A stretch of 64,000 nucleotides of DNA. Origin: Natronomonas pharaonis DSM 2160 (GTDB lineage Archaea > Halobacteriota > Halobacteria > Halobacteriales > Haloarculaceae). The position numbers and the translations under genes are program-made. The first letter of the stretch is position 1; the number at the start of each line of letters is the position of its first letter. Positions 1-64,000 of the stretch are shown here, one piece after another. The stretch lies in assembly GCF_000026045.1 (NCBI RefSeq), contig NC_007426.1, positions 620,001 to 684,000 on the forward strand. Reading direction: 5' to 3'. The notes below the pieces were generated by a model. That model searched no databases and was not told the DNA's origin. It saw only the letters and a program-made list of their open reading frames with translations.

Positions 1-112
1 GAAGGCCGCCTTCGGTGCGCTTGTCGTTGTCGTCGGCATCGCGCTCGTCGGGTACGGTCTCGGCGACCGGTTCCTCAAATCGATGGGAATGGAGTACGAG
101 GACCTCTACTGA
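1..112 (+). CDS. C-terminal fragment of a small membrane protein
   Basis: Reading frame 2 is open from the window edge to a TGA at 110-112. The 36 visible residues are a hydrophobic stretch rich in Val, Ala, Leu and Gly, then an amphipathic tail ending in EDLY. This fits the last membrane segment and short cytoplasmic tail of a haloarchaeal membrane protein. The start and most of the protein lie outside the window, so the family cannot be named. It converges on the DUF460 gene with only a few bases between. Confidence 0.55.
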   Translation, partial: KAAFGALVVVVGIALVGYGLGDRFLKSMGMEYEDLY

Positions 113-116
113 CCGG

Positions 117-2090
117 TTAGCTGTGCTCGCGGGCGCGGTGCTCGCTGATTAGCTGGTCCAACTGGGCCTCTTTCTTTTCGCGCCGTCGTTCGGCTGCCCG
201 GGATTCCCAGTCGTCGATGACCGCCTCAATGTCGCTTTCGCGCGCGACGGCGAGTTCGTCGACCTCCTGTATCGTCACTTCGTCGGCCGGGCCGACCGGA
301 ATCTCGTTGTCGAACAGGATTTCGTCGGCCTGTTCGGAGAGGCCACCCTCCCGAAGCACGACCTTCGGCTCGTGGTCGACGAGTAGCTCCGCCGTCTCCC
401 GGCCCGCGCCGCTTGCGTCTCGGAGATAGACGACATCACCAGCCGCCAGTCCGTATGCTTTGTCGGCCGCCTCGATAGCGCCCTTGGTAAACTGCTCGAC
501 CGGCTTGACCGGCACGAGGTCCCGCTTTTCGTCCGCGACATCGGCGAAGTTCGAGTGGTCGAGCTTCCAGAGTTCCTTGAGCCGTTCGAGCTTGTCATCG
601 AGGGCGGCCTTTTTTGATTCGACCTCCGAAAGCTCTCGCTTGAGCCGCTCGTTTTCCCGCTCGAGACGGGTCACCTCGCGGCGCTCGCGTGCCTCGCGGC
701 GCTCCTCGCGCCGGGCTTCGGAGAGTTCGTCTTCGAGTTCCACAATACGGTCGTCCTTCTGCTCGACGGTGTCTTTCAGGTCCGAGACGTGCGTCTCAAG
801 CCGCTCGACGCGCTCGTTGAGCCGTTTTATTTCCTTTTCTTCATCAGTCAGCTCTCGGGGCTCGTGTTTCTCCGTCGTCTCCTCGTCGGACTCATCCTCT
901 GAGAGGGCTTCAAGAGCAGTCTCGACGCTCTCGCCGTCAGCAACGACGCGGGCGATGACCTCACCACGGTCGAATCCAGCCGGGGTCTTCGCCTGCACCC
1001 GCTCGAACTGGTCGGCGTGGTCGTCAAGTGCGAAAAGTGCCGCCGCCATGGCGTCGCGCTCGTGGTCGTTGTCGTAGGCTTCGTTTCTGGTTCGATGGAG
1101 CTTCTCGTCGACCGGTAGGTCGGTTTCGGGCCGCCAGCCGGCGGCGTCGAAGCTCCGACGGATTTTCTCGACGGTTTCCGGCATCGGCTCGACGTCGGCG
1201 GCGACGATGACCGGCCGCCCGCGCTCGATTATCCATTCGATGACCTCGGCGGTGTCGGCCGTCCGACTCGACCACACGTCGAGAACACCGCCGTCGAGAT
1301 CAAGCAGCGCAACGGCGGTCGTCGTCCCGGGGTCGATGCCGACGATGACGTGGTCGCGGCGCTGAGCCAGCGGCCGGTACTCGATGCCGTCGCGTCGCTC
1401 CCGCTCGATTTCGATGCGGACATCGCCGGACCGCATCGACGAGACCGGCAGTTCGCTGGGCGTCGCCGATACCTCGAAGACGGCCCGCGAGTAGCCGCCG
1501 TACTTTTCGGTCCGTTCGACCTCGTAGTCGAGCCCGGCCGCATCCAGTTTCGATTCGACCTCGCGAGTGGTCGTCTTGACCGCTCCATGGATACGTCTGG
1601 TGAAGCGGTCCTCGCTCCAGCCGCCGCCCCCGCCGGTCGAGCGTCCGCGTGCGACCTTGATTTCGGTTGTGTCGGTGAACGCTGACACCTCGTAGCCGAC
1701 GTTTCTGGCCGCAAGCCGGGCGGCCGCTTCGGCCTCTTTCATCGGCGGCTTGGCGTACGGCACGCCGTGTCTGGCGGCGACGCGCGACAGCGGCTCCGGC
1801 CGCTCGTCGCCGGTCACCTGCACGAGCTTCGTCTCGGAGGGGAGCTGCCGGAGAAACCGCACGAGCGCACCCTTGTCCTCGGCGAGCTCGTAGGTGTTGT
1901 CCGTTGCGATGATGGCCGGCTCCTCGTCGTCGATGCGCCGGTGGAGCTTCCGGCGGGAGACGACATCGCGGTCGACGGCGTCGCCGTCGAAGGCCACAAG
2001 CGCATAGGAGGGCGCGTCGCCGCGGACGTCCCCGCTCTGGATGTCGACGCCGAAGATGAGGTCGTCGAGTGCGCTCGTTCGGGTGTTCAC
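117..2090 (-). CDS. DUF460 protein, RNase H-like nuclease fold with coiled coil
   Basis: About 657 residues. Seen: an N-terminal region opening with a GVDIQSGD motif, a central RNase H/actin-like strand GIDPGTTTAV (about 251-260), an acidic DHERDAM motif near 342-348 typical of the catalytic carboxylates in RuvC/RNase H-like folds, a highly charged Glu/Arg coiled coil (about 417-508), and a C-terminal domain. This order matches archaeal DUF460 proteins, predicted nucleases without a firm role. An upstream GTG at 2171 would add 27 residues, but GTG 2090 is preferred: a TATA-like box (complement of 2110-2117) lies about 25 bases upstream, giving a leaderless transcript, and the protein then begins at the family N-terminus. 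Confidence 0.85.
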   Translation of the reverse strand: MNTRTSALDDLIFGVDIQSGDVRGDAPSYALVAFDGDAVDRDVVSRRKLHRRIDDEEPAIIATDNTYELAEDKGALVRFLRQLPSETKLVQVTGDERPEPLSRVAARHGVPYAKPPMKEAEAAARLAARNVGYEVSAFTDTTEIKVARGRSTGGGGGWSEDRFTRRIHGAVKTTTREVESKLDAAGLDYEVERTEKYGGYSRAVFEVSATPSELPVSSMRSGDVRIEIERERRDGIEYRPLAQRRDHVIVGIDPGTTTAVALLDLDGGVLDVWSSRTADTAEVIEWIIERGRPVIVAADVEPMPETVEKIRRSFDAAGWRPETDLPVDEKLHRTRNEAYDNDHERDAMAAALFALDDHADQFERVQAKTPAGFDRGEVIARVVADGESVETALEALSEDESDEETTEKHEPRELTDEEKEIKRLNERVERLETHVSDLKDTVEQKDDRIVELEDELSEARREERREARERREVTRLERENERLKRELSEVESKKAALDDKLERLKELWKLDHSNFADVADEKRDLVPVKPVEQFTKGAIEAADKAYGLAAGDVVYLRDASGAGRETAELLVDHEPKVVLREGGLSEQADEILFDNEIPVGPADEVTIQEVDELAVARESDIEAVIDDWESRAAERRREKKEAQLDQLISEHRAREHS

Positions 2091-2213
2091 ACTGCCGGAT
2101 ACGGTATGAGCCAGTATAAGTTCCGTGCCGCGTCCGGTCTCAGTGGCCGGCGGCTCCGGTGTCGGACCCACGTCTGACGGGTGTTTTTAACGGTTGTTAA
2201 CGAAGCAAGCTGT

Positions 2214-2348
2214 ATGAGCGCACGCCACATGCTCCCGGCCGGTGCTCTTATCGCGGCGTCGAAGCTCCCTCCGACGACGGCCGCGGGGCTTCTCGCCCGG
2301 CTTGCGCTGCTGTATGTCCGGGCCCGCGGTCTGCTTCGGTGGCACTAG
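2214..2348 (+). CDS. Small hypothetical protein, 44 residues
   Basis: ATG to TAG, 44 residues, beginning MSARHMLPAG; it is Ala/Leu rich with a basic, weakly hydrophobic C-terminal half. A T-rich TATA-like box (TTTTTAA near 2184-2190) sits about 27 bases before the ATG, the usual leaderless spacing here. Its TAG stop overlaps the stop of the convergent hisA by two bases. No family is recognised. It could be a genuine small protein or a chance frame behind the promoter. Confidence 0.4.
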   Translation: MSARHMLPAGALIAASKLPPTTAAGLLARLALLYVRARGLLRWH

Positions 2349-3064
2349 ACGACGGCCGCTGCCTCTTCGAGCGTGAACTCCCCCTCGTAGAGTGCCGTTC
2401 CGACAACGGTGGCCGCCGCGCCGGCGTCCTTTAGCGCCTCGATGTCGGAAAGCGTCGAGACGCCGCCGCTGGCGATGACCGGGATGTCGACAGCGTCGAC
2501 GACGCGCGCAATCTCGTCGGCGCGCACGCCCGAGAGCTGCCCCTCAACATCGACATCGGTAAACAGGACGCCGCCGGCCCCTTCCGCTTCGTAGCGGGCA
2601 GCCGCCTCGGCGGGGTCCAGCCCGGTCGATTCGGTCCATCCGGAGACGACGACCTCGCCGTCTTTGGCGTCGAGACTGACGACAACACTCCCGGGGTGGC
2701 GGTCGTTGATTTCGCCGACGATGTCCGGGTTCTCGACGGCCGCCGTTCCGAGGATGACGCGGTCGACACCCATCGAAAGCAGGCTATCGGCGTCATCGAC
2801 GGTCCGGATGCCGCCGCCGAGTTGGACGCTGACATCGGTCGCTTCGAGCACCGCCTCGACGGCGTCGGCGTTCGCCCGTTCGCCCTCGAAGGCCCCATCA
2901 AGGTCGACGAGATGCAGCGTCTCGGCGCCGGCGTCGACCCACCGCTGGGCTGCCGCGACCGGGTCGCCGTACTCGGTTTCGGTGCCGCGTTCGCCCCCTA
3001 CGAGCTGGACGACCTGTCCGTCTTGCATATCAACTGCCGGGATGACTTCGAACGACGGGAACAT
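2345..3064 (-). CDS. hisA: HisA, phosphoribosyl-formimino-AICAR phosphate isomerase
   Basis: 239-residue (beta/alpha)8 barrel that catalyses the Amadori rearrangement of ProFAR to PRFAR, the fourth step of histidine biosynthesis, in the cytoplasm. Seen: IPAVDMQDG with the general-base Asp12, VVSLDAKDG with Asp132 as the acid, and phosphate-binding glycine motifs QLGGGIRT and IASGGVS. The ATG at 3064 is chosen because the motif follows at the usual distance and a TATA-like element lies at about 3087-3097; a start 9 codons upstream is possible but unlikely. It is divergent from the PiT gene, with their promoters packed into 66 bases. Confidence 0.95.
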   Translation of the reverse strand: MFPSFEVIPAVDMQDGQVVQLVGGERGTETEYGDPVAAAQRWVDAGAETLHLVDLDGAFEGERANADAVEAVLEATDVSVQLGGGIRTVDDADSLLSMGVDRVILGTAAVENPDIVGEINDRHPGSVVVSLDAKDGEVVVSGWTESTGLDPAEAAARYEAEGAGGVLFTDVDVEGQLSGVRADEIARVVDAVDIPVIASGGVSTLSDIEALKDAGAAATVVGTALYEGEFTLEEAAAVV

Positions 3065-3130
3065 ACTGCCACGGCCGCCCCGTACGGGCAAAAGCGTATC
3101 CGTTATCCGCCCGCCGATGATAGCGGTGGT

Positions 3131-4282
3131 ATGGAGCTTCTATTGCTTGTCGGCATTCTCGTCGCCGTTTTCGTCGGCTACAACATTGGCGGCGCGACGA
3201 CCGCCCCGGCGTTCGGGCCGGCGGTCGGTGCCGGCGTCCTCTCGAAGGTAGCGGCTGCGGCGCTGATGACGGTCTTCTTTCTCGCTGGGGGCTGGACGCT
3301 CGGCCGCGAAGTCGTTGATACGCTTGGAGAGGGTATTGTCCCCGGAGAGCTGTTCACCTTGGAGGCGAGTATCGTCGTCCTGTTTTTCATCGGCTTCGCG
3401 CTGTTTATCTCCAACAGCTTCGGCGTCCCCGCCTCGACATCGATGACTGCGGTCGGTTCTATCGCCGGGCTCGGGTTGGCAACTGGAACGTTGAACTGGG
3501 TGACGATGGGCCAGATCGTCTCGTGGTGGATTGTCGCCCCGATTATCGCGTTCTGGATAAGCGGCGTCGTCGGCCGCTACTTCTATCCGACAATCAACGA
3601 GTGGGTAGCGATTCCCGACTCCGAGGGGAACCCGTTACGCGGCGAGGGCAGCCGCCGGGAGCGCGTCGGCGCGCTCGTCGTCATCGGCATCGGCTGTCTG
3701 ATGGCCTTCTCCAGCGGGGCCTCGAACGTCGCCAACGCTATCGCGCCGCTTGTCGGCAGCGGCGAACTGTCGATGAATCTCGGCATCATCATCGCGACTG
3801 TTGCGGTGGGCATCGGTGCGTTCACAATCGCACGGAAGACGCTGGATACGATGGGCAACGACCTCACGGAACTCCCGTTGACGGCCGCCATCGTCGTCGC
3901 CGTCATCTCTTCGACAGCGACGGCCGCGCTGGCTGCCATCGGCATCCCGGCGTCGTTTGTCATCATCGCGACGATGAGCATCGTCGGCCTCGGCTGGGGT
4001 CGAGCGACACGAACAACGCGCGCCAGAGATGCGGTTCGCGGCGAAGAGACCAACGTTTCCGTCGGCGCGCTCGCAGCCGACGAGGCGGCGACAGTCGGCG
4101 ACACCGGGCCCGAAAGCGAGCAGTCACCGCCCATCGGCGAGGAGGACCCCGGAGACATCCCCGCTGCCTCGGACCTGTTCGACCCGAAGACGACCGGCCG
4201 CGTTATTCTGATGCAAAACGTCGTCCCTGCAATTGCCACGCTCGGCGCATTTCTCGTCTTTCGGTTCGTCCCCGTGGTCTGA
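3131..4282 (+). CDS. pitA: PiT-family inorganic phosphate transporter
   Basis: 383 residues, about nine or ten membrane segments arranged as two halves around a hydrophilic acidic loop (about residues 295-350). The second-half signature reads SSGASNVANAIAPLVGS, close to the PiT GANDVANA motif with Ser for Ala and Asn kept. The first half has a looser copy, GGATTAPAFGPAVGA. PiT proteins take up phosphate by symport with H+ or Na+. A TATA-like element at about 3098-3107 supports the ATG at 3131. A more divergent paralogue begins at 63126. Confidence 0.85.
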   Translation: MELLLLVGILVAVFVGYNIGGATTAPAFGPAVGAGVLSKVAAAALMTVFFLAGGWTLGREVVDTLGEGIVPGELFTLEASIVVLFFIGFALFISNSFGVPASTSMTAVGSIAGLGLATGTLNWVTMGQIVSWWIVAPIIAFWISGVVGRYFYPTINEWVAIPDSEGNPLRGEGSRRERVGALVVIGIGCLMAFSSGASNVANAIAPLVGSGELSMNLGIIIATVAVGIGAFTIARKTLDTMGNDLTELPLTAAIVVAVISSTATAALAAIGIPASFVIIATMSIVGLGWGRATRTTRARDAVRGEETNVSVGALAADEAATVGDTGPESEQSPPIGEEDPGDIPAASDLFDPKTTGRVILMQNVVPAIATLGAFLVFRFVPVV

Positions 4283-4374
4283 GCCGTCACGAGACTGTAC
4301 GAATTTTTCATTTCAGTTCCGCGCCGACAGACAACAGCAACCTTCAACATACAGGGGTGTGAAGGAACGCGGTG

Positions 4375-4764
4375 ATGCCCACAGTAGAATACCTCAACTA
4401 CGAAGTACTGGACGACCACGGTTGGGAGATGGACGACGACGACCTCTTCGAAAACGCCGCCGACGCCGACCTCGACGAAGAGGACTACGGTTCGCTCGAC
4501 GTCGCTGAAGGCGAGTACATTCTCGAGGCCGCCGAGGCGCAGGGCTATGACTGGCCGTTCTCGTGCCGTGCCGGTGCGTGTGCGAACTGTGCTGCCATTG
4601 TCAAGGAAGGCGAAATCGACATGGACATGCAGCAGATTCTCTCCGACGAAGAAGTCGAAGAGAAGATGGTCCGCCTGACCTGCATCGGTAGCCCGGCTGC
4701 CGACGAGGTCAAGATCGTCTTCAACGCCAAGCACCTCGACTACCTCCAGAACCGCGTCATCTGA
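4375..4764 (+). CDS. fer: Halobacterial-type [2Fe-2S] ferredoxin
   Basis: 129 residues with initiator Met, the length of the classical halobacterial ferredoxin. Seen: an acidic N-terminal insertion (about 10-45) typical of halophilic plant-type ferredoxins, then the cluster loop with Cys64, Cys69 and Cys72 ([10 protein letters not shown]) and Cys103. It carries electrons for the ferredoxin-dependent 2-oxoacid oxidoreductases of haloarchaea. The ATG at 4375 gives the known N-terminus PTVEYLNYE; the GTG just before it is rejected. A small hairpin follows the stop. Confidence 0.97.
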
Positions 4765-4771
4765 TTCGGCA

Positions 4772-4789
4772 CGTCCCGGCCGTGGGACG
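4772..4789 (+). terminator. Hairpin after ferredoxin gene
   Basis: A perfect 6-base inverted repeat CGTCCC/GGGACG with a 6-base loop starts 8 bases after the ferredoxin stop, in the 84-base space before the convergent hydrolase. It could be part of a terminator for the abundant ferredoxin mRNA, but no long T-tract follows, so this is tentative. Confidence 0.35.
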
Positions 4790-4848
4790 ACCCATTGAAT
4801 CGCCCGCTCAATTTCTCGCCATCCGGAGTACAGACAGCACAGCGGCTG

Positions 4849-5439
4849 TCACGCTTTTCTTTCCGCAAGCGCCGCCAAAAGCGTCGCCGTCTCGACGACC
4901 GTCGCGAACTCGTCGGAAAGCTGCGCCAAAGCGAGCCGGTGGTTCTGTTCTGCGGCGTAACGCGTGCCGCCGAGCTCTCTATCGAAGGTTGCGGTCGCGT
5001 CGCTGACAACGTAGGGCTCGAACCCGAGGTTCTCGGCCATCCGGACTGATGTCGAAACACAGTGGTCGGTCGTAAAGCCGACAAACACCGGCCGCCGGAC
5101 GCCCCGTTCTCTCAGCAGCGCTTCAAGCTCGGTGCCGATGAATGCGCTGTTGACGCGTTTCCCGACCACCGGCTCGCCGGGCTCGGGCTCGCCGGCAGGC
5201 TTGAACTCGTTGCCGGACCGGCCGGGCCGGAGCGGCGAATCCGGCTCAGTCGAGTCGTGACGAACGTGGATAACGGGGTGTCCGGCCTCCCGCCACGCCG
5301 CAAGCAACTCCGCGATGTGCCGCTCGGCGTCCGGGTTGTTCCGCTCGCCCCACCGCTCCCGGTCGAACCCCTGTTGGACATCGACACAGATGATGGCGCT
5401 TTCGGCCAGCGACAGCGATTCGTAGTCGCGGTACGGCAT
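4849..5439 (-). CDS. Isochorismatase/nicotinamidase-family cysteine hydrolase
   Basis: 196 residues. Seen: the catalytic triad of the family, Asp20 in ICVDVQQGF, Lys94 in GKRVNSAF and Cys127 in TTDHCVSTS. These enzymes hydrolyse isochorismate, nicotinamide, N-carbamoyl compounds or similar amides. The second half of the protein ([19 protein letters not shown]) is of the general cysteine-hydrolase type, so the substrate cannot be read from sequence. A TATA-like box (complement of 5470-5479) supports the ATG at 5439. It is a single gene, convergent with ferredoxin. Confidence 0.88.
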
Positions 5440-5555
5440 TCCGTCTCACCTGTCTCTCGGCACTCGTAGGGATATACATTGCTTTCGTGTCGATTCTTCA
5501 CGCCCGTCGCCCGCGACACCGTGGCTTTATACGTGATTCCGACGCAGTATGCCGT

Positions 5556-6557
5556 GTGTCGTCGCTGTTGTTCGGCACCGCCACTGGCCCCGACCTCCTC
5601 CGGCTAGCTGCCGTACCGGCCTTCGCGTGGGCTGCCTATCGAGACATCGAGACCCGGCGGATACCGAACCGGACGTGGCTGCCGTTGCTTGCCGTTGGCA
5701 TCATCGCCCTGCTGTGGGACACCGTCGCTGTCACTGGCTTCGTGACGCCGACCGAGGTGCCCACCTTCGAACGGCGGCGCTTTGTCGTCCAGACGCTGCT
5801 TTCGGTCGGCTTTGTCGCCCCACTTGGCTACATCTTCTGGCGAATCGGCGGCTTCGGCGGGGCCGACGCCAAGGCTATCATCACGCTCGCGGTCGCCTTC
5901 CCGGTTTATCCGACGTACTACGTCTTCCAGAGCGCCTACCCGCTCTACGAGGCACCGCTCGGGGTCTTTTCGTTCACCATCCTCTCGAACGCCGTTGTCG
6001 TCGGGCTGGCGTATCCGCTCGTGCTCGCCGTCCGGAACCTCCCGCGCGGCGAAATCACCCCTGCGATGTTCATCGGCCGACCAGTCTCCGTCTCTGCGGT
6101 CACGACCGAGTACGGCCGGCTGCTGGAGACGCCCGACGGCTTCACCCGCGGCGGCCTCGACATCGATGCCCTGCGGATGTACCTCCAGTGGCGCGGCAGC
6201 GACCTCGAATCCCTCCGGGCGGCTCCGGACGACCACCGCCGTACCGTCCCGACCGACCCGAACCGCCCCGGCGACGGCGCTATCGACGAGTGGGATACGT
6301 CCCCGGAAACCGGTGGGTCGGTAGCCGCCGCTGACGACCCGTGGGGAGCCGAGATGTTTCTCGACGCCCACGACGCATACGGAACAACGCCCGAACAGCT
6401 CCGCGAGGGGCTTGCCGTGCTCGCCGACGCTGAGACGGAGCAGGTCTGGATTTCCCCCGGCATCCCGTTTATCGTTCCGATGTTCGTCGGGCTGGTCGTC
6501 GCCGTGACCTACGGGGATGTGCTGTTTGCCGTGCTCGATGCGTTCGGTCTCGCGTGA
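5556..6557 (+). CDS. pibD: PibD-type prepilin/prearchaellin peptidase (A24 family)
   Basis: 333-residue polytopic membrane aspartic protease that cleaves class III signal peptides of archaellins and type IV pilins. Seen: the first catalytic Asp30 in [10 protein letters not shown] and the second in the GGADAK motif (Asp104), the haloarchaeal form of GxGD, with hydrophobic segments on both sides. A large hydrophilic loop (about 175-290) precedes the last membrane helix. The GTG at 5556 is chosen because TTTATAC at 5526-5532 lies about 26 bases upstream; an in-frame start at 5487 would lie before the promoter. Confidence 0.9.
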
Positions 6558-6640
6558 CCTGCGGCGTGTGCCGCGTCCACGTGATTCACACGCCAAGAGA
6601 TTCACCACGGCTTATACCTTTCAGACGGACCTCATCGTTG

Positions 6641-8428
6641 ATGACAGACACAACAGCGGAGCCGTCGCGTCCATCCGGGCGACTGTGGGCGTATCTGTGG
6701 CAGCTCCACGCGGAAACGAAAGCCTATCTCACACTCGATGCACCGGCTATCGCGTCGAATATCGACAGCCTTTCCGAATCGGAACAACAGCTCGCACGCG
6801 AGGTGTTCCCCGATGGCGGACAGTCGACTGCGGACAGCGACGGCGGCTCCGCCACCGACGCCGGTAGCCGCGGCGGCGATGACTCCTCGCCGTTCGACGT
6901 CGGCGGCTCCTACAGCCTCCGACAGAAAATCGGGCTCGTTCTCGGGCCACTTCTGTTCGCTGCGCTCCTCTTCTCCCCGACGCCTGACGGGCTCCCGGCC
7001 GAGGGACAAGCCGTCGCCGCCGTGACCGCGTGGGTCGCCGTCTGGTGGATGTCTGAGGCGATTCCGATTCCCGCTGCCTCGCTGCTTCCCATCGTGCTCT
7101 TTCCGCTTGCTGGCGCCCTCCCTGTCGAACCGACGGCGACCTCCTACGGCCACCCGCTCGTGTTCCTGTTTATGGGTGGGTTCTTCCTCGCGATGGCGAT
7201 GCAGCGGTGGGGGCTTCACCGCCGTATCGCGCTCCGGACGATCAAGCTTGTCGGCACGGAGCCTTCACGGCTCATCCTCGGGTTCATGCTTGCGACCGCA
7301 ATACTGTCGATGTGGGTCTCCAACAGCGCGACGGTGATGATGATGGTCCCCATCGCGCTCGCGGTCATCTATCAGACAGCCGACCTGATAGACGACTCCG
7401 ATGTCGACATCGACACCGGCGTCGGTGAGTTCTCCTTCGGCATCGCGCTGATGTTGTGTATCGCCTACGGGGCGTCGGTCGGCGGCGTCGCGACCCTCAT
7501 CGGCACGCCGCCGAACATCCTCTTTGCCGGGCAAGCCGAAGCGCTGTTCGGGCAGTCGGTCTCCTTCGCCGAGTGGATGCTCTACGGCGTTCCGATAGCC
7601 GCGCTTGGTCTCGTTACGGTCTACATCTACGTGACCCGCATCGCAATGACACCGCAGTTCGACTCGTTGCCGGCGGGAACGGAAACCATCGACCGTGAAC
7701 TCGCCGAACTCGGCAGCATGAGCCAGCAGGAAAAACTCGTCGCCGTTGTCTTCGTCGGAATGGCCGCGGCGTGGATCGGCGCGAGCCTTATCGAGCCGGT
7801 TCTCGACATCACGCCGCCCGACGACGCCGACACGATTGTCGCTATCGGCGGCGCGCTGGTGTTGTTTACCTTCCCGACGACCGGCGAGAACGGCGACCAG
7901 ACGTTCCTGCTCGATTGGTCGAGCGCCGTCGAGATTCCGTGGGGCGTCATTCTGCTTTTCGGCGGTGGGCTTGCAATCGCGGCCGGATTCAGCGAGACTG
8001 GCCTCGCGGTCTGGATCGGCGAACAGCTCCAACTGCTCGAAGGCGTCCAGATGGCCGCAATCCTGCTGGCCGTCGTCGTGATGACCATCTTTCTCACTGA
8101 AGTCACTTCGAACACGGCAACGACGGCGATGCTGATGCCGATTCTCGGCGCAGTGGCCATCGGCATCAGCGTCCACCCGTTCGGACTGATGATAGCCGGC
8201 GCGACGGCGGCCTCGTTTGCGTTTATGCTTCCTGTCGCGACACCGCCGAACGCCATCGTCTTCGGGAGCGGCTACATCACGCTCCCGCAGATGGCGCGTG
8301 TTGGGGTCGGTCTCAACGTCATCGGCATCGTTCTGATTACGCTCTTGGCGCTCGTATGGCTGCCGATAGCATGGGGAATCGAGCTGGCGACGCTGCCGGC
8401 CGAGTTCGCCGACGCGTTCGACTCCTGA
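6641..8428 (+). CDS. DASS/SLC13 sodium-coupled anion symporter
   Basis: 595 residues with about 12 membrane helices after a roughly 90-residue hydrophilic, acidic N-terminus. Both repeats carry the family signatures: SNSATVMMM and GTPPNILFAG in the first half, SNTATTAMLMP and TPPNAIVFG in the second; these form the Na+ and carboxylate-binding hairpin tips. Substrate could be a dicarboxylate, citrate or sulfate. The ATG at 6641 follows the TATA-like CTTATACC (6611-6618) at leaderless distance. The long N-terminal extension is unusual for the family. Confidence 0.9.
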   Translation: MTDTTAEPSRPSGRLWAYLWQLHAETKAYLTLDAPAIASNIDSLSESEQQLAREVFPDGGQSTADSDGGSATDAGSRGGDDSSPFDVGGSYSLRQKIGLVLGPLLFAALLFSPTPDGLPAEGQAVAAVTAWVAVWWMSEAIPIPAASLLPIVLFPLAGALPVEPTATSYGHPLVFLFMGGFFLAMAMQRWGLHRRIALRTIKLVGTEPSRLILGFMLATAILSMWVSNSATVMMMVPIALAVIYQTADLIDDSDVDIDTGVGEFSFGIALMLCIAYGASVGGVATLIGTPPNILFAGQAEALFGQSVSFAEWMLYGVPIAALGLVTVYIYVTRIAMTPQFDSLPAGTETIDRELAELGSMSQQEKLVAVVFVGMAAAWIGASLIEPVLDITPPDDADTIVAIGGALVLFTFPTTGENGDQTFLLDWSSAVEIPWGVILLFGGGLAIAAGFSETGLAVWIGEQLQLLEGVQMAAILLAVVVMTIFLTEVTSNTATTAMLMPILGAVAIGISVHPFGLMIAGATAASFAFMLPVATPPNAIVFGSGYITLPQMARVGVGLNVIGIVLITLLALVWLPIAWGIELATLPAEFADAFDS

Positions 8429-8446
8429 TACCAACTGGTTGCGGCC

Positions 8447-9037
8447 CTACGCTTCAGCCGGCTGCTCGGCGTCCGTTTCGAGGTCTTCGAGGGCGGCGAT
8501 AGCTTGGTCCCGGTAGACCGACAGGTCGGGGTCGTACTGCGTTTCGGCCATCGCGGCGTACTCGTGGGCCGAGTCGAACGCTTCGATGCGCTCGACGGTT
8601 CGCTCGGCCGTTTCGGCGACCCACCGGTCGCGTGTCGCCCCGTCGACGACCGTAATCGATTCTGGACGCAGCGAGACGTTCACCTCACCGCTGTCCGTCT
8701 CGTAGGTCCTCGGCTTGCCGACGACAGCGACGTAGGCGGGTGTTTCTGCCTCTCTGAGCACCGATGTCGCTTCAGGCTGATACTGCCCGGCGTAGGTGAA
8801 GAACGTCCCTGTCGGGTCGACGATGCGGCCGCGCCAGTATTCGGAGTCTTCGCCGATATCCTCGGTTTCGGTCAGCGTCCCGACGATGAACACGCGGTTT
8901 GCCCGCTCGCCGGTCGGCAGCAGTGAGTAGACGGGGGCCCGCTCGTCGTCGGATTCTTTGAACACGTACGTCGCATCATTGAATTCGGCCGCGAACGCCC
9001 GGCGGGCGACTTCGCGGCTGGGTTCGGAGTCACTCAT
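8447..9037 (-). CDS. rpap: RPA-associated protein (COG3390 type)
   Basis: 196 residues. It resembles the haloarchaeal RPA-associated proteins encoded next to rpa genes: a short N-terminal helix region (SREVARRAFAAEF), an OB-fold-like core around residues 45-125 (VFIVGTLTETED, WRGRIVDPTGTFFTYAGQ) and a helical acidic tail. It is thought to form a complex with single-stranded DNA-binding RPA in replication and repair. Its ATG directly abuts the TAA stop of the upstream rpa (TAAATG), so the two are translationally coupled. Confidence 0.88.
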   Translation of the reverse strand: MSDSEPSREVARRAFAAEFNDATYVFKESDDERAPVYSLLPTGERANRVFIVGTLTETEDIGEDSEYWRGRIVDPTGTFFTYAGQYQPEATSVLREAETPAYVAVVGKPRTYETDSGEVNVSLRPESITVVDGATRDRWVAETAERTVERIEAFDSAHEYAAMAETQYDPDLSVYRDQAIAALEDLETDAEQPAEA

Positions 9038-9967
9038 TTATATCGACCTCGCTTTGATGAGCACGCTTTCGGCATCGACCGGTCCGTCGAGCCGTTCAGT
9101 ATCGTTTGCTAGCACGTACCGACCAAGCGTCGGGCCGGTGACGCGGTAGTACTGTCCGAGAACGACCTCCCGCATCTCCTCGACGACCACTTCGGTGTCG
9201 AGGGCGTCCATCGCCATCTGTTGGGCCTCTTCGAGGGTGATGCCGGTCAACTCCTCGGTCGCCTCCTTGTCGAAGATGACTTCGGTGACTTCGGTTCCAT
9301 CGTCGAGGACGCCCTTGATGCGGAGGTCGAACTCGCCTTCGACCTCGCCGTGTTCCGAGCAGCGGCCGTTCTGTAGGACTCGGGTGCAGTCGGGCTTCGG
9401 ACAGCGCTTGATGAGCCCGGACCCCGACTGGATATCGACGAGTGCGCCCTCTGTCTCGGTCGTGTCGTCGCCGACCTCGATATCCGTATCGAGCCGTTCG
9501 ATGTTCGTCGTCGAGTTGAGCTTCACCGAAAACCGGCCCTGGTACTCGTCGGTGACGACGTTTTCGAGCCGGTAGACCTCGTCTTCCTCCAGCGCCGGCA
9601 GGTCGCTTTTCTGCCATTTGGTGAACTTGACTGTCCCCGTCTCGTCGCCGAGTAGGCCGACCTGTGCGATGGAGTCGGCTCCCGGCTCCCAGAGGTCGAC
9701 GACCTTGACAGTCAAATCGAGCCACTCTTCCGGGGCGTCGATATCGGTGACCTCGGCCGACTGGCTGCTGCCGCCGGAGAGTTCGTCGCGGTCGATGTCG
9801 CTTTCGTCGATGTACGTCGAGACGACACTCCGTCGCGCCTCCTCAACAGGTACTTGGTACTCGGAAACGAGCGTCTCCAGCCGCGATTCGGTCTCGTCGA
9901 CGCTCTCGTCGATGGCGTCGGAGAACTGTTCGTGTATCTCAGTAGCGTGCTCTCGCAGGTCTGACAT
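9038..9967 (-). CDS. rpa: Replication protein A (single-stranded DNA-binding, OB fold and zinc finger)
   Basis: 309 residues. Seen: an N-terminal helical segment, an OB fold from about 80 to 165 (LTVKVVDLW, VGLLGDETGTVKFTKW), a zinc-finger motif with Cys189, Cys194, Cys203 and His206 (CPKPDC to CSEHG), and a second OB-like region to the end. It binds ssDNA during replication, repair and recombination. The ATG at 9967 matches the haloarchaeal N-terminus MSDLREHA. A TATA-like TTTTTATACC (complement of 10024-10033) lies about 60 bases upstream, suggesting a short leader, unlike most genes here. Confidence 0.93.
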   Translation of the reverse strand: MSDLREHATEIHEQFSDAIDESVDETESRLETLVSEYQVPVEEARRSVVSTYIDESDIDRDELSGGSSQSAEVTDIDAPEEWLDLTVKVVDLWEPGADSIAQVGLLGDETGTVKFTKWQKSDLPALEEDEVYRLENVVTDEYQGRFSVKLNSTTNIERLDTDIEVGDDTTETEGALVDIQSGSGLIKRCPKPDCTRVLQNGRCSEHGEVEGEFDLRIKGVLDDGTEVTEVIFDKEATEELTGITLEEAQQMAMDALDTEVVVEEMREVVLGQYYRVTGPTLGRYVLANDTERLDGPVDAESVLIKARSI

Positions 9968-10127
9968 GGTGATTCCGTCTCCGCGTGGTTTCAGTGGGAG
10001 ACGTACGCCGATTGGTGCCGGATGGTATAAAAATCGTCGGTGGCGCGGCGAAAGTGAAACTGTTAGCCCGCAAACGACCGATTTCCGGAAGGATACGCTC
10101 TTGGTGCCGTGCCGTCTTTCATCCGGT

Positions 10128-10571
10128 ATGACCCTCGTAGTTCCGTACGACGGCTCCGCGCTGGCCGAGGCGGCTATCGACCGAGCAGAGCAGTTCCGGT
10201 CGTCGGTCGACGAGGAGATCGTCGTCGTAACAGTGATTCCGAACAATGAGTCGTACGCACGCGAACGCGGCTGGCTACAGGACGACGAAGCGTTTACGCT
10301 CAACGCCGTCGTCTCGACGCTGCGCGAGCGAACCGTCGCAAGCCGGGACGGCGTCTCGTTCCGGTATGTGACTGTCGGCCGATATGCGGCAACCGGGACC
10401 ATCGCCTCCCGAATTCGAACGGAAATACAGCGGGTCGGGGCCGAGGTCGTCTTTATCGGCAGTGACAACGCCGGCCGGGTTGTCACCTCGATAGCGAGCG
10501 TCGGCTCGAAAGTCGCCGCCGAGGACGCGTACGATATCTTCATCGTTCGGCGTCCGTCGGAGGCTGCGTGA
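10128..10571 (+). CDS. UspA-family universal stress protein
   Basis: 147 residues with the alpha/beta Rossmann-like USP fold: N-terminal strand TLVVPYDGSALAEAAI, central VVVTVIP, and C-terminal VVFIGSDNAGRVVTSIASVGSK. The nucleotide loop reads G-S-D-N in place of the ATP-binding consensus G-x2-G. A second protein with the same GSDNAGRV loop is encoded at 11276, about 0.7 kb away. The ATG at 10128 is chosen because the fold begins immediately. Function in stress or osmotic signalling is inferred from family only. Confidence 0.85.
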   Translation: MTLVVPYDGSALAEAAIDRAEQFRSSVDEEIVVVTVIPNNESYARERGWLQDDEAFTLNAVVSTLRERTVASRDGVSFRYVTVGRYAATGTIASRIRTEIQRVGAEVVFIGSDNAGRVVTSIASVGSKVAAEDAYDIFIVRRPSEAA

Positions 10572-10632
10572 CTGTGGCTGAAACGGGAGCACCGCCGACG
10601 GCTCTTTGATGCTGGCGTTCCTATTGCCCCGT

Positions 10633-10917
10633 GTGAGTAACCGTCGTCGACTCGAACGGCTCCTTCGGACGAAGCTCAACGACGCCGGCAAGCAGTTCGC
10701 GGAGGCACAACGCGCCTACACTGACGCCAAGGCGACATCGCTCGCCGAGCTACCGACCGACGAGTCGGGTCGCGCACGCCTCGTTTGCCGCCGACACGCT
10801 GAAAAACGCGCCGTTCGGCTGGATGCTGAGGGGCGTCCGGCCTGTTTTGACGCCGACCACCCCGACTGTCAGGGCTGTCTCGAAGACATCCGTGACGGGC
10901 GCGTCGAGACATGGTAG
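10633..10917 (+). CDS. Conserved haloarchaeal protein with Cys-rich C-terminus (DUF7091-like)
   Basis: 94 residues from the GTG at 10633 (starts at 10606/10609 would add up to nine residues). Seen: a basic, helical N-terminus (SNRRRLERLLRTKLNDAGKQ) and a C-terminal region with VCRRHAEKRAV, RPACFDADHPDCQGC and a final VETW. The Cys/His residues could bind zinc. The pattern resembles small haloarchaeal proteins of the DUF7091 type, recalled from memory. Role unknown. Confidence 0.7.
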   Translation: MSNRRRLERLLRTKLNDAGKQFAEAQRAYTDAKATSLAELPTDESGRARLVCRRHAEKRAVRLDAEGRPACFDADHPDCQGCLEDIRDGRVETW

Positions 10918-10991
10918 GACGCCTCCGGCCCTAGCGGCATCCGGCGTCGAACCGTCAAGATATTTTACGCGCCGCGGGGTCCTATCTACGT

Positions 10992-11231
10992 ATGTCCCTC
11001 CGCCGTCGGTCCGCTGGGCTCATCGACAAGGCCCCCTGGACCGTCCGTGTGCTCGGCTTTACGCTTGCGGTTTCGGTTGCTTTCTTGCTCTGTATCGGCG
11101 TTCTGTTCGCCGCATTCTCGCTTGCGGAATCGCTCTTTCCCTCCGAACGGCTCCGTAGTCTGTTCGCTCTCGGCGTCTTCGTTGTGGTCGTTCTTGGTGT
11201 CACGCAGGCGCTCGTCGTGATGAGTCGTTGA
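10992..11231 (+). CDS. Small two-helix membrane protein
   Basis: 79 residues: a basic N-terminus (MSLRRRSAGLIDK), a membrane helix at about 17-42, a short polar loop (SLFPSERLRS) and a second helix at about 55-77. A TATA-like element (ATATTTTA at about 10960-10967) supports the ATG at 10992. It lies between the Cys-rich protein and a universal stress protein, all on the plus strand, but with separate promoters. No family recognised. Confidence 0.7.
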   Translation: MSLRRRSAGLIDKAPWTVRVLGFTLAVSVAFLLCIGVLFAAFSLAESLFPSERLRSLFALGVFVVVVLGVTQALVVMSR

Positions 11232-11275
11232 CGCCGACGGGGAACTGTTTTGATTGACCGGCGGATACATTCGGT

Positions 11276-11680
11276 ATGACCTTCGTCGTCGCATTCGACG
11301 GGAGCGCCGACTCCGAGGCGGCGCTCGAACGTGCTGCCGACGCCGTGGACTCGGACGACCGGCTACTCGTGGTCTCGGTGCTTCCCGGTGACGACCGCCT
11401 CGCTGATGCCTACGGGTTCCTTGCGAACGGTACCTACGACCCCGAGCAGGTTGCCGCCGACCTCGAAACCGCTGTTGTCGCGGCTGCGCCGGCAGCCGAT
11501 TTTCGTACGGAACAACTCGGGCCGTACGCGGGCAAGCAACGTATCGCGACGGTGATTGCCGCGGTCGCACGTGAGGCTGATGCTGACGCTGTCTACCTCG
11601 GCAGCGACAACGCTGGCCGCGTCCTTGACTCGCTTGTCGACGGCACGGCCGACTACGACGTTCGTCTCGTTTGTAGCTAA
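11276..11680 (+). CDS. UspA-family universal stress protein, second copy
   Basis: 134 residues of the USP fold: TFVVAFDGSADSEAALERA at the N-terminus, LLVVSVLPGDD, and a C-terminal VYLGSDNAGRVLDSLVDGT. As in the protein at 10128, the loop is G-S-D-N-A-G-R-V rather than G-x2-G-x9-G-[ST]. Overall similarity is limited to strands and loop, so the two are old paralogues rather than a recent duplication. ATP binding is uncertain. The 44-base gap after the preceding gene contains its likely promoter. Confidence 0.85.
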   Translation: MTFVVAFDGSADSEAALERAADAVDSDDRLLVVSVLPGDDRLADAYGFLANGTYDPEQVAADLETAVVAAAPAADFRTEQLGPYAGKQRIATVIAAVAREADADAVYLGSDNAGRVLDSLVDGTADYDVRLVCS

Positions 11681-11688
11681 CCGCTCTC

Positions 11689-12450
11689 TCAGAACGCTTC
11701 CTGAATGTGCTGTTGTATCGCGGCGACCTGCTCGGCGTCGTAGGTCCACATCGACCGCCAGACGTTCTCGCCAGTCTCGACAGCGACAAGCGCCGCCGGC
11801 TCAGTGTCTCCCTCCGGCGGCGGTGTGAAAACGACGAACCAGGACCGGCGGTACCGCTCGCTGTCGTTGCCATGTACGGTCAGTTCGGGAATGTCGGTCG
11901 GCCGTCCATCCGGAACCCCGTACGCATGGACATCAACGGCCGTCGTCGCTAGCCGCTCGTAGACCTTCTTCGTCCCGTACTCATCGCAGAGACGCGAGAG
12001 CCGCTGGAAGGCGACATCAAGCCGCCCGTCCCCGGCCTCCAGCGCCCGCCGTTCGATGTGCCGGGAGATGACAATAAGCAGCAGTTTTTCCTTGACCGAG
12101 GCCGGGAATCCGCGGAGCGTGACGACCTGCTCGTCTAACTCGGTCAGCACCTCGGGGGCTTCGTGTTTGTCGATGCCGCTGAGCCCGCTGGTGTATAAAT
12201 CGGAGTTGACAAGCAGAATTGCGTTCCGTATCGCGCCCATCGGTGAGGTGGCGACGACCTCACCGTTTTCGACGAGTGCGACAGTGGCCTCTTCGCCGCC
12301 AGACTGGCCCGACGATTCGATACTCACGTCAAGCCCTCCGAAGGATTCTTCGAAAAGCGACTGGACTGGCCCTTCGACATCGCCGACGACCGCGAGCTTC
12401 CGCTCCGACCGGTCGTCCGCCTTCAGGAAATCGCACAGCGAATCGGCCAT
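11689..12450 (-). CDS. DICT sensory domain protein
   Basis: 253 residues. It resembles the DICT domain, found in haloarchaeal and cyanobacterial signalling proteins near GGDEF, histidine-kinase or transcription-regulator domains: an N-terminal alpha/beta part (ERKLAVVGDVEGPVQSLF), DLYTSGLSGIDKHEAPEVLTELDEQVVTLRG and a C-terminal FVVFTPPPEGDTEPAALVAVETG strand pair. No output domain is fused here, so it could act as a stand-alone sensor or partner. It is convergent with the USP gene, with 8 bases between stops. Confidence 0.75.
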   Translation of the reverse strand: MADSLCDFLKADDRSERKLAVVGDVEGPVQSLFEESFGGLDVSIESSGQSGGEEATVALVENGEVVATSPMGAIRNAILLVNSDLYTSGLSGIDKHEAPEVLTELDEQVVTLRGFPASVKEKLLLIVISRHIERRALEAGDGRLDVAFQRLSRLCDEYGTKKVYERLATTAVDVHAYGVPDGRPTDIPELTVHGNDSERYRRSWFVVFTPPPEGDTEPAALVAVETGENVWRSMWTYDAEQVAAIQQHIQEAF

Positions 12451-12528
12451 CTGAGTGCCGGATGTTGTGCGGCCAGTTAGTTAAACCGTCCGTGGATTTC
12501 CGACGGTGAGTGGCGAACGGCCGGAGGC

Positions 12529-13317
12529 TCACACGCTTCGTGTTGAGCCGCCGTCGACGGGCAGTGTCGCGCCGCTGACGTAGGAGGCCCGCTCGCTGGA
12601 GAGCCACGCAACCGTCTCGCCGAGCTCGCGGGGGTCGCCGACCCGCTCCAGCGGTACGCCCTCCGACCAGTCGTCGAGCCCGGCCTCGTAGTCGTCGTAG
12701 TCGCCGCGCTCGACGGCGTCCTCGACCAACTCTTCGATACGGCTTGTCTCGTGTGCACCCGGGAGGACGGCGTTGACGCGGACCTCCGGCCCCAACTCAT
12801 GCGAGAGACTCTTCATCAGCCCGATGACCGACCGTCGGACGGAGTTCGACAGCACGAGGTCGTCCATGACCTCCTGTACCGACCGCGAGGTGATGTTGAC
12901 GACGGTCCCGCCGCCGTCCTCGGCAAGTGTCGGCAGTGCCGACCGGACCGTTCGGACGACGCTCATCACAAGTAGGTCGTAGGCGTCGTACCAGTCCTCG
13001 TCGTCGGTGTCGAGAAACGACCCCGACGGCGGGCCGCCGGCGCTTGTGACGACGTGGTCGAGGCCGTCGAACGTCTCGATGGTTTTGCCGACAAAGCCCT
13101 GCAGCGCCTCCCGGTCGGTGATATCGGCCTGTACCGCGAGGACATCGCCCCCGTCGATGGCTTCCAGCTTCGCCTCCGCACGCGAAAGCCGGTCTTCATC
13201 TCGGCCACAGACCGCCACGTTCGCGCCGTTTCGGGCCAGCGCCTCGGCGCTTGCGAGTCCGAGCCCAGCCGTCCCTGCCGTTACCAGTGCTGCGTTGCCG
13301 TCAATGTCGAGGTCCAT
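12529..13317 (-). CDS. SDR-family oxidoreductase with altered active site
   Basis: 262 residues, Rossmann fold with the nucleotide motif TAGTAGLG (13-20), the NAG-like SAGG (92-95) and the C-terminal YVSGATLPVDGG typical of classical SDRs. The catalytic Ser144 is present (NITS), but the YxxxK motif is replaced: Ser157 stands at the Tyr position and Arg161 at the Lys position (LSNSVRRSVIG). This LSNS-R pattern occurs in a known SDR subgroup whose chemistry is unclear. A TATA-like TTTTTATACG (complement of 13342-13351) places a leaderless start at ATG 13317. Confidence 0.85.
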   Translation of the reverse strand: MDLDIDGNAALVTAGTAGLGLASAEALARNGANVAVCGRDEDRLSRAEAKLEAIDGGDVLAVQADITDREALQGFVGKTIETFDGLDHVVTSAGGPPSGSFLDTDDEDWYDAYDLLVMSVVRTVRSALPTLAEDGGGTVVNITSRSVQEVMDDLVLSNSVRRSVIGLMKSLSHELGPEVRVNAVLPGAHETSRIEELVEDAVERGDYDDYEAGLDDWSEGVPLERVGDPRELGETVAWLSSERASYVSGATLPVDGGSTRSV

Positions 13318-13369
13318 GTCGGGGCTGTCGGCCGCCGGTCGTATAAAAACGGTCGGTGGCGGCAGGCAG

Positions 13370-13825
13370 CTACGTTCTGACCGAGACGGAGCCATCACCG
13401 GCGACGGTGACTGTCAGCTCGTGTCGGACCTCCCGGCCTCTGATGGCGTCGCCAGCCGCGTCGCTGATGAGCTTCATCAGTTCCGGCGCGGTCCGGCTTA
13501 CCTTCACATCGGCCTCGTCGCAGGCCGAGTAGACACGGTTCGGCACGTCGTAGAGGTCGGTACCGGATTCGATGGTCAGCTGTACCGGTGCCGAAAGCGC
13601 CTCGACGAACGCGACGGTCTCTTCGGCCTTGGCGATGTTTTCCCGTGCGCTCGCCTCGACACTGGAGACGTTCGCCCGCGACGTCCCCAGCAACCCGGCG
13701 ATGTCCGCTTGCGGAATATCCCGCTCACGGAGCGCAAGCACCTCTGCCTGCCGACGCGTCAGGACGTTTGTCGCCTCTTCGAATCCGACCCGGTCAAGCA
13801 GCTCGTCAGGGTCCGGAAGCGTCAT
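13370..13825 (-). CDS. Tfx-family DNA-binding protein
   Basis: 151 residues. Seen: an N-terminal helix-turn-helix (about 24-66: LTRRQAEVLALRERDIPQADIAGLLGTSRANVSSVE) like the archaeal Tfx regulators first described beside the formylmethanofuran dehydrogenase operon of a methanogen, then an alpha/beta C-terminal domain. The ATG at 13825 is chosen; an upstream start at 13846 would overlap the TRAM gene by 13 bases. It follows the TRAM gene on the same strand with 8 bases between and probably forms an operon with it. Confidence 0.85.
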   Translation of the reverse strand: MTLPDPDELLDRVGFEEATNVLTRRQAEVLALRERDIPQADIAGLLGTSRANVSSVEASARENIAKAEETVAFVEALSAPVQLTIESGTDLYDVPNRVYSACDEADVKVSRTAPELMKLISDAAGDAIRGREVRHELTVTVAGDGSVSVRT

Positions 13826-13833
13826 ATCGCGGC

Positions 13834-14310
13834 TCAGTTGCCCCAAAAGTTCTCTCGGCTGCCCAGCTCTTCGCGGTCGAGCGCCCGCTCGCGGTCGCTT
13901 CGGTCGTCGGCCTCTTCGGCTCCCGGGTCACTGTCGTCCGTTGTGTCCGGCTCACTCGACCCGTCCTCGTCTTCCTCCAGCGGAAGCCGCTCGACCTCGT
14001 CGGCGCGGGCGTGGTTCGACCGGACCTCCGTAATCCGGACCTTTGCCCGGGCCTCCGGCAAAACACCGTCGACCATTACGATGAACCCGTCCTCGGTGCG
14101 GCCGACGCCGGCCCCGGACTCGTGGATATCGCCGACATCGACGACGACTTCCTCGCCGACCTGGACGGGCTGTTGCTTGAGGTCGTTTATCGGCTGGCTG
14201 TAGTGGGAACACCATTCGGCACCGCCGCGGTCGCCGTAGTGTTGACAGCCCATTCCTTCGATGCGCTCGGAGAAACTGGGGCAATCGTCCGCGAGTGGGC
14301 AGTCCGGCAT
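13834..14310 (-). CDS. TRAM-domain protein with N-terminal cysteine cluster
   Basis: 158 residues. Seen: an N-terminal segment with Cys4, Cys10, Cys22 and Cys34 that could bind zinc or an Fe-S cluster, a TRAM OB-fold at about 47-107 (VGEEVVVDVGDIHESGAGVGRTEDGFIVMV), and a very acidic low-complexity tail. TRAM domains bind RNA and also occur in tRNA-modifying enzymes; small stand-alone TRAM proteins are proposed archaeal RNA chaperones. Immediately upstream of the Tfx gene in the same orientation. Confidence 0.85.
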   Translation of the reverse strand: MPDCPLADDCPSFSERIEGMGCQHYGDRGGAEWCSHYSQPINDLKQQPVQVGEEVVVDVGDIHESGAGVGRTEDGFIVMVDGVLPEARAKVRITEVRSNHARADEVERLPLEEDEDGSSEPDTTDDSDPGAEEADDRSDRERALDREELGSRENFWGN

Positions 14311-14397
14311 ACCGACCTGTTGCCCCGGCGTCGATTAAACGCTTGTGGGTCTGCCAGCCGGAACGTTCAGGGCCGTTCGCGTTCCAACGACTGCCAG

Positions 14398-14856
14398 ATG
14401 CTCTCTGCCGACGAACTGGCCGGCGTTGTCGACCTCTTTGGGGCGCTTTCGCGCCCGGAGCTCTCGGAGGCGCTTTCGGAACTCGCCTACCGACGCGGCG
14501 AAGACCCCCCGGAAGAGATAGTAGAAGACGCCGTTGCGGCGTTCGCACTCGTTGGCTTCGTCGACGACGGCCATCGACTCTTTGCCCCCGGCCCGGCGGC
14601 GTTCCCGACGCTACCGGAGGGGGCAGAGGACCTCCCACACATTCTCGACCAGCAGCCGCGGTCTGTCGACCGGGCGGCTGTCGCTGAGGCGGCCGCCGAC
14701 CGACTCCGAACCGAAGCCGCCTGTGCCGCCACCCTTGGCGCAACGGACCGCGCCGAGCGCCTTGTCGACATCAGCTACGACCTCGAAACGTGGGCTGCCC
14801 TCGACCTCAGCGGCGTCCGGTCCCGGCTCGATGCGACGCTGGATGGGACAAACTAA
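14398..14856 (+). CDS. Conserved haloarchaeal protein (DUF7109-like)
   Basis: 152 residues, strongly acidic and helical: MLSADELAGVVDLFGALSRPELSEALSELAYRRG at the N-terminus suggests a helical DNA-binding-like or protein-interaction module; the rest has no catalytic motif. It is similar in style to haloarchaeal DUF7109 proteins, recalled from memory. It lies 15 bases before the NUDIX gene on the same strand, so the two may be cotranscribed. Function unknown. Confidence 0.72.
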   Translation: MLSADELAGVVDLFGALSRPELSEALSELAYRRGEDPPEEIVEDAVAAFALVGFVDDGHRLFAPGPAAFPTLPEGAEDLPHILDQQPRSVDRAAVAEAAADRLRTEAACAATLGATDRAERLVDISYDLETWAALDLSGVRSRLDATLDGTN

Positions 14857-14871
14857 GAGTACCCGGCCACT

Positions 14872-15480
14872 ATGACCGGTATGGACTGGGAGCGGGTAGC
14901 CGCCCACGAACCGACGGCCGCGGTCGATGGCGACCGAGAGGCGGCGGTGCTCGTCCCCGTTATCGACCGGCCCGACGGCTACCACCTGCTTTTCACCAAG
15001 CGCGCTGAACACCTCGGCGAGCATCCGGGACAGATGAGCTTTCCCGGCGGTGGCCGCGAGCCGGTCGATAGTTCGTTGGAGGCGACCGCAACGCGCGAAG
15101 CCCACGAAGAAATCGGTCTCAAGCCGTCCGAAGCCGACGTTCGCGGCCGCCTCGACGATATTCCCACTGTTTCAAACTACGCGGTCAGACCGTTCATCGC
15201 GGCGATTCCGGACCGGGAGTACGTCCCCGACGAGGAGGAAGTCGCCGAGATCGCTGTCCTCTCGCTGTCGGAGTTGACTGCCTCAGAGAACTACGAATCC
15301 GAGCGTCGCGAGCACGCGAACTACGGCAGCGTCCGCATTCATTACTTCCGCGTTGACGGCTACACCGTCTGGGGCGCGACCGGCCGGATGCTCGTGCAGT
15401 TTCTCGAACTCGCGACCGACTGGACGCCCCCCGAAACCGTCGACCGGGTCGTCGACCCTGACGCCGACTATCCCGTCTAG
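14872..15480 (+). CDS. NUDIX hydrolase, CoA pyrophosphatase type
   Basis: 202 residues. Seen: the CoA-specific signature LLFTKRAEHLGEHPGQMSF directly before a NUDIX box (FPGGGREP to REAHEEIGL, about 58-83) that supplies metal-binding Glu residues. Such enzymes cleave CoA or related dinucleotides to 3',5'-ADP and phosphopantetheine. A second ATG three codons later is possible. The stop overlaps the stop of the convergent HNH gene by four bases. Confidence 0.87.
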   Translation: MTGMDWERVAAHEPTAAVDGDREAAVLVPVIDRPDGYHLLFTKRAEHLGEHPGQMSFPGGGREPVDSSLEATATREAHEEIGLKPSEADVRGRLDDIPTVSNYAVRPFIAAIPDREYVPDEEEVAEIAVLSLSELTASENYESERREHANYGSVRIHYFRVDGYTVWGATGRMLVQFLELATDWTPPETVDRVVDPDADYPV

Positions 15481-16190
15481 AAGACTGCGAAGGAAAACAC
15501 TACGCCGAGCAGGATAAAGAGGACGGTCAATCCGATGGGGTTTGCGACGTATCGCAGCGGCGTCGCATACAGAAACCGCTCTGTCGGTGTCTCCGGTGGC
15601 CGCGACTCCCGTACCGGCCCCGATGCGAGCAGCACCGGCCGAACGGGGGCCTCCGATGCCCGCTCCCGCAACGACTCGGTGTCTAACGCACCGGCGACCT
15701 CGAACGACTCGGGGTCGTAGCCGGCCGCAAGCAATGCACCGGCACACGGCTTGCAGAGGACGTGTGCCTGTCCGCTCTCGGTGTATGCGGCCAGCTCTGT
15801 TGCCGACTCGGCGACGTGTTGGCACCGCTGGCAGACGTGCTGTCTATCCGACCGCATCGTCGCCACCTCCGGCGGCGCGTCCGGCCGCGGGAACATCGGT
15901 GCCGCATCACGCCGGTTGCCGTAGGCCGGGTCATCGCCGTGAAGCGTCGCGTGACACGGTCCACAAACCGTCACGAGCCGGTCGAGTTGTTCCAGCGAGG
16001 GGCTTCCGTGCGCGTCGGCGAAGTGTGCTTCGAGCCGCTTGGATGGCTCCCCGCTTTCGGCTTCCTGTTCGTAGCCACACCGCTGGCAGGTGTAGTCGTC
16101 CCGTTCGAGTACCTCCTCGCGAATGACTCGCCAGCGGGGTCCCTGTCCGTCCCGTGTTCGTCGCTTGTCGGCGCGTGGTTCGAGTTCCAT
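15477..16190 (-). CDS. HNH endonuclease domain protein with C-terminal membrane helix
   Basis: 237 residues. Seen: an N-terminal HNH-like nuclease module (VLERDDYTCQRCGY, then LEAHF, VTVCGPCHATLH), a second zinc-ribbon-like segment with CQRCQH and CKPC, and a C-terminal hydrophobic helix (about 212-237) that would anchor it in the membrane. The ATG at 16190 abuts the stop of the upstream helicase gene; an ATG at 16214 would overlap it. A membrane-anchored HNH protein coupled to an XPD-like helicase is unusual. Substrate unknown. Confidence 0.75.
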   Translation of the reverse strand: MELEPRADKRRTRDGQGPRWRVIREEVLERDDYTCQRCGYEQEAESGEPSKRLEAHFADAHGSPSLEQLDRLVTVCGPCHATLHGDDPAYGNRRDAAPMFPRPDAPPEVATMRSDRQHVCQRCQHVAESATELAAYTESGQAHVLCKPCAGALLAAGYDPESFEVAGALDTESLRERASEAPVRPVLLASGPVRESRPPETPTERFLYATPLRYVANPIGLTVLFILLGVVFSFAVF

Positions 16191-16191
16191 A

Positions 16192-24630: not shown

Positions 24631-26187
24631 CCGTCGTCTCCGCTGGCGGTCAGCCGCTGGACCGTCTCGTCGATGTCCCGTATCCGAGCTACCTGTTGTT
24701 CGTTGGCGGCGGCGATCGATTCGGCCGCGTCGGCGGCCTCCGTCGCTTGCTCGACGATGTCCTCGACCATGTTAGCGATTTCTTCGGTTGACGACGCTTG
24801 GTCGTCGGTCGCGTCCGACACCTCCTGAATCCCCTCCGAGGTCTCGGTGATGGCTGCGGCTATCTCCCGGAGTGTTTCCACCGTCGACTCAACCTGTTCG
24901 GCGCCGCTGGCGACATCGTCGGCCATCCGTTGGAGGCTCTCGACGGTTTCTGCTGTGTCCTGTTTGATATCCTCAACTGTCGCCTCTATTTCTTCGGCGT
25001 TTGCCTGTGCTTCCTCAGCGAGCCGCTTTACTTCGTCGGCGACGACACCGAAGCCATCGCCGGCCTCGCCTGCGCGGGCGGCTTCGATGGAGGCGTTCAG
25101 CGCGAGGATGTTCGTCTGGTCGGCGATATCGTCGATAACAGCGACGACTGAATCGATCTCCTCGACGCGCTCCTCCAACGAGCGGATGTCCGCTCTCACG
25201 TCATCGGAGGAGTCCTCCACGCGCCGCATTACGTCGATTGCTTCCTCGGCGGCTTCCCGTCCGGTTTGTGCCAGCGATTCTGCCTCTTTGCTTGTGGCCG
25301 CCACTTCGTCGGCTGTTGCGGCGATCTCTTCGACGGTCGCCGAGACGTCTCCTACCTCCGAAGATACCTCCGAGACGGCCTCAAACTGTGACTCGGTCAA
25401 CGCTGATTTCCTCCGAGGACCTGGCGACCTCGGCGGCCATCTCGTGGGCTTCGCTGACCGCGTCTTCGACCTCGTCTGCGACCTGTTGTTGACGCTCTAG
25501 CTCCGATTCAAGGTCCTTGTTGTACGAGTGGATATACGTGTCTGTCACGACCTGCATATCGAGGTTGACGAGCCGGAAAACGGCGAGAATATCGTCGATG
25601 GCGTCTTCGACTTCCGATTCGACGATGTCCGAAACCGCTTCCTCTGCCGTGCCGGCCCCACTTGCGACCGCCGTCCCGCCGTCGGGGCTCGCGCCGGCTA
25701 GCCGCTCTGTCAACGATTCTGTGAGCCGCTTTCCTACCAGCGGAAGAATGAGGTCGTAGTAGACGCTGTACTGTCCGATGTAGAAATGCATCGGCATATC
25801 CAGTCGGTCGTGTATCTTGCCGATGCGAGCGCGGTTTCGGAAGTACTCCTGTCCGTACTCCCCCTGTGTAAGCGTCACTAGGTACGCCGACTGCGTCCGC
25901 TTTAGCTGTTCGACCCCTTTCGGCGACCGACTGAGTATCTCGACGGTCTCCTCGTGGTCAGTGATGTTCTCGTAGAAGTCGTCGGCTATCCGCCCCGCGT
26001 TCGCCGCGAAGACATCACTGTAGGATTCGAGCCGTTGGATGTCCTCGTCGTCGAAATCGACGAACTCCTTTCGCCACCCGATTTCTTTTTCATCGAGGCC
26101 GATTTCGTCGACGAGCGAGTCGACATCGAGCCCGTCGTTAAGCCCTCCCTGCCCGAAGTCGGCCTGTCCGAACTCCTGTTTCCCCAT
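24627..26187 (-). pseudogene. hemAT: Frameshifted hemAT, globin-coupled aerotaxis transducer
   Basis: The first frame (26187-25381) encodes 268 residues: a protoglobin domain with proximal His126 in IGKIHDRLD and FYIGQYSVYYD, then a helical linker to SSEEIS, after which it runs into a stop. The second frame (from about 25400 to 24627) continues with TESQFEAVSEV and the methyl-accepting signalling domain including the hairpin tip DQTNILALNASIEAARAGE. Restoring one reading frame needs two bases added or one removed near 25401-25405 and would give about 520 residues, close to known HemATs. HemAT senses O2 through heme and signals to CheA. The break is either a real mutation or a sequence error. 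Confidence 0.85.
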
Positions 26188-26406
26188 ACTGGTATGATAT
26201 TCGAAAACACGTATCAAACCGTGTCTACCGGTAATACTGACAGAACGGCCGAACATCTTCGGGAAAACTGCTGAAACGGGCACCCACATCCGAGGTGGCC
26301 TGCACGTAGCCCCCTACTGCTGTTGGATTCTATATAGCAATTGAGGATATACACCGGGGCCGTGGAAGCCGAAGGGCGTTTCAACCGCCAAACCGGAGTC
26401 GTACGC

Positions 26407-27492
26407 ATGACAGAGACGATTCGGCTGGCGACTCGGGGCTCCGACCTCGCGCTGCGACAGGCCCAGCGGGTTGCCGACGCCCTCGATAGCCGCCGTCGGA
26501 CGGTAGAACTCGTGGAAGTCGAGACCACGGGCGACGCCGTTCGCGACGAGCTCATCCACCGGCTCGGCAAGACCGGTGCCTTCGTTCGAAGCCTCGACGA
26601 GAAAGTTATCGACGGCGATGTAGACGCCGCCGTCCACTCGATGAAGGATATGCCGACCGAGTTTCCCGACGAACTCGTCGTGGCCGGGGTCCCCGAACGT
26701 GCCTCTCCGGGCGATGTACTCGTGACGCCCGACGGCGACACGCTCGATTCGCTGCCGGATGGGGCGACCGTCGGCACGTCGAGTCTGCGCCGGAAAGCCC
26801 AGTTGCTTGCTGCCCGCCCGGACCTCGATGTGCAGCCGCTCCGCGGCAATGTCGACACGCGCGTACAGAAGCTTCTGGCCCCGTCGCTGCAGGCCGAACA
26901 CGAGCGACGGCTCGAAGCCGAAGACGACGAAGGCGAGGCTGAAGACGAAGACGGGGACGACGCCGACCGCTACGACCGACCCCCCGAAGAGTGGTTTGAC
27001 GACCTCGCCGAAATCGAACGGCAGGCGCTCGGTCGGGAAATCGAAACCCGGTTCGACGGCATCGTTCTCGCCGAGGCGGGACTGCAGCGGACGGGACTGC
27101 TTGCGCAGGTCGAAACCGAACGGCTCCCGGAGACGTTCGTGCCCGCTGCCGGACAGGGTGCGCTCGCGGTGACGGCCTGCGACGGTGATGTCGGACAGAC
27201 ACTCCAGAACGAACTTGACCATCCACGGACCCGCGTCGAAACGACCGTTGAACGAACGATTCTCGGGACGCTCGGCGGTGGCTGTGTCGCGCCGGTTGGG
27301 ATTCACGCCGTCGTCCGCGGTGAGTACGTACAGGCCTCAGTCCGGGTCCTCTCACAGGACGGTACCGAGGAAATCGAGGCGACTCGCGACCTGCCCATCG
27401 AACGACACCCCGAAGCAGCACGTGAGTTCGCCGACGAACTCGCCGACCGGGGCGCAGCGGACCTCATCCAGCGCGCTCGGAGGGACGCATGA
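26407..27492 (+). CDS. hemC: Hydroxymethylbilane synthase
   Basis: 361 residues. It polymerises four porphobilinogens into hydroxymethylbilane. Seen: RLATRGSDLAL at the N-terminus, catalytic Asp81 in SMKDMPT, GTSSLRRKAQ, PLRGNVDTR, and Cys293 in GGGCVAPVG that holds the dipyrromethane cofactor. An acidic insertion of about 50 residues (163-212) splits domain 2 and is typical of haloarchaeal adaptation. ATG 26407 is preferred over an in-frame start 22 codons upstream. First gene of hemC-cobA-hemD; the upstream 219 bases hold TATA-like CTATATAG at about 26330 but no other gene. Confidence 0.95.
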   Translation: MTETIRLATRGSDLALRQAQRVADALDSRRRTVELVEVETTGDAVRDELIHRLGKTGAFVRSLDEKVIDGDVDAAVHSMKDMPTEFPDELVVAGVPERASPGDVLVTPDGDTLDSLPDGATVGTSSLRRKAQLLAARPDLDVQPLRGNVDTRVQKLLAPSLQAEHERRLEAEDDEGEAEDEDGDDADRYDRPPEEWFDDLAEIERQALGREIETRFDGIVLAEAGLQRTGLLAQVETERLPETFVPAAGQGALAVTACDGDVGQTLQNELDHPRTRVETTVERTILGTLGGGCVAPVGIHAVVRGEYVQASVRVLSQDGTEEIEATRDLPIERHPEAAREFADELADRGAADLIQRARRDA

Positions 27493-28271
27493 CCGGCATG
27501 GTCTATCTCGTCGGGAGCGGCCCCGGCGACCCGGAGCTACTGACGGTGAAAGCCCGTCGGCTCATCGACGAGGCCGATGTCGTTCTCCATGACAAGCTCC
27601 CCGGCCCGGAGATTCTCGAATCCATCCCCGAAGAGAAACGCGAGGATGTCGGCAAGCGAGCCGGCGGCGAGTGGACGCCACAGGAGTACACCAACCGCCG
27701 GCTGGTCGAGCTCGCCGAGGACGGACAGACCGTCGTTCGACTCAAGGGCGGTGACCCCTTCGTCTTCGGCCGCGGGGGCGAGGAGGCCGAACATCTGGCT
27801 GCCAACGACATCCCGTTCGAGTACGTGCCGGGTGTCACAAGCGCTATCGCGGGTGCCGGCGTCGCCGGCATCCCGGTAACCCACCGTGACCACACGTCAT
27901 CGGTGTCGTTTGTCACCGGGCATGAAGACCCGACGAAGGACGAATCGGCCATCGGCTGGACGGCGCTTGCCAACACCGGCGGCACCCTCGTCGTCCTGAT
28001 GGGCGTCGGTAAACTGCCTCTGTACACCGACGAGCTGCTCGCTGCTGGTATGGACTCTGACACCCCTGTCGCGCTCGTCGAACGGGCGACGTGGCCCGAC
28101 CAGCGGGTCGCAACCGGAACGCTCGATACTATCGTTGATGTCCGCGACGAGGCCGACATCGAGCCGCCGGCAATCACTGTCATCGGCGATGTCGCTGCAA
28201 CACGAGCGCGTGTCCGTGAGTTTCTGGTGTCAGGCCACGAAGACGCTGGCACGGAGGACGAGGACCGATGA
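27489..28271 (+). CDS. cobA: Uroporphyrinogen-III C-methyltransferase
   Basis: 260 residues of the SAM-dependent tetrapyrrole methylase fold: YLVGSGPGDPELLTVKA (SAM loop), VRLKGGDPFVFGRGGEEA, VPGVTSAIAGAGVAGIPVTHR and GTLVVLMGVGKL. It methylates C2 and C7 of uroporphyrinogen III to precorrin-2, the branch to siroheme, archaeal heme by the alternative route and cobalamin. Its ATG overlaps the hemC stop (ATGA), showing translational coupling. Confidence 0.95.
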   Translation: MTGMVYLVGSGPGDPELLTVKARRLIDEADVVLHDKLPGPEILESIPEEKREDVGKRAGGEWTPQEYTNRRLVELAEDGQTVVRLKGGDPFVFGRGGEEAEHLAANDIPFEYVPGVTSAIAGAGVAGIPVTHRDHTSSVSFVTGHEDPTKDESAIGWTALANTGGTLVVLMGVGKLPLYTDELLAAGMDSDTPVALVERATWPDQRVATGTLDTIVDVRDEADIEPPAITVIGDVAATRARVREFLVSGHEDAGTEDEDR

Positions 28272-28308
28272 ACCACATGCAACGATATCGAATCGGGGGT
28301 AGCACCGA

Positions 28309-29028
28309 ATGACAAGTCGCGTCGCGTTCTTCCGTCCTGACGACGAGCGTGCTGTTGAGGCGGCAGTTACTGTCTCCGAACTCGGCGCGGAGCCGCTTTC
28401 GGACCCGATGCTCGAAGTCGAGCCGACCGGACGAACGCCGCGTGACGACGCAGCATATACGATTCTCACGAGCAAGACCGGGGCTGAACTGGTCGCTGAC
28501 ACGGGCTGGCAGCCGGGGGGCGAACTCGTCGCCATCGGGACAGCCACTGCCGGTGCGCTGGAGGCCGCCGGGTTCGATGTCGACCGGCTTCCCGAGGAGT
28601 TTTCCTCTTCGGGGATTGTCTCGGAACTCGAAGCCGACGCCCCCGGCACGCGAATCGAGGTCGCACGCTCGGACCACGGCTCGGATGTTCTCACCGACGG
28701 CCTCGTCGACGCCGGCGGCTACGTCCACGAGACAGTGCTGTACCGGCTCGTTCGCCCCGACGGCGCGGGCGATTCAGCGGTCGCTGCCGCTGACGGCGAC
28801 CTCGCGGGCGCGTGTTTCACGTCCCCGCTTACGGTCGAGTACTTCCTCGAAGCCGCCGCCGACCGTGGCTGCCGGGATGCGGCGCTCGAAGGACTGAATA
28901 CGGCGGTCGTCGGCGCTATCGGCGACCCGACACGCGAGGCCGCCGCCGAGCACGGCATCGAGGTTGATGTCGTCCCCGGAACGGCCGAGTTTGCGGCGCT
29001 TGCGGAAGCCGTCGTCGACCAACTCTAG
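28309..29028 (+). CDS. hemD: Uroporphyrinogen-III synthase
   Basis: 239 residues with the two-domain HemD fold. HemD proteins diverge strongly; support here is the pattern VAFFRPDDERAVEAAVTVSELGAEPLSDPMLEVEPT, TILTSKTGAELVAD, AIGTATAGALEAAGF, and TAVVGAIGDPTREAAAEHGIEVDVVP, plus its place after hemC and cobA. It cyclises hydroxymethylbilane with inversion of ring D. The 37-base gap from cobA is the only real spacing in the operon. It overlaps the convergent phosphatase gene by four bases. Confidence 0.92.
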   Translation: MTSRVAFFRPDDERAVEAAVTVSELGAEPLSDPMLEVEPTGRTPRDDAAYTILTSKTGAELVADTGWQPGGELVAIGTATAGALEAAGFDVDRLPEEFSSSGIVSELEADAPGTRIEVARSDHGSDVLTDGLVDAGGYVHETVLYRLVRPDGAGDSAVAAADGDLAGACFTSPLTVEYFLEAAADRGCRDAALEGLNTAVVGAIGDPTREAAAEHGIEVDVVPGTAEFAALAEAVVDQL

Positions 29029-29639
29029 CGCCACCGAGTGTCGTTTTCGCGGACGACTTCGACCTCCCTGCCGGCGACCCGGAACTCGGTTACTGCGCAG
29101 TTGTCGAGATGGTGATTTTTCAGCGCAGCCGGCAGCGACAGGTCTCTGGCGTAGCCCAACAGCACATGCAGCGGCCCACCGTGTGTGACGACGAGTACCG
29201 TCTCGCCGGCATACCGGTCGCGGACGGTTTCGAATTGCCCTGTTACCCTGTCGGCCATGTCGCGCAGCGACTCACCGCCTTCGGGCAGCGCCAGCGTCGC
29301 CTCGTAGGCGGTTTCGCCGAGGCCGAATTCCGGGAACCTCGATTCGATGTCTTGGTAGGTGAGTCCTTGATACACGCCGAGGTCTCGCTCCCGCCAGCCC
29401 GGGTCGAATCGGACGTCGGCCGGCTCTGTCGCATCGAGGATTCGCTCTGCTGTCTGTTCCGTCCGATGGAGGTCTGAGGCGATGACACGGTCGATATCGT
29501 AGGTGTCGCTGAGCCACGACGCGGCGGCGGCCGCCTGCTCGTGGCCGGTTTCGTTGAGCGGGACCGGAGCCCAGCCCTGCATCCGCCCGTTGCGGTTCCA
29601 GTCGGTTTCGCCGTGCCGGACGGCGACGATTCGGGTCAC
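29025..29639 (-). CDS. Histidine phosphatase superfamily protein
   Basis: 204 residues, phosphoglycerate-mutase-like fold. Seen: RHGETDWN with the phospho-accepting His9, LHRTEQTAE (Arg59), ERDLG (Glu84) and VTHGGPLHVLLG (His153). Members include cofactor-dependent mutases, alpha-ribazole phosphatase and broad phosphatases; closeness to cobA is suggestive but not proof of a cobalamin role. It starts with GTG at 29639. Confidence 0.87.
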   Translation of the reverse strand: MTRIVAVRHGETDWNRNGRMQGWAPVPLNETGHEQAAAAASWLSDTYDIDRVIASDLHRTEQTAERILDATEPADVRFDPGWRERDLGVYQGLTYQDIESRFPEFGLGETAYEATLALPEGGESLRDMADRVTGQFETVRDRYAGETVLVVTHGGPLHVLLGYARDLSLPAALKNHHLDNCAVTEFRVAGREVEVVRENDTRWR

Positions 29640-29729
29640 GCTTCGGCAGTACGCTCCCGTCGCACATCAGCGTTCTCCACGGCATGTCTCGACCCAAATC
29701 CCGAAGACGGTTCCGCACCAGAAACGAGC

Positions 29730-30482
29730 ATGGACGCGCTTCCGGTGTCCGACGCCCCTGTCATCCGCCCTCGGTTTGTTGCCCTCGGCGCGTTCGGTGC
29801 CGGCGTTCCCGTGCTGGCTGCGCTTCGGGTGTCGGTTCTGTGGGCCGCCATCGCTGTCGCCGTTTGGCTCTGCATTCTCGGATACGCGTGGCATCTCCTC
29901 GGGGTTACGCGCCGCTCTGAACGGGCTCCGTGGGTGCGACTCGGAGTCGCAAACGCGGTAACGCTCTTCCGCGGGTGGTTGCTCGCACTTTTGGCGGGCG
30001 CTGCGGTCGTTTCGGCACCGCCGATGGGCCTTGTGACCAGTCTCTTTGTCCTTGCCGTGTCGTTGGATGCGGTCGACGGCGCGATTGCGAGACGGACGCA
30101 CGAGACGACGCTTGGAGCACGGTTGGACGCCGCGATGGACGCGCTTGCCGTCCTCGTCGGCAGCGTCGTCGCCGTCTCTGTCGGTGCGTTGCCGTGGTGG
30201 TACCTGGTTGCCGGGGGCGTCTGGTACGCGTACGCCGGGTCCCTGTCGCTCCGCAAGCGGGCCGGCCGTCCCGTCTTCAGCCTCCCGGAGAGCCGTCTTC
30301 GACCAGCCATCGGGGTCAGCCAGTTTCTCATCATCGGCGTGGCGCTTGCTCCCGTTGCCGTGCTCTCTGTGCCGGATGTGGTCGTAGCCATCGCCCTTGG
30401 GGCATTGTGTGTGAGTTTCGCCCGTGATTGGGCGGCCGCGACCGGCCGACTCGGCGAGTGTCAGGAGCAACGAGACCGGTGA
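29730..30482 (+). CDS. CDP-alcohol phosphatidyltransferase family membrane enzyme
   Basis: 250 residues with about six to seven membrane helices. The family motif is intact: D113-x2-D116-G-x2-A-R, then G129-x3-D133-x3-D137 (SLDAVDGAIARR to GARLDAAMDA), which binds the two metals and the CDP group. In archaea such enzymes make phospholipid head groups such as archaetidyl-glycerol, -serine or -inositol phosphates; the acceptor is not evident. Its 3' end overlaps the convergent ParB-like gene by 22 bases. Confidence 0.87.
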   Translation: MDALPVSDAPVIRPRFVALGAFGAGVPVLAALRVSVLWAAIAVAVWLCILGYAWHLLGVTRRSERAPWVRLGVANAVTLFRGWLLALLAGAAVVSAPPMGLVTSLFVLAVSLDAVDGAIARRTHETTLGARLDAAMDALAVLVGSVVAVSVGALPWWYLVAGGVWYAYAGSLSLRKRAGRPVFSLPESRLRPAIGVSQFLIIGVALAPVAVLSVPDVVVAIALGALCVSFARDWAAATGRLGECQEQRDR

Positions 30483-31186
30483 CCGGCGTCGGGATGGGTC
30501 GCCGCAACGTCTCCTCTCCGACGCTTCCGCTCCCACTCACGGTGGCGTCGGTGAACGAACACCGGCACCGCGTCGAGATGCAGCGTCTTTGCTATCGCCA
30601 GCCGGTGTTGTCCGTACCCACGCCACAGCAGCTCTCCGTTCCGGCCGATGTCGACGTTGATTTCGTCGAGTACCGGCACCCCTCCGGGAAGCTCCTCCTG
30701 CCGCCGGTAGCCGTCGTCGCGTATCGACTCGTAGAGCCGTCTCACGGTCCGACACCGCGTCTCGAAACCGTCCATTGAGGTGTGTCCCCAAGCGGTTCCG
30801 AACCGGTCGAGCTGGCGGCGGAACGCGGTTCGGAGCTCGGTTTCCGCCCACGGAACGCCTTCATCGACGTGTTGCCGGACCGCCACGGCCACCGGTCGGT
30901 CGGCGAACGGTGCCGTATCTACGTCCCACCGCCCGCCCACTGTGCGCCCCCATTGCGGATGTTTTGGTGCTGTCTCCAGAATGCTGTGGGTAATCCGGCT
31001 CGGGTCGACAGCGACGACACTGAACGGGTCGGCACTGGTCCAGTGCCGGGGAGCGGCCCGCCGCAGCAGTCGGTGTCCACGCCGTAATAGACCGAACGGA
31101 ACACGCTGTCGGAGTGGCGCTCCGGCGCGCTGTACCGACAGCGCGGCGACCCCACGGAGTCGTTTCCACGGCGTGTTTTCGGTCAT
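30461..31186 (-). CDS. ParB-like-domain hypothetical protein
   Basis: 241 residues, unusually rich in Arg for this organism. The central-C-terminal stretch (about 174-215) reads as a ParB/sulfiredoxin-like core: DEINVDIGRNGELLWRGYGQHRLAIAK followed by VPVFVHRRH. The remainder (DPSRITHSILETAPKHPQWGRTVGGRWD) resembles haloarchaeal proteins found near surface-glycan and mobile loci. No partition context (parA, parS) is near. It may be a nuclease-like or NTP-binding ParB relative; role unknown. ATG 31186 is preferred to an upstream start. Confidence 0.65.
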   Translation of the reverse strand: MTENTPWKRLRGVAALSVQRAGAPLRQRVPFGLLRRGHRLLRRAAPRHWTSADPFSVVAVDPSRITHSILETAPKHPQWGRTVGGRWDVDTAPFADRPVAVAVRQHVDEGVPWAETELRTAFRRQLDRFGTAWGHTSMDGFETRCRTVRRLYESIRDDGYRRQEELPGGVPVLDEINVDIGRNGELLWRGYGQHRLAIAKTLHLDAVPVFVHRRHREWERKRRRGDVAATHPDAGHRSRCS

Positions 31187-31226
31187 TGTTTGCCGCTCCG
31201 CTCGCGTCCGCGGCACCGAGTCGCGC

Positions 31227-31601
31227 TCACCGTCCCGGGAGTCCCTCGCGGTACAGCAGCACGACAAGCACGGCGACAAGGACCACTTGGGCCACCTTGT
31301 CGACGGCTTCGGGGGCCGAAATAGGTGGAATCGGTTGATTCAGCGCGAGCCACAGCACAATCTGCCCGGCGGTAAACGGCACTCCCAAGAGGTACACGAG
31401 CCGTCGCCGCCAGCCGACGACAATGGCTGCGATACCGGCGAGAAACCCGATGCCGGCGAATAGAAACGAAATGCCGAAGAGACCGTCGAGGTCCTGCGCG
31501 CCGAGGAAGAAATGCACCCCGGCGGTCACGAGTGCCGCACCGATGCCGACCCAGTGGAGCGGCGTTAACTGCCCCGCCTCCCCGCTTGCATTCCGTGTCA
31601 T
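31227..31601 (-). CDS. Four-helix membrane protein (DUF7475-like)
   Basis: 124 residues with four predicted membrane helices (about 15-33, 38-62, 66-86, 99-118) and a polar N-terminus. HWVGIGAALVTAGVHFFLG near the start resembles haloarchaeal membrane proteins of the DUF7475 kind, recalled from memory. It lies 40 bases upstream of the ParB-like gene on the same strand and is divergent from the four-gene operon at 31768. Function unknown. Confidence 0.72.
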   Translation of the reverse strand: MTRNASGEAGQLTPLHWVGIGAALVTAGVHFFLGAQDLDGLFGISFLFAGIGFLAGIAAIVVGWRRRLVYLLGVPFTAGQIVLWLALNQPIPPISAPEAVDKVAQVVLVAVLVVLLYREGLPGR

Positions 31602-31659
31602 CAGCTACCATTACTCGGCGGGAGCCCTTCACGTTTCCCGTCGGCTGTCTCTCTGATTC

Positions 31660-31674
31660 AGTAACCCGGTTACT
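31660..31674. promoter_or_regulatory. 15-base palindrome upstream of the MDR-PTPS operon
   Basis: AGTAACC-C-GGTTACT is a perfect 7-base inverted repeat around one base, in the 166-base divergent space between the four-helix membrane protein and the four-gene operon. It could be the operator for either transcript. Confidence 0.5.
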
Positions 31675-31767
31675 AGTGGGTGGTTGCACAAAAACAATGT
31701 TGGTGGGTGGCATATCGTGTTCTGTGTCCGCTCACGCAGACGCCGTGTTTCGACTGGGGGATGTTCC

Positions 31768-32784
31768 GTGAGCACGACCGACGGCCGTGCGGTCCAGTTC
31801 ATCGGCCCTGAAGACGTCGACGTCGTTCCGTTACAGTCGCCGGAGCCTGACCCGGAGGGCGTCGTCGTCGAAACGCTCGTTTCCGCCATCAGCGCCGGGA
31901 CAGAACTTCTCGTTTACCACGGCGATGTCGATTCGGAGACGCTTGCCGACGAATCGCTGCCGGCGCTCGACGGGACGCTTTCGTATCCGGTTCGATACGG
32001 ATACTCCGCGGTCGGCCGTGTCGTTGCGACCGGCGCGGAGGTTGCCCCGGCTTGGCACGACCGGACTGTCTTTGCGTTCAATCCGCACGAGAGCCACTTC
32101 CGTGCCGAGCCGGAGGCGCTTCATGTCGTCCCTGAGGGGGTCTCTCCCGAACAGGCGGCGCTGTTTGCCAACGTCGAGACGGCGGTCAACTTTGCGCTCG
32201 ATGCGTCACCGCGGCTCGGCGAGCGCGTCGCCGTCTTCGGACAGGGCGTTGTCGGGCTCTTGACGACGGCGCTGCTCTCTGAGCTGCCGCTCGAGACGCT
32301 CGTTGCCGTCGAGCCCCATCCGTTTCGCCGCCAACTGGCCGCACGAATGGGGGCTGACGAAACTGTCGACCCGACAGCCGAGAACGCCGCGGCAGCCGTC
32401 GAAGAGCTGACAGACGGCGTTGACGTCGCAATCGAGGTCAGCGGCCAGCCGCAGACGCTTGAATCGGCGGTCGAGGCGACCCGGTACGACGGCCGCGTGC
32501 TCGTCGGCTCGTGGTACGGGACGAAACGCGAACCGCTCAGTCTCGGCGACCACTACCACCGAGGCCGAATCAGCATCGAAAGCAGCCAAGTCAGCACCAT
32601 CGACCCGTCGCTTCGGGGGCGGTGGGACCGCACCCGCCGCCGAAAGACCGCTTGGCGTCGGCTCCAGTCGCTTGACCTTGGGCCGCTTATCACCCACCGC
32701 GTCGATGTGGCCGAGGCCGGCTCCGCGTACCGACAGCTGACCGAACACCCCAACGAGACGCTACAGGTCTTGCTTACCTACTGA
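31768..32784 (+). CDS. MDR-family (zinc-type alcohol dehydrogenase-like) oxidoreductase
   Basis: 338 residues from GTG 31768. Seen: an N-terminal GroES-like domain (VSAISAGTELLVYHGD, YPVRYGYSAVGRVVATG), a Rossmann domain with VFGQGVVGLLTTALL, VAIEVSG and a C-terminal return to the first domain. The catalytic-zinc Cys is Ser (SAISAGTE) and the four structural-zinc Cys are absent, as in the BchC-like and quinone-reductase branches. First gene of a tightly coupled operon; its TGA shares a base with the next ATG. An in-frame start at 31684 exists but gives an atypical N-terminus. Confidence 0.85.
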   Translation: MSTTDGRAVQFIGPEDVDVVPLQSPEPDPEGVVVETLVSAISAGTELLVYHGDVDSETLADESLPALDGTLSYPVRYGYSAVGRVVATGAEVAPAWHDRTVFAFNPHESHFRAEPEALHVVPEGVSPEQAALFANVETAVNFALDASPRLGERVAVFGQGVVGLLTTALLSELPLETLVAVEPHPFRRQLAARMGADETVDPTAENAAAAVEELTDGVDVAIEVSGQPQTLESAVEATRYDGRVLVGSWYGTKREPLSLGDHYHRGRISIESSQVSTIDPSLRGRWDRTRRRKTAWRRLQSLDLGPLITHRVDVAEAGSAYRQLTEHPNETLQVLLTY

Positions 32785-33155
32785 TGTTCACTGTCACCGT
32801 CACCGAAACGTTCGTCGCACAGCATTTCCTGACGCTCCCGGACCCGCCTGCCGACGAGGCGACGCTTCACTCCCATACTTTCGAGGCGGAGGTCACCTTC
32901 CGCGGGCCCGAACTCGGACCGCACGGCTATCTGCTGGACATCGACGCCGCCCGCGAGGCGTTGTCAGCAGCCGCTGAGACGTACCGCGACGAGACGCTGA
33001 ACGACCATCTCGACGGCAACCCCAGCGTCGAGCGGCTGGCGGTCGCTCTCTTTGCGGACCTCTCGTCGCTCGAAGCGCCCGCCGTGACGGAGTTGACAGT
33101 CGCCATCAGCGAGGACGACACTGCCGTCGCGAGCTACACCGCAGCCGTCGACTGA
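32784..33155 (+). CDS. 6-pyruvoyl-tetrahydropterin synthase (PTPS/QueD)-fold protein
   Basis: 123 residues. The three zinc ligands of the family are visible: His14 (VAQHF) and His29, His31 (LHSHTF). Other matching elements are GYLLDIDAAREAL, LNDHLDGNPSVERLAVALF and a late Glu in ISEDDTAVASY. The catalytic Cys that abstracts a proton in PTPS and QueD is not present. It may therefore act on a related pterin, or lyse or bind one. It shares one-base TGATG junctions with both neighbours, so stoichiometric translation is likely. Confidence 0.8.
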   Translation: MFTVTVTETFVAQHFLTLPDPPADEATLHSHTFEAEVTFRGPELGPHGYLLDIDAAREALSAAAETYRDETLNDHLDGNPSVERLAVALFADLSSLEAPAVTELTVAISEDDTAVASYTAAVD

Positions 33156-34207
33156 TGCACGTTGGACTCGTCGTCGCCGGCGACATCGACAGCGGCTCCG
33201 GCGGCTTCTACTACGACCGGCGGCTCCGCGAGCGGCTGTCCGCACGCGGCCACGACGTGACCGTCGTTTCCGTGCCGCGTGGCTCCTACGGCCGCCAGCT
33301 GCTTGCCGCCCTCTCGCCGCGGCGTCTCGACCTTCGCGGCCGATTCGATGTCGTCGTCGAGGACGGACTGGCACAGCCGGCGCTGTTGGCTGTTAACCGA
33401 GTGCTTCGTGTGCCAACCGTCGCAGTCGTCCACATGCTCCGGTCACAGGCGGCGTCGACGGCACCGCTGGCGGTCCGTGTCGCCGAGCGGTCGTTCCTCC
33501 GGAGCTGTGATGCCGCCATCTACAACAGCGCCGCGACAAAACAGGCGGGGACACGGCTCGCGTCACCGCCGCATACGGCCGTCATCCCGCCCGGCCGGGA
33601 CCGCTTCGACCTGCCGCGGCCCAGCCGCTCGTCCGTCCGACAGCGAGCCGGTGAGGGACCGCTTTCGGTCGTCTTTCTCGGCAACGTCGTCGAACGAAAG
33701 GGCCTCGATACGCTCTTGGAGGGCCTGGCGGCGCTTGACGCCGACTGGCGGCTGACCGTCGTCGGCGACACGACTGTCGACCCTGCGTATACGGCGTCGA
33801 CCCGGAAACTGGCCCGACGGCTCGCCATCGACGACCGCGTGACGTATGCCGGCCGGCTTCCCGACGCGGAGGTTGCAGCCCACCTCCGTCGTGGGCACGC
33901 TCTCGCCGTTCCGTCGCGATACGAGCCGTTCGGGATGGCGTATCTGGAGGCGATGGGCTACGGCTGCGTCCCGATAGCGACGACCAACGGCGGCCCAGCC
34001 GAGTTCATCCGTGACGGCGAGACTGGCTGTCTGGTCCCGCCGGAATCGCCGGCCGCCATCACTGACCGATTGGCCGAACTCGCGGACCGCGAGACGCTTG
34101 CTGCGATTTCGACAGCGGCGCTTTCGGCCTTTGAGCAACACCCGACATGGGAAGTGACGCTCGACGACGCCGTCGATTTCTTGGAGGCACAATGTCAGAC
34201 CACGTGA
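33155..34207 (+). CDS. GT4-family glycosyltransferase
   Basis: 350 residues, GT-B fold. Seen: an N-terminal acceptor domain with a Gly-rich loop (DIDSGSGGFYYDRRLRERL), and a C-terminal donor domain with VVFLGNVVERKGLDTLLEGL, VTYAGRLPDAEVAAHLRRG and the EPFGMAYLEAMGYG motif (E-x7-E) of retaining family 4. It would move a nucleotide sugar to an acceptor, possibly a product of the two upstream enzymes. Third gene of the operon; its end overlaps the methyltransferase by 16 bases. Confidence 0.88.
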   Translation: MHVGLVVAGDIDSGSGGFYYDRRLRERLSARGHDVTVVSVPRGSYGRQLLAALSPRRLDLRGRFDVVVEDGLAQPALLAVNRVLRVPTVAVVHMLRSQAASTAPLAVRVAERSFLRSCDAAIYNSAATKQAGTRLASPPHTAVIPPGRDRFDLPRPSRSSVRQRAGEGPLSVVFLGNVVERKGLDTLLEGLAALDADWRLTVVGDTTVDPAYTASTRKLARRLAIDDRVTYAGRLPDAEVAAHLRRGHALAVPSRYEPFGMAYLEAMGYGCVPIATTNGGPAEFIRDGETGCLVPPESPAAITDRLAELADRETLAAISTAALSAFEQHPTWEVTLDDAVDFLEAQCQTT

Positions 34208-34989
34208 GCTATCTGGAGGCCAAACGCCCGCTTGATGACCGTTCGCTGGACCGGGATGTACTGTCGGCGTTCGTCGACGCGCTGCCGGCCTCCCCGACGG
34301 TGCTCGAAGCCGGCTGCGGCACCGCGACGATGCCGGAACGGCTTTTCGAGTGGGGGCTCCTCGACGCCGGGACGTGGGTCGCCGTCGATAGCCACGCGGC
34401 CGCCGTCACGGCCGGCCGTGACCGCCTCGCCGGTCGGCCGGACGCAACGCGAAACGGCGACACGGTGTCGCTCGGAGACCTCACAGTCGAGTTCGTCGTC
34501 GCTGATGTCTTCGAGCACATCGGTGGTAGCCGCCGACGCTTCGATGCCGTTGTCGGAAACGCGTTTTTCGATATCGTCGACATCGAGCGGGCGCTTTCGA
34601 CGTTCCGCCCCTGTACAGACCTCGTGTACGCGCCGATAACGTACAACGGCGAAACGACCGTCGCACCACCGATGGAGCCCGACGAACAGGTGTTCGCCCG
34701 GTACGAAGAGCACATGCGGAGCTACCGCCCCGGGCATCCGGAAGCGGCCCGACGCCTGCGGGCGGCGCTCGCGGAGCCGCTTGCCGACGCCGCCTCTCCG
34801 TGGCGAATTGAGCCGCCGTACACGGCGGCAGAACGGACTGTTCTCCGGCATCTCATCGAGACGATTCGGACCGCAGTCGGCGAGACGGGCCTCGATGCCG
34901 ACGCGTGGGCGCGACAGCGGCGGGCACAGGTTGCCGACGGGCGGCTTAGATACGAGGCGGCAAACCGGGACGTTCTCGGGCGCATCTAG
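34192..34989 (+). CDS. Class I SAM-dependent methyltransferase
   Basis: 265 residues. Seen: motif I VLEAGCGTATMPERL, a post-I acid (VAVDSHAAAVTAG), FVVADVFEH and FDAVVGNAFFDIVD, with a C-terminal extension (about 160-265) rich in Arg and Glu that could form the acceptor lid. The acceptor is unknown; the operon context suggests a small molecule handled by the dehydrogenase, PTPS-fold protein and glycosyltransferase. It overlaps the glycosyltransferase gene and converges on tatC. Confidence 0.85.
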   Translation: MSDHVSYLEAKRPLDDRSLDRDVLSAFVDALPASPTVLEAGCGTATMPERLFEWGLLDAGTWVAVDSHAAAVTAGRDRLAGRPDATRNGDTVSLGDLTVEFVVADVFEHIGGSRRRFDAVVGNAFFDIVDIERALSTFRPCTDLVYAPITYNGETTVAPPMEPDEQVFARYEEHMRSYRPGHPEAARRLRAALAEPLADAASPWRIEPPYTAAERTVLRHLIETIRTAVGETGLDADAWARQRRAQVADGRLRYEAANRDVLGRI

Positions 34990-35025
34990 CCGCTCCCGAG
35001 GGCTTTACAGAATTGCAAGGCGAAT

Positions 35026-35048
35026 GCCACGGGGCTTGACCCCGAGGC
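35026..35048. terminator. Hairpin between convergent methyltransferase and tatC
   Basis: Outer arms GCC/GGC, an A/A mismatch, inner arms CGGGG/CCCCG and the loop CTTGA. It lies in a 62-base convergent gap and could end transcripts from both sides. The loop and GGGG/CCCC arms resemble the hairpin at 54017, so a mobile-element end is another reading. Confidence 0.4.
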
Positions 35049-35051
35049 ACT

Positions 35052-35825
35052 TCACCGACCGACCCACTTCAGCACGAGCAGCGTCGCCTCGAAGAGCCCG
35101 ATCATCGTCAGCGCGACGAGGAACGGGGCCATGCCGGTCGGGTCGGGACTGAAGAGGAAGGCAACCCCAAGGAAGCCACCCCAGAAGTAGAGCCGCTTTT
35201 CTGCCAACCACGCTCGGGTGGTAAGCCCCATCATAATCGCCAGCATGACGAACAGCGGAATCTGAAACACCGCCGCGAAAAGCCCCATCATCAGGACGAT
35301 GAGGTCGAACGTCTCAGTCAGCCCGAAGGCGATGACGGCGGCGTCCTGCGAGTAGGTGAGGAAATACGTGAAGATGGCCGGTAGAATGAGAAAGTACGCA
35401 AAGAGGACGCCGAAGATTCCGAGCACGAGACTCGCTGGCACCGAGGCGAGATAGTAGCGACGCTCCTGCGGATAGAGCCCCGGGCGCATGAACAGGTACG
35501 TCTGATAGACGAAGACGGGAAGCCCGATAACAAACCCAGCAAGCGTCGCCACTTTTAACCGCGCGAGAATGAGCCCCAGCGGGTGATACACCCGCGGCCG
35601 GGCGATGTCGCCGCCGGGAAGCACCGAATACCACAGGAAGTCGATAATGTAGGCCGCAAACGGGAACACGACGCCCGCGACGACCGCCACGGCGACGAGA
35701 ACGACGCCGAGCCGGTAGACCATCTCCTCGATGTGGTCCGCCAGCGGCATCTCCTCGTCGCTTTCGGGGCCGTCGCCGACGACACCCTCGTCGGCGTCGT
35801 AGCTCCCGTCGGCGGTCTCTACCAT
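35052..35825 (-). CDS. tatC: Sec-independent translocase TatC (single-domain)
   Basis: 257 residues with six membrane helices after an acidic cytoplasmic N-terminus. Seen: MPLADHIEEMVYRLG just before helix 1, LFMRPGLYPQERRY in the first cytoplasmic loop (twin-arginine-signal binding side) and FLFSPDPTGMAPF near the end. TatC is the receptor for folded twin-arginine substrates, the main export route of haloarchaea. ATG 35825 is preferred to 35891. It is divergent from the tandem TatCt gene 134 bases away. Confidence 0.93.
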   Translation of the reverse strand: MVETADGSYDADEGVVGDGPESDEEMPLADHIEEMVYRLGVVLVAVAVVAGVVFPFAAYIIDFLWYSVLPGGDIARPRVYHPLGLILARLKVATLAGFVIGLPVFVYQTYLFMRPGLYPQERRYYLASVPASLVLGIFGVLFAYFLILPAIFTYFLTYSQDAAVIAFGLTETFDLIVLMMGLFAAVFQIPLFVMLAIMMGLTTRAWLAEKRLYFWGGFLGVAFLFSPDPTGMAPFLVALTMIGLFEATLLVLKWVGR

Positions 35826-35959
35826 AGGCTCCGGTCGGTTCCCGCCGCTTGTAAGCCTTCTCTCTCGACCATTGCTGTCGACAGCCGACAAAGCAACCCC
35901 CGACGCCGTCTCGTACCGAACGGAAAAGGTTGATAACTGCGAGTAGACTACGGGGCACC

Positions 35960-38185
35960 GTGTCTAGCGCTGTAGACGATGATGTCGCCCGCACGGTCGC
36001 GCAGGGCCGTGCCTCGCTCGGCGTTCTTCTGCGGAACGCACAGAAGCATCTGCAGAAGGTCTTTATCGTCTTTCTGCTCGGCTTTCTGGGGACGTTCATG
36101 GCCCTGCGGCTCTATATTTGGGATATTCTCAAGCGGGACCTGAACGCCCATCCGGACATCGTCGTCGTTGCCATCACGCCGTTTGAGGTTATTCTCTTGC
36201 AGGCGAAAATCGGACTGGCGGCTGGGGTTATCATTATGCTGCCGGCGCTTGCCTACTTCAGCCGCAACTCGCTGAAGGCGAGAGGCTACTGGCCGCAGAA
36301 CATCCCCCGATGGAAAGCCGTCTCCTTCGTCATCGCCAGCGCCACGCTCTTTGTCGGCGGTATCGCATACGCCTACTACCTCTTTTTCCCCATCATGTTC
36401 TCGTTCCTCGCCGGCAACGCGGTCAACGCCGGCTTCCAGCCCACGTACTCGATTTCGATGTGGGCGCAGTTCATCTTCCTGTTGGCGTTTTCCTTTGGGC
36501 TGGCAGCACAACTCCCGCTCTTCATGGGGACGCTTTCGTACAGCGAAATCGTCCGCTATGAGACCTTCCGGGATAAGTGGAAATACGCCGTTATCGGTAT
36601 CTTCGCTTTCGGGGCGCTGTTTTCGCCACCGGACCCCTTCACCCAAATCATGTGGGGTGTTCCGCTCGTCACACTGTACGGCGTCTCGCTGTATATCTCA
36701 AAAATCGTCGTTACGGCCAAGCGGTCCAGCGATGCCATCGACCTCAAGGGGACCGCCAGAGCCCGCTGGAATATCCTCGCCGGGCTGTTCGTCGTCGGCG
36801 CGGCGGCCGTCTACGCCTTCTACACCTACGGCGGCTACCTTGCGGTCAATGACGCCCTCGCCGCTGTCGATTCGAGCTATCGGTTCCTGCCGCCCGGCGA
36901 GGGCTACGGCATCGCCGAGACGATCTATCTTGGTATCGCTGGCGCTATCTACGGCGCTGTCTTTGCGGCCGCAGGATTCGGCTACCTCGTCTACAGCGGC
37001 CTGCAGTCGACCGACGACGGCTACGCGCTCATCGCTGACGACCCCGAGGATATCGACCTGCAGGAACTGGACGCCGCGAGCATCCGTGCGGCTCCCGACG
37101 CCGTCTTCGAGGACCTCGACGAGGACCGCGCCGTCGCACTAGCCGGACAGGCCATGGAAGCCGACGAGCACGGGCGCGCGCAGGCTATCCTCGACCGCTT
37201 CGACCAAGCGCAGGAAGCCGCCGAGGCGTCGGACGCGGACGCCGACCGGGACGTTGACGACGACGCTGCCGACGATGCCGCTGGCGATGGTGCCGCTACT
37301 GCCGCCGCTGCCGGCGACGAGGCGGAGAGCAGTTTCCTCGCCAGCCGAGGCGCTGGTGTCCTTGATGCGTTCAGCGAAGACGACATCGACGAAGACGATG
37401 TCGGCGGCTACGCCTACGATATCGCTTTCGTCGTCGACAGCATCACCTCGAAGTCATTCTACCTGTTCGGCGTCTTCGCGGGCATCATGGCTGCGACGTT
37501 CTTCCTCCTCTACCGCGGGGGAATCGGCGTCCTCCACGAACAGTTCGTCAGCCGGATGCCATCACAGTTCACTGCCGAACAGGTCTCTATCGTTACGCTC
37601 CATCCGGTCGAGGCGCTCATCTTCATGGTGAAAGTCTCAGTCGTCCTCGGCGTTGCCGCCGTGTTGCCGTTGTTGCTGTACTTCGCATGGCCGTCGCTGA
37701 AGACACGGGGCCTCGCCCGCGGCGACCGGCGGGTACTGCTGGTGTGGGGCGGCACGCTCGTGACCGCGCTCGGCATCGGTAGCTATCTCGGCTTCTTCCA
37801 TGTCGCTCCGGCGGTCATCTCGTGGCTCGCTGCTGATGTCCTCACGGCGGGCCGAGAGGGGATGGTCATCGCCTACCGTATCAACAACTACGGCTGGATG
37901 GTGTTCTTCCTGACTGTCGGTATCGGTATCCTCGCGATGATTCCGGCCACGATGCTGCTGTTCTACCGGGGCGGCATCGTGCCCTACCTGACGATGCGAA
38001 CCCGCTGGCGGGAGTTCGTCGTCCTCGTGTTCGGGCTCGCGGCCGTCTTCTCGCCGCGCGGCATCTTCACGATGTTCCTGCTTGGTATCCCCGTCGTCTT
38101 CGCCTACGGGGTCGGGCTCGGACTGCTGTGGATGCTCACGCTCGACGGTCGGCGGGAGCGGCGACAGGTAGAACCCGCCGACTGA
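35960..38185 (+). CDS. tatCt: TatCt, tandem fused TatC translocase subunit
   Basis: 741 residues containing two TatC domains (about 25-260 and about 500-735) joined by extra membrane helices and a long acidic linker (about 365-490). Each half keeps the cytoplasmic loop YFSRNSLKARGYWP or YFAWPSLKTRGLARG and the FSP motif (LFSPPDPF, VFSPRGIF). Such two-domain TatC proteins are a known peculiarity of haloarchaea. GTG 35960 is used; a weak TATA-like TTGATAAC lies about 28 bases upstream. Confidence 0.93.
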   Translation: MSSAVDDDVARTVAQGRASLGVLLRNAQKHLQKVFIVFLLGFLGTFMALRLYIWDILKRDLNAHPDIVVVAITPFEVILLQAKIGLAAGVIIMLPALAYFSRNSLKARGYWPQNIPRWKAVSFVIASATLFVGGIAYAYYLFFPIMFSFLAGNAVNAGFQPTYSISMWAQFIFLLAFSFGLAAQLPLFMGTLSYSEIVRYETFRDKWKYAVIGIFAFGALFSPPDPFTQIMWGVPLVTLYGVSLYISKIVVTAKRSSDAIDLKGTARARWNILAGLFVVGAAAVYAFYTYGGYLAVNDALAAVDSSYRFLPPGEGYGIAETIYLGIAGAIYGAVFAAAGFGYLVYSGLQSTDDGYALIADDPEDIDLQELDAASIRAAPDAVFEDLDEDRAVALAGQAMEADEHGRAQAILDRFDQAQEAAEASDADADRDVDDDAADDAAGDGAATAAAAGDEAESSFLASRGAGVLDAFSEDDIDEDDVGGYAYDIAFVVDSITSKSFYLFGVFAGIMAATFFLLYRGGIGVLHEQFVSRMPSQFTAEQVSIVTLHPVEALIFMVKVSVVLGVAAVLPLLLYFAWPSLKTRGLARGDRRVLLVWGGTLVTALGIGSYLGFFHVAPAVISWLAADVLTAGREGMVIAYRINNYGWMVFFLTVGIGILAMIPATMLLFYRGGIVPYLTMRTRWREFVVLVFGLAAVFSPRGIFTMFLLGIPVVFAYGVGLGLLWMLTLDGRRERRQVEPAD

Positions 38186-38246
38186 CCGGTGCCACGCCGA
38201 ACAGTTTCACAGAGACCAGCAGCGCGTCGCTTCGAAGCGGTTTTAT

Positions 38247-38268
38247 TATTCCTCGGGTATTCCTCAGG
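38247..38268 (+). promoter_or_regulatory. Tandem direct repeats before the RHH gene
   Basis: TATTCCTCGGG (38247-38257) is followed at once by TATTCCTCAGG (38258-38268), 10 of 11 identical, ending one base before the ATG at 38270. A TTTTATTATT TATA-like box directly precedes and overlaps them. Tandem repeats at 11-base spacing suit binding of RHH dimers on one face of the helix. Confidence 0.6.
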
Positions 38269-38269
38269 T

Positions 38270-38449
38270 ATGCCCAAGATAAGCGTCGAAATCCCACAGG
38301 AGCTGCTTGCGGACCTTGACGAACACGTCGGCGACGACGGCAAGTTCGTCAACCGAAGCGACGCCGTCCGTGCCTCTATCCGGAAAACGCTCGACATGCT
38401 CGACGAGATCGACGCTCGACACGACCGGCTCGATGAGAACGATGAGTGA
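38270..38449 (+). CDS. Ribbon-helix-helix (CopG-type) transcriptional regulator
   Basis: 59 residues: a beta strand KISVEIPQELLADLDEHV, then two helices with FVNRSDAVRASIRKTLDML, the classic RHH pattern where the strand enters the DNA major groove as a dimer, and an acidic tail. The stop lies 8 bases inside the following yhhQ gene, so the pair is cotranscribed and coupled. It probably regulates its own operon through the tandem repeats in front of it. Confidence 0.9.
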   Translation: MPKISVEIPQELLADLDEHVGDDGKFVNRSDAVRASIRKTLDMLDEIDARHDRLDENDE

Positions 38450-39161
38450 TACCGCCCGTCGCCCGTCCCCGCCGGCGGGCGCAGTCTTCCTTGCGGCCGT
38501 CTTCGTCGCCTCGCTGGCGACCGCCCAGCTCACCGCCGCGAAGGTACTGTCGTTCGACCTGCCGTTTGCGCTGCCGCTTGCGGGCGCTGAGTTGGCGCTT
38601 CCCGGCGCGGCGCTGGCGTATGCACTGACGTTTCTGGCCTCCGACTGCTACACCGAGCTCTACGGCAAACGCGCCGCGCAGGTACTCGTCAACGTCGCGT
38701 TCGCGATGAACTTCCTCGTGCTCGCGTTGGTCTGGAGTACGATTCTCGCTCCGGCGGCCCCCTCCAGCATCGACCCCGAATCCTTCGAGCTGGTTTTGGG
38801 CGCGTCGACGAACATCGTCGCCGGGAGCCTGCTGGCCTATGTGGTCAGCCAGAACTACGACGTCGTCGTCTTCCATCGCCTCGGCGAGCTGACCGACGGC
38901 GACCACCTGTGGCTCCGTAACATCGCCTCGACGGGGACGAGCCAGTTGCTAGACACCGTCATCTTCGTCAGCATCGCCTTCTGGGTCTTCCCCCAATACG
39001 TCGGCCTCGGTCCCGAACTCCCGGCTGCCGCCGTCGTCTCGCTGATGGTCGGCCAGTACCTCCTGAAACTGCTCATCGCTGTCGTCGATACGCCGTTTGT
39101 CTACCTCATCACGGGCGCGGTGCGGCGCTACACCGACCCGGCGCCGTCACCGGCGCGGTGA
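38442..39161 (+). CDS. yhhQ: YhhQ/VUT-family transporter, queuosine or archaeosine precursor
   Basis: 239 residues with six to seven membrane helices. Family patterns: LATAQLTAAKVLSF in the first helix, YALTFLASDCYTELYGK and LRNIASTGTSQLLDTVIFV. Bacterial YhhQ imports the 7-deazaguanine precursors preQ0/preQ1; in an archaeon the product would feed archaeosine in tRNA. It overlaps the RHH gene by 8 bases, which suggests precursor-responsive control. Confidence 0.88.
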   Translation: MSDTARRPSPPAGAVFLAAVFVASLATAQLTAAKVLSFDLPFALPLAGAELALPGAALAYALTFLASDCYTELYGKRAAQVLVNVAFAMNFLVLALVWSTILAPAAPSSIDPESFELVLGASTNIVAGSLLAYVVSQNYDVVVFHRLGELTDGDHLWLRNIASTGTSQLLDTVIFVSIAFWVFPQYVGLGPELPAAAVVSLMVGQYLLKLLIAVVDTPFVYLITGAVRRYTDPAPSPAR

Positions 39162-39214
39162 CTGCAGTGTTCCGCCGACGATAGCCTTTCGGCCCCCTCG
39201 CCCCAAGCGCGTGT

Positions 39215-39808
39215 ATGTTCACCGGAATCGTCGAGGCGACCGGCGACGTCGCCGCCGTCGAAGACACCGACGAGGGCCGCAGAATCCGCGTTACCGCCCC
39301 GTTCTGTGACGAACTCGAACACGGCCAAAGCGTCGCCATAAGCGGCGCGTGTCTGACCGTCGAAGCGTGGGACGACGAGAGCTTCGAGTTATTTCTCTCC
39401 GAAGAGACGCTCGAAAAGACCTATCTCGACGAGGTGGCGGTCGGCGACCCGGTTAATCTCGAACGCGCGCTGCCCGCCGACGGCCGCTTCGACGGCCACT
39501 TCGTGCAGGGCCACGTCGACGGCGTCGCCGAGGTGACCGCCATCGAAGGGACCGACGGCGACGACTGGACGTTCGGCTTCTCGCTGCCGTCGTCGCTTGC
39601 TCCGTACGTCGTCGACAAAGGCTCGATAGCCGTCGACGGCATCTCGTTGACCGTCGCCGAACTGCGAGCGGACGACTTCTCTGTCGCCGTGATTCCGGCA
39701 ACCTACGAGCTGACGACGCTGTCGTCGAAGTCGGTCGGGGACCCGGTTCATATCGAGGTCGACGTTGTCGCCAAATACGTCGAGCGGCTGACCGAGGGGT
39801 ATCGGTAG
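39215..39808 (+). CDS. ribE: Riboflavin synthase, bacterial type
   Basis: 197 residues made of two lumazine-binding repeats: MFTGIVEATGDVAAV with GACLTVE (first) and HFVQGHVDGVAEVTAI with GSIAVDGISLTV (second). It dismutates two 6,7-dimethyl-8-ribityllumazines to riboflavin. Most archaea use an unrelated synthase; this bacterial form is characteristic of haloarchaea. It is a single gene between yhhQ and nmd3, with short gaps on both sides. Confidence 0.95.
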   Translation: MFTGIVEATGDVAAVEDTDEGRRIRVTAPFCDELEHGQSVAISGACLTVEAWDDESFELFLSEETLEKTYLDEVAVGDPVNLERALPADGRFDGHFVQGHVDGVAEVTAIEGTDGDDWTFGFSLPSSLAPYVVDKGSIAVDGISLTVAELRADDFSVAVIPATYELTTLSSKSVGDPVHIEVDVVAKYVERLTEGYR

Positions 39809-39858
39809 TGGCCGCTGCTCCGGGCGACTTAACCGCCTTGGACCGGTAGCAACGCGTC

Positions 39859-40983
39859 ATGAGTTCCGGTTCACGCTCCGGGGAGTTCTGTCCGCGCTGT
39901 GGCGATGAGATTTCGCGTCCGTCGGACATCGACCTCCCGTCCGGCCCCTCCGACCCCGATGCCGTGCTGTGTGACGGCTGCTACTTCGAGGATTTCGACC
40001 TCGTCGACGCGCCGGAGCGCATCGAGGTACGGGTCTGTAGCCAGTGTGGCGCGCTCCATCGCGGCAATCGCTGGGTCGATGTCGGCGCGCGCGACTACAC
40101 CGACATCGCCGTCGAGGAGACGGCCGACCGGCTTGCGGTCCACGTCGACGCCCGCGAGGTCGACTGGGGTGTCGAACCCGAGCAGGTCGACCAAAACACC
40201 ATCCGAATGCACTGCCTGTTCAGCGGTGTCATCCGCGGAACCGCCGTCTCCGAGGAAGTTACCGTGCCGGTCTATGTCGCCCGCGAGACCTGCGACCGCT
40301 GTGGTCGCATCGCCGGCGACTACTACGCCAGCATCATTCAGGTTCGCGGTACCGACCGGACGCCGACCACGGACGAAAACGACCGCGCGGTCGAAATCGC
40401 CGAGTCCTACATCGCAGAGCGGGAGGCGACCGGCGACCGCAACGCCTTCATCACGGAGACGAGCCGGACCGACGACGGCGTCGATATGAAGATATCGACA
40501 AACCAGATGGGACAGGGTATCGCAAAGCGCATCGTCGCCGAACTCGGCGGCACAGTCTCGGAGGCTCCCACGCTCGTCACCGAGGACGGCGACGGCAACG
40601 AAGTCTATCGGGTTACGTTCACCGCGCGGCTGCCGCCGTACACGCCCGGCGATGTCATCGACCTCGATGACGGCGACGGCCCGGTGCTCGTGACGAGCGC
40701 CCACGGCAACCTCAAGGGCGTCCGACTGGCGACCGGTGACCGCTACGAGGCCGACTTCGAGGAGGGAATCGACCCCGACGCCCGGACGCTCGGCACGCGC
40801 GAAGACGCCGAATCGACGACGCTTGTCGCCGTCGAGGACGCCCACGCTGTGCAGGTGCTCGACCCCGAAACCTTCGAGTCGAAGACGGTGCCGCGCCCGT
40901 CGTATCTCGACCCCGACGCGGATGAAGTGCCGGTCCTGAAACACCGGCAGGGGCTCCACGTCCTCCCTGACGACGAGCTATGA
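39859..40983 (+). CDS. nmd3: NMD3-family ribosome export/maturation protein homologue
   Basis: 374 residues. The N-terminal zinc region has CxxC pairs at 11/14, 38/41, 60/63 and about 143/146 (FCPRCG, LCDGC, VCSQCG, TCDRCG). It continues with the OB-like domains of NMD3 (FITETSRTDDGVDMKISTNQMGQGIAKRI). In eukaryotes NMD3 binds the 60S subunit for export; the archaeal form probably acts in late large-subunit maturation. Its TGA overlaps the ATG of the tRNA-modification gene (ATGA). Confidence 0.93.
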   Translation: MSSGSRSGEFCPRCGDEISRPSDIDLPSGPSDPDAVLCDGCYFEDFDLVDAPERIEVRVCSQCGALHRGNRWVDVGARDYTDIAVEETADRLAVHVDAREVDWGVEPEQVDQNTIRMHCLFSGVIRGTAVSEEVTVPVYVARETCDRCGRIAGDYYASIIQVRGTDRTPTTDENDRAVEIAESYIAEREATGDRNAFITETSRTDDGVDMKISTNQMGQGIAKRIVAELGGTVSEAPTLVTEDGDGNEVYRVTFTARLPPYTPGDVIDLDDGDGPVLVTSAHGNLKGVRLATGDRYEADFEEGIDPDARTLGTREDAESTTLVAVEDAHAVQVLDPETFESKTVPRPSYLDPDADEVPVLKHRQGLHVLPDDEL

Positions 40984-42017
40984 CGGACGGCAGCGCCGAC
41001 GCGGACCTCGCCGCTATCGTCGAGAAACCACAGACACAGACGGTCATCGAGGCGCTCCGCAACGAGGGTCGATACGACCCAAGCCGGCGGATTGAGGCCC
41101 ACGGCGACGACCACGTCGCAGTGCCGGTGTCGGCCCCGCCGACCGATACGGCCGTCGAACGCGTCGAACACGTCGAGCTACCGCCCCGGTCACGCGATTT
41201 GGCTGACCTGCTTGCAGCCCACGGCGTCGATGCGGCGACCATCGAGGCCGCCCCCTCCTCGTGGGCGGTCATCGGCAGCATCATCCTCGTTGATTTCGGT
41301 GACGTGTCCGCGCCCGAGACACTCGATGCTGACGAACGGACGCTGGTCGCCGAGACGCTCCTTGAGCTACACGCCAACGCCGATACGGTGCTGGCTCGCG
41401 GGGGCGTCTCCGGCCGCTGCCGAGACCCCGACGTAGCGGTTGTCGCGGGCATCGGCGACACGGAGACCGTCCACGTCGAGCACGGGACGAAATACGCCAT
41501 CGATTTCGAGTCGACGATGTTCTCGCCGGGTAACAAGGCTGAACGCGCCCGGATGGGTGAGGTCGTCACGCCGGGCGAGCGCGTCTTCGACATGTTCGCC
41601 GGCATCGGCTACTTCACCCTCCCGATGGCTCGCTCCGGCGCGACGGTCACGGCAGCGGAAATCGACCCTGATGCCTACCGGTTGCTCGTCGAAAACCTCC
41701 AGCTCAACGGTGTTTCAGACGCGGTGCGTCCGGTGCTTGGTGACTGCCGCGACGTTGCGACCACGGCCGACCGCGTCGTGATGGGGTATTACGACGCTCA
41801 CGAGTATCTCGACGCGGCGCTTTCGGCGTTGGCCCCCGATGGCGTCGTTCACCTCCACGAGGCGACGCCCGAACCGGCGTTTCCGGCCCGCCCCCGCGAC
41901 CGGCTGACCGAGGCTGCTGGGGCCGCCGGTCGGACGGTCGAGATACTCGCGACCCGGACGGTCAAGAGCCACAGCGCCGGTGTCGTCCACGGCGTCGTCG
42001 ACGCCCGCGTTCACTGA
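40980..42017 (+). CDS. taw2: Trm5/Tyw2-family tRNA(Phe) G37 modification enzyme, Taw2-like
   Basis: 345 residues. Seen: FSPGNKAER (181-189), the mark of Tyw2/Taw2 aminocarboxypropyl transferases rather than Trm5, and the SAM motif DMFAGIGYFTLP (204-215). The active-site loop reads VVMGYYDAHEYLDAAL instead of the Trm5 NPP motif. It would transfer the aminocarboxypropyl group of SAM in wyosine-derivative synthesis at position 37. Coupled to nmd3. Trm5 methyltransferase activity remains possible. Confidence 0.87.
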   Translation: MTDGSADADLAAIVEKPQTQTVIEALRNEGRYDPSRRIEAHGDDHVAVPVSAPPTDTAVERVEHVELPPRSRDLADLLAAHGVDAATIEAAPSSWAVIGSIILVDFGDVSAPETLDADERTLVAETLLELHANADTVLARGGVSGRCRDPDVAVVAGIGDTETVHVEHGTKYAIDFESTMFSPGNKAERARMGEVVTPGERVFDMFAGIGYFTLPMARSGATVTAAEIDPDAYRLLVENLQLNGVSDAVRPVLGDCRDVATTADRVVMGYYDAHEYLDAALSALAPDGVVHLHEATPEPAFPARPRDRLTEAAGAAGRTVEILATRTVKSHSAGVVHGVVDARVH

Positions 42018-43276
42018 TTCGACCGCCAGAGGGCGACCCCGACGGCTGCGAGACCACCCACGGCAGCCAGCGCCGCCGCGGAAAAGACAGCCCTGACGCC
42101 GAACGGCGCGACGAGCGGGCCGAAGACGACCGGTGCGGAGAACTGCCCGATGTAGCCGGCCATCGCAACGTAGGAGCCGAACTGCCCCTGTCTGTCTGTC
42201 GGTGCGAGCCGTTCGACCCAGACGAACGACGACGGGAAGACGAGCCCCAACCCGATACCGAACAGCACGACAGGAAGGAACGCGGCGGCGGGCGATTCGA
42301 CGACCGCCGCGGTCCCGAAACCGATGGTCCACAGGAGAAACGCGACGGCGACGAGCCATAGACTCCCGGTGGCCTGCTTGAGCCGGTCGTAGGACGCTCC
42401 CGCGATGCCGCCGGCAACGCCGTTGGCCGACAAATAAAGGCTGATTCCGAGCGCAGAGGCGACGCCGAGCGTCTCCAGCAACTGCGGATAGAAAACGACG
42501 ATGGCGTACAACAGCGCGTTGGCGGCTCCATAGAGCAGATACACCGCCAGCAGCGACGGCCGGGACGCGAACACGCCGACGACGCCGCTGGCCGTTGCGG
42601 GTGTGTTGTCGTTGTCGTCGTCCACCGTTGCGGGTGCGTCGTCGCTGGTGGCCGCTGTGGACGCGTCGCCCCCGGCTGCTTCGCTGCTGGCTGCGTCGAG
42701 CGGCTCCGGCAGCACGAGGAGCGCGGCCACCCCCAGCGGTGCGGCGACCAGATAGACGGCGAAGGGGACCTGCCATGCAATGACTCCCAGTGCGCCACCG
42801 ACCAGCGGCCAGACGGCCGCGCCGACGCTGTTTGCTCCCGTCCGGAGCCCCAGCGCTCTGTCCATCGCTTGCCCGGTGTAATACTCGTAGATGAGCACCG
42901 TGATGCCGGTGTGGACGAAGGCGACGCCGACGCCGAGGACGGCCCGCGAAGCCAAAAGCGGCACGTAGGCGTCGATACCCAAGCCGGCTCCGCCGCCGAC
43001 CGCATAGATACCGAGTCCGAACGCGTAGGGGCGGCGCGGCCCGAACCGGTCGATGGCTGCGCCGGCCAGCGGGCTCGCAAGCACGATGAACGCCGCGTGG
43101 GTCGTGATGACGAGGCCGGCCTGCGACTCGGTAATATCGAGCCCATCCTGAATCCCCGGCACCACCGGGCCGAGTATCGCCCCTGCCATCACCGTCAGCG
43201 TCGCGGAGGCGACAATGACCCACAGCGTCGCCCGTCCGGGTCGGTCCATCCGCGGGCTGTTTCGCCCCGCTGGCAT
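42011..43276 (-). CDS. Major facilitator superfamily transporter
   Basis: 421 residues, 12 membrane helices in two halves around an acidic, Thr/Ala-rich central loop (about 190-235). The A-motif is seen as GAAIDRFGPRRPY between helices 2 and 3, and a weaker copy as YDRLKQATG in the second half. Resembles drug or metabolite exporters; substrate unknown. ATG 43276 or, nine codons later, ATG 43249 could start it. It overlaps the end of the convergent taw2 gene by seven bases. Confidence 0.88.
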   Translation of the reverse strand: MPAGRNSPRMDRPGRATLWVIVASATLTVMAGAILGPVVPGIQDGLDITESQAGLVITTHAAFIVLASPLAGAAIDRFGPRRPYAFGLGIYAVGGGAGLGIDAYVPLLASRAVLGVGVAFVHTGITVLIYEYYTGQAMDRALGLRTGANSVGAAVWPLVGGALGVIAWQVPFAVYLVAAPLGVAALLVLPEPLDAASSEAAGGDASTAATSDDAPATVDDDNDNTPATASGVVGVFASRPSLLAVYLLYGAANALLYAIVVFYPQLLETLGVASALGISLYLSANGVAGGIAGASYDRLKQATGSLWLVAVAFLLWTIGFGTAAVVESPAAAFLPVVLFGIGLGLVFPSSFVWVERLAPTDRQGQFGSYVAMAGYIGQFSAPVVFGPLVAPFGVRAVFSAAALAAVGGLAAVGVALWRSNQ

Positions 43277-43365
43277 ACGGGGCTTCGGGTTCGGCCCCGC
43301 CGGAGCCGTTTCGCGCGTTCGTACTGAGCGAGAAGATTATATGACGTGAGAAGATAACTCCACGT

Positions 43366-43449
43366 ATGGACCGACAGAAACTGTTCGCGGTGTTCTTCGC
43401 GTTCCTGATGGCGATGTGGATGCTCGCCACCGCGGCAACAATGATCTGA
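43366..43449 (+). CDS. Tiny single-helix membrane peptide, 27 residues
   Basis: ATG to TGA with 27 residues: MDRQKLFAV followed by an uninterrupted hydrophobic helix ending in ATMI. A TATA-like GATTATATG (43335-43343) lies about 26 bases upstream, as expected for a leaderless gene. Its TGA overlaps the ATG of the next gene (TGATG), showing coupling. The pattern DRQK plus one helix recalls small overlooked haloarchaeal membrane peptides. Function unknown. Confidence 0.65.
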   Translation: MDRQKLFAVFFAFLMAMWMLATAATMI

Positions 43450-43985
43450 TGGGCCCGCTCGAGTCCCTCACTGACCCCGCGGAAAACGAAGCAGTCCGCG
43501 CCGTCGCGGCCGCCTTCGCCGGCATGGAGCGTGATTTTCGTGCGGCGATACAGGCCCACTACGCGGCGCTCGGCATCGACCCGCCGCCCGACCGTCCGCC
43601 GGCCGAAGAACGCATCGACCAGCTCTGTCTGCTTGTTTCGCATCACTTCCGTGGCGACCTCTGGGGGTACTTCTGCGCCGAGCAAGCGCCCGACGCGCTC
43701 GAACGCCCCGACGACGCCCGCGCTTTCGCCGGCCAAAGCGACGCTGAATGGGAGGCGAGCATGCAGCAGCTAGCCGCAGCCGCCCCGGACGACATCGACG
43801 GGTCTACTCGCGAGCGAGCCGCGGCCATCATCGCCGACCGGTTCGGCGTCGGCCTCGATACCTTCGAGCGGGAAATCGTCGGGTGGACGCCCGAGCGGAC
43901 ACTCCGCCGGGCCCTCCGCGGGCCGATGGACACGGACATCGAGCGGCTCCGGCGCGCGACGGCGGCACTCGAACAGTCCGACTAA
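43449..43985 (+). CDS. Hypothetical protein coupled to the tiny membrane peptide
   Basis: 178 residues, soluble, acidic and largely helical. Features: an N-terminal helix (TDPAENEAVRAVAAAFAGMERDF), HHFRGDLWGYFCAEQ in the middle and a C-terminal helical bundle with DRFGVGLDTFEREIVGW. No membrane segment or known catalytic motif. Translation is likely coupled to the upstream 27-residue peptide by their one-base overlap, which suggests the peptide could anchor or regulate it. Not recognised. Confidence 0.75.
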   Translation: MGPLESLTDPAENEAVRAVAAAFAGMERDFRAAIQAHYAALGIDPPPDRPPAEERIDQLCLLVSHHFRGDLWGYFCAEQAPDALERPDDARAFAGQSDAEWEASMQQLAAAAPDDIDGSTRERAAAIIADRFGVGLDTFEREIVGWTPERTLRRALRGPMDTDIERLRRATAALEQSD

Positions 43986-44005
43986 CGCCGTCCGCCTCTT
44001 TTCGT

Positions 44006-45175
44006 CTACTTGCCGAGTGCGAGCAACCGCCGGCCGCTTCCGACAAAGACCCTTCCGGCCGCGAGCACCGGCTGGCTCCGGATTCGCTCCCCGGTGTCGA
44101 CGCGCCAGCGTTCCGTGCCGTCGGCGGCGTCGACCGCTACGACCCCGCCGTCGGTGGTCCCGACAACGACGGTCCCTTCGACGACTGTCGGCGGAACGCC
44201 GATCCCCGAAGCAACGGTGACTTGCCAGCCCTCCTCGCCCGTCGCCGCGTCCAGCCGCCGCAGACGACCGTCAGCGTCGCCGACGTAGAGACTCCCGTCA
44301 GCGACCGCGGGCGCGGTCGGCGTCGCAGCTGTCTCGACCTGCCAGCGCTCGTCCCCGTCCGCCACGTCAAGTGCGCGGACGACGCCGTCGTTTCCGCCGG
44401 CAAAGACACGGCCGTCGGCGACTGCGGGACTGGAGAGCACCGGCCCGTCGGTCGCAGTCCGCCACTGCCGCTCGCCGCTGTCGGCGTCGATTCCGTAGAC
44501 GGCTCCTTCCCAGCCGCCGACAAAGACGAGTCCGTCTGCGACCGCTGGCGGTGAGTTGACGCGGTAGACGGCCTCGTGTGTCCATTCACGGCCACCAGCC
44601 TCGAACGCGTACACCTCGCCGTCGGTCGCCCGGCTCGCGGTGTAGACGCGGCCGTCAACAACCACCGGGGCCGCATCGATGCGTCCGTTTCCCGACGCCG
44701 TCCAGTGCTCCGTCCCGTCGCTGTTGATTGCGTGTAGCCGGCCGCGGTGGGTTCCGGCGAAGACCACTCCGTCGGCGACCGCTGGCGGCGTCTCGGACGG
44801 CCCGTCGGTGTCGACGCGCCACAACCGTTCGCCGTCGACCGCATCGACCGCAGCGAGGCCGTTCCCGCAGTGGTAGACGACACCGCCTACGACAGCCGGA
44901 GCCGCCCGGACGGGCCAGTCGGTATTGAGACGCCACCGCTCGTCCGGGGCTGTCTCGGGAACGGTTGTGTCAGCGACCCCACGGCGTTGCGGCCCGTACC
45001 GGTAGGTTGCGACATCTCCGATAGAAACATCAAGTGGCTCCGTCCGGTCCGTTCCGTTGTCATCGAGACATCCACAGAGCGCCGCCGTCGCTCCGGCCGC
45101 CGCGCCGAGTAGCTGCCGTCTCGTGGACCTGCGGAGTACCGAATGCCCGGTGCCACTCGCCGGTCGCTTATTCAT
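44006..45175 (-). CDS. Tat-exported PQQ-like beta-propeller lipoprotein
   Basis: 389 residues. The N-terminus has a twin-arginine signal (RRSTRRQLLGAAAGATAA) and a lipobox ending in Cys36 (LCGC), so it is exported folded and lipid-anchored on the outside. The rest is about eight repeats of the PQQ/BamB type: PAVADGVVFAGT, DGRVYTASRATDGEVYAF, GLVFVGGWEGAVYGIDADSGERQWRT, each ending in a Trp. It probably serves as a scaffold; no enzyme residues are seen. Confidence 0.88.
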   Translation of the reverse strand: MNKRPASGTGHSVLRRSTRRQLLGAAAGATAALCGCLDDNGTDRTEPLDVSIGDVATYRYGPQRRGVADTTVPETAPDERWRLNTDWPVRAAPAVVGGVVYHCGNGLAAVDAVDGERLWRVDTDGPSETPPAVADGVVFAGTHRGRLHAINSDGTEHWTASGNGRIDAAPVVVDGRVYTASRATDGEVYAFEAGGREWTHEAVYRVNSPPAVADGLVFVGGWEGAVYGIDADSGERQWRTATDGPVLSSPAVADGRVFAGGNDGVVRALDVADGDERWQVETAATPTAPAVADGSLYVGDADGRLRRLDAATGEEGWQVTVASGIGVPPTVVEGTVVVGTTDGGVVAVDAADGTERWRVDTGERIRSQPVLAAGRVFVGSGRRLLALGK

Positions 45176-45346
45176 CGTTCGCTGGGTCTTCGTTTACTGT
45201 CCGTGGCTCCCGTCTCATCCATCGACGTTCCTTGGACCCGACTGGCTATAAACCCGGTTTCCCGGTCTCGTGTGTCGGTATTGACCGCTGCCGGCTGGCT
45301 GCGGAGTTTCAATACCCTTTTGCCGTCGCATCGAGTTTCGTCCCGT

Positions 45347-45736
45347 ATGGCAGACTTTCAGGTCGTCGTCGGCGACGACGACGGGACCGCCTACTCGTTC
45401 GAGGTCGACGGACAGGACGCAAACCGGTTTATCGGACGCGCTATCGGCGAGACGGTCGACGGCGACGCGGTCGGGCTCCCGGGCTACGAACTCGAAATCA
45501 CCGGCGGCTCCGACCAGTCGGGTCGCCCGATGCACGGCGATATCAACGGCGCAGAGACCGCTGCCATCCTCTCGGAGGGTGGCGTCGGCTTCAACCCGAC
45601 CGTCGACGGCGAGCGGAAGCGCGTGACCGTCCGCGGTGCCGAGGTCTCCGAAGACACCCGACAGATTAACGCCTCCATCGTCTCCCGCGGCGAGCAGTCC
45701 ATCGACGACCTGCTCGGCGGCGAGGACGACGAGTAA
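45347..45736 (+). CDS. rps6e: 30S ribosomal protein S6e
   Basis: 129 residues, an archaeal and eukaryotic-type small-subunit protein. Seen: MADFQVVVGDDDGTAYSFEVDGQDANRFIGRAIGETVDG, the conserved LPGYELEITGGSDQSGRPM and the ERKRVTVRG basic turn. It belongs to the 30S head and body interface. A TATA-like CCCTTTTGC element about 27 bases before the ATG supports the start. It is followed 34 bases later by a DUF5807 gene. Confidence 0.96.
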   Translation: MADFQVVVGDDDGTAYSFEVDGQDANRFIGRAIGETVDGDAVGLPGYELEITGGSDQSGRPMHGDINGAETAAILSEGGVGFNPTVDGERKRVTVRGAEVSEDTRQINASIVSRGEQSIDDLLGGEDDE

Positions 45737-45770
45737 CGCACCGTTTCATGCTTGATTATCGGAGCCCCCA

Positions 45771-46214
45771 ATGAGCGGCGAGTCCACGGTCGAGGAGCGC
45801 TACGAAGCGTTCCTCCGCGGCGAGCGCCCCGATGACATCCTCGTCTACCTCCACGAGGAGGGTGTCGGGTCGATGGAGTCGCTGCTCGACATCGGCGTCC
45901 GCGTCGACGATGGCGTCGTTCTCGTGTTGCCCGGCGACGAGGGCCGCGCCGCCTTCCAGCAGGCGACCGGCCTCGATGCGATGGATTTTGCCGGAATGGC
46001 GATGCAGACCGACGGCGCAATCGACGACGACTGTACCGGCGGCACCTGCCCCGACGCCGATACGGACGATGACCACTACGTGAAGTTCGTCTTCGCGTTT
46101 GTCGAGGAACAAAACGAGGGCGTCGGCGGCATCTACGCCGACGGCGATGTCGCCCACGGCTACGCGGCGTGTGCGTGCGGGACGACCTACTCCGAAAAGT
46201 GGGTTCTCGACTGA
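45771..46214 (+). CDS. DUF5807 family haloarchaeal protein
   Basis: 147 residues. The pattern RGERPDDILVYL, GDEGRAAFQQATGLDAMDFAGMAM, CTGGTCPDAD and ACACGTTYSEKW fits haloarchaeal DUF5807 proteins as recalled from memory. Cys pairs in two places (CTGGTC, CACG) might bind metal. It follows rps6e on the same strand and may be cotranscribed with it. Function unknown. Confidence 0.78.
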   Translation: MSGESTVEERYEAFLRGERPDDILVYLHEEGVGSMESLLDIGVRVDDGVVLVLPGDEGRAAFQQATGLDAMDFAGMAMQTDGAIDDDCTGGTCPDADTDDDHYVKFVFAFVEEQNEGVGGIYADGDVAHGYAACACGTTYSEKWVLD

Positions 46215-46238
46215 TACCGTCTGCTGACAGGTGTCCTT

Positions 46239-47096
46239 TCAGAGCTTCTCAGCCGCTTCAGCGCTGCTTCCTCCCGGCTCCCGGATTCGCTTGTAGAACG
46301 CAGCCGTGTAGGTGATGCGGAGTAGCTGCCCGAGCGCGGCACCGAAAAGCAGTATGCCCAATGCAACCACGATACCGACGGTATCAACGGCCCCGGCCAG
46401 TATCGTCGGGTCGACAGCCTCCGGGTCGGTCTCAGCAAGTGTCTCGCCGCCGGACACGTACGCGACCGCTGCCGCGCCGACGACGCCGAGAATCAGAAAC
46501 CCATACTCGATGACGACCCGCAGCAGGGTGAAGCCGACTACCGAAACCGGTGCCGACCGGACGACGCTGTAGGCAGTTCCAACCGAGTCGACCGCCGAGG
46601 TCCGTTCGATAGCGACCGCGGGGAAAACAAACTGTGCTACCAGCGCATACAGGAGGTAGAGCCCGACGTAGAGCACGGCAACGAGTATCAGGAACCCGCC
46701 GGCTGCTGTCGGGTCGTCGACAACCTCCATCGTTGCTGCGCCGGCGATTGCCGCTACCAGCAACAGGACGAAAACAAGCGCCAAGACGCCGATAAACAGG
46801 AGGATGAGCATCCCGTACGCACCCAAAAGCGACAGCCACCGTTCACGGATGACATCGACGGCGGCGGCTATCGACGCCGTCTCCTCGTCGATGGCGGTCG
46901 AAGCGACCGCATACAGTGCCCCGGCACCGAGCGCGAACACGACAATCGAGAGCAGCCAGCCGACGTAGGGAACAAACCACAGCCCGAGATAGAGGCTGTA
47001 GACGACGATTGCCAACAGCCCAAGCAGCCCGGCTGCGGCGGGTGTCCGTCGAAGCGTTCCGATACTGTCGCCCAGGGCGGCGAGCGCATGTCCCAT
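46239..47096 (-). CDS. Polytopic membrane protein (DUF7847-like)
   Basis: 285 residues with about six or seven membrane helices. The protein starts with a short amphipathic helix (MGHALAALGDSIGTLRRTPA) and has a basic, Ser-rich cytoplasmic tail (YKRIREPGGSSAEAAEKL). The order resembles haloarchaeal and bacterial glycerophosphoryl-diester-like membrane domain proteins, now labelled DUF7847 in haloarchaea (from memory). No substrate is evident. It converges on the DUF5807 gene. Confidence 0.75.
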   Translation of the reverse strand: MGHALAALGDSIGTLRRTPAAAGLLGLLAIVVYSLYLGLWFVPYVGWLLSIVVFALGAGALYAVASTAIDEETASIAAAVDVIRERWLSLLGAYGMLILLFIGVLALVFVLLLVAAIAGAATMEVVDDPTAAGGFLILVAVLYVGLYLLYALVAQFVFPAVAIERTSAVDSVGTAYSVVRSAPVSVVGFTLLRVVIEYGFLILGVVGAAAVAYVSGGETLAETDPEAVDPTILAGAVDTVGIVVALGILLFGAALGQLLRITYTAAFYKRIREPGGSSAEAAEKL

Positions 47097-47151
47097 ATCC
47101 GTCTCCTGTCCCCCCGCTACTGAAACCCCTCCGGTGGCTACAACGGGATTT

Positions 47152-48309
47152 TCAGCCTTCCAGCACCGAGGCGAGTTCGTCGGCGATGTGGCCCCCGATG
47201 GCCGCCTTGTCGCCCTCGTGAGCGGTCACGTCGGTCTCGTCGACGAACAGCACTCGGGTCCTCGATTCGCCCATCACGCTTGCATCGTTGGCGACGACGA
47301 AATCGAGGTCGGCCCGGTCGAGTGTCTCCCGTGCTTTCCCGACCATCGCGTCGTCATCGCCGCTCGTTTCGGCTTTGAAGCCGACGATAGCCAGCCCCGG
47401 GTGGGCCTCCCGCACGCTGTCGATGAGCTTGGGGGTCGGTTCGAGTTCCAGCGTCAGCGTCTGTCCCGACCTGATTTTCTCGTCGGCTGTCTCGACGGTG
47501 TAATCGCCGATGGCCGCCGCCGACACCAGCGCGTCGGCGCCGTCGGCGACCGCTTGGACGGCATCGAGCATCTCGGCGGCGCTTTCGACTCGGTGTACGT
47601 CGGCGTAGGGAACGGTCTCGCCGTCGTGGACAAGCGTCACATCCGCGCCACGGACATAGCACGCCTTCGCCACCTCTCGGCCCGTCCGTCCCGACGAGCG
47701 GTTCGTGAGCACCCGAATCGGGTCGATGGATTCGCTTGTGGCACCGCTTGTGACGACGACGTGGCGGCCCGCAAGCGGCTGGTCGCTGGCCGCCCGTGCC
47801 ACACCGAGGACGATAGCCTCCTCGCTGGCGATTTTGGCCTTCCCCTCCTCGATTCGCGGGTCGATGAAGTCGACGCCCCACGCCTCGACCGTCTCGATGG
47901 CCTCCAGTACGCCGGGGTGGTCGTACATCGGCTCGTGCATCGCGGGCGCAACGACGATGGGGACATCGCTGCCCAGCGCCGTCGTCGCGGTCGTCGTCAC
48001 CGGCGTGTCGTCGACGGCTGCGGCGACCTTCCCGACCGTATTCGCCGTTGCGGGGGCCAAAAGGAGGACATCGGCCCAGCCGTCGTAGCCGCATAGCTCG
48101 ACGTGTTCGACGCTGCCAGTAATTTCGGTGACGACCGGGTTGTCGGTCGCAAACTCCACGGCCCACGGATGGACGATTCCCCGTGCGGCGTCGGTCATCA
48201 CGGCACGGACCGCGGCTCCCTGCCGGCGGAGTTCGTGGGCCAACTCGACCGTCTTGACCGCCGCGATAGAGCCCGACACGCCCAGCGCGACGTTTGTACC
48301 CGCAAGCAT
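47152..48309 (-). CDS. coaBC: CoaBC, phosphopantothenoylcysteine synthetase/decarboxylase
   Basis: 385 residues, two fused enzymes of coenzyme A synthesis. N-terminal CoaC flavoprotein: NVALGVSGSIAAVKTVEL, the active His in the DLVVHPWAVEF-like stretch (IVHPWAVEFATDNP) and PAMHEPMYDHP; C-terminal CoaB: VVTSGATSESIDPIRVLTNRSSGRTG and the KIRSG loop. They make 4'-phosphopantetheine from phosphopantothenate and cysteine. A TATA-like TTTTTATCG (complement of 48333-48343) fixes the ATG at 48309. Confidence 0.95.
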   Translation of the reverse strand: MLAGTNVALGVSGSIAAVKTVELAHELRRQGAAVRAVMTDAARGIVHPWAVEFATDNPVVTEITGSVEHVELCGYDGWADVLLLAPATANTVGKVAAAVDDTPVTTTATTALGSDVPIVVAPAMHEPMYDHPGVLEAIETVEAWGVDFIDPRIEEGKAKIASEEAIVLGVARAASDQPLAGRHVVVTSGATSESIDPIRVLTNRSSGRTGREVAKACYVRGADVTLVHDGETVPYADVHRVESAAEMLDAVQAVADGADALVSAAAIGDYTVETADEKIRSGQTLTLELEPTPKLIDSVREAHPGLAIVGFKAETSGDDDAMVGKARETLDRADLDFVVANDASVMGESRTRVLFVDETDVTAHEGDKAAIGGHIADELASVLEG

Positions 48310-48485
48310 TGGCCGTCGCTTGTGCGCGCTGCGATAAAAACCACTGTGGTGTGGCGGTCCACGCGCTACGACAGCGGTCGACTCTCGGACTGCCGCTTCG
48401 ATTGCGGTCGCACGGCAGACTGACTTAAAACTCCGCCGTATAACCGGGACAACTGGCAACCGTCAGACCGTCTTCTCACTTCTGT

Positions 48486-48917
48486 ATGTCGATTGCATTC
48501 CCCAGCGAGGGAGACGAGTGGATAGAGATGTACGGCGAGCTTCTCGACGACAACGACGACTACACCGAAGCCGGCTCCGGGTGGGGCGTCGGCTTCAACG
48601 GCGACTTCGTTTTCATCATCGAACCCGACGACGCCTACGACGGCGACCCGCTGTATTTCTTCCTCGGGCTGGAGGACGGGTCCTGTACCGACGCCTATCA
48701 GGTTGCCGACCCCGACGACGAGGAGTACGGCTTCATTTTCCGTGGCCCCTACAGCAACTGGAAGCGGCTCTTCCAGGGCGAACTCGGGCCGGTTGACGGA
48801 ATGATGTCCGGCGAGTTCGACATCGAGGGCGACATGCAGAAAATCCTCCAGTACAGTCAGGCGGCCGTCGAGATGACCGAAACCGGCCGTGACATCGACA
48901 CCGACTTCGAGTACTGA
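48486..48917 (+). CDS. SCP2 sterol-carrier-like domain protein
   Basis: 143 residues, very acidic. The sequence FQGELGPVDGMMSGEFDIEGDMQKILQYSQAAVEM matches the end of SCP2-type lipid-binding folds, where a helix follows a GD motif and the strand GDFVFIIEPDDAYDG forms the sheet. These proteins may bind hydrophobic ligands, but the archaeal role is unknown. It has its own TATA-like element near 48443-48450 and is divergent from coaBC. Confidence 0.75.
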   Translation: MSIAFPSEGDEWIEMYGELLDDNDDYTEAGSGWGVGFNGDFVFIIEPDDAYDGDPLYFFLGLEDGSCTDAYQVADPDDEEYGFIFRGPYSNWKRLFQGELGPVDGMMSGEFDIEGDMQKILQYSQAAVEMTETGRDIDTDFEY

Positions 48918-48999
48918 ACGCGTTCGCTGACGCCCCGGAGCCGCAGAGACCGCCCGCGTGACCGCAAACGCTTTTGCGGCGGCCGTTCCGGTACTGGGT

Positions 49000-49254
49000 G
49001 TGCCACAGTGTAGCAACTGCGGGGCTGATGTCGCCGCCGACGCGGAGTACTGTCAGGGTTGCGGTGCCGCCTTCGGCGATGCCACCGGGCGGGACTGGAA
49101 CGTGAAACGCGGGGTCGGAGTCGGCGTCTTGGTTGCGGTGTTTTTTGCGTTTCTCGTTCCGCTGTCCGGGCTTCTCCTCGAAGCCGCCATCCTGCTGGCA
49201 ATCCCGGCGGGGGTGCTCGCGGGTGTTCTGACCGCTGTCTACTCCTCACCGTAG
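49000..49254 (+). CDS. Zinc-ribbon membrane protein
   Basis: 84 residues from GTG 49000: a zinc ribbon with QCSNCG and YCQGCG (four cysteines in two CxxC pairs), then a basic linker and two closely spaced membrane helices (about 40-80). Small ribbon-plus-helix proteins of this sort are common in haloarchaea and of unknown role. A GTG at 48958 would add 14 residues, but the TATA-like CTTTTGC at about 48971-48977 fits the later start. Confidence 0.7.
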   Translation: MPQCSNCGADVAADAEYCQGCGAAFGDATGRDWNVKRGVGVGVLVAVFFAFLVPLSGLLLEAAILLAIPAGVLAGVLTAVYSSP

Positions 49255-49268
49255 GCAGCGTCGGTCGG

Positions 49269-49790
49269 CTACTGCGTTTCGATTTCGAGCGCCACGTCCC
49301 GCTTTTGGCCTTCGAGGTCGGCGACGACTCGCTTGACGAGCCGTTCGGCCTCGTTTTCGATGTACGGTTTCGCCCGCTCGACGACCGCGTCGAACGGGAC
49401 AAACCGCGGCAGTTCGAGCCGTGACGTGTCGGCCGACTGCGGGGCGTACTCGACGGCGAATGTCACGTCCGTTTCCGGTCCGCTGGGGTCGACCGGCTCG
49501 ACGAGCCAACTACCGGCGGCGGCAATATCCTCGACGGCCCGCCAGTCGATGCGATAGGGCGGGTCGGCATCGCCCGGCGGCTCGACGGCTGTCACCTCCG
49601 AGCGCGCCGTGTAGTCGAGCCGCCACCACGAGAAGTCGAGTTCGTACTGCGTGCCAGGCGAGCCGTCACCGTGCTGTCTGACCTCCCGCAGATGCTCCGT
49701 GTAGCCCGCGTACTCCCGGAAACAGAGTAAGAACTCATAGACCTCTTGCGGCGGGAGATACACGTTCGTCGAGACTTCGAGACGGTCCAC
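49269..49790 (-). CDS. SRPBCC (START/COQ10-like) family protein
   Basis: 173 residues with the helix-grip fold pattern: VSTNVYLPPQEVYEFLLCFREYAGYTEHLREV at the N-terminus, mid-sheet strands (YELDFSWWRLDYTARSEVT) and the long C-terminal helix (AVVERAKPYIENEAERLVKRVVADLEG). Members bind lipids, quinone precursors or polyketides. It begins with GTG and lies 39 bases downstream of arsA in the same orientation, so they may share a transcript. Confidence 0.82.
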   Translation of the reverse strand: MDRLEVSTNVYLPPQEVYEFLLCFREYAGYTEHLREVRQHGDGSPGTQYELDFSWWRLDYTARSEVTAVEPPGDADPPYRIDWRAVEDIAAAGSWLVEPVDPSGPETDVTFAVEYAPQSADTSRLELPRFVPFDAVVERAKPYIENEAERLVKRVVADLEGQKRDVALEIETQ

Positions 49791-49829
49791 ACAGGCTGGT
49801 TGTCCCGCGGCGGCCTAAGCGTTCCGGCG

Positions 49830-50783
49830 CTACGGGGTGAACCCGTCGCCGATGGCGTCGAGCCGGTCGGCAATCGTCTCGACGGCGTCGAGTCCCTGTA
49901 CCTCGCCATCCAGCTCCGGCAGCACCGCAATCGGCACGTCAAACCGCTCTGCGGCCGTCTTCAGCCGCTCTTGCTGGTCGGCATACTGTGTTTGGCAGCG
50001 CTCACAGCCGGGCGTCGGGTCCTCGATGACCTTGTTGACGACTGCCCGTCCCGCCGGAACGCCGTAGGCGTCGAGTTCCGCAAAGAGCCGCTCGCTTTCC
50101 CTGATAGCCATCGTCTCCGGCACGAGAACCACCCGGAACGCGGTCCGCTCCGGGTCACGGAGCGCCGCTCCGACCCGTTCGAGCCGCTCGCTCAACGTTT
50201 GGAGGTCGACATCGACGCTGTCGCCGTCGTCGTCGTTCTCGTCGGTTCCGAACATCCCGCGAACGGTGTCGGCAAGGCTCGACATCTGTGATTTGACGTT
50301 CGCCAGCGTACCTAGTGCCGACTGTAGCACGGCCGGTAGTTCAAGCAGCCGGAGCGTATGCCCCGTCGGAGCCGTATCGAAGACGATGCGGTCGTATCGG
50401 GGGTCATCCATGTAATCGACAAACAGGTCGAGGGCGGCCGCCTCGTCGGTTCCGGGAGCGATGCCGGCGTCGGCGATATCGTCGATGGCGTCGTCGCCGA
50501 GCGTGATGCCGAGCGATTCCAGTTCGTCGAGGGCGGCGCTGACGTGGCCCCGATACCGTCCCATCCGGGATTCGGGGTCGACCTCGACCGCCCAGCAGTT
50601 CTCGGCGACAGCGGTCGGTTCAGGGCCGACATCGACCCCGAAACTGTCGGAAAGCGAGTGGGCTGGGTCCGTCGAGACGACAAGCGTCGCCTCGCCGCGT
50701 CGACCGCTTGCGATGCCTGTCGCCGCCGCACAGGTCGTCTTGCCGACGCCACCCTTGCCGCCGTAGAGCACATACCGTGTCAC
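49830..50783 (-). CDS. arsA: ArsA/Get3-family ATPase
   Basis: 317 residues. Seen: the deviant P-loop GGKGGVGKTT (8-17), switch I VSTDPAHSLSD, switch II-like VFDTAPTGHTLRLLELP and a CxxC (PGCERCQTQ) that could bind zinc as in Get3. With no arsenic genes nearby, a Get3-like role in targeting tail-anchored membrane proteins such as Sec61-beta is more likely than arsenite export. GTG 50783 is chosen; the P-loop follows at the family distance. Confidence 0.88.
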   Translation of the reverse strand: MTRYVLYGGKGGVGKTTCAAATGIASGRRGEATLVVSTDPAHSLSDSFGVDVGPEPTAVAENCWAVEVDPESRMGRYRGHVSAALDELESLGITLGDDAIDDIADAGIAPGTDEAAALDLFVDYMDDPRYDRIVFDTAPTGHTLRLLELPAVLQSALGTLANVKSQMSSLADTVRGMFGTDENDDDGDSVDVDLQTLSERLERVGAALRDPERTAFRVVLVPETMAIRESERLFAELDAYGVPAGRAVVNKVIEDPTPGCERCQTQYADQQERLKTAAERFDVPIAVLPELDGEVQGLDAVETIADRLDAIGDGFTP

Positions 50784-50875
50784 GGTCGAATTGGTACCTT
50801 CGTGAACAAAAACACTCCCCGTCGCCACCGCGCCGAACCGGGGCGTTTGTACCCCCCGGCGTCGAACGACGCGGT

Positions 50876-51649
50876 ATGACCGCTGCAGACACCGAGACAG
50901 GGACCGACGCTGACCCGCCGCGCGCCGCCGTTATCGGCGGTGGTGTCGCCGGCCTGACCGCTGCGACCTTCCTTGCCCGTGCGGGACTCGATACCGTCGT
51001 TATCGACCACGGCGAGTCGATTCTCCGCCGGAACGCCCACCTTGAGAACGTGCCCGGCTTTCCGGCCGGGGTCAACTCCCGGCTCTTTTTGGACCTGCTG
51101 GAACGGCAGGCCGAGCGCAACGGCTGTCTCTTCGAACAGGGGTTCGTGACCGCCGTAGAGCCGGGCGACGATGGGTTTCGGCTCCGCATCGAAGCCGACA
51201 CGGAGTTCGACCTCGCGGCCGACTACGTCATCGCCGCTTCATGGGCCGACACGGCGTATCTGGAACCACTGGAGGCAGTCGGGCTCACCGAGCGCGGCTC
51301 GAAGACGTACGTCGATACCGATGACGACGGCCGAACCGACCTAGATGGACTCTACGCCGCTGGCCGAACCGCCGGGGCGGCACACCAGACCGTCGTCTGT
51401 GCAGGCGATGGGGCTGATGTCGCGCTGACACTCGTTCACGACTCCGACGTGCCGTTCTATCACGACTGGGTCGCGCCGGACGGATACTTTACCGACCGCG
51501 GGCGGGAGGTCCCGCCCGGCTGTGAGGAAATCGACGAGGCCGAACGCCGCCGCCGCGAGCGGGAGTCGATGGAGGTGATGGCCGAGGCGTTCGCCGAAGC
51601 CCACCCCGACGAGCCGACGATGCACCCGAGCGCCGCCGACGACGAGTAG
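50876..51649 (+). CDS. Truncated thioredoxin-reductase-like flavoprotein
   Basis: 257 residues. The FAD-binding half is intact (AVIGGGVAGLTAATFLARAGLDTVVID, ENVPGFPAGV) and the second FAD motif DLDGLYAAGRTAGAAHQTVVCAGDG follows. The whole NADPH domain with the redox CxxC is absent: the chain passes from VIAASWADTAYLEP straight to the second FAD motif. It may be a flavoprotein without disulfide chemistry. It is divergent from arsA and lies next to the PhoU-like gene. Confidence 0.82.
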   Translation: MTAADTETGTDADPPRAAVIGGGVAGLTAATFLARAGLDTVVIDHGESILRRNAHLENVPGFPAGVNSRLFLDLLERQAERNGCLFEQGFVTAVEPGDDGFRLRIEADTEFDLAADYVIAASWADTAYLEPLEAVGLTERGSKTYVDTDDDGRTDLDGLYAAGRTAGAAHQTVVCAGDGADVALTLVHDSDVPFYHDWVAPDGYFTDRGREVPPGCEEIDEAERRRRERESMEVMAEAFAEAHPDEPTMHPSAADDE

Positions 51650-51655
51650 GGGCCG

Positions 51656-52690
51656 CTATTTTATCGTGACGTGGTCGCTTTCCTCGTTGAGCGCGAGGTT
51701 CGTCGCGATTTCGGCGTTCCGAACCGCATACTGGGCGGTCTGGCCGAGGCTGACAAGCACCTCACGGACCCGAAGGAGGTCCTCGTTGGGCATCTCGTCG
51801 AGGTCGTCGAGGATTTCGACCTCGCGGTTCCGGATGTCGGCGAAGGCATCCCGCGTTTCGATAGCGAGGTCGTAGTCGCGGGTCACCGCGGCCTGGACGC
51901 CGAGTTCCGTAATCTCGTTGACGTCGTCGGTGAACTCCCGGATGCGACGCATCGTCTTCTGGTCGACGTTGAGGGTGTGGCCCTCGGTTTCGAGGACGAT
52001 TTCGGCGATATCCTCGGCGTTGTCGGCCGTCAGTTCGAGATTCTTCGCGATGGAACGGTAGCCGATAAGCGGGAAGCCGGAGCTCAGCCCGACTGCCCGG
52101 GCGAGGTTCGGGTTCTGGTAGGCGGTGAAGATGAGCCGCAAGAGGAGAACGAATATCTTGTTGGCCTGTCGCTCCCGGTTGAGCGCCCGCTGTGCGAGGT
52201 CGGGGTTCCCGTGGGCGAGGGCTTTGACTCCCTCGTTCCGCATCGTCGAGCCGGTCGATTCCAGCCGTTCGAGGAGGTTATCCAGTGTGAAGTCCTCCGG
52301 GTCGACCGAACAGCGGATGGCGATGCGCTCCGGCGTCTCCTCGATGACGCCCAGCCCCATCAGTTGCGTTTCGGCGTTGTAGACGGCGTTAATCTGTGCC
52401 GAATCGAGGGTGCCGCCCTCCTCGACTTCGACGTGAATGATGCGGCGGCCGAGCACGTACTGTGCGACGATGGCTCGCTCTACCGCGTCGGCATCGAGGC
52501 TCTGGGCGTGAATGACCGCCTCGCTTTCCTCCTGCTGGACCGACTCGGGCATGACCGTCAGCGTTCCCTTGCTGCCCATCCGGAGCGACACCTCGTCGCC
52601 TTTCTCGACGTTCTGTTCGCTCGCCCATTCGGCGGGCAGGGTCATCGCCAGCGTCGACGGCCCCAGTCGCTGTACCTTGCGTGTCTCCAT
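51656..52690 (-). CDS. phoU: PhoU-like phosphate uptake regulator with AbrB domain
   Basis: 344 residues. The N-terminus is a SpoVT/AbrB-type DNA-binding swapped hairpin (METRKVQRLGPSTLAMTLPAEWASEQNVEKGDEV), followed by a linker and two PhoU helical bundles (about 130-340: DNAEDIAEIVLETEGHTL, MPNEDLLRVREVLVSLG). Haloarchaeal proteins of this type probably control phosphate transport genes; two PiT-like genes occur in the window but not beside it. ATG 52690 is used; ATG 52696, two codons earlier, fits the TATA-like box near 52722 slightly better. Confidence 0.9.
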   Translation of the reverse strand: METRKVQRLGPSTLAMTLPAEWASEQNVEKGDEVSLRMGSKGTLTVMPESVQQEESEAVIHAQSLDADAVERAIVAQYVLGRRIIHVEVEEGGTLDSAQINAVYNAETQLMGLGVIEETPERIAIRCSVDPEDFTLDNLLERLESTGSTMRNEGVKALAHGNPDLAQRALNRERQANKIFVLLLRLIFTAYQNPNLARAVGLSSGFPLIGYRSIAKNLELTADNAEDIAEIVLETEGHTLNVDQKTMRRIREFTDDVNEITELGVQAAVTRDYDLAIETRDAFADIRNREVEILDDLDEMPNEDLLRVREVLVSLGQTAQYAVRNAEIATNLALNEESDHVTIK

Positions 52691-52819
52691 ACGCATTCTG
52701 TCGTTCCCAGCCACCTTAATATTCACTAAATACGAGACAACACTGGACGCAGTAGTAATATTGGTACTCGATAACAAATGTGTTCATAAGCGTGGCCGCT
52801 GGAGCACCGCCCGCCGCCG

Positions 52820-53848
52820 TCAGTCGTCGCCGGCGGCCTCGCCGGCTCCCGGATGCCCTTCGTGAGTAGTCGCCGCTTCCTTGAGCTTCTCGGAGACAGC
52901 CGGCACGTCGGCCTCGGTGACCGGCCCCTCGCTTTCGATGTCGTCGAGGCTCCGCGGGAACGCCCGCAGGTCGTAGTGGTTGCCGATGCCACAGCGGGCT
53001 CCTTCACCCATTGCGACCGGAATCTGATTGTGCCCCGGCGTTACGTCGCCGACCGCGTAGACGCCGTCGACGTTCGTGCGGCCGTGGTCGTCGACGCCGA
53101 TAGTACCGTCGTCGTTCAACTCGACGCCGAGAGATTCGGCGAGGTCCGTGTTGTACTCCGAGCCGTACATCGGGAAGCCCCCCCGGTATTCGCGAACGGT
53201 TCCGTCTTCAAACTCGAACGCCGAGAGCCAGCCGTCGTCGTCCTTTTCAAGACCGGTGATGTCCTCGTGGACAACTTCGACCGGGTGGTTCCGGAGCTGT
53301 GTGTCGGTTTCGTCGGACCACTCCGGGTCCTCGCCGCGAGTGAGCAGGTCGACATCGGGCGTAAAGTTCAGCATAATCATCGCCACGTGGGCGGCTGACT
53401 CGCTGGTCCCCATCACGTAGACCGGCTCGTCGACGAACATGTAGGCGTCACAGTGGAGACAGTAGTGGAGGCCCTTGCCCGTCCGCGGCAACGGCGGGTC
53501 GGGCCGCTTATCCGAGAAGCCGGTTGCCAACACGACGTGTTCCGTCGTCACTTCGGTGTCGCCGGCGGTTACCGCGAATCCCTCGTCGGTCGACTGGATG
53601 TCGGTTACGGTACCGCGGTGATAATCCGCGCCGTACTCCTGTATCTGTTCTGTGGCCCTCGATAGGAGTTCGTTGCCGGAGGTATCCTCAGTGATTCCGA
53701 TGACGTTGTGTGTATCGAGCATCATCGCCGCGCGGCCGCCGCCGCGGTTGATAACAGCGGTGTCGTGGCCGAGCCGTGTCGTATACAGCGCAGTCGTCAA
53801 ACCCGCGGGACCGCCGCCAACGACGGTCACCTCGTAGTGGTCTGTCAT
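52820..53848 (-). CDS. trxB: Thioredoxin-reductase-like NAD(P)/FAD oxidoreductase
   Basis: 342 residues with complete two-domain architecture. Seen: FAD loop VVGGGPAGLTTALYTTRLG (9-27), the redox-active CLHC (Cys130, Cys133), a second nucleotide loop (VYVMGTSESAAHVAM) and the terminal FAD motif GVYAVGDVTPGHNQIPVAMGEG. It could reduce the thioredoxin at 18723. Some haloarchaeal members are NAD(P)H-independent; the second nucleotide loop lacks the canonical GxGxxA pattern, so the reductant is uncertain. Confidence 0.88.
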   Translation of the reverse strand: MTDHYEVTVVGGGPAGLTTALYTTRLGHDTAVINRGGGRAAMMLDTHNVIGITEDTSGNELLSRATEQIQEYGADYHRGTVTDIQSTDEGFAVTAGDTEVTTEHVVLATGFSDKRPDPPLPRTGKGLHYCLHCDAYMFVDEPVYVMGTSESAAHVAMIMLNFTPDVDLLTRGEDPEWSDETDTQLRNHPVEVVHEDITGLEKDDDGWLSAFEFEDGTVREYRGGFPMYGSEYNTDLAESLGVELNDDGTIGVDDHGRTNVDGVYAVGDVTPGHNQIPVAMGEGARCGIGNHYDLRAFPRSLDDIESEGPVTEADVPAVSEKLKEAATTHEGHPGAGEAAGDD

Positions 53849-54016
53849 CTGCCGTATCGTAGGCCCGCCAGCGGCTTAACTCTCCGGCTGCTGTGTATAC
53901 GACGCACGGACGAGCACAGGCCGCTCGCGTCGTTGTCTGCCTGTGGTATTGCGTCTCATTCTGAAGGACAGGTGATATATGTGGGGAGCACCTATGTCCA
54001 TCCGGACCACTCGCGT

Positions 54017-54034
54017 CAGGGGGCTTGCCCCCTG
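54017..54034 (+). repeat. Hairpin in the 5' region of the DUF7110-like gene
   Basis: CAGGGGG-CTTG-CCCCCTG is a perfect 7-base stem with a 4-base loop, ending 15 bases before the ATG at 54050. It may be an mRNA leader structure that hides or presents the start region. The shared CTTG loop with the hairpin at 35026 suggests a possible common origin. Confidence 0.5.
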
Positions 54035-54049
54035 TGGGACAGGGATACC

Positions 54050-54682
54050 ATGACCAGTCGTGTTTACAGACTCCACTCAACGCTGGAACTGCAACTCGAA
54101 GACGTTCACGAATTTTTCGACGGGTATGACCTACCCGTCGAAATCGAGGACGTCGATGTAACGAGACGAAACAATACGCTCATTGTCAGCGCAATCGCGG
54201 CCGAAGACAATATCTCCAAGTACACACCGACCGCACAGCTGAAAGCGAGCGTCACCGAAAACCGGCTCTACGAGACCGAGGACGGCTGGCAGGAGACGCC
54301 GCCGGAGGACCACGAGAGCGGCTCGACCGGTTCCGATGACGGCCCGCAGTGGGGCAACTTCAGCGACGGCGCACAGGTACAGGAAGAGGAAGTCGAGGTC
54401 AACTCGAAGCTCGTCGAGTACGCCTGCTTCAAGGGCGACCGCGAAACCGTGCTGCAGAACACCGCGCTGCAGTATCCGATGTTCGAAGTGCTGTGTGACC
54501 TCGCGAAATACGCCGACAGTGGGACGCTAACAGCTATCGCGACAGTCGACGGAGAACTCGAAGCCGTCCGCATCGTTGACGGCGAACAGCGAGAAGCAAG
54601 CATCGAAGTCGTCGAAGACCCACGGGAACGGGACTCCGAAAACGCCGTCAACTGGCGCGACAACGAGTTTATCTCCGGCTAA
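54050..54682 (+). CDS. Conserved haloarchaeal protein (DUF7110-like)
   Basis: 210 residues, acidic. The N-terminus TSRVYRLHSTLELQLEDVHEFFD and the central ISKYTPTAQLKASVTENRLYE, then LVEYACFKGDRETVLQNTALQYPMFEVLCDLAKYA, are those of a haloarchaeal family of unknown role, recalled as DUF7110. No membrane segment or catalytic motif. The start at 54050 is preceded by a stable hairpin, and a TATA-like GATATATG near 53972-53979 suggests a leader of about 50 bases. Confidence 0.78.
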   Translation: MTSRVYRLHSTLELQLEDVHEFFDGYDLPVEIEDVDVTRRNNTLIVSAIAAEDNISKYTPTAQLKASVTENRLYETEDGWQETPPEDHESGSTGSDDGPQWGNFSDGAQVQEEEVEVNSKLVEYACFKGDRETVLQNTALQYPMFEVLCDLAKYADSGTLTAIATVDGELEAVRIVDGEQREASIEVVEDPRERDSENAVNWRDNEFISG

Positions 54683-55275
54683 AGCGGTACGTCTACTTCC
54701 ATCCCCTCGATGGCGTCCTCGAGCCCGTCATCGGTCGTCCCCGCTGTGTGTGACGACTCGAGGTCGGCATCGACGAGGATATCTTCGAACCTGTCCCGAT
54801 AGCGGTCGCTTTCGTTCCGCCGCCTCGCCTGCGCCGCGAGCGCCCGGACACACCGGCGGAGCCGCTCTGTGTCGACTTCAGCCTCGTCGGCGAGGGCTGC
54901 AATTGCGGTGTCGTCCTCGACGGCTTCGGCAACGGTGTCGAGCGGTACCGGAATATCGGTGTCCGCATCGCGAACCAACCGAAGGTCGAGTCGGGCATCG
55001 ACGACCGTCGCTTCCGGAACCGAAAGTTCCGCAGCGAGCTCGCCGTCGTCGGCCCCTTGGTAGAACCCCTCGACAAGCGCCGCAAGTTCCGTATCCGAGA
55101 GGCCTGTCGAGAAGGCCGACTCCTCGCGGCAGTCTGCGACAACCGCCGCAAGCCGTTCGGCAACATCGCCGTCCGGTTCGAGCGTTCCGGGCGTCTCGGT
55201 CTGCGTTTCGGTCACCGTGTCGGTGCCGGTCGCTTCCACGAAGATGTCCCGGAGTGATTCGGTCTTCTCGTCCAT
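54679..55275 (-). CDS. Conditioned-medium-induced protein 4-like protein
   Basis: 198 residues, strongly acidic: MDEKTESLRDIFVEATGTDTVTETQTETPGTL at the N-terminus, then a helical core with a helix-turn-helix-like part (DDGELAAELSVPEATVVDARLDLRLVRD). It resembles the haloarchaeal proteins annotated as conditioned medium-induced protein 4, induced late in growth; that name is from memory. The HTH-like region hints at regulation. ATG 55275 is preferred to 55353. Confidence 0.72.
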   Translation of the reverse strand: MDEKTESLRDIFVEATGTDTVTETQTETPGTLEPDGDVAERLAAVVADCREESAFSTGLSDTELAALVEGFYQGADDGELAAELSVPEATVVDARLDLRLVRDADTDIPVPLDTVAEAVEDDTAIAALADEAEVDTERLRRCVRALAAQARRRNESDRYRDRFEDILVDADLESSHTAGTTDDGLEDAIEGMEVDVPL

Positions 55276-55323
55276 TCGTTCGGACGAAGCGGCCGCACGA
55301 CGAAAAGCGTTCGCCGGGAGCCG

Positions 55324-55353
55324 GTAAACCGATACAAACAAGCCGGTTGACAA
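55324..55353 (+). promoter_or_regulatory. BirA-like biotin operator before bioY
   Basis: Half-sites GTAAACC (55324-55330) and GGTTGACAA (55345-55353) are separated by 14 bases. Compared with the bacterial BirA consensus TTGTAAACC-N(14-16)-GGTTTACAA, the full 18 half-site positions match at 15. The TATA-like segment (ATACAAAC, 55332-55339) lies between the half-sites, so binding would block the basal factors. The site is 14 bases before the bioY ATG. Confidence 0.6.
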
Positions 55354-55366
55354 ATATTACCGGCGT

Positions 55367-55951
55367 ATGACAGACACCTCGACTGCCGATGTCGACCTCG
55401 TCGGCGAGGAGATGGCGCTGAACGTCGCGCGAACGGCGCTTTTCGCCGCGCTCATGGGTGCGTTCGCGTACGTCTCTTTCCCGTATCCGCTCTCGCCGGC
55501 CCCCGTCACGCTGCAGGTGCTCGGTGTTTTCCTAGCTGGGCTCTTGCTCGGCCCGCTGTGGGGTGGCGCTGCGATGGTTGTCTACCTGCTTGCGGGAGTC
55601 CTCGGCGCGCCTGTCTTCTCCGCTGGAGAGGCGGGCATCGGCGTTATTCTTGGCCCTCAAGGCGGCTACCTGCTTTCGTACCCGTTCGCCGCCGCTATCG
55701 TGGGCGGTATCGTCCACCGCGGAACCGATATCAAGCCGCTGGAGACCGTCTCTGCCGCATTGATGATTGCGGCGATGATACTCTCGACGGTCGTCATTTA
55801 TGCCTTCGGTATCCCCTTCATGTGGTGGAACCTCGAAATGACGCTTCTGAATGCCGTTATCGCCGGCGGTGTCGTCTTCATTCCTGCTGAGGCCGCGAAG
55901 ATGGCCGCCGCAATCGGCATCGTCCGTAGCGACGCCATCCGGGCTGAATGA
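55367..55951 (+). CDS. bioY: BioY, biotin-specific S component of an ECF transporter
   Basis: 194 residues with six membrane helices. Family patterns: PYPLSPAPVTLQVLGVFLAGLLLGPLWG near the N-terminus, the VFSAGEAGIGVILGPQGGYLLSYPFAA segment forming the biotin site and FGIPFMWW. BioY binds biotin and couples to BioM and BioN encoded next. A BirA-like operator overlaps the promoter. Its stop overlaps the bioM ATG (ATGA). Confidence 0.95.
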   Translation: MTDTSTADVDLVGEEMALNVARTALFAALMGAFAYVSFPYPLSPAPVTLQVLGVFLAGLLLGPLWGGAAMVVYLLAGVLGAPVFSAGEAGIGVILGPQGGYLLSYPFAAAIVGGIVHRGTDIKPLETVSAALMIAAMILSTVVIYAFGIPFMWWNLEMTLLNAVIAGGVVFIPAEAAKMAAAIGIVRSDAIRAE

Positions 55952-56646
55952 TATCCGTCTCCGACCTCGTCTACCGGTACGACGGAACGACGGCGGTCGA
56001 CGGCGTCTCGTTGCAAATCGAGGACGGTGAGTTCGTCGTCATCGCCGGCGCGAACGGCTCCGGAAAGACGACGCTGGTGCGCCATTTCAACGGGCTCTAC
56101 GAGCCCGACAGCGGTGAGGTCCGTGTCGACGGCCAGCCGGTCGCGGAGAACCCAGTCGCGGCGCGAACCGCCGTCGGCATGGTTTTTCAGAATCCGCGGG
56201 ACTGTTTTGTCGCCGCGACAGTCGGTGCCGATGTCGCTTTCGGCCCCGAGAATTTGGGGCTGTCTCACGAGGACATCGACGCCCGCATCGAGCGTGCGCT
56301 TGCGGCAGTCGGAATGGCCGACGCCCGTGAGGTCCGTATCGATACGCTCTCGGGGGGCCAACAGGCCCGCGTTGCCATCGCGGGCGCGCTCGCGATGGAG
56401 CCATCACATCTCGTGCTTGACGAGCCCTTTGCTGGCCTCGATTGGCCCGCTCGAACCGGTGTTCTCGACCGGCTTGAAGCGCTCTCGGCCGACGGCACGA
56501 GCGTCATCGTCGTCACCCACGACCTTCGGGACCTGATGGACCGTACCGACCGAATCGTCGCTCTCGCCGACGGTGAAATCGTCCTCGATGGTCCGCCGTC
56601 GGCGGTGGCCGAGGAGCTTCCCAACGTCGACGTTCGACCGTGCTGA
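55948..56646 (+). CDS. bioM: BioM, ATPase of the biotin ECF transporter
   Basis: 232-residue ABC ATPase. Seen: Walker A GANGSGKTT, Q-loop GMVFQNP, signature LSGGQQAR, Walker B LVLDEPFAGLD and the switch His in VVTHD. One ATPase serves the module here, so it probably works as a homodimer with BioN and BioY. Overlaps bioY by four bases and bioN by seven, a compact operon. Confidence 0.95.
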   Translation: MISVSDLVYRYDGTTAVDGVSLQIEDGEFVVIAGANGSGKTTLVRHFNGLYEPDSGEVRVDGQPVAENPVAARTAVGMVFQNPRDCFVAATVGADVAFGPENLGLSHEDIDARIERALAAVGMADAREVRIDTLSGGQQARVAIAGALAMEPSHLVLDEPFAGLDWPARTGVLDRLEALSADGTSVIVVTHDLRDLMDRTDRIVALADGEIVLDGPPSAVAEELPNVDVRPC

Positions 56647-57353
56647 GCTACGTTCCGGGTGATTCGCCGGCCCACCGGCTCGACCCGCGCTCGAAGCTTG
56701 CGGTCCAACTGTCCTTTGCGGCGCTTGCGTTCGCGTACACGACACCCACGGGGCTTGCTGTGCTCACCGTCTTCGTGGTCGTGCTGCTCAGACTGGCGGC
56801 AACCCCCGTTGTCGACGCGCTGCGAGCCTACAGCTTCGTCTTCGTGTTCCTTCTCATCGCCCCGCTGCTGGAGGGGTTGACGTGGGGGTCCCCGTGGTTC
56901 GTCGTCGCCGACGCCGTTCCCTCTGCGCTGGCCGGCTACCGGGTGCTGCTGGTGTTGCTCGTCGCTGCCGCGTACGTCCGGACGACGCCGGTGCGCGAAT
57001 CGCGGGCGGCCGTCCAGTGGGCCATCCCCGGCCGGGTCGGCCAGTTCCTCGGGATGAGCGTCTCGTTCGTCTTTCGCTTCTTACCGGTGTTACGTGCCGA
57101 CATCGGGCGGATTCGGGATGCCCACCGGGCACGCCTCGGGACCGAACGACCCATCCCTGACCGGATGCGGCTCATCGCCGTCGCGTCGTTCAATCGCGCC
57201 TTCGAACGCGCAGACCGGCTCGCCCTCGCGTTGCGTGCCCGTTGCTTCTCGTGGAACCCGACTGTGCCACAACTGCGCTTTGGGACCGGTGACCTATTTG
57301 CGGTTATTGTTGCTGTGTCGTTCTCCGCTGCTGCTTTACACTCTATGCTTTAA
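56640..57353 (+). CDS. bioN: BioN, EcfT transmembrane coupling protein
   Basis: 237 residues. Typical EcfT layout: a short N-terminus with SPAHRLDPRSKL, four to five membrane helices, and a long cytoplasmic helical region bearing two coupling motifs (DAHRARLG and ALRARCF, forms of the A-R-G motif) that contact the ATPase. Start GTG 56640 overlaps bioM by seven bases. Last gene of the biotin operon. Confidence 0.92.
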   Translation: MLSYVPGDSPAHRLDPRSKLAVQLSFAALAFAYTTPTGLAVLTVFVVVLLRLAATPVVDALRAYSFVFVFLLIAPLLEGLTWGSPWFVVADAVPSALAGYRVLLVLLVAAAYVRTTPVRESRAAVQWAIPGRVGQFLGMSVSFVFRFLPVLRADIGRIRDAHRARLGTERPIPDRMRLIAVASFNRAFERADRLALALRARCFSWNPTVPQLRFGTGDLFAVIVAVSFSAAALHSML

Positions 57354-57443
57354 TCTGGGAAGTGCTGACAATTTTTGCTCAACTCCGGGGCTACGTGGCG
57401 CCGTGTAACAAAACTTAAGCGGGTCCACGCCTCGGTACACCGT

Positions 57444-59663
57444 ATGCTACCGGCGTTTCCGCTACAGGCAAACGAGGAAGTCACCCGCCAGACCTTCTGG
57501 CTGATCTCGAACTACGAGAAGGTCCTGTTTTACTTCCTTGCGACCCTCACCGTTGCGGTGTTCGTCTACGGGACGTACCAGCGGTTCGCCCGCTATGCCG
57601 ACGGCGAAGACGACTGGTTCGACCGTCTCGACAACCTCTCCGGACGCATCGCTTCGGCGGCGAAGATAGCCGCCTCGAACGAAAAGCAATTCAACCGTGA
57701 CCTGGTCGGCGGCCTGATGCACGCGTTCATCCTCTGGGGCTTTTTGACGCTGCTTATCGCGACGACCATCCTCTTTATCGATGAGTGGTATCGCGTCTTC
57801 ACCATCGCCCTCGGCGAGCGGCAGTCCTTCTGGGTCGGTGACTTCTATCTGTCCTACCAGCTCGTGACCGACGCGCTCGGGCTGCTGTTCGTCGTCGGTC
57901 TCGGCATCGCTCTGTGGCGACGCTACGTCGTCCGAACCGAGCGCCTGTGGGGCAAGCACACGAACTGGGAGGACGCCTTCCTCGTGTGGTCGCTGTTCCT
58001 CATCGGCATCGGCGGCTTCCTGCTCGAAGGGCTCCGCATTGTCGGCGCAAGCGAGCCCATCACGGCCGTTGAGCCGGTGAGCTTCGTCGGCACGGCAACC
58101 GCGCTTGGCCTCGCCGGCATCGGCGTCAACGAGTCGATAGCCGCCGCGGTCTACCCCGTCGCGTGGTGGTCTCATGCCCTGCTTTCGTTCCTCTTCATCG
58201 CCGCTATCCCGTACGCCAAGCCGTTCCACATGCTCTCGTCGTTCGCGAACGTCGTCACTCGCGACGAGAAGGCCGGCGCACGGCTGCCGGGCGTCCCCTC
58301 CGACCTTGACGCCACCAACGCCGAATCCATCGACGACTTCTCCTGGAAGGAGATGCTTGACCAGGACGCCTGTACGAAGTGTGGACGCTGTTCGTCGGTT
58401 TGTCCGGCGAAGGCGTCCGGACGGCCGCTCGACCCCCGTGACGTCATCCTCGACCTCAAGGAATACCGTCGCTCGCTTGAGACGGACGACGACGCCGAGA
58501 CGATGGACATCGTCGCCGACGGCGGCGAATCGGTCATCGACGCCGAGACGATGGAGTCTTGTATGTCCTGTATGGCCTGCATGGACGCCTGTCCGGTCGA
58601 AATCGAGCACCTCAAGAGCTTCACGCGGATGAACCGCCAGCTCGCAGACCAAGGTGATATCCAGCCGAGTATGCAGGAAGTCTTCCAGAACGTCATGACG
58701 AAGGGCAACACCTTCGGCGACTCGCCGGGTGCCCGCGGCGACTGGACCGAGGAGCTTGACTTCGAGGTAACTGACGCCCGAGATACAGACGTTGAATACC
58801 TCTGGTACGTCGGTGACTACCCCTCCTACGACGACCGCAACAAGAAGGTCGCCCGCTCGCTGGCAAAAATCTTCGAACACGCTGACGCCGAGGTCGGCAT
58901 CCTCTACGACGAGGAGGTCTACGACGGCAACGACATCCGACGCGTCGGCGAGGAGTTCCTCTACGTCGAGCAGGCCGGTACGCTCATCGACTCCTTCGAG
59001 GACTGTGCGTTCGAGAAAATCGTCTGTACGGACCCCCACTCCTACAACACGTTCAAAAACGAGTACCCCGAGGTCGACTTCGAGGAGTTCGCCGACGACC
59101 CCATGATGGAGTTCGACATCGAGGGCTACTGGAACGAAAGCGGCGATATCGAGGTCCAGCACTGGACGCAGACGGTCGAAGAGCTCGTCGAGACCGGCGC
59201 GGTCGCGCTTGATGGCACCGAACTCGACTACACGGTCACCTACCACGACCCGTGTCACCTCGGCCGATACAACGACGAGTACGAGGCGCCGCGTGAACTC
59301 GTCCGCGCCACGGGCTGTGACCTCCATGAGATGCCCCGCAACCGTGACAACAGCTTCTGCTGCGGTGGCGGCGGTGGCGGCCTCTGGATGGAACTCGAAG
59401 AAGAAGAAAAGCCAAGCGAGGAACGGCTCCGCGAGGCCCTCGAAGACACCGAGGCCGGCAGTGCTGTCGAGAAGTTCGTCGTCGCTTGCCCGATGTGCAT
59501 GACGATGTACGAAGACGGCCGCAAGACCGGCGGCTTCGAGGACGACATCGAAATCGTCGACATCGCTGAACTCATCGTCGAGGCGCTGGACGCCAAGAAC
59601 GCGACGATTACGGCTTCGGCTGACGCTGACGCCGGTACCGGCGCCGCACCGGCCGACGACTGA
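57444..59663 (+). CDS. etfD: EtfD-like membrane Fe-S oxidoreductase (NarI/GlpC/CCG)
   Basis: 739 residues. Order: N-terminal NarI-like membrane domain with about five to six helices (25-270), two [4Fe-4S] motifs (Cys310/313/316/320 and Cys373/376/379/383), then two CCG-type modules. The second module is complete (DPCHLGRY, SFCCGGGGG, ACPMC) but the first has lost its cysteines (VGDYPSYD, EEVYDGND, TDPHSYN). The architecture is that of EtfD, which passes electrons from electron-transfer flavoprotein to menaquinone. A TATA-like AACTTAAG lies at leaderless distance from ATG 57444. Confidence 0.88.
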   Translation: MLPAFPLQANEEVTRQTFWLISNYEKVLFYFLATLTVAVFVYGTYQRFARYADGEDDWFDRLDNLSGRIASAAKIAASNEKQFNRDLVGGLMHAFILWGFLTLLIATTILFIDEWYRVFTIALGERQSFWVGDFYLSYQLVTDALGLLFVVGLGIALWRRYVVRTERLWGKHTNWEDAFLVWSLFLIGIGGFLLEGLRIVGASEPITAVEPVSFVGTATALGLAGIGVNESIAAAVYPVAWWSHALLSFLFIAAIPYAKPFHMLSSFANVVTRDEKAGARLPGVPSDLDATNAESIDDFSWKEMLDQDACTKCGRCSSVCPAKASGRPLDPRDVILDLKEYRRSLETDDDAETMDIVADGGESVIDAETMESCMSCMACMDACPVEIEHLKSFTRMNRQLADQGDIQPSMQEVFQNVMTKGNTFGDSPGARGDWTEELDFEVTDARDTDVEYLWYVGDYPSYDDRNKKVARSLAKIFEHADAEVGILYDEEVYDGNDIRRVGEEFLYVEQAGTLIDSFEDCAFEKIVCTDPHSYNTFKNEYPEVDFEEFADDPMMEFDIEGYWNESGDIEVQHWTQTVEELVETGAVALDGTELDYTVTYHDPCHLGRYNDEYEAPRELVRATGCDLHEMPRNRDNSFCCGGGGGGLWMELEEEEKPSEERLREALEDTEAGSAVEKFVVACPMCMTMYEDGRKTGGFEDDIEIVDIAELIVEALDAKNATITASADADAGTGAAPADD

Positions 59664-59695
59664 CGCCGTCGCTTCCGTCTCTTTCCCCCCGGACG

Positions 59696-59704
59696 TTTAT
59701 ATAC
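59696..59704 (+). promoter_or_regulatory. TATA box of candidate small RNA 2
   Basis: TTTATATAC lies 32 bases after the etfD stop, with no sense gene behind it. It is 22 bases before TGCGCTGAG, the identical arrangement to the box at 22177-22185. Confidence 0.65.
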
Positions 59705-59726
59705 AATACCGGGGCCATCGGCGATA

Positions 59727-59802
59727 TGCGCTGAGAACACGTGGCCGGCGGTCCAGCGGGAGCGCGGCACGCCGCCGGCCAGCAGCCCCCGCCGCCTGCT
59801 CG
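59727..59802 (+). ncRNA. Candidate structured small RNA 2
   Basis: The transcript would start near TGCGCTGAG. It contains a 9-base perfect inverted repeat GGCCGGCGG (59743-59751) with CCGCCGGCC (59772-59780), an inner AGCGCGG and a second small repeat AGCAG/CTGCT (59781-59785, 59796-59800). The layout parallels candidate RNA 1. ATG at 59726 meets a stop after one codon, so it is not coding. It fills the gap between convergent etfD and thioesterase and may extend antisense into the latter. The 3' end is unknown. Confidence 0.5.
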
Positions 59803-60246
59803 TTACTTACCGTTGGTGTACTCGTCGTCGCCGCTGTGCCACGCAGACCCGCCGTTGCCGCCGCCCGTTTTGTAGGTCCCGCGGGCGGTTGCGACGGTCG
59901 TTCCCGACTCGTCTGTCACCTCGATGTCGACGGCGGCGACGCTGTCCCCGTTTCGGACGACCTCGGCCTCGGCGTCGAGACGCCCTCCGGTCGCCGGCGA
60001 GAGATAGTCGATACGCATATCGATAGTCGGCGTGACGGTGAAGTTCGCCGAGATGACCGCGGCCCCGCCAACCGTGTCAGCAAGCGCATACGCCACGCCG
60101 CCGTGTGCGACCAGCCGGTTCGGGTTCGAGGAGTGTTCAGTGCCGAGTTCGAGATGGCCGACCGCACGGCCGTCGGCCGCCTCGGTGACCTCGATACCGA
60201 GATGGTCGTTGAACGGCATCTCCGAGAACATGTCCGTGACGTCCAT
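59803..60246 (-). CDS. PaaI-like hotdog-fold thioesterase
   Basis: 147 residues, hotdog fold with the PaaI pattern: FNDHLGIEVTEAADGRAVGHLELG, NPNRLVAHGGVAYALADTVGG (the catalytic HGG region) and IDMRIDYLSPATGGRLDAEAEVV. It hydrolyses acyl-CoAs such as phenylacetyl- or hydroxyphenylacetyl-CoA, or acts as a general housekeeping thioesterase. Being next to EtfD could link it to acyl-CoA oxidation. ATG 60246 is chosen. Confidence 0.87.
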   Translation of the reverse strand: MDVTDMFSEMPFNDHLGIEVTEAADGRAVGHLELGTEHSSNPNRLVAHGGVAYALADTVGGAAVISANFTVTPTIDMRIDYLSPATGGRLDAEAEVVRNGDSVAAVDIEVTDESGTTVATARGTYKTGGGNGGSAWHSGDDEYTNGK

Positions 60247-60331
60247 ACGCTCTGTGGCCGCTGCGATTCCAAAACCCGTTCGGTCCCGGACGGTCGTAAC
60301 TGACAACACTGTCGCCCCCGAGTCGGTTGAT

Positions 60332-60835
60332 ATGTTCGACGAGATAATGCGAAAGTTCGAGGACAGCCCGAGCCAGCAGGCTGTCATCCGGCTCCTCCTC
60401 GAACGCGGGTTCTCGGTCAACGACGACGGCCGCGTCGTCTCCGGTGGCATCGAGATTCCGAACACCGGTATCGCCCGCGAAATCGATGTCGACCGCCGTG
60501 TCGTTGATGCGACGACCGACGCGATTCTCGACGACGACGAGCTCCGCCGTATCTTCCAGAACATCTCCGCTATTCCATCACTGATGGACCTCGCGCCGGT
60601 GCTGGACCTGACGGTGTTGACCGTTCGCGTCGGCGACGCCGACCAGCCGGGCATCGTCGCCGCCGTTACGAGCCTGCTGGCCGACAACGGAGTTTCGATT
60701 CGCCAGACAATAAGCGAAGACCCGGAGTTTACCGACGAACCCAAACTCTATATCGTCACTGACGAGCAACTCGACGGCGAGCTAATAAACGAGGTTCGCG
60801 CGCTTCCGTTCGTCCGGAAAATCGAACTGGAGTAA
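60332..60835 (+). CDS. ACT-domain protein
   Basis: 167 residues. The N-terminal part (MFDEIMRKFEDSPSQQAVIRLLLERGFSVNDDGRVVSGGIEI) looks like a winged-helix DNA-binding domain. The C-terminal half is an ACT domain (LTVLTVRVGDADQPGIVAAVTSLLADNGVSIRQ), which usually binds an amino acid. The pair suggests an amino-acid-responsive regulator seen in many haloarchaea. Convergent with the DUF5828 gene, one base between stops. Confidence 0.85.
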   Translation: MFDEIMRKFEDSPSQQAVIRLLLERGFSVNDDGRVVSGGIEIPNTGIAREIDVDRRVVDATTDAILDDDELRRIFQNISAIPSLMDLAPVLDLTVLTVRVGDADQPGIVAAVTSLLADNGVSIRQTISEDPEFTDEPKLYIVTDEQLDGELINEVRALPFVRKIELE

Positions 60836-60836
60836 G

Positions 60837-61544
60837 CTACGTCCGCTTCGGGTCGGAGCCGCCGTCCGTTGGCTCATCTTGCGGTGGCTCATGTCCCTCG
60901 ACGGCTTCAGCGATGTCGGTGTCTTTCGGTGTATCGACGTGCCAGCGCTCGACGGACGTCTGGTAGTCGGCGAGTTTGTTCGAGACCCGAATCTTCAGGT
61001 CGTCGTCGTTGATGTTGACCTCGAAAATGTAGTCGTCGGCCGCTGAGTCGCCGCGGGTGAGATTCGCGCTGACGAGTTCGTTATCGAAGTAGTACGGCGA
61101 CATCTGTGTCATCACGTTCCGGTAGACGCTGCCTTCGACCTTCCGTAGCGCCTTTCGGGTCGCCGAGTCGGCCGCCCGGGCGACGTAGTTTATCGATTCA
61201 CGCCACTCATCTACAGCCTCGCCCGGCTCTTCGAGGCTCTCATAGGAGTCGCTGAGCTTCTCACCGGCGGTTTTGAGGTCCTCGTCGGGGTCTTTTCCGG
61301 CCTTCTCGCCTTCCCCCTCGCCGACGCTTGCCTGCTCGGCGGTTTTTCGGCTAACATCTTCGCCGAGGCGCTCGTCGGCCTTCGGCCGCCACTCGTCCCA
61401 CTCTTCGAGCGCGTCGCCGTCGACATCGTGGTCTTCCTCGGCATCGAGTTCCCGGAGCGCGCGTGTGATTCGCTCGCCGTGTTCGACGATATCCCCCCAG
61501 CCGCCGCGGGCCTTGAAGCCGGAGACGCTCTCTTCGATGTCCAT
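60837..61544 (-). CDS. DUF5828 family haloarchaeal protein
   Basis: 235 residues, very acidic, helical. [34 protein letters not shown], then [38 protein letters not shown], fits the haloarchaeal DUF5828 family as recalled from memory. An acidic tail follows. A TATA-like CATAAGAG (complement of 61570-61577) supports ATG 61544. It is divergent from upp. Function unknown. Confidence 0.8.
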
Positions 61545-61634
61545 CGGTGGTTCGTAGCGCCGCCACTCTCTTATGCTCGTCGTCGCAGCGGCCGCAACGG
61601 CTGGCTTTATGCCTGCGGCGTTCGCTGTACCGAT

Positions 61635-62306
61635 ATGCCAATCGAGGACCGTGATGACGCCCATGTCATCACCCACGCGCTCGCCAAGCACACCCTCTCG
61701 GAGCTTCGCTCGGACGAGACCGACCAGGTTGCGTTCCGAAACGGCCTCGTCGAACTGGGCCGGCTCTGTGGGTACGAAATCATCGACGGGATGATGGACA
61801 CCGAGTACGTCTCGATTACGACGCCGCTCGCGGAGACGACCGGTGAGGTCGTCAAGGGACTCGACGATGTCGTCATCGTCAACGTCCTGCGCGCCGCGAC
61901 GCCGTTCGTCGAGGGACTCGTCGAGGCGTTTCCACATGCCCGACAAGGCGTTATCTCTGCCGGTCGCGACGAAGCGGCTGGCATGAACGAAGACGGTGAG
62001 TTCCCAATAACCGTCGACTACGTCAAGCTTCCCGACATCGACGCCGACGACACGGTCATCGTCGCCGACCCGATTCTCGCCACCGGTAGCACGATGGTCG
62101 CCGTCCTCGAGGAGGTACTCGAGCAGGGCACCCCCGAGCGGCTCGTCGTTCTCTCCGCGGTGAGCGCCCCGCCCGGGCTGGCGCGGGTAAACGACTCCAT
62201 CCCGAGTGCCGACGTGCTGACTGTCAGTGTGGACGAACGCCTCGACGAGGACGGCTACATCGTCCCGGGTGTCGGTGACGCCGGCGACCGAGCGTTCGGG
62301 ACCTGA
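61635..62306 (+). CDS. upp: Uracil phosphoribosyltransferase
   Basis: 223 residues. It makes UMP from uracil and PRPP in pyrimidine salvage. Seen: the PRPP-binding loop [29 protein letters not shown] and the uracil-binding [16 protein letters not shown] at the C-terminus. A TATA-like CTTTATGCC lies about 28 bases before the ATG, typical of leaderless genes here. Confidence 0.95.
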
Positions 62307-62414
62307 CAGTACAGCGGTTCGCTGTCCGCTGTTCCACCCCTCTATTTCCTCTGGACCCGTCTTCCGTCCCCGAATACTTCTCGTGTCGAAACGTCAGACG
62401 GATGGCTGACATCG

Positions 62415-63014
62415 CTACAGGTCCACGCGACCGCTCGTGGCACTTCGGAGCCGGTCCCGTAGGTGCTCGGCCTCGGCGACCGGAGCGCTGATGTCGAACA
62501 CCACGTCAGCGCCGTACGCAGCGTCGAACTCGACGTCCTCGCTTTCGAGGATGCCTCTGATTGTCCCGGAGTCGTCGTACTCGACCACCGCTTCGAACCG
62601 CTCGCGAGGGACTTCCTCGACGACTTCGGCCGCGTCGAGTACGTCCTTGGTGGCTTTCGAATACGCCCGAACGAGCCCGCCGACGCCGAGCTTTGTCCCG
62701 CCAAAATACCGGGTGACGACGACACAGACGTTCTCCAGCTCCCGGCCGCCAAGCACCGACAGCATCGGCTTGCCGGCGCTGCCGGATGGCTCGCCGTCGT
62801 CGGAGCTGTACTCCCGGAACGGGTCGGCCCGGACGCGATAGGCGGGGACGTTGTGGGTCGCGTCGGCGTGTTCGGCCGCCACGTCGTCGATGAACGCCTC
62901 CGCTTTCGCAACCGTCTCGACGGGGGCAGCGTGGCCGATGAACTCCGACCCCTGCACGGTAAAGGCCGACCGCGCTCGCCCGTCGATTGTCCGGTAGGCG
63001 TCCGTCGAAGACAC
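62415..63014 (-). CDS. yigZ: IMPACT/YigZ family protein
   Basis: 199 residues. Seen: SEFIGHAAPVETVAKAEAFIDDV, the hallmark stretch DDGEPSGSAGKPML and VVVTRYFGGTKLGVGGLVRAYSKA, then a C-terminal ferredoxin-like domain (EYDDSGTIRGILESEDVEF). In eukaryotes IMPACT restrains the eIF2-alpha kinase GCN2; prokaryotic members are proposed to act on the ribosome, with function unsettled. Convergent with upp, 108 bases apart, nothing evident between. Confidence 0.92.
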   Translation of the reverse strand: MSSTDAYRTIDGRARSAFTVQGSEFIGHAAPVETVAKAEAFIDDVAAEHADATHNVPAYRVRADPFREYSSDDGEPSGSAGKPMLSVLGGRELENVCVVVTRYFGGTKLGVGGLVRAYSKATKDVLDAAEVVEEVPRERFEAVVEYDDSGTIRGILESEDVEFDAAYGADVVFDISAPVAEAEHLRDRLRSATSGRVDL

Positions 63015-63125
63015 AACCGGCGGTAGCGCAGCCAGCGGTTTACCCGTTTCGTCGCCGTCCTCCCGTCGGCGACTGTCGGACTGATGTGTCCGGTATTAAG
63101 GGCCGGGCTGGCGTATCCGGTGCCG

Positions 63126-64000
63126 ATGGACCCTCTGACGGTCGTGACGTTCGTGGTCGCCGGCGTAGCGAGCCTCTTTATGGCGTGGGCCATCGGGGCT
63201 GGCTCCTCCGGGTCGACTCCTTTTGCACCCGCTGTCGGCGCAAACGCGATTTCGGTGATGCGCGCCGGCTTCTTCGTCGGTATTCTCGGACTGCTCGGGG
63301 CAACGCTACAGGGCGCAAACGTCACCGAGGCGGTCGGCCGCGAACTCGTCGTCGGTACGACACTGCCGCCTATCGCGGCCATTCTCGCGCTCTTTATCGC
63401 GGCGGCGCTGGTCGCTGTCGGCGTCTTCGCCGGCTACCCGATAGCGACGGCGTTTACCGTCACCGGCGCTGTCGTCGGGGCCGGCCTCGCCGTCGGCGGC
63501 GACCCGGCGTGGGCGAAATACTACGAGATTCTCGCCGTCTGGACGCTAACTCCGTTCGTCGGCGGCGGCGTCGCTTACGCGACCGCACGGCTGCTCCGCC
63601 AGGAGTGGCTGCCCGATGTGGCGGCTATCGCGGCGCTTGCAGCGCTCGTTGGCGCGATTTTAGCGAACGTCGAATTCGTACTTCTCGGCCCGGCGGACAC
63701 GGCACAGAGCGTCTCACAAACCATCGCGACGACCGGCCTCGGCGTTGTTGGCGTCACTCTTTTCATCGCCGCTGTCGCCGCCGCACTGATGGGCGCTGAT
63801 GTCCGCCGGGATGCGGCGGCCGGTCAGCGGCACTTTCTCATCGCGCTCGGTGCGCTGGTCGCGTTCTCGGCCGGTGGCAGCCAGGTCGGTCTCGCGCTGG
63901 GACCGCTGTTGCCGCTGTTGGACGCCTCGGAGGTCGCGATTCCGCTCGTCGCGCTGCTTTTCGGCGGCGGTCTCGGCCTCCTTGTTGGGTCGTGGACGGC
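63126..64000 (+). CDS. PiT-family transporter paralogue, cut by window end
   Basis: The first 291 residues are present; the C-terminus is beyond the window. About nine membrane helices. The signature GANDVANA is not retained: the first half reads GAGSSGSTPFAPAVGANA and the second SAGGSQVGLALGPLLPLL. Both differ from the PiT protein at 3131, so its substrate may not be phosphate. A TATA-like GGTATTAAGG (63092-63101) precedes ATG 63126 at leaderless spacing. Confidence 0.78.
   Translation, partial: MDPLTVVTFVVAGVASLFMAWAIGAGSSGSTPFAPAVGANAISVMRAGFFVGILGLLGATLQGANVTEAVGRELVVGTTLPPIAAILALFIAAALVAVGVFAGYPIATAFTVTGAVVGAGLAVGGDPAWAKYYEILAVWTLTPFVGGGVAYATARLLRQEWLPDVAAIAALAALVGAILANVEFVLLGPADTAQSVSQTIATTGLGVVGVTLFIAAVAAALMGADVRRDAAAGQRHFLIALGALVAFSAGGSQVGLALGPLLPLLDASEVAIPLVALLFGGGLGLLVGSWT

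Follow-up and report, generated by a model that had tools for sequence, protein, structure and literature searches.

Four coupled genes of Natronomonas pharaonis with collinear counterparts in bacterial PTPS-IV clusters: a proposed route to a glycosylated, methylated pterin-like molecule

Within the 64,000-nucleotide stretch of Natronomonas pharaonis DSM 2160 analysed here (the window; contig NC_007426.1, positions 620,001 to 684,000), four plus-strand genes lie at 31768-34989; their products are a dehydrogenase of the MDR family, a protein with the PTPS fold, a GT4 glycosyltransferase and a SAM-dependent methyltransferase (MT). It is about an even bet (probability roughly 0.5) that these genes are the central part of a small-molecule pathway present in both archaea and bacteria, for which a five-step route is proposed. 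The cluster probably turns GTP, via an early intermediate of the riboflavin pathway, into a sugar-bearing, methylated pterin-like molecule. We infer the reactions and the product from what was observed in the genomes, namely gene order, co-occurrence, homology across domains, residue changes and neighbouring genes. The operon and two adjacent features are:

29541-30482, plus strand: CDP-alcohol phosphatidyltransferase (CDP-OH-PT; PF01066, 8e-12), an ORF taken from its first start, the true start probably lying farther in
31227-31601, minus strand: DUF7475 small membrane protein (PF24287, 2.2e-11)
31768-32784, plus strand: MDR dehydrogenase, first gene of the operon (GTG start, 338 aa; ADH_zinc_N, 8e-18)
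32784-33155, plus strand: PTPS/T-fold protein (ATG start, 123 aa; PF01242, 4.8e-20)
33155-34207, plus strand: GT4 retaining glycosyltransferase (ATG start, 350 aa; Glycos_transf_1, PF00534, 8.5e-31)
34192-34989, plus strand: class I SAM-dependent methyltransferase (ATG start, 265 aa; Methyltransf_25, 2.2e-5, just under the family cut-off)

The MDR and PTPS genes are joined by a one-base TGATG overlap (TACTGATGTTC; stop and start at 32782-32786), as are the PTPS and GT4 genes (GACTGATGCAC; 33153-33157), and the GT4 and MT genes overlap by 16 bases (34192-34207). Coordinates and family matches both uphold this layout, which a preliminary description of the sequence had set out. For the MT gene, the start at 34192 is preferred over an upstream ATG at 34147, relatives beginning with YLEAKR-VDDRA.

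The association of the four genes is far beyond chance, because, among the family's 109 genomes, the 48 that hold the PTPS gene are precisely those that hold the MT gene, a pattern that is mixed within nine genera, and because the gene order is kept in bacteria. Chance adjacency was rejected on the same two grounds. Profiles built from the haloarchaeal proteins recover collinear genes in Streptomyces, Methylosinus, Thiodictyon, rhizobia, Microbacterium and others, and the order is common to Streptomyces, rhizobial and gammaproteobacterial replicons and to a low-GC archaeon, in which it runs MT-RibA-MDR-PTPS-GT with a creatininase. The proposal that the dehydrogenase, glycosyltransferase and methyltransferase belong with the PTPS gene is thereby borne out as a real, conserved pathway unit; separate occurrence of the genes in relatives was looked for and is not the case. 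Four genes describe the core of the unit but not its full extent, since most relatives also include the CDP-OH-PT (within 7 kb in 42/48 haloarchaeal loci) and DUF7475 (near the operon in 40/48). Among the bacteria, for which the distribution is drawn from plasmid records and 80 Streptomyces loci, CDP-OH-PT is present in 65 of 66 full Streptomyces loci, some clusters are missing the GT or CDP-OH-PT gene, and on one Streptomyces plasmid the PTPS gene stands alone.

The PTPS protein, the product of the genome's sole PTPS-family gene, retains three histidines (AQH, HSH) and has no cysteine. The former cysteine position is occupied in the alignment by a glutamate that is invariant in the archaeal family (ExxxHSH), in the columns where haloarchaeal QueD has CxxxHGH, and the Asp-His pair has also gone, the WDHRF/LDHHY of QueD aligning with YRDELLN. 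The Cys-Asp-His triad is thus lost while the substrate-anchor residues, (S/T)xE and a C-terminal Glu, are kept; the preliminary description had recognized the three zinc histidines and the missing catalytic cysteine. The T-fold, the zinc histidines and the anchors are shared with QueD (PTPS-I), PTPS-II and PTPS-III, but the window protein lacks the CxxxHGH motif of the first, and the CxxxxxHGH of PTPS-II and ExxHGH of PTPS-III (PMC5041015) are likewise absent from it, its glutamate lying one residue farther from HxH than in PTPS-III. A tree splits the haloarchaeal and bacterial PTPS group from haloarchaeal QueD (100/98), placing the former on the same side as PTPS-IV, a bacterial branch of COG0720 with the signature FGPAQ and with PF00925 and PF01872 neighbours (PMC5445326, PMC5041015). 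Both this clade membership and the RibA/RibD_C neighbourhood of PTPS-IV are found here, the neighbours being ArfA/RibA and RibD. FGPAQ itself is absent from the haloarchaeal PTPS proteins, in which PGPEG aligns with it, a related archaeon having FGPET together with HGH. The T-fold was confirmed by a structure predicted from the window protein and 14 Streptomyces relatives (pLDDT 77), an input that partly builds in the top fold match, SCO6650 (3d7j); a PDB search by sequence only returned the same top match. Judged by its sequence, the protein is neither QueD nor PTPS and groups with the SCO6650/PTPS-IV branch. In the bacterial members one zinc histidine is lost (HGA) and alanine stands where archaea have glutamate, suggesting that the two branches may catalyse non-identical steps.

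The MDR protein is BchC/threonine-dehydrogenase-like, but its catalytic zinc ligands (Cys38 and His-Glu) are replaced (SAGTE...YGYSAVG vs GxC...GHE), a change common to haloarchaeal and bacterial cluster MDRs, and assignment as a zinc-dependent alcohol dehydrogenase was rejected on the absence of these ligands. Its best non-haloarchaeal matches are MDR genes beside PTPS-IV genes (107-150 bits, vs at most 85 for others). MDR enzymes of this type could reduce as well as oxidise. The GT4 protein, conserved in archaeal and bacterial clusters, contains the EX7E motif, with E257 and E265 invariant across domains. SAM motif I (E/DxGxG) is present in the methyltransferase as LEAGCGTAT, and its profile picks up class I structures, glycine N-methyltransferase among them; it belongs to a cluster-specific family whose haloarchaeal profile detects the bacterial gene in the collinear position with E-values as low as 9e-24.

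The starting substrate would most likely be a 2-aminopyrimidinone of the riboflavin branch, not FolE-made dihydroneopterin triphosphate, because ArfA/RibA, creatininase and a deaminase-less RibD reductase are conserved as neighbours across domains. ArfA occurs in 33/48 haloarchaeal loci, and a second ArfA copy in 29/48 genomes with the operon vs 5/61 without it, an association that is strong in some genera (g3, g4, g13), absent in others (g1, g7, g10) and not phylogenetically independent. Bacterial clusters contain GTP cyclohydrolase II, creatininase, a RibD_C-only reductase, CDP-OH-PT and LPG_synthase_TM. In Streptomyces, AM replaces AY in 70 of 74 cluster RibA proteins, and creatininase accompanies cluster RibA in 65/66 loci. 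The cluster RibD homologues have no deaminase domain, and one matches TIGR01508 (2,5-diamino-ribosylamino-pyrimidinone phosphate reductase) below the cut-off. With such neighbours, pterin supply of the FolE or QueD type is unsupported. In the window genome ArfA lies 1.36 Mb from the operon and neither RibD nor creatininase stands beside the operon, so that steps 1 and 2 would here rest on housekeeping riboflavin genes.

In step 1, a GTP cyclohydrolase of the riboflavin type (in haloarchaea ArfA; elsewhere RibA, or the Tyr-to-Met RibA variant with a creatininase-type deformylase) would convert GTP to 2,5-diamino-6-ribosylamino-4(3H)-pyrimidinone 5'-phosphate, the sugar of which would be reduced to ribityl in step 2 by a deaminase-less reductase, RibD-type in bacteria, with the 2-amino group retained. 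The zinc-less MDR may then generate a ketone by oxidising the C2' hydroxyl of the side chain (step 3). In step 4, the T-fold protein is predicted to hold the 2-aminopyrimidinone via (S/T)xE and the C-terminal Glu and to promote condensation between the 5-amino group and the ketone; the resulting dihydropterin would carry a side chain like that of neopterin, and GTP cyclohydrolase I would not be needed. In the archaeal proteins, the glutamate at the old cysteine position would serve as acid/base, with zinc perhaps polarising the ketone. Finally, GT4 and MT would glycosylate and methylate the dihydropterin, and CDP-OH-PT, with a flippase-like protein in bacteria, may attach the product to a lipid or phospho-alcohol (step 5). 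Steps 1 and 2 are better supported than steps 3-5, and the order is a guess. That the whole amounts to a pterin route bypassing GTP cyclohydrolase I, with ribityl reduction, MDR re-oxidation, T-fold ring closure, glycosylation, methylation and lipid or phospho-alcohol attachment, common to haloarchaea and to both actinobacteria and proteobacteria, and distinct from the folate, queuosine, biopterin and F420 pathways, is a tentative and rather doubtful extension.

A flavin- or lumazine-type product, with the T-fold protein acting on the pyrimidine without pterin ring formation, is unlikely but accommodates the conserved upstream enzymes, which belong to the riboflavin branch. The anchor Glu of PTPS and QueD, however, typically binds 2-amino-4-oxo rings, and the lack of a deaminase domain in the cluster RibD homologues implies that the 2-amino group of a pterin should stay. 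Less probable again is a pathway to a glycolipid or an inositol-like head group (MDR, Gfo/Idh, AKR, GT and CDP-OH-PT) for which the T-fold was recruited to a sugar reaction. PAP2, CDP-OH-PT and polyol-metabolism-type oxidoreductases are frequent neighbours of the operon, and the CDP-OH-PT of the window bears a weak resemblance to archaetidylinositol phosphate synthase, but the recurring, mutually unrelated GTP cyclohydrolases (ArfA, RibA), RibD and creatininase would be left unexplained. A Gfo/Idh-AKR fusion was not found in the window genome and was rejected as an essential part for this species.

A role in coenzyme F420 synthesis, improbable on the present evidence, has been stated for PTPS-IV without data, as unpublished work (PMC5041015), and ArfA and RibD supply both riboflavin and F420. 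CofH, however, has homologues in 109/109 family genomes (all below the curated cut-off) vs 48/109 for the operon, so that F420 in haloarchaea does not need it; an essential role was rejected on this distribution, and known F420 synthesis has no place for a GT, MT or CDP-OH-PT. It is very improbable that the PTPS gene is the genome's QueD for archaeosine, coupled to the others by chance, despite the lack of a second family member and the presence of arcTGT, since the motif and Asp-His pair are wanting, other haloarchaea have QueD as a family of its own, QueC was not found in the window genome (~60-residue partial PF06508 matches only), and a queuosine-precursor transporter 3.3 kb downstream fits preQ0 uptake.

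Among the closest known systems is the Streptomyces SCO6650-SCO6655 type cluster (PTPS homologue 3d7j, GTP cyclohydrolase II homologue, creatininase, MDR, GT4, MT and CDP-OH-PT), which has the four homologous genes in the same order, CDP-OH-PT adjacent, the PTPS triad lost and a zinc-less MDR. It differs in its PTPS residues (FGPAQ, HGA and Ala for Cys, vs PGPEG, HSH, three His and Glu in haloarchaea) and in supply, through a RibA variant instead of ArfA, with creatininase not beside the window operon. Glycosylated pterins occur in cyanobacterial PgtA pathways and as Sulfolobus solfapterin (among references in PMC3546692). Bacteria and an archaeon are thus represented, and the GT would perform the same kind of step. 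The PgtA and solfapterin pathways start from FolE-made neopterin or biopterin, and we know of no tie between them and ArfA/RibA, MDR or CDP-OH-PT clusters. A glycosylated pterin, suggested from the outset as the product of a pterin, glycosyltransferase and methyltransferase pathway, remains a suggestion, whereas the conserved unit with a PTPS variant is supported. The pathway had also been called undescribed; no account of the shared haloarchaeal operon was found in the open-access literature, but PTPS-IV and the SCO6650 crystal structure (3d7j) were already known. The same literature gave one match for SCO6650/SCO6655, an abstract holding no functional data, and none for HVO_1281-1283.

A shared pathway restricts the substrate to an intermediate of the riboflavin branch and speaks against an F420 role, and a lipid-linked or exported glyco-pterin, if true, would be a new pterin class in archaea and bacteria. 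Placing a haloarchaeal gene in the same multi-gene pathway as the SCO6650 cluster offers Haloferax volcanii, with its easy genetics, as a model; its locus is probably HVO_1281-HVO_1284, judging by the order of the genes and by HVO_1284 being the tag of arfA. The non-canonical PTPS groups belong to a textbook case of misannotated paralogues: in public records these genes are labelled 6-carboxytetrahydropterin synthase or queuosine biosynthesis.

On a 2.6-Mb haloarchaeal chromosome, the window carries four translationally coupled genes, of which the first two junctions are each TGATG and the last is a 16-base overlap:

31768-32784, plus strand: MDR dehydrogenase (strong Pfam match)
32784-33155, plus strand: PTPS-fold protein (strong Pfam match)
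33155-34207, plus strand: GT4 glycosyltransferase (strong Pfam match)
34192-34989, plus strand: class I methyltransferase, MT (weak Pfam match)

This operon is real and well conserved, a new archaeal form of a cluster that has been described in part from bacteria. The preliminary description, which proposed a glycosylated-pterin pathway, was partly right, and the suggested product is plausible as a class by analogy with the glycosylated pterins of cyanobacteria and of Sulfolobus, where the compound is solfapterin (PMC3546692, PMC13259868). A 272-aa ORF lacking a Pfam match (30461-31279, minus strand) is conserved at the flank of a close relative's operon (locus L041, 51%).

Among 109 genomes of the family (each at least 90% complete), the PTPS gene is present in 48, and strong matches to an MT profile (E < 1e-71) were found in exactly these; in the other 61 the best match reached only 2.5e-13, to a 92-residue frame (G037:C1:602867-603100) that is likely a relic of the cluster MT. 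Both states occur within nine genera, so joint gain or loss of the PTPS and MT genes has probably happened on many occasions. The 48 loci with their flanks include MDR (46), MT (47), a CDP-alcohol phosphatidyltransferase (42), a Gfo/Idh-aldo/keto reductase fusion (40), DUF7475 (40) and ArfA (33). Of these loci, 27 carry the window-type GT4 and 16 a GT4 of another type; in about one-third (L057, L063, L082 and others) its place is taken by a different GT4 on the opposite strand beside the reductase fusion, possibly reflecting non-orthologous displacement. Several families of the order carry the PTPS gene. In the same phylum, one low-GC archaeon (33%) shows the order MT-RibA-MDR-PTPS-GT followed by creatininase, and a further archaeon has MDR-PTPS with the PTPS motif FGPETRLHGH. 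In two genomes with a split cluster (L049 and L052; G012:C63 and G009:C11), MDR-PTPS occupies one site and GT-MT another, together with a second, degenerate PTPS copy altered in its histidine and C-terminal regions. The PTPS gene of Haloarcula marismortui (L095; plasmid record NC_006395.1) appears broken, matching in two pieces with an internal stop, and is still adjoined by MDR, GT and MT.

The best PDB match of the window PTPS protein, and the match of its predicted fold, is SCO6650 of Streptomyces coelicolor (3d7j). MDR, GT, MT, creatininase, GTP cyclohydrolase II and CDP-alcohol phosphatidyltransferase are each encoded in 65 of 66 Streptomyces loci with full flanks; one plasmid PTPS-IV gene (L193, Streptomyces sp. 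NBC_00028) has no cluster around it. MDR-PTPS-(GT)-MT arrangements were also detected on plasmid records of Methylosinus, Thiodictyon, Rhizobium, Peteryoungia, Agrobacterium, Neorhizobium, Palleronia and Microbacterium, with varying sets of RibA, RibD, CDP-OH-PT, LPG_synthase_TM and cytochrome b561; adjacency of PF00925 and PF01872 to PTPS-IV has been reported using AGeNNT (PMC5445326). Haloarchaeal profiles of all four genes select the collinear bacterial gene (MDR, 1e-58 to 1e-70; GT, to 2e-53; MT, to 9e-24; PTPS, to 6e-19), and among plasmid-borne MDRs from outside the haloarchaea, those of the clusters come closest to the window MDR.

The window protein groups with bacterial SCO6650/PTPS-IV proteins apart from haloarchaeal QueD (support 100/98). 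In alignments, the catalytic Asp-His pair is gone from both branches, which retain the T-fold pterin-ring anchors, (S/T)xE and the C-terminal Glu. In archaeal members three zinc histidines are preserved and Glu occupies the very position of the QueD Cys (ExxxHSH); in bacterial members that position is Ala and one His is lost (FGPAQxxHGA). Since Glu is catalytic in Plasmodium PTPS (E37 catalytic-residue mutants 3lze/3m0n, among the structure matches), the archaeal protein could still be active. The MDR catalytic zinc ligands are missing in every cluster member compared.

Three distinct routes to one early riboflavin intermediate recur beside cluster genes: ArfA in haloarchaea; GTP cyclohydrolase II with AM for AY (70 of 74 copies), together with creatininase, in Streptomyces; and, in Palleronia and the low-GC archaeon, RibA carrying AY or SY. 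The Tyr-to-Met form (SCO6655) releases formylamino-pyrimidine only, so that a deformylase would be needed, and the presence of creatininase fits this need; ArfA and ArfB act likewise in archaea. Of the 48 genomes that have the operon, 29 hold a second ArfA gene, against 5 of the 61 that lack it (Fisher 4e-9, uncorrected for genome relatedness). The window species has a single ArfA, located away from the operon. In one genus of the family (G080-G086), ArfA is absent from four genomes (G082-G085), present only as fragments beside the operon in G080 and G081, and in G086 its sole copy sits in the operon. RibD-type proteins of bacterial clusters consist of the reductase domain alone, and the one tested resembles archaeal 2,5-diamino-6-ribosylamino-pyrimidinone phosphate reductase.

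Gene content says more about the start of the pathway than about its end. In the most economical chemistry, diaminopyrimidine ribosyl phosphate would be reduced to the ribityl form and oxidised at C2' by the MDR, whereupon the 5-amino group would close the ring on the T-fold protein to give a dihydroneopterin-type pterin; this would then be glycosylated and methylated, the CDP-alcohol enzyme providing the final linkage. Reducing the sugar and then oxidising C2' would yield the skeleton that GTP cyclohydrolase I reaches through its Amadori step.

One paper (PMC5041015) assigns PTPS-IV to F420 on the strength of unpublished work and calls the function of PTPS-V unclear. CofH homologues, all matching below the curated cut-off and hence not confirmed as CofH, occur in 109/109 family genomes, which argues against a need for the operon in F420 synthesis. 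Archaeosine synthesis by the window PTPS gene is unlikely in a genome without QueC; this genome encodes arcTGT and no full-length QueC or QueD, and archaeosine in the species probably depends on imported preQ0. A queuosine-precursor transporter (Vut_1, TIGR00697) is encoded at 38307-39161 (plus strand). At 4 kb from the operon, a bacterial-type riboflavin synthase with two lumazine-binding domains (39215-39808, plus strand) is encoded between this transporter and an NMD3 gene.

Follow-up and report, generated by a model that had tools for sequence, protein, structure and literature searches.

The intergenic DNA between an etfD-like gene and a facing thioesterase gene of Natronomonas pharaonis DSM 2160 raises the question of whether a TATA box followed by a GC-rich hairpin marks a small RNA gene and, if it does, what kind of RNA such a gene would produce. 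The locus lies in a window of 64,000 nucleotides, by which we mean the whole stretch of DNA that was analysed, and a sequence-only reading had singled it out for a perfect 9-base arm pair enclosing a 20-base loop. The arms are found as described, with GGCCGGCGG at 59743-59751 matching CCGCCGGCC at 59772-59780 without a mismatch and a loop of 20 bases, TCCAGCGGGAGCGCGGCACG, between them, and on extension the stem reaches 11 pairs (59742-59752 with 59771-59781). The comparison of folding energy with shuffled sequence, which had been proposed as a check, was run and gave no excess stability. The 78-nt stretch on the plus strand has a minimum free energy of -35.6, where shuffled sequences average -36.35 (z = 0.23); 115 of 200 shuffles fold at least as well, and the minus strand of the window copy does worse (z 1.32 versus shuffles). 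Since the energy is about that of shuffled sequence, the energy test is uninformative in DNA this rich in GC. The signal that does rise above chance is conservation: the promoter, the 5' end, the pairing of the hairpin stem (P1) and of a second helix (P2), and the 3' tail recur at 10 sites in the same genome and in many other haloarchaea. As a predicted structure the hairpin is confirmed to be real, by comparison and not by folding energy.

When the intergenic DNA of the window copy was used as a query against its own genome (2,749,696 bases in 3 contigs), a first paralogue appeared at 604879-604916 on the minus strand, with 92% identity over the promoter and 5' end. The two loci have in common the TATA box, a CGNGGCCA element, TATGCGCTG, a core GCGGGNGNGCGGCA and a 3' GCCGCCTG, and their similarity drops beyond the promoter and the tail. 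Their arm sequences are unlike, yet the pairing is kept in both. Relatives also carry matches that start at the TATA box. A covariance model (R1) was made from nine founding sequences, with the helix between the loop and the downstream strand, P2, as the sole structure in the model; its E-values are rough, according to the tool's own warning. The window copy, itself among the nine founders, scores 102.2 bits at 59694-59807. Ten clear copies are present in the genome (E 2.4e-24 to 1.2e-7), two of them inside the window (59694-59807 and 22175-22289), and the next match, at 9906-10006 (E 0.0055), is a protein gene. Another hit of the intergenic query in this genome, L003, was rejected as lying inside a long open reading frame whose translation has P-type ATPase character.

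The family extends well beyond this species. Of the 146 genomes examined in the taxonomic family, 119 have an R1 match at E 0.001 or better. Among 293 genomes drawn from the order, 167 have a match at 1e-4, and these represent 50 of 87 genera and at least 11 family labels. Full scoring of eight chosen genomes gave 56, 55, 41, 29, 29, 28, 28 and 2 copies, and a strict pattern search identified as named carriers Halolamina pelagica, Halobellus captivus and one Halobacteriales MAG (3 records). Among the genomes listed from the same taxonomic family, none of the six from g4 and none of the seven from g5 has an R1 match, and such copy-free genera suggest that R1 does not match by chance in GC-rich haloarchaea. 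The listed g2 and g7 genomes, like the g4 and g5 genera, are free of copies although adjacent genera have many. Viral contigs yielded 0 exact pattern matches; in a plasmid search with the RNA as query, none of the matches listed (20 of 179 records) spanned more than 57% of it, and an RNA homologue was not found in two more plasmid searches. This comparison across genomes shows the predicted RNA of the window to be a member of a dispersed, multicopy haloarchaeal family with a conserved, pseudoknotted structure.

Two sets of copies were used to describe this family, A4 with 99 copies from the taxonomic family and A5 with 40 copies from other families of the order. In 135 of 136 scorable copies the TATA box lies 30 or 31 nt from the predicted +1, the predicted start is a pyrimidine-purine (Y-R) step in 99/99 A4 copies, and a CGNNRCCA element stands between the TATA box and +1, at about -16. 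In the N. pharaonis genome the pattern TATA-N7-CGNNRCCA-N8-RTG has 9 matches, 8 at family RNAs and 1 before a DUF7382 gene (L093 1501-1601; C1:9906-10006, minus strand), and a reversed-pattern control has 0. The DUF7382 promoter, the sole match in this genome outside the family RNAs, combines a TATA box and CGNNRCCA with an ATG placed exactly at the predicted +1, which supports +1 as a leaderless start. A similar promoter, consisting of a TATA box and CGGGACCA with a spacing that is off by one, precedes a possible leaderless GTG gene at L094 (C1:1558724-1558785, minus strand). With a promoter of its own and a fixed start spacing, the window locus qualifies as a predicted independent sRNA gene. 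The claim of the sequence-only reading that a non-coding RNA with its own promoter starts near 59727 is strongly supported by the comparative evidence, the predicted +1 being 59726 and transcription being inferred. The common CGNNRCCA element suggests that all copies may be switched on together, and a promoter element that is so nearly private points to a dedicated regulator or a core-promoter variant.

The genomic setting of the copies bears on two further explanations. Neighbours were assigned with a crude ORF caller that errs in places, having missed the thioesterase at the window copy. By these assignments a co-oriented gene precedes 70 of 99 copies, which is what would be seen if each copy were merely the 3' UTR or terminator of the gene upstream with no independent transcript, but we find this scarcely credible. 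The remaining 29/99 copies lie behind a divergent gene and cannot be its 3' UTR, the promoter spacing is fixed, and no T-run terminator follows the tail (T4 in 6/139 copies versus 2/139 in a control). It could also be supposed that each copy acts as an antisense regulator of its neighbour by overlapping the 3' end of the facing gene, given that 62/99 copies have a convergent gene downstream and that the window tail overlaps the thioesterase stop (59803-59805 on the opposite strand). Such a role is improbable as about one third of the copies face no gene, the adjacent genes are diverse, and the tail sequence stays constant regardless of the neighbour. Certain sites do recur in several congeners, namely the 3' side of an etfD-like gene and a position facing a thioesterase, and this recurrence across relatives indicates that copies are inherited in place. 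At the window copy, the gene beyond the thioesterase encodes a TrpY-family regulator. Elsewhere the neighbour genes are of many kinds and provide no functional hint.

Support for the structure comes foremost from P1, whose arms differ from copy to copy and yet pair within copies and not between them. There are 84 distinct P1 5' arms among 99 copies. A stem of at least 8 bp forms from a copy's own arms in 96/97 and 37/39 copies, whereas swapping arms between copies lowers this to 16.7% and 11.1%. In A4 the mean stem measures 10.0 bp, versus 6.1 with exchanged arms, and in A5 9.6 bp versus 5.8. The second helix, P2, pairs the P1 loop with a downstream strand (GCGGC with GCCGC in the window copy) and crosses P1, giving an H-type pseudoknot. 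In P2, 98.3% of cells are paired, all seven pairs change on both sides, and covariation is 0.596 versus 0.226 for shuffled sequence and at most 0.157 for slid versions. The full 7 bp form in 85/99 copies and five of the seven in the window copy. Because P2 was built into the model behind the alignment, the alignment is biased in its favour; five or more different P2 pairings are already seen in a MAFFT alignment of the nine founding sequences that used no structure. Within the loop, both pairs of a possible mini hairpin in the core GCGNNNGY can form in 132/136 copies, but this sequence is near-fixed and so offers little covariation. Pairing of core GCGGG with tail UUCGC was not accompanied by compensating changes when inspected by eye.

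Downstream of the pseudoknot the tail, CTGTTCGCYA, is 88-99% conserved in the columns of CTGTTCGC across 139 copies, and conservation ends there. Complementarity of the tail and the 5' end to the 16S/23S rRNA of the genome was not above that of shuffled motifs, the 8-mer tail having 2 matches versus a mean of 4.0. A second hairpin, AGCAG with CTGCT, had also been read from the window sequence just before the thioesterase stop. Both halves are indeed present there (59781-59785 and 59796-59800), but the hairpin does not hold as a feature of the family, for pairing between linker and tail averages 3.59 bp versus 3.46 bp with shuffled linkers over 136 copies.

These patterns also bear on the suggestion that the copies are a mobile or selfish element that has dispersed through the genome and is structured only as a by-product of its spreading. 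Many copies at unrelated sites would agree with it, and terminal repeats and target-site duplications were not examined. We nevertheless give it very little credence: the arms vary in sequence and stay paired, similarity between the window copy and its paralogue falls away outside the promoter and tail, and copies after etfD or facing the thioesterase recur across species. The features of the window copy are collected below together with those of the second family member and the flanking genes.

Table 1. Predicted and annotated features in the window, with the basis of each assignment.
Feature	Position	Strand	Basis
TATA box TTTATATA, the RNA's own promoter	59696..59703	+	Sequence; fixed distance to predicted +1
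Family-specific promoter element CGGGGCCA, consensus CGNNRCCA	59710..59717	+	Pattern search TATA-N7-CGNNRCCA-N8-RTG
Predicted RNA, about 80 nt, from Y-R start purine to end of conserved tail	59726..59805	+	R1 match; ends inferred, unmapped
5'-terminal start-codon-stop unit, ATG CGC TGA	59726..59734	+	Codon counts in 139 copies
P1 5' arm	59742..59752	+	Own-copy versus swapped-arm pairing
P1 3' arm	59771..59781	+	Own-copy versus swapped-arm pairing
GCGGGAGC, conserved core (GCGNNNGY) that could form a mini hairpin of two base pairs	59756..59763	+	Pairing possible in 132/136
P2 5' strand GCGGCAC, 5/7 pairs formed in the window copy	59764..59770	+	P2 covariation
P2 3' strand CCGCCGC	59789..59795	+	P2 covariation
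3' tail CTGCTCGTTA, consensus CTGTTCGCYA; final three bases complement the thioesterase stop codon	59796..59805	+	Tail conservation, 139 copies
Second family member, from promoter through tail, its predicted RNA (GTG CGT TGA) starting at 22207	22175..22289	+	R1 59.0 bits, E 9.9e-13
Upstream gene: 4Fe-4S and CCG-domain membrane protein (the etfD of the sequence-only reading)	57375..59663	+	ORF; Fer4 and CCG domains
Facing gene: hotdog-fold thioesterase	59803..60246	-	4HBT 6.4e-17; TIGR00369 over cut-off

The predicted 5' end of the RNA carries a further conserved element. It had been remarked that no coding frame longer than one codon is possible after the TATA box, and the frame at the predicted start of the window copy is solely ATG CGC TGA; this is more than an absence of coding, however, since the start-codon-stop unit is itself conserved. 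Codon 1 of the 139 copies is GTG in 92, ATG in 42 and ATC in 5, so that 134/139 start with RUG, and codon 3 is TGA in 131, TAA in 4 and TAG, TGG, CGC and TGC in 1 each, which places a stop in 136/139. The sense codon between them is mostly CGC or ACC. Among the exceptions, the TGG copy (L084, from the N. pharaonis genome) has TAG as its next codon and the TGC copy has ATC where a start codon is expected; the stop is kept in 4/5 of the ATC-starting copies in A4/A5. When codons 1-3 were left free in the search, the 78 matches listed contained five more TAA, four more TAG and no TGG. Over A4/A5 and the free-codon matches, TGA is replaced by TAA (9), TAG (5) and TGG once (L084), and stop codon positions 2 and 3 are linked as they are in stop codons (Fisher p = 5.7e-6). 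The table for this test was assembled by hand: 12 duplicate TGA rows were taken out and one TAG row, read by eye, was put in. In the 139 A4/A5 copies alone the dependence is not significant (p = 0.07). A motif requiring at least one A after U would avoid TGG too. As for a small protein-coding mRNA, no conserved frame exceeding a few codons was found. One copy, L088 (C1:696392-696541, minus strand), has no early stop; 44 nt separate its P1 from its P2, and an additional strong hairpin lies in this linker.

Taken together with the pseudoknot, the start-codon-stop unit allows a mechanism to be proposed, although one we hold tentatively and at somewhat less than an even chance: a leaderless two-codon minigene would bring a ribosome onto the RNA and, with the stop codon occupying the A site and the pseudoknot facing the mRNA entrance, would park or sense ribosomes. 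In this scheme RUG-NNN-stop at the 5' end would let a ribosome load directly, and reading of a single codon would take it to the stop. Beginning about 7 nt past the stop, the H-type pseudoknot would then lie at the mRNA entrance, and the ribosome would be parked, slowed or sensed at a defined place on the RNA. Transcription, ribosome loading, a pause at the A-site stop against the pseudoknot and the idea that this is the function are all inferred, as there are no expression data. The spacer between stop and P1 is 6-8 nt in 125/136 copies, a figure that depends on defining P1 as a contiguous stem, and spacers studied for structural stimulators of the ribosome at the mRNA entrance are 5-9 nt (PMC5009743), so the geometry would fit the entrance model. 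The partner would be stoichiometric, either the ribosome or a translation factor; many copies of unrelated P1 sequence and the same shape fit a stoichiometric partner better than they fit pairing with a single mRNA.

Leaderless initiation is itself the main route in haloarchaea, and for Haloferax volcanii one study gives 72% of protein-coding transcripts as leaderless (PMC4983044). In that study GUG makes up 6% of leaderless starts and GUG transcripts are lower in coverage (PMC4983044). GTG is the commonest start in this family (92/139) and a minor one in H. volcanii, so initiation may be weak, and this counts against the mechanism. The main rival of ribosome parking is that the RNA is an RNP scaffold in which a protein binds pseudoknot, core and tail, while the start-stop unit does no more than eject ribosomes loaded at the leaderless 5' end and so spares the RNA from unfolding. 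The core and tail are the best conserved parts, unlike the start codon, which may be GTG, ATG or ATC, and the predominance of GTG looks as if strong initiation were unwanted. We regard the scaffold as unlikely though far from negligible, because the simplest guard would be to have no RUG start, yet 134/139 copies start with RUG, and because no partner protein has been identified. Our wider reading would be that this is a new class of RNA, the product of dispersed and co-regulated genes numbering up to dozens per haloarchaeal genome, in which a leaderless minigene is fused to a pseudoknot so that ribosomes are held or counted at a stop codon, giving archaea dependent on leaderless initiation a global translation brake or sensor. 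It is likewise advanced only as a possibility, and one that falls short of even odds.

Minigenes of this kind are known from bacteria. The phage lambda bar minigenes, like the 5' end of the family RNA, place a single sense codon between start and stop codons. They differ in being leadered, in occupying single phage loci and in being bacterial, and they are not known to have a conserved downstream pseudoknot. Box C/D guide RNAs are framed by the C motif RUGAUGA and the D motif CUGA. A guide RNA of this type was considered and rejected for the family, whose conserved 5' end is RUGNNCUGA; box C is not recurrent in the 99-copy alignment and there is no Rfam C/D match. Among recoding signals, the pseudoknot at the gag stop of MuLV bears a likeness in lying a few nt past a stop or shift site, at the mRNA entrance (PMC5009743). 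In contrast, recoding pseudoknots sit within long frames and yield extended proteins, and the family RNA has no conserved frame beyond its stop.

The nearest working haloarchaeal example of a mini-ORF with a downstream stem is CreT of the CreTA system of Haloarcula hispanica and H. hubeiense, a small RNA in which a short mini-ORF near the 5' end stops at UGA and precedes a stable stem (PMC8501985). CreT of H. hubeiense is leaderless (PMC8501985), as the family RNA is predicted to be. The features that define CreT are met in part, for a mini-ORF and downstream stem are present (RUG-NNN-stop in 136/139 copies, with five of the 139 beginning RUC, and P1 about 7 nt on), while two consecutive rare codons are lacking since there is only one sense codon, whose rarity was not measured. 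The family RNA also differs in having a pseudoknot and not a plain stem-loop, its own promoter element and up to dozens of chromosomal copies, and the immediate neighbours of the window copy are not cas genes. CreT is further marked by a creA antitoxin next to it whose sequence resembles a CRISPR repeat; the genes around the window copy encode an Fe-S protein, a thioesterase and a TrpY-family regulator. One might still ask whether the family RNA ties up a tRNA through its mini-ORF and downstream stem and so slows growth, as the leaderless H. hubeiense RNA with its mini-ORF, UGA stop and downstream stem-loop would suggest (PMC8501985). This appears decidedly improbable, as CreT needs its two consecutive rare codons whereas the single sense codon here is mostly CGC or ACC, and as many as 56 chromosomal copies would be hard to tolerate.

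Among haloarchaeal small RNAs, those of H. volcanii that have ribosome occupancy without detectable protein (for example sRNA_61) have been described (PMC12482152); none was matched to this family, no sequences having been compared. Rfam 15 gave no match at the window RNA at gathering or permissive thresholds, and six further copies gave none up to E 1. No such family is described in the literature covered, including passages of PMC6490895, PMC4983044, PMC12482152, PMC8501985 and PMC5009743, although supplementary tables were not part of this and single members may figure elsewhere as unnamed sRNAs. The RNA class thus appears to be new and apparently not described before, while its mechanism is open. 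It is absent from Rfam 15 although there are 10 copies in its own genome and 28 to 56 in seven of the eight fully counted genomes. If the start-stop unit is used, the leaderless 5' end would serve this non-coding RNA to recruit ribosomes on purpose. It would then become testable what many uncharacterised, ribosome-occupied sRNAs of haloarchaea do, and whether leaderless initiation serves as a regulatory input.

Two other loci of the window deserve mention. The only Rfam match in the window at gathering, to IRE_II at 35955-35985 on the minus strand, is a weak one just above that threshold (32.4 bits, E 0.023); since an iron response element would be implausible in an archaeon, a hairpin arising by chance is the probable explanation. 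The second family member, at 22175-22289, is more divergent, with a partly degenerate P2 and a TATA box that abuts the stop codon of the preceding gene; it may well be the first candidate locus mentioned in the sequence-only reading, although this is a guess.
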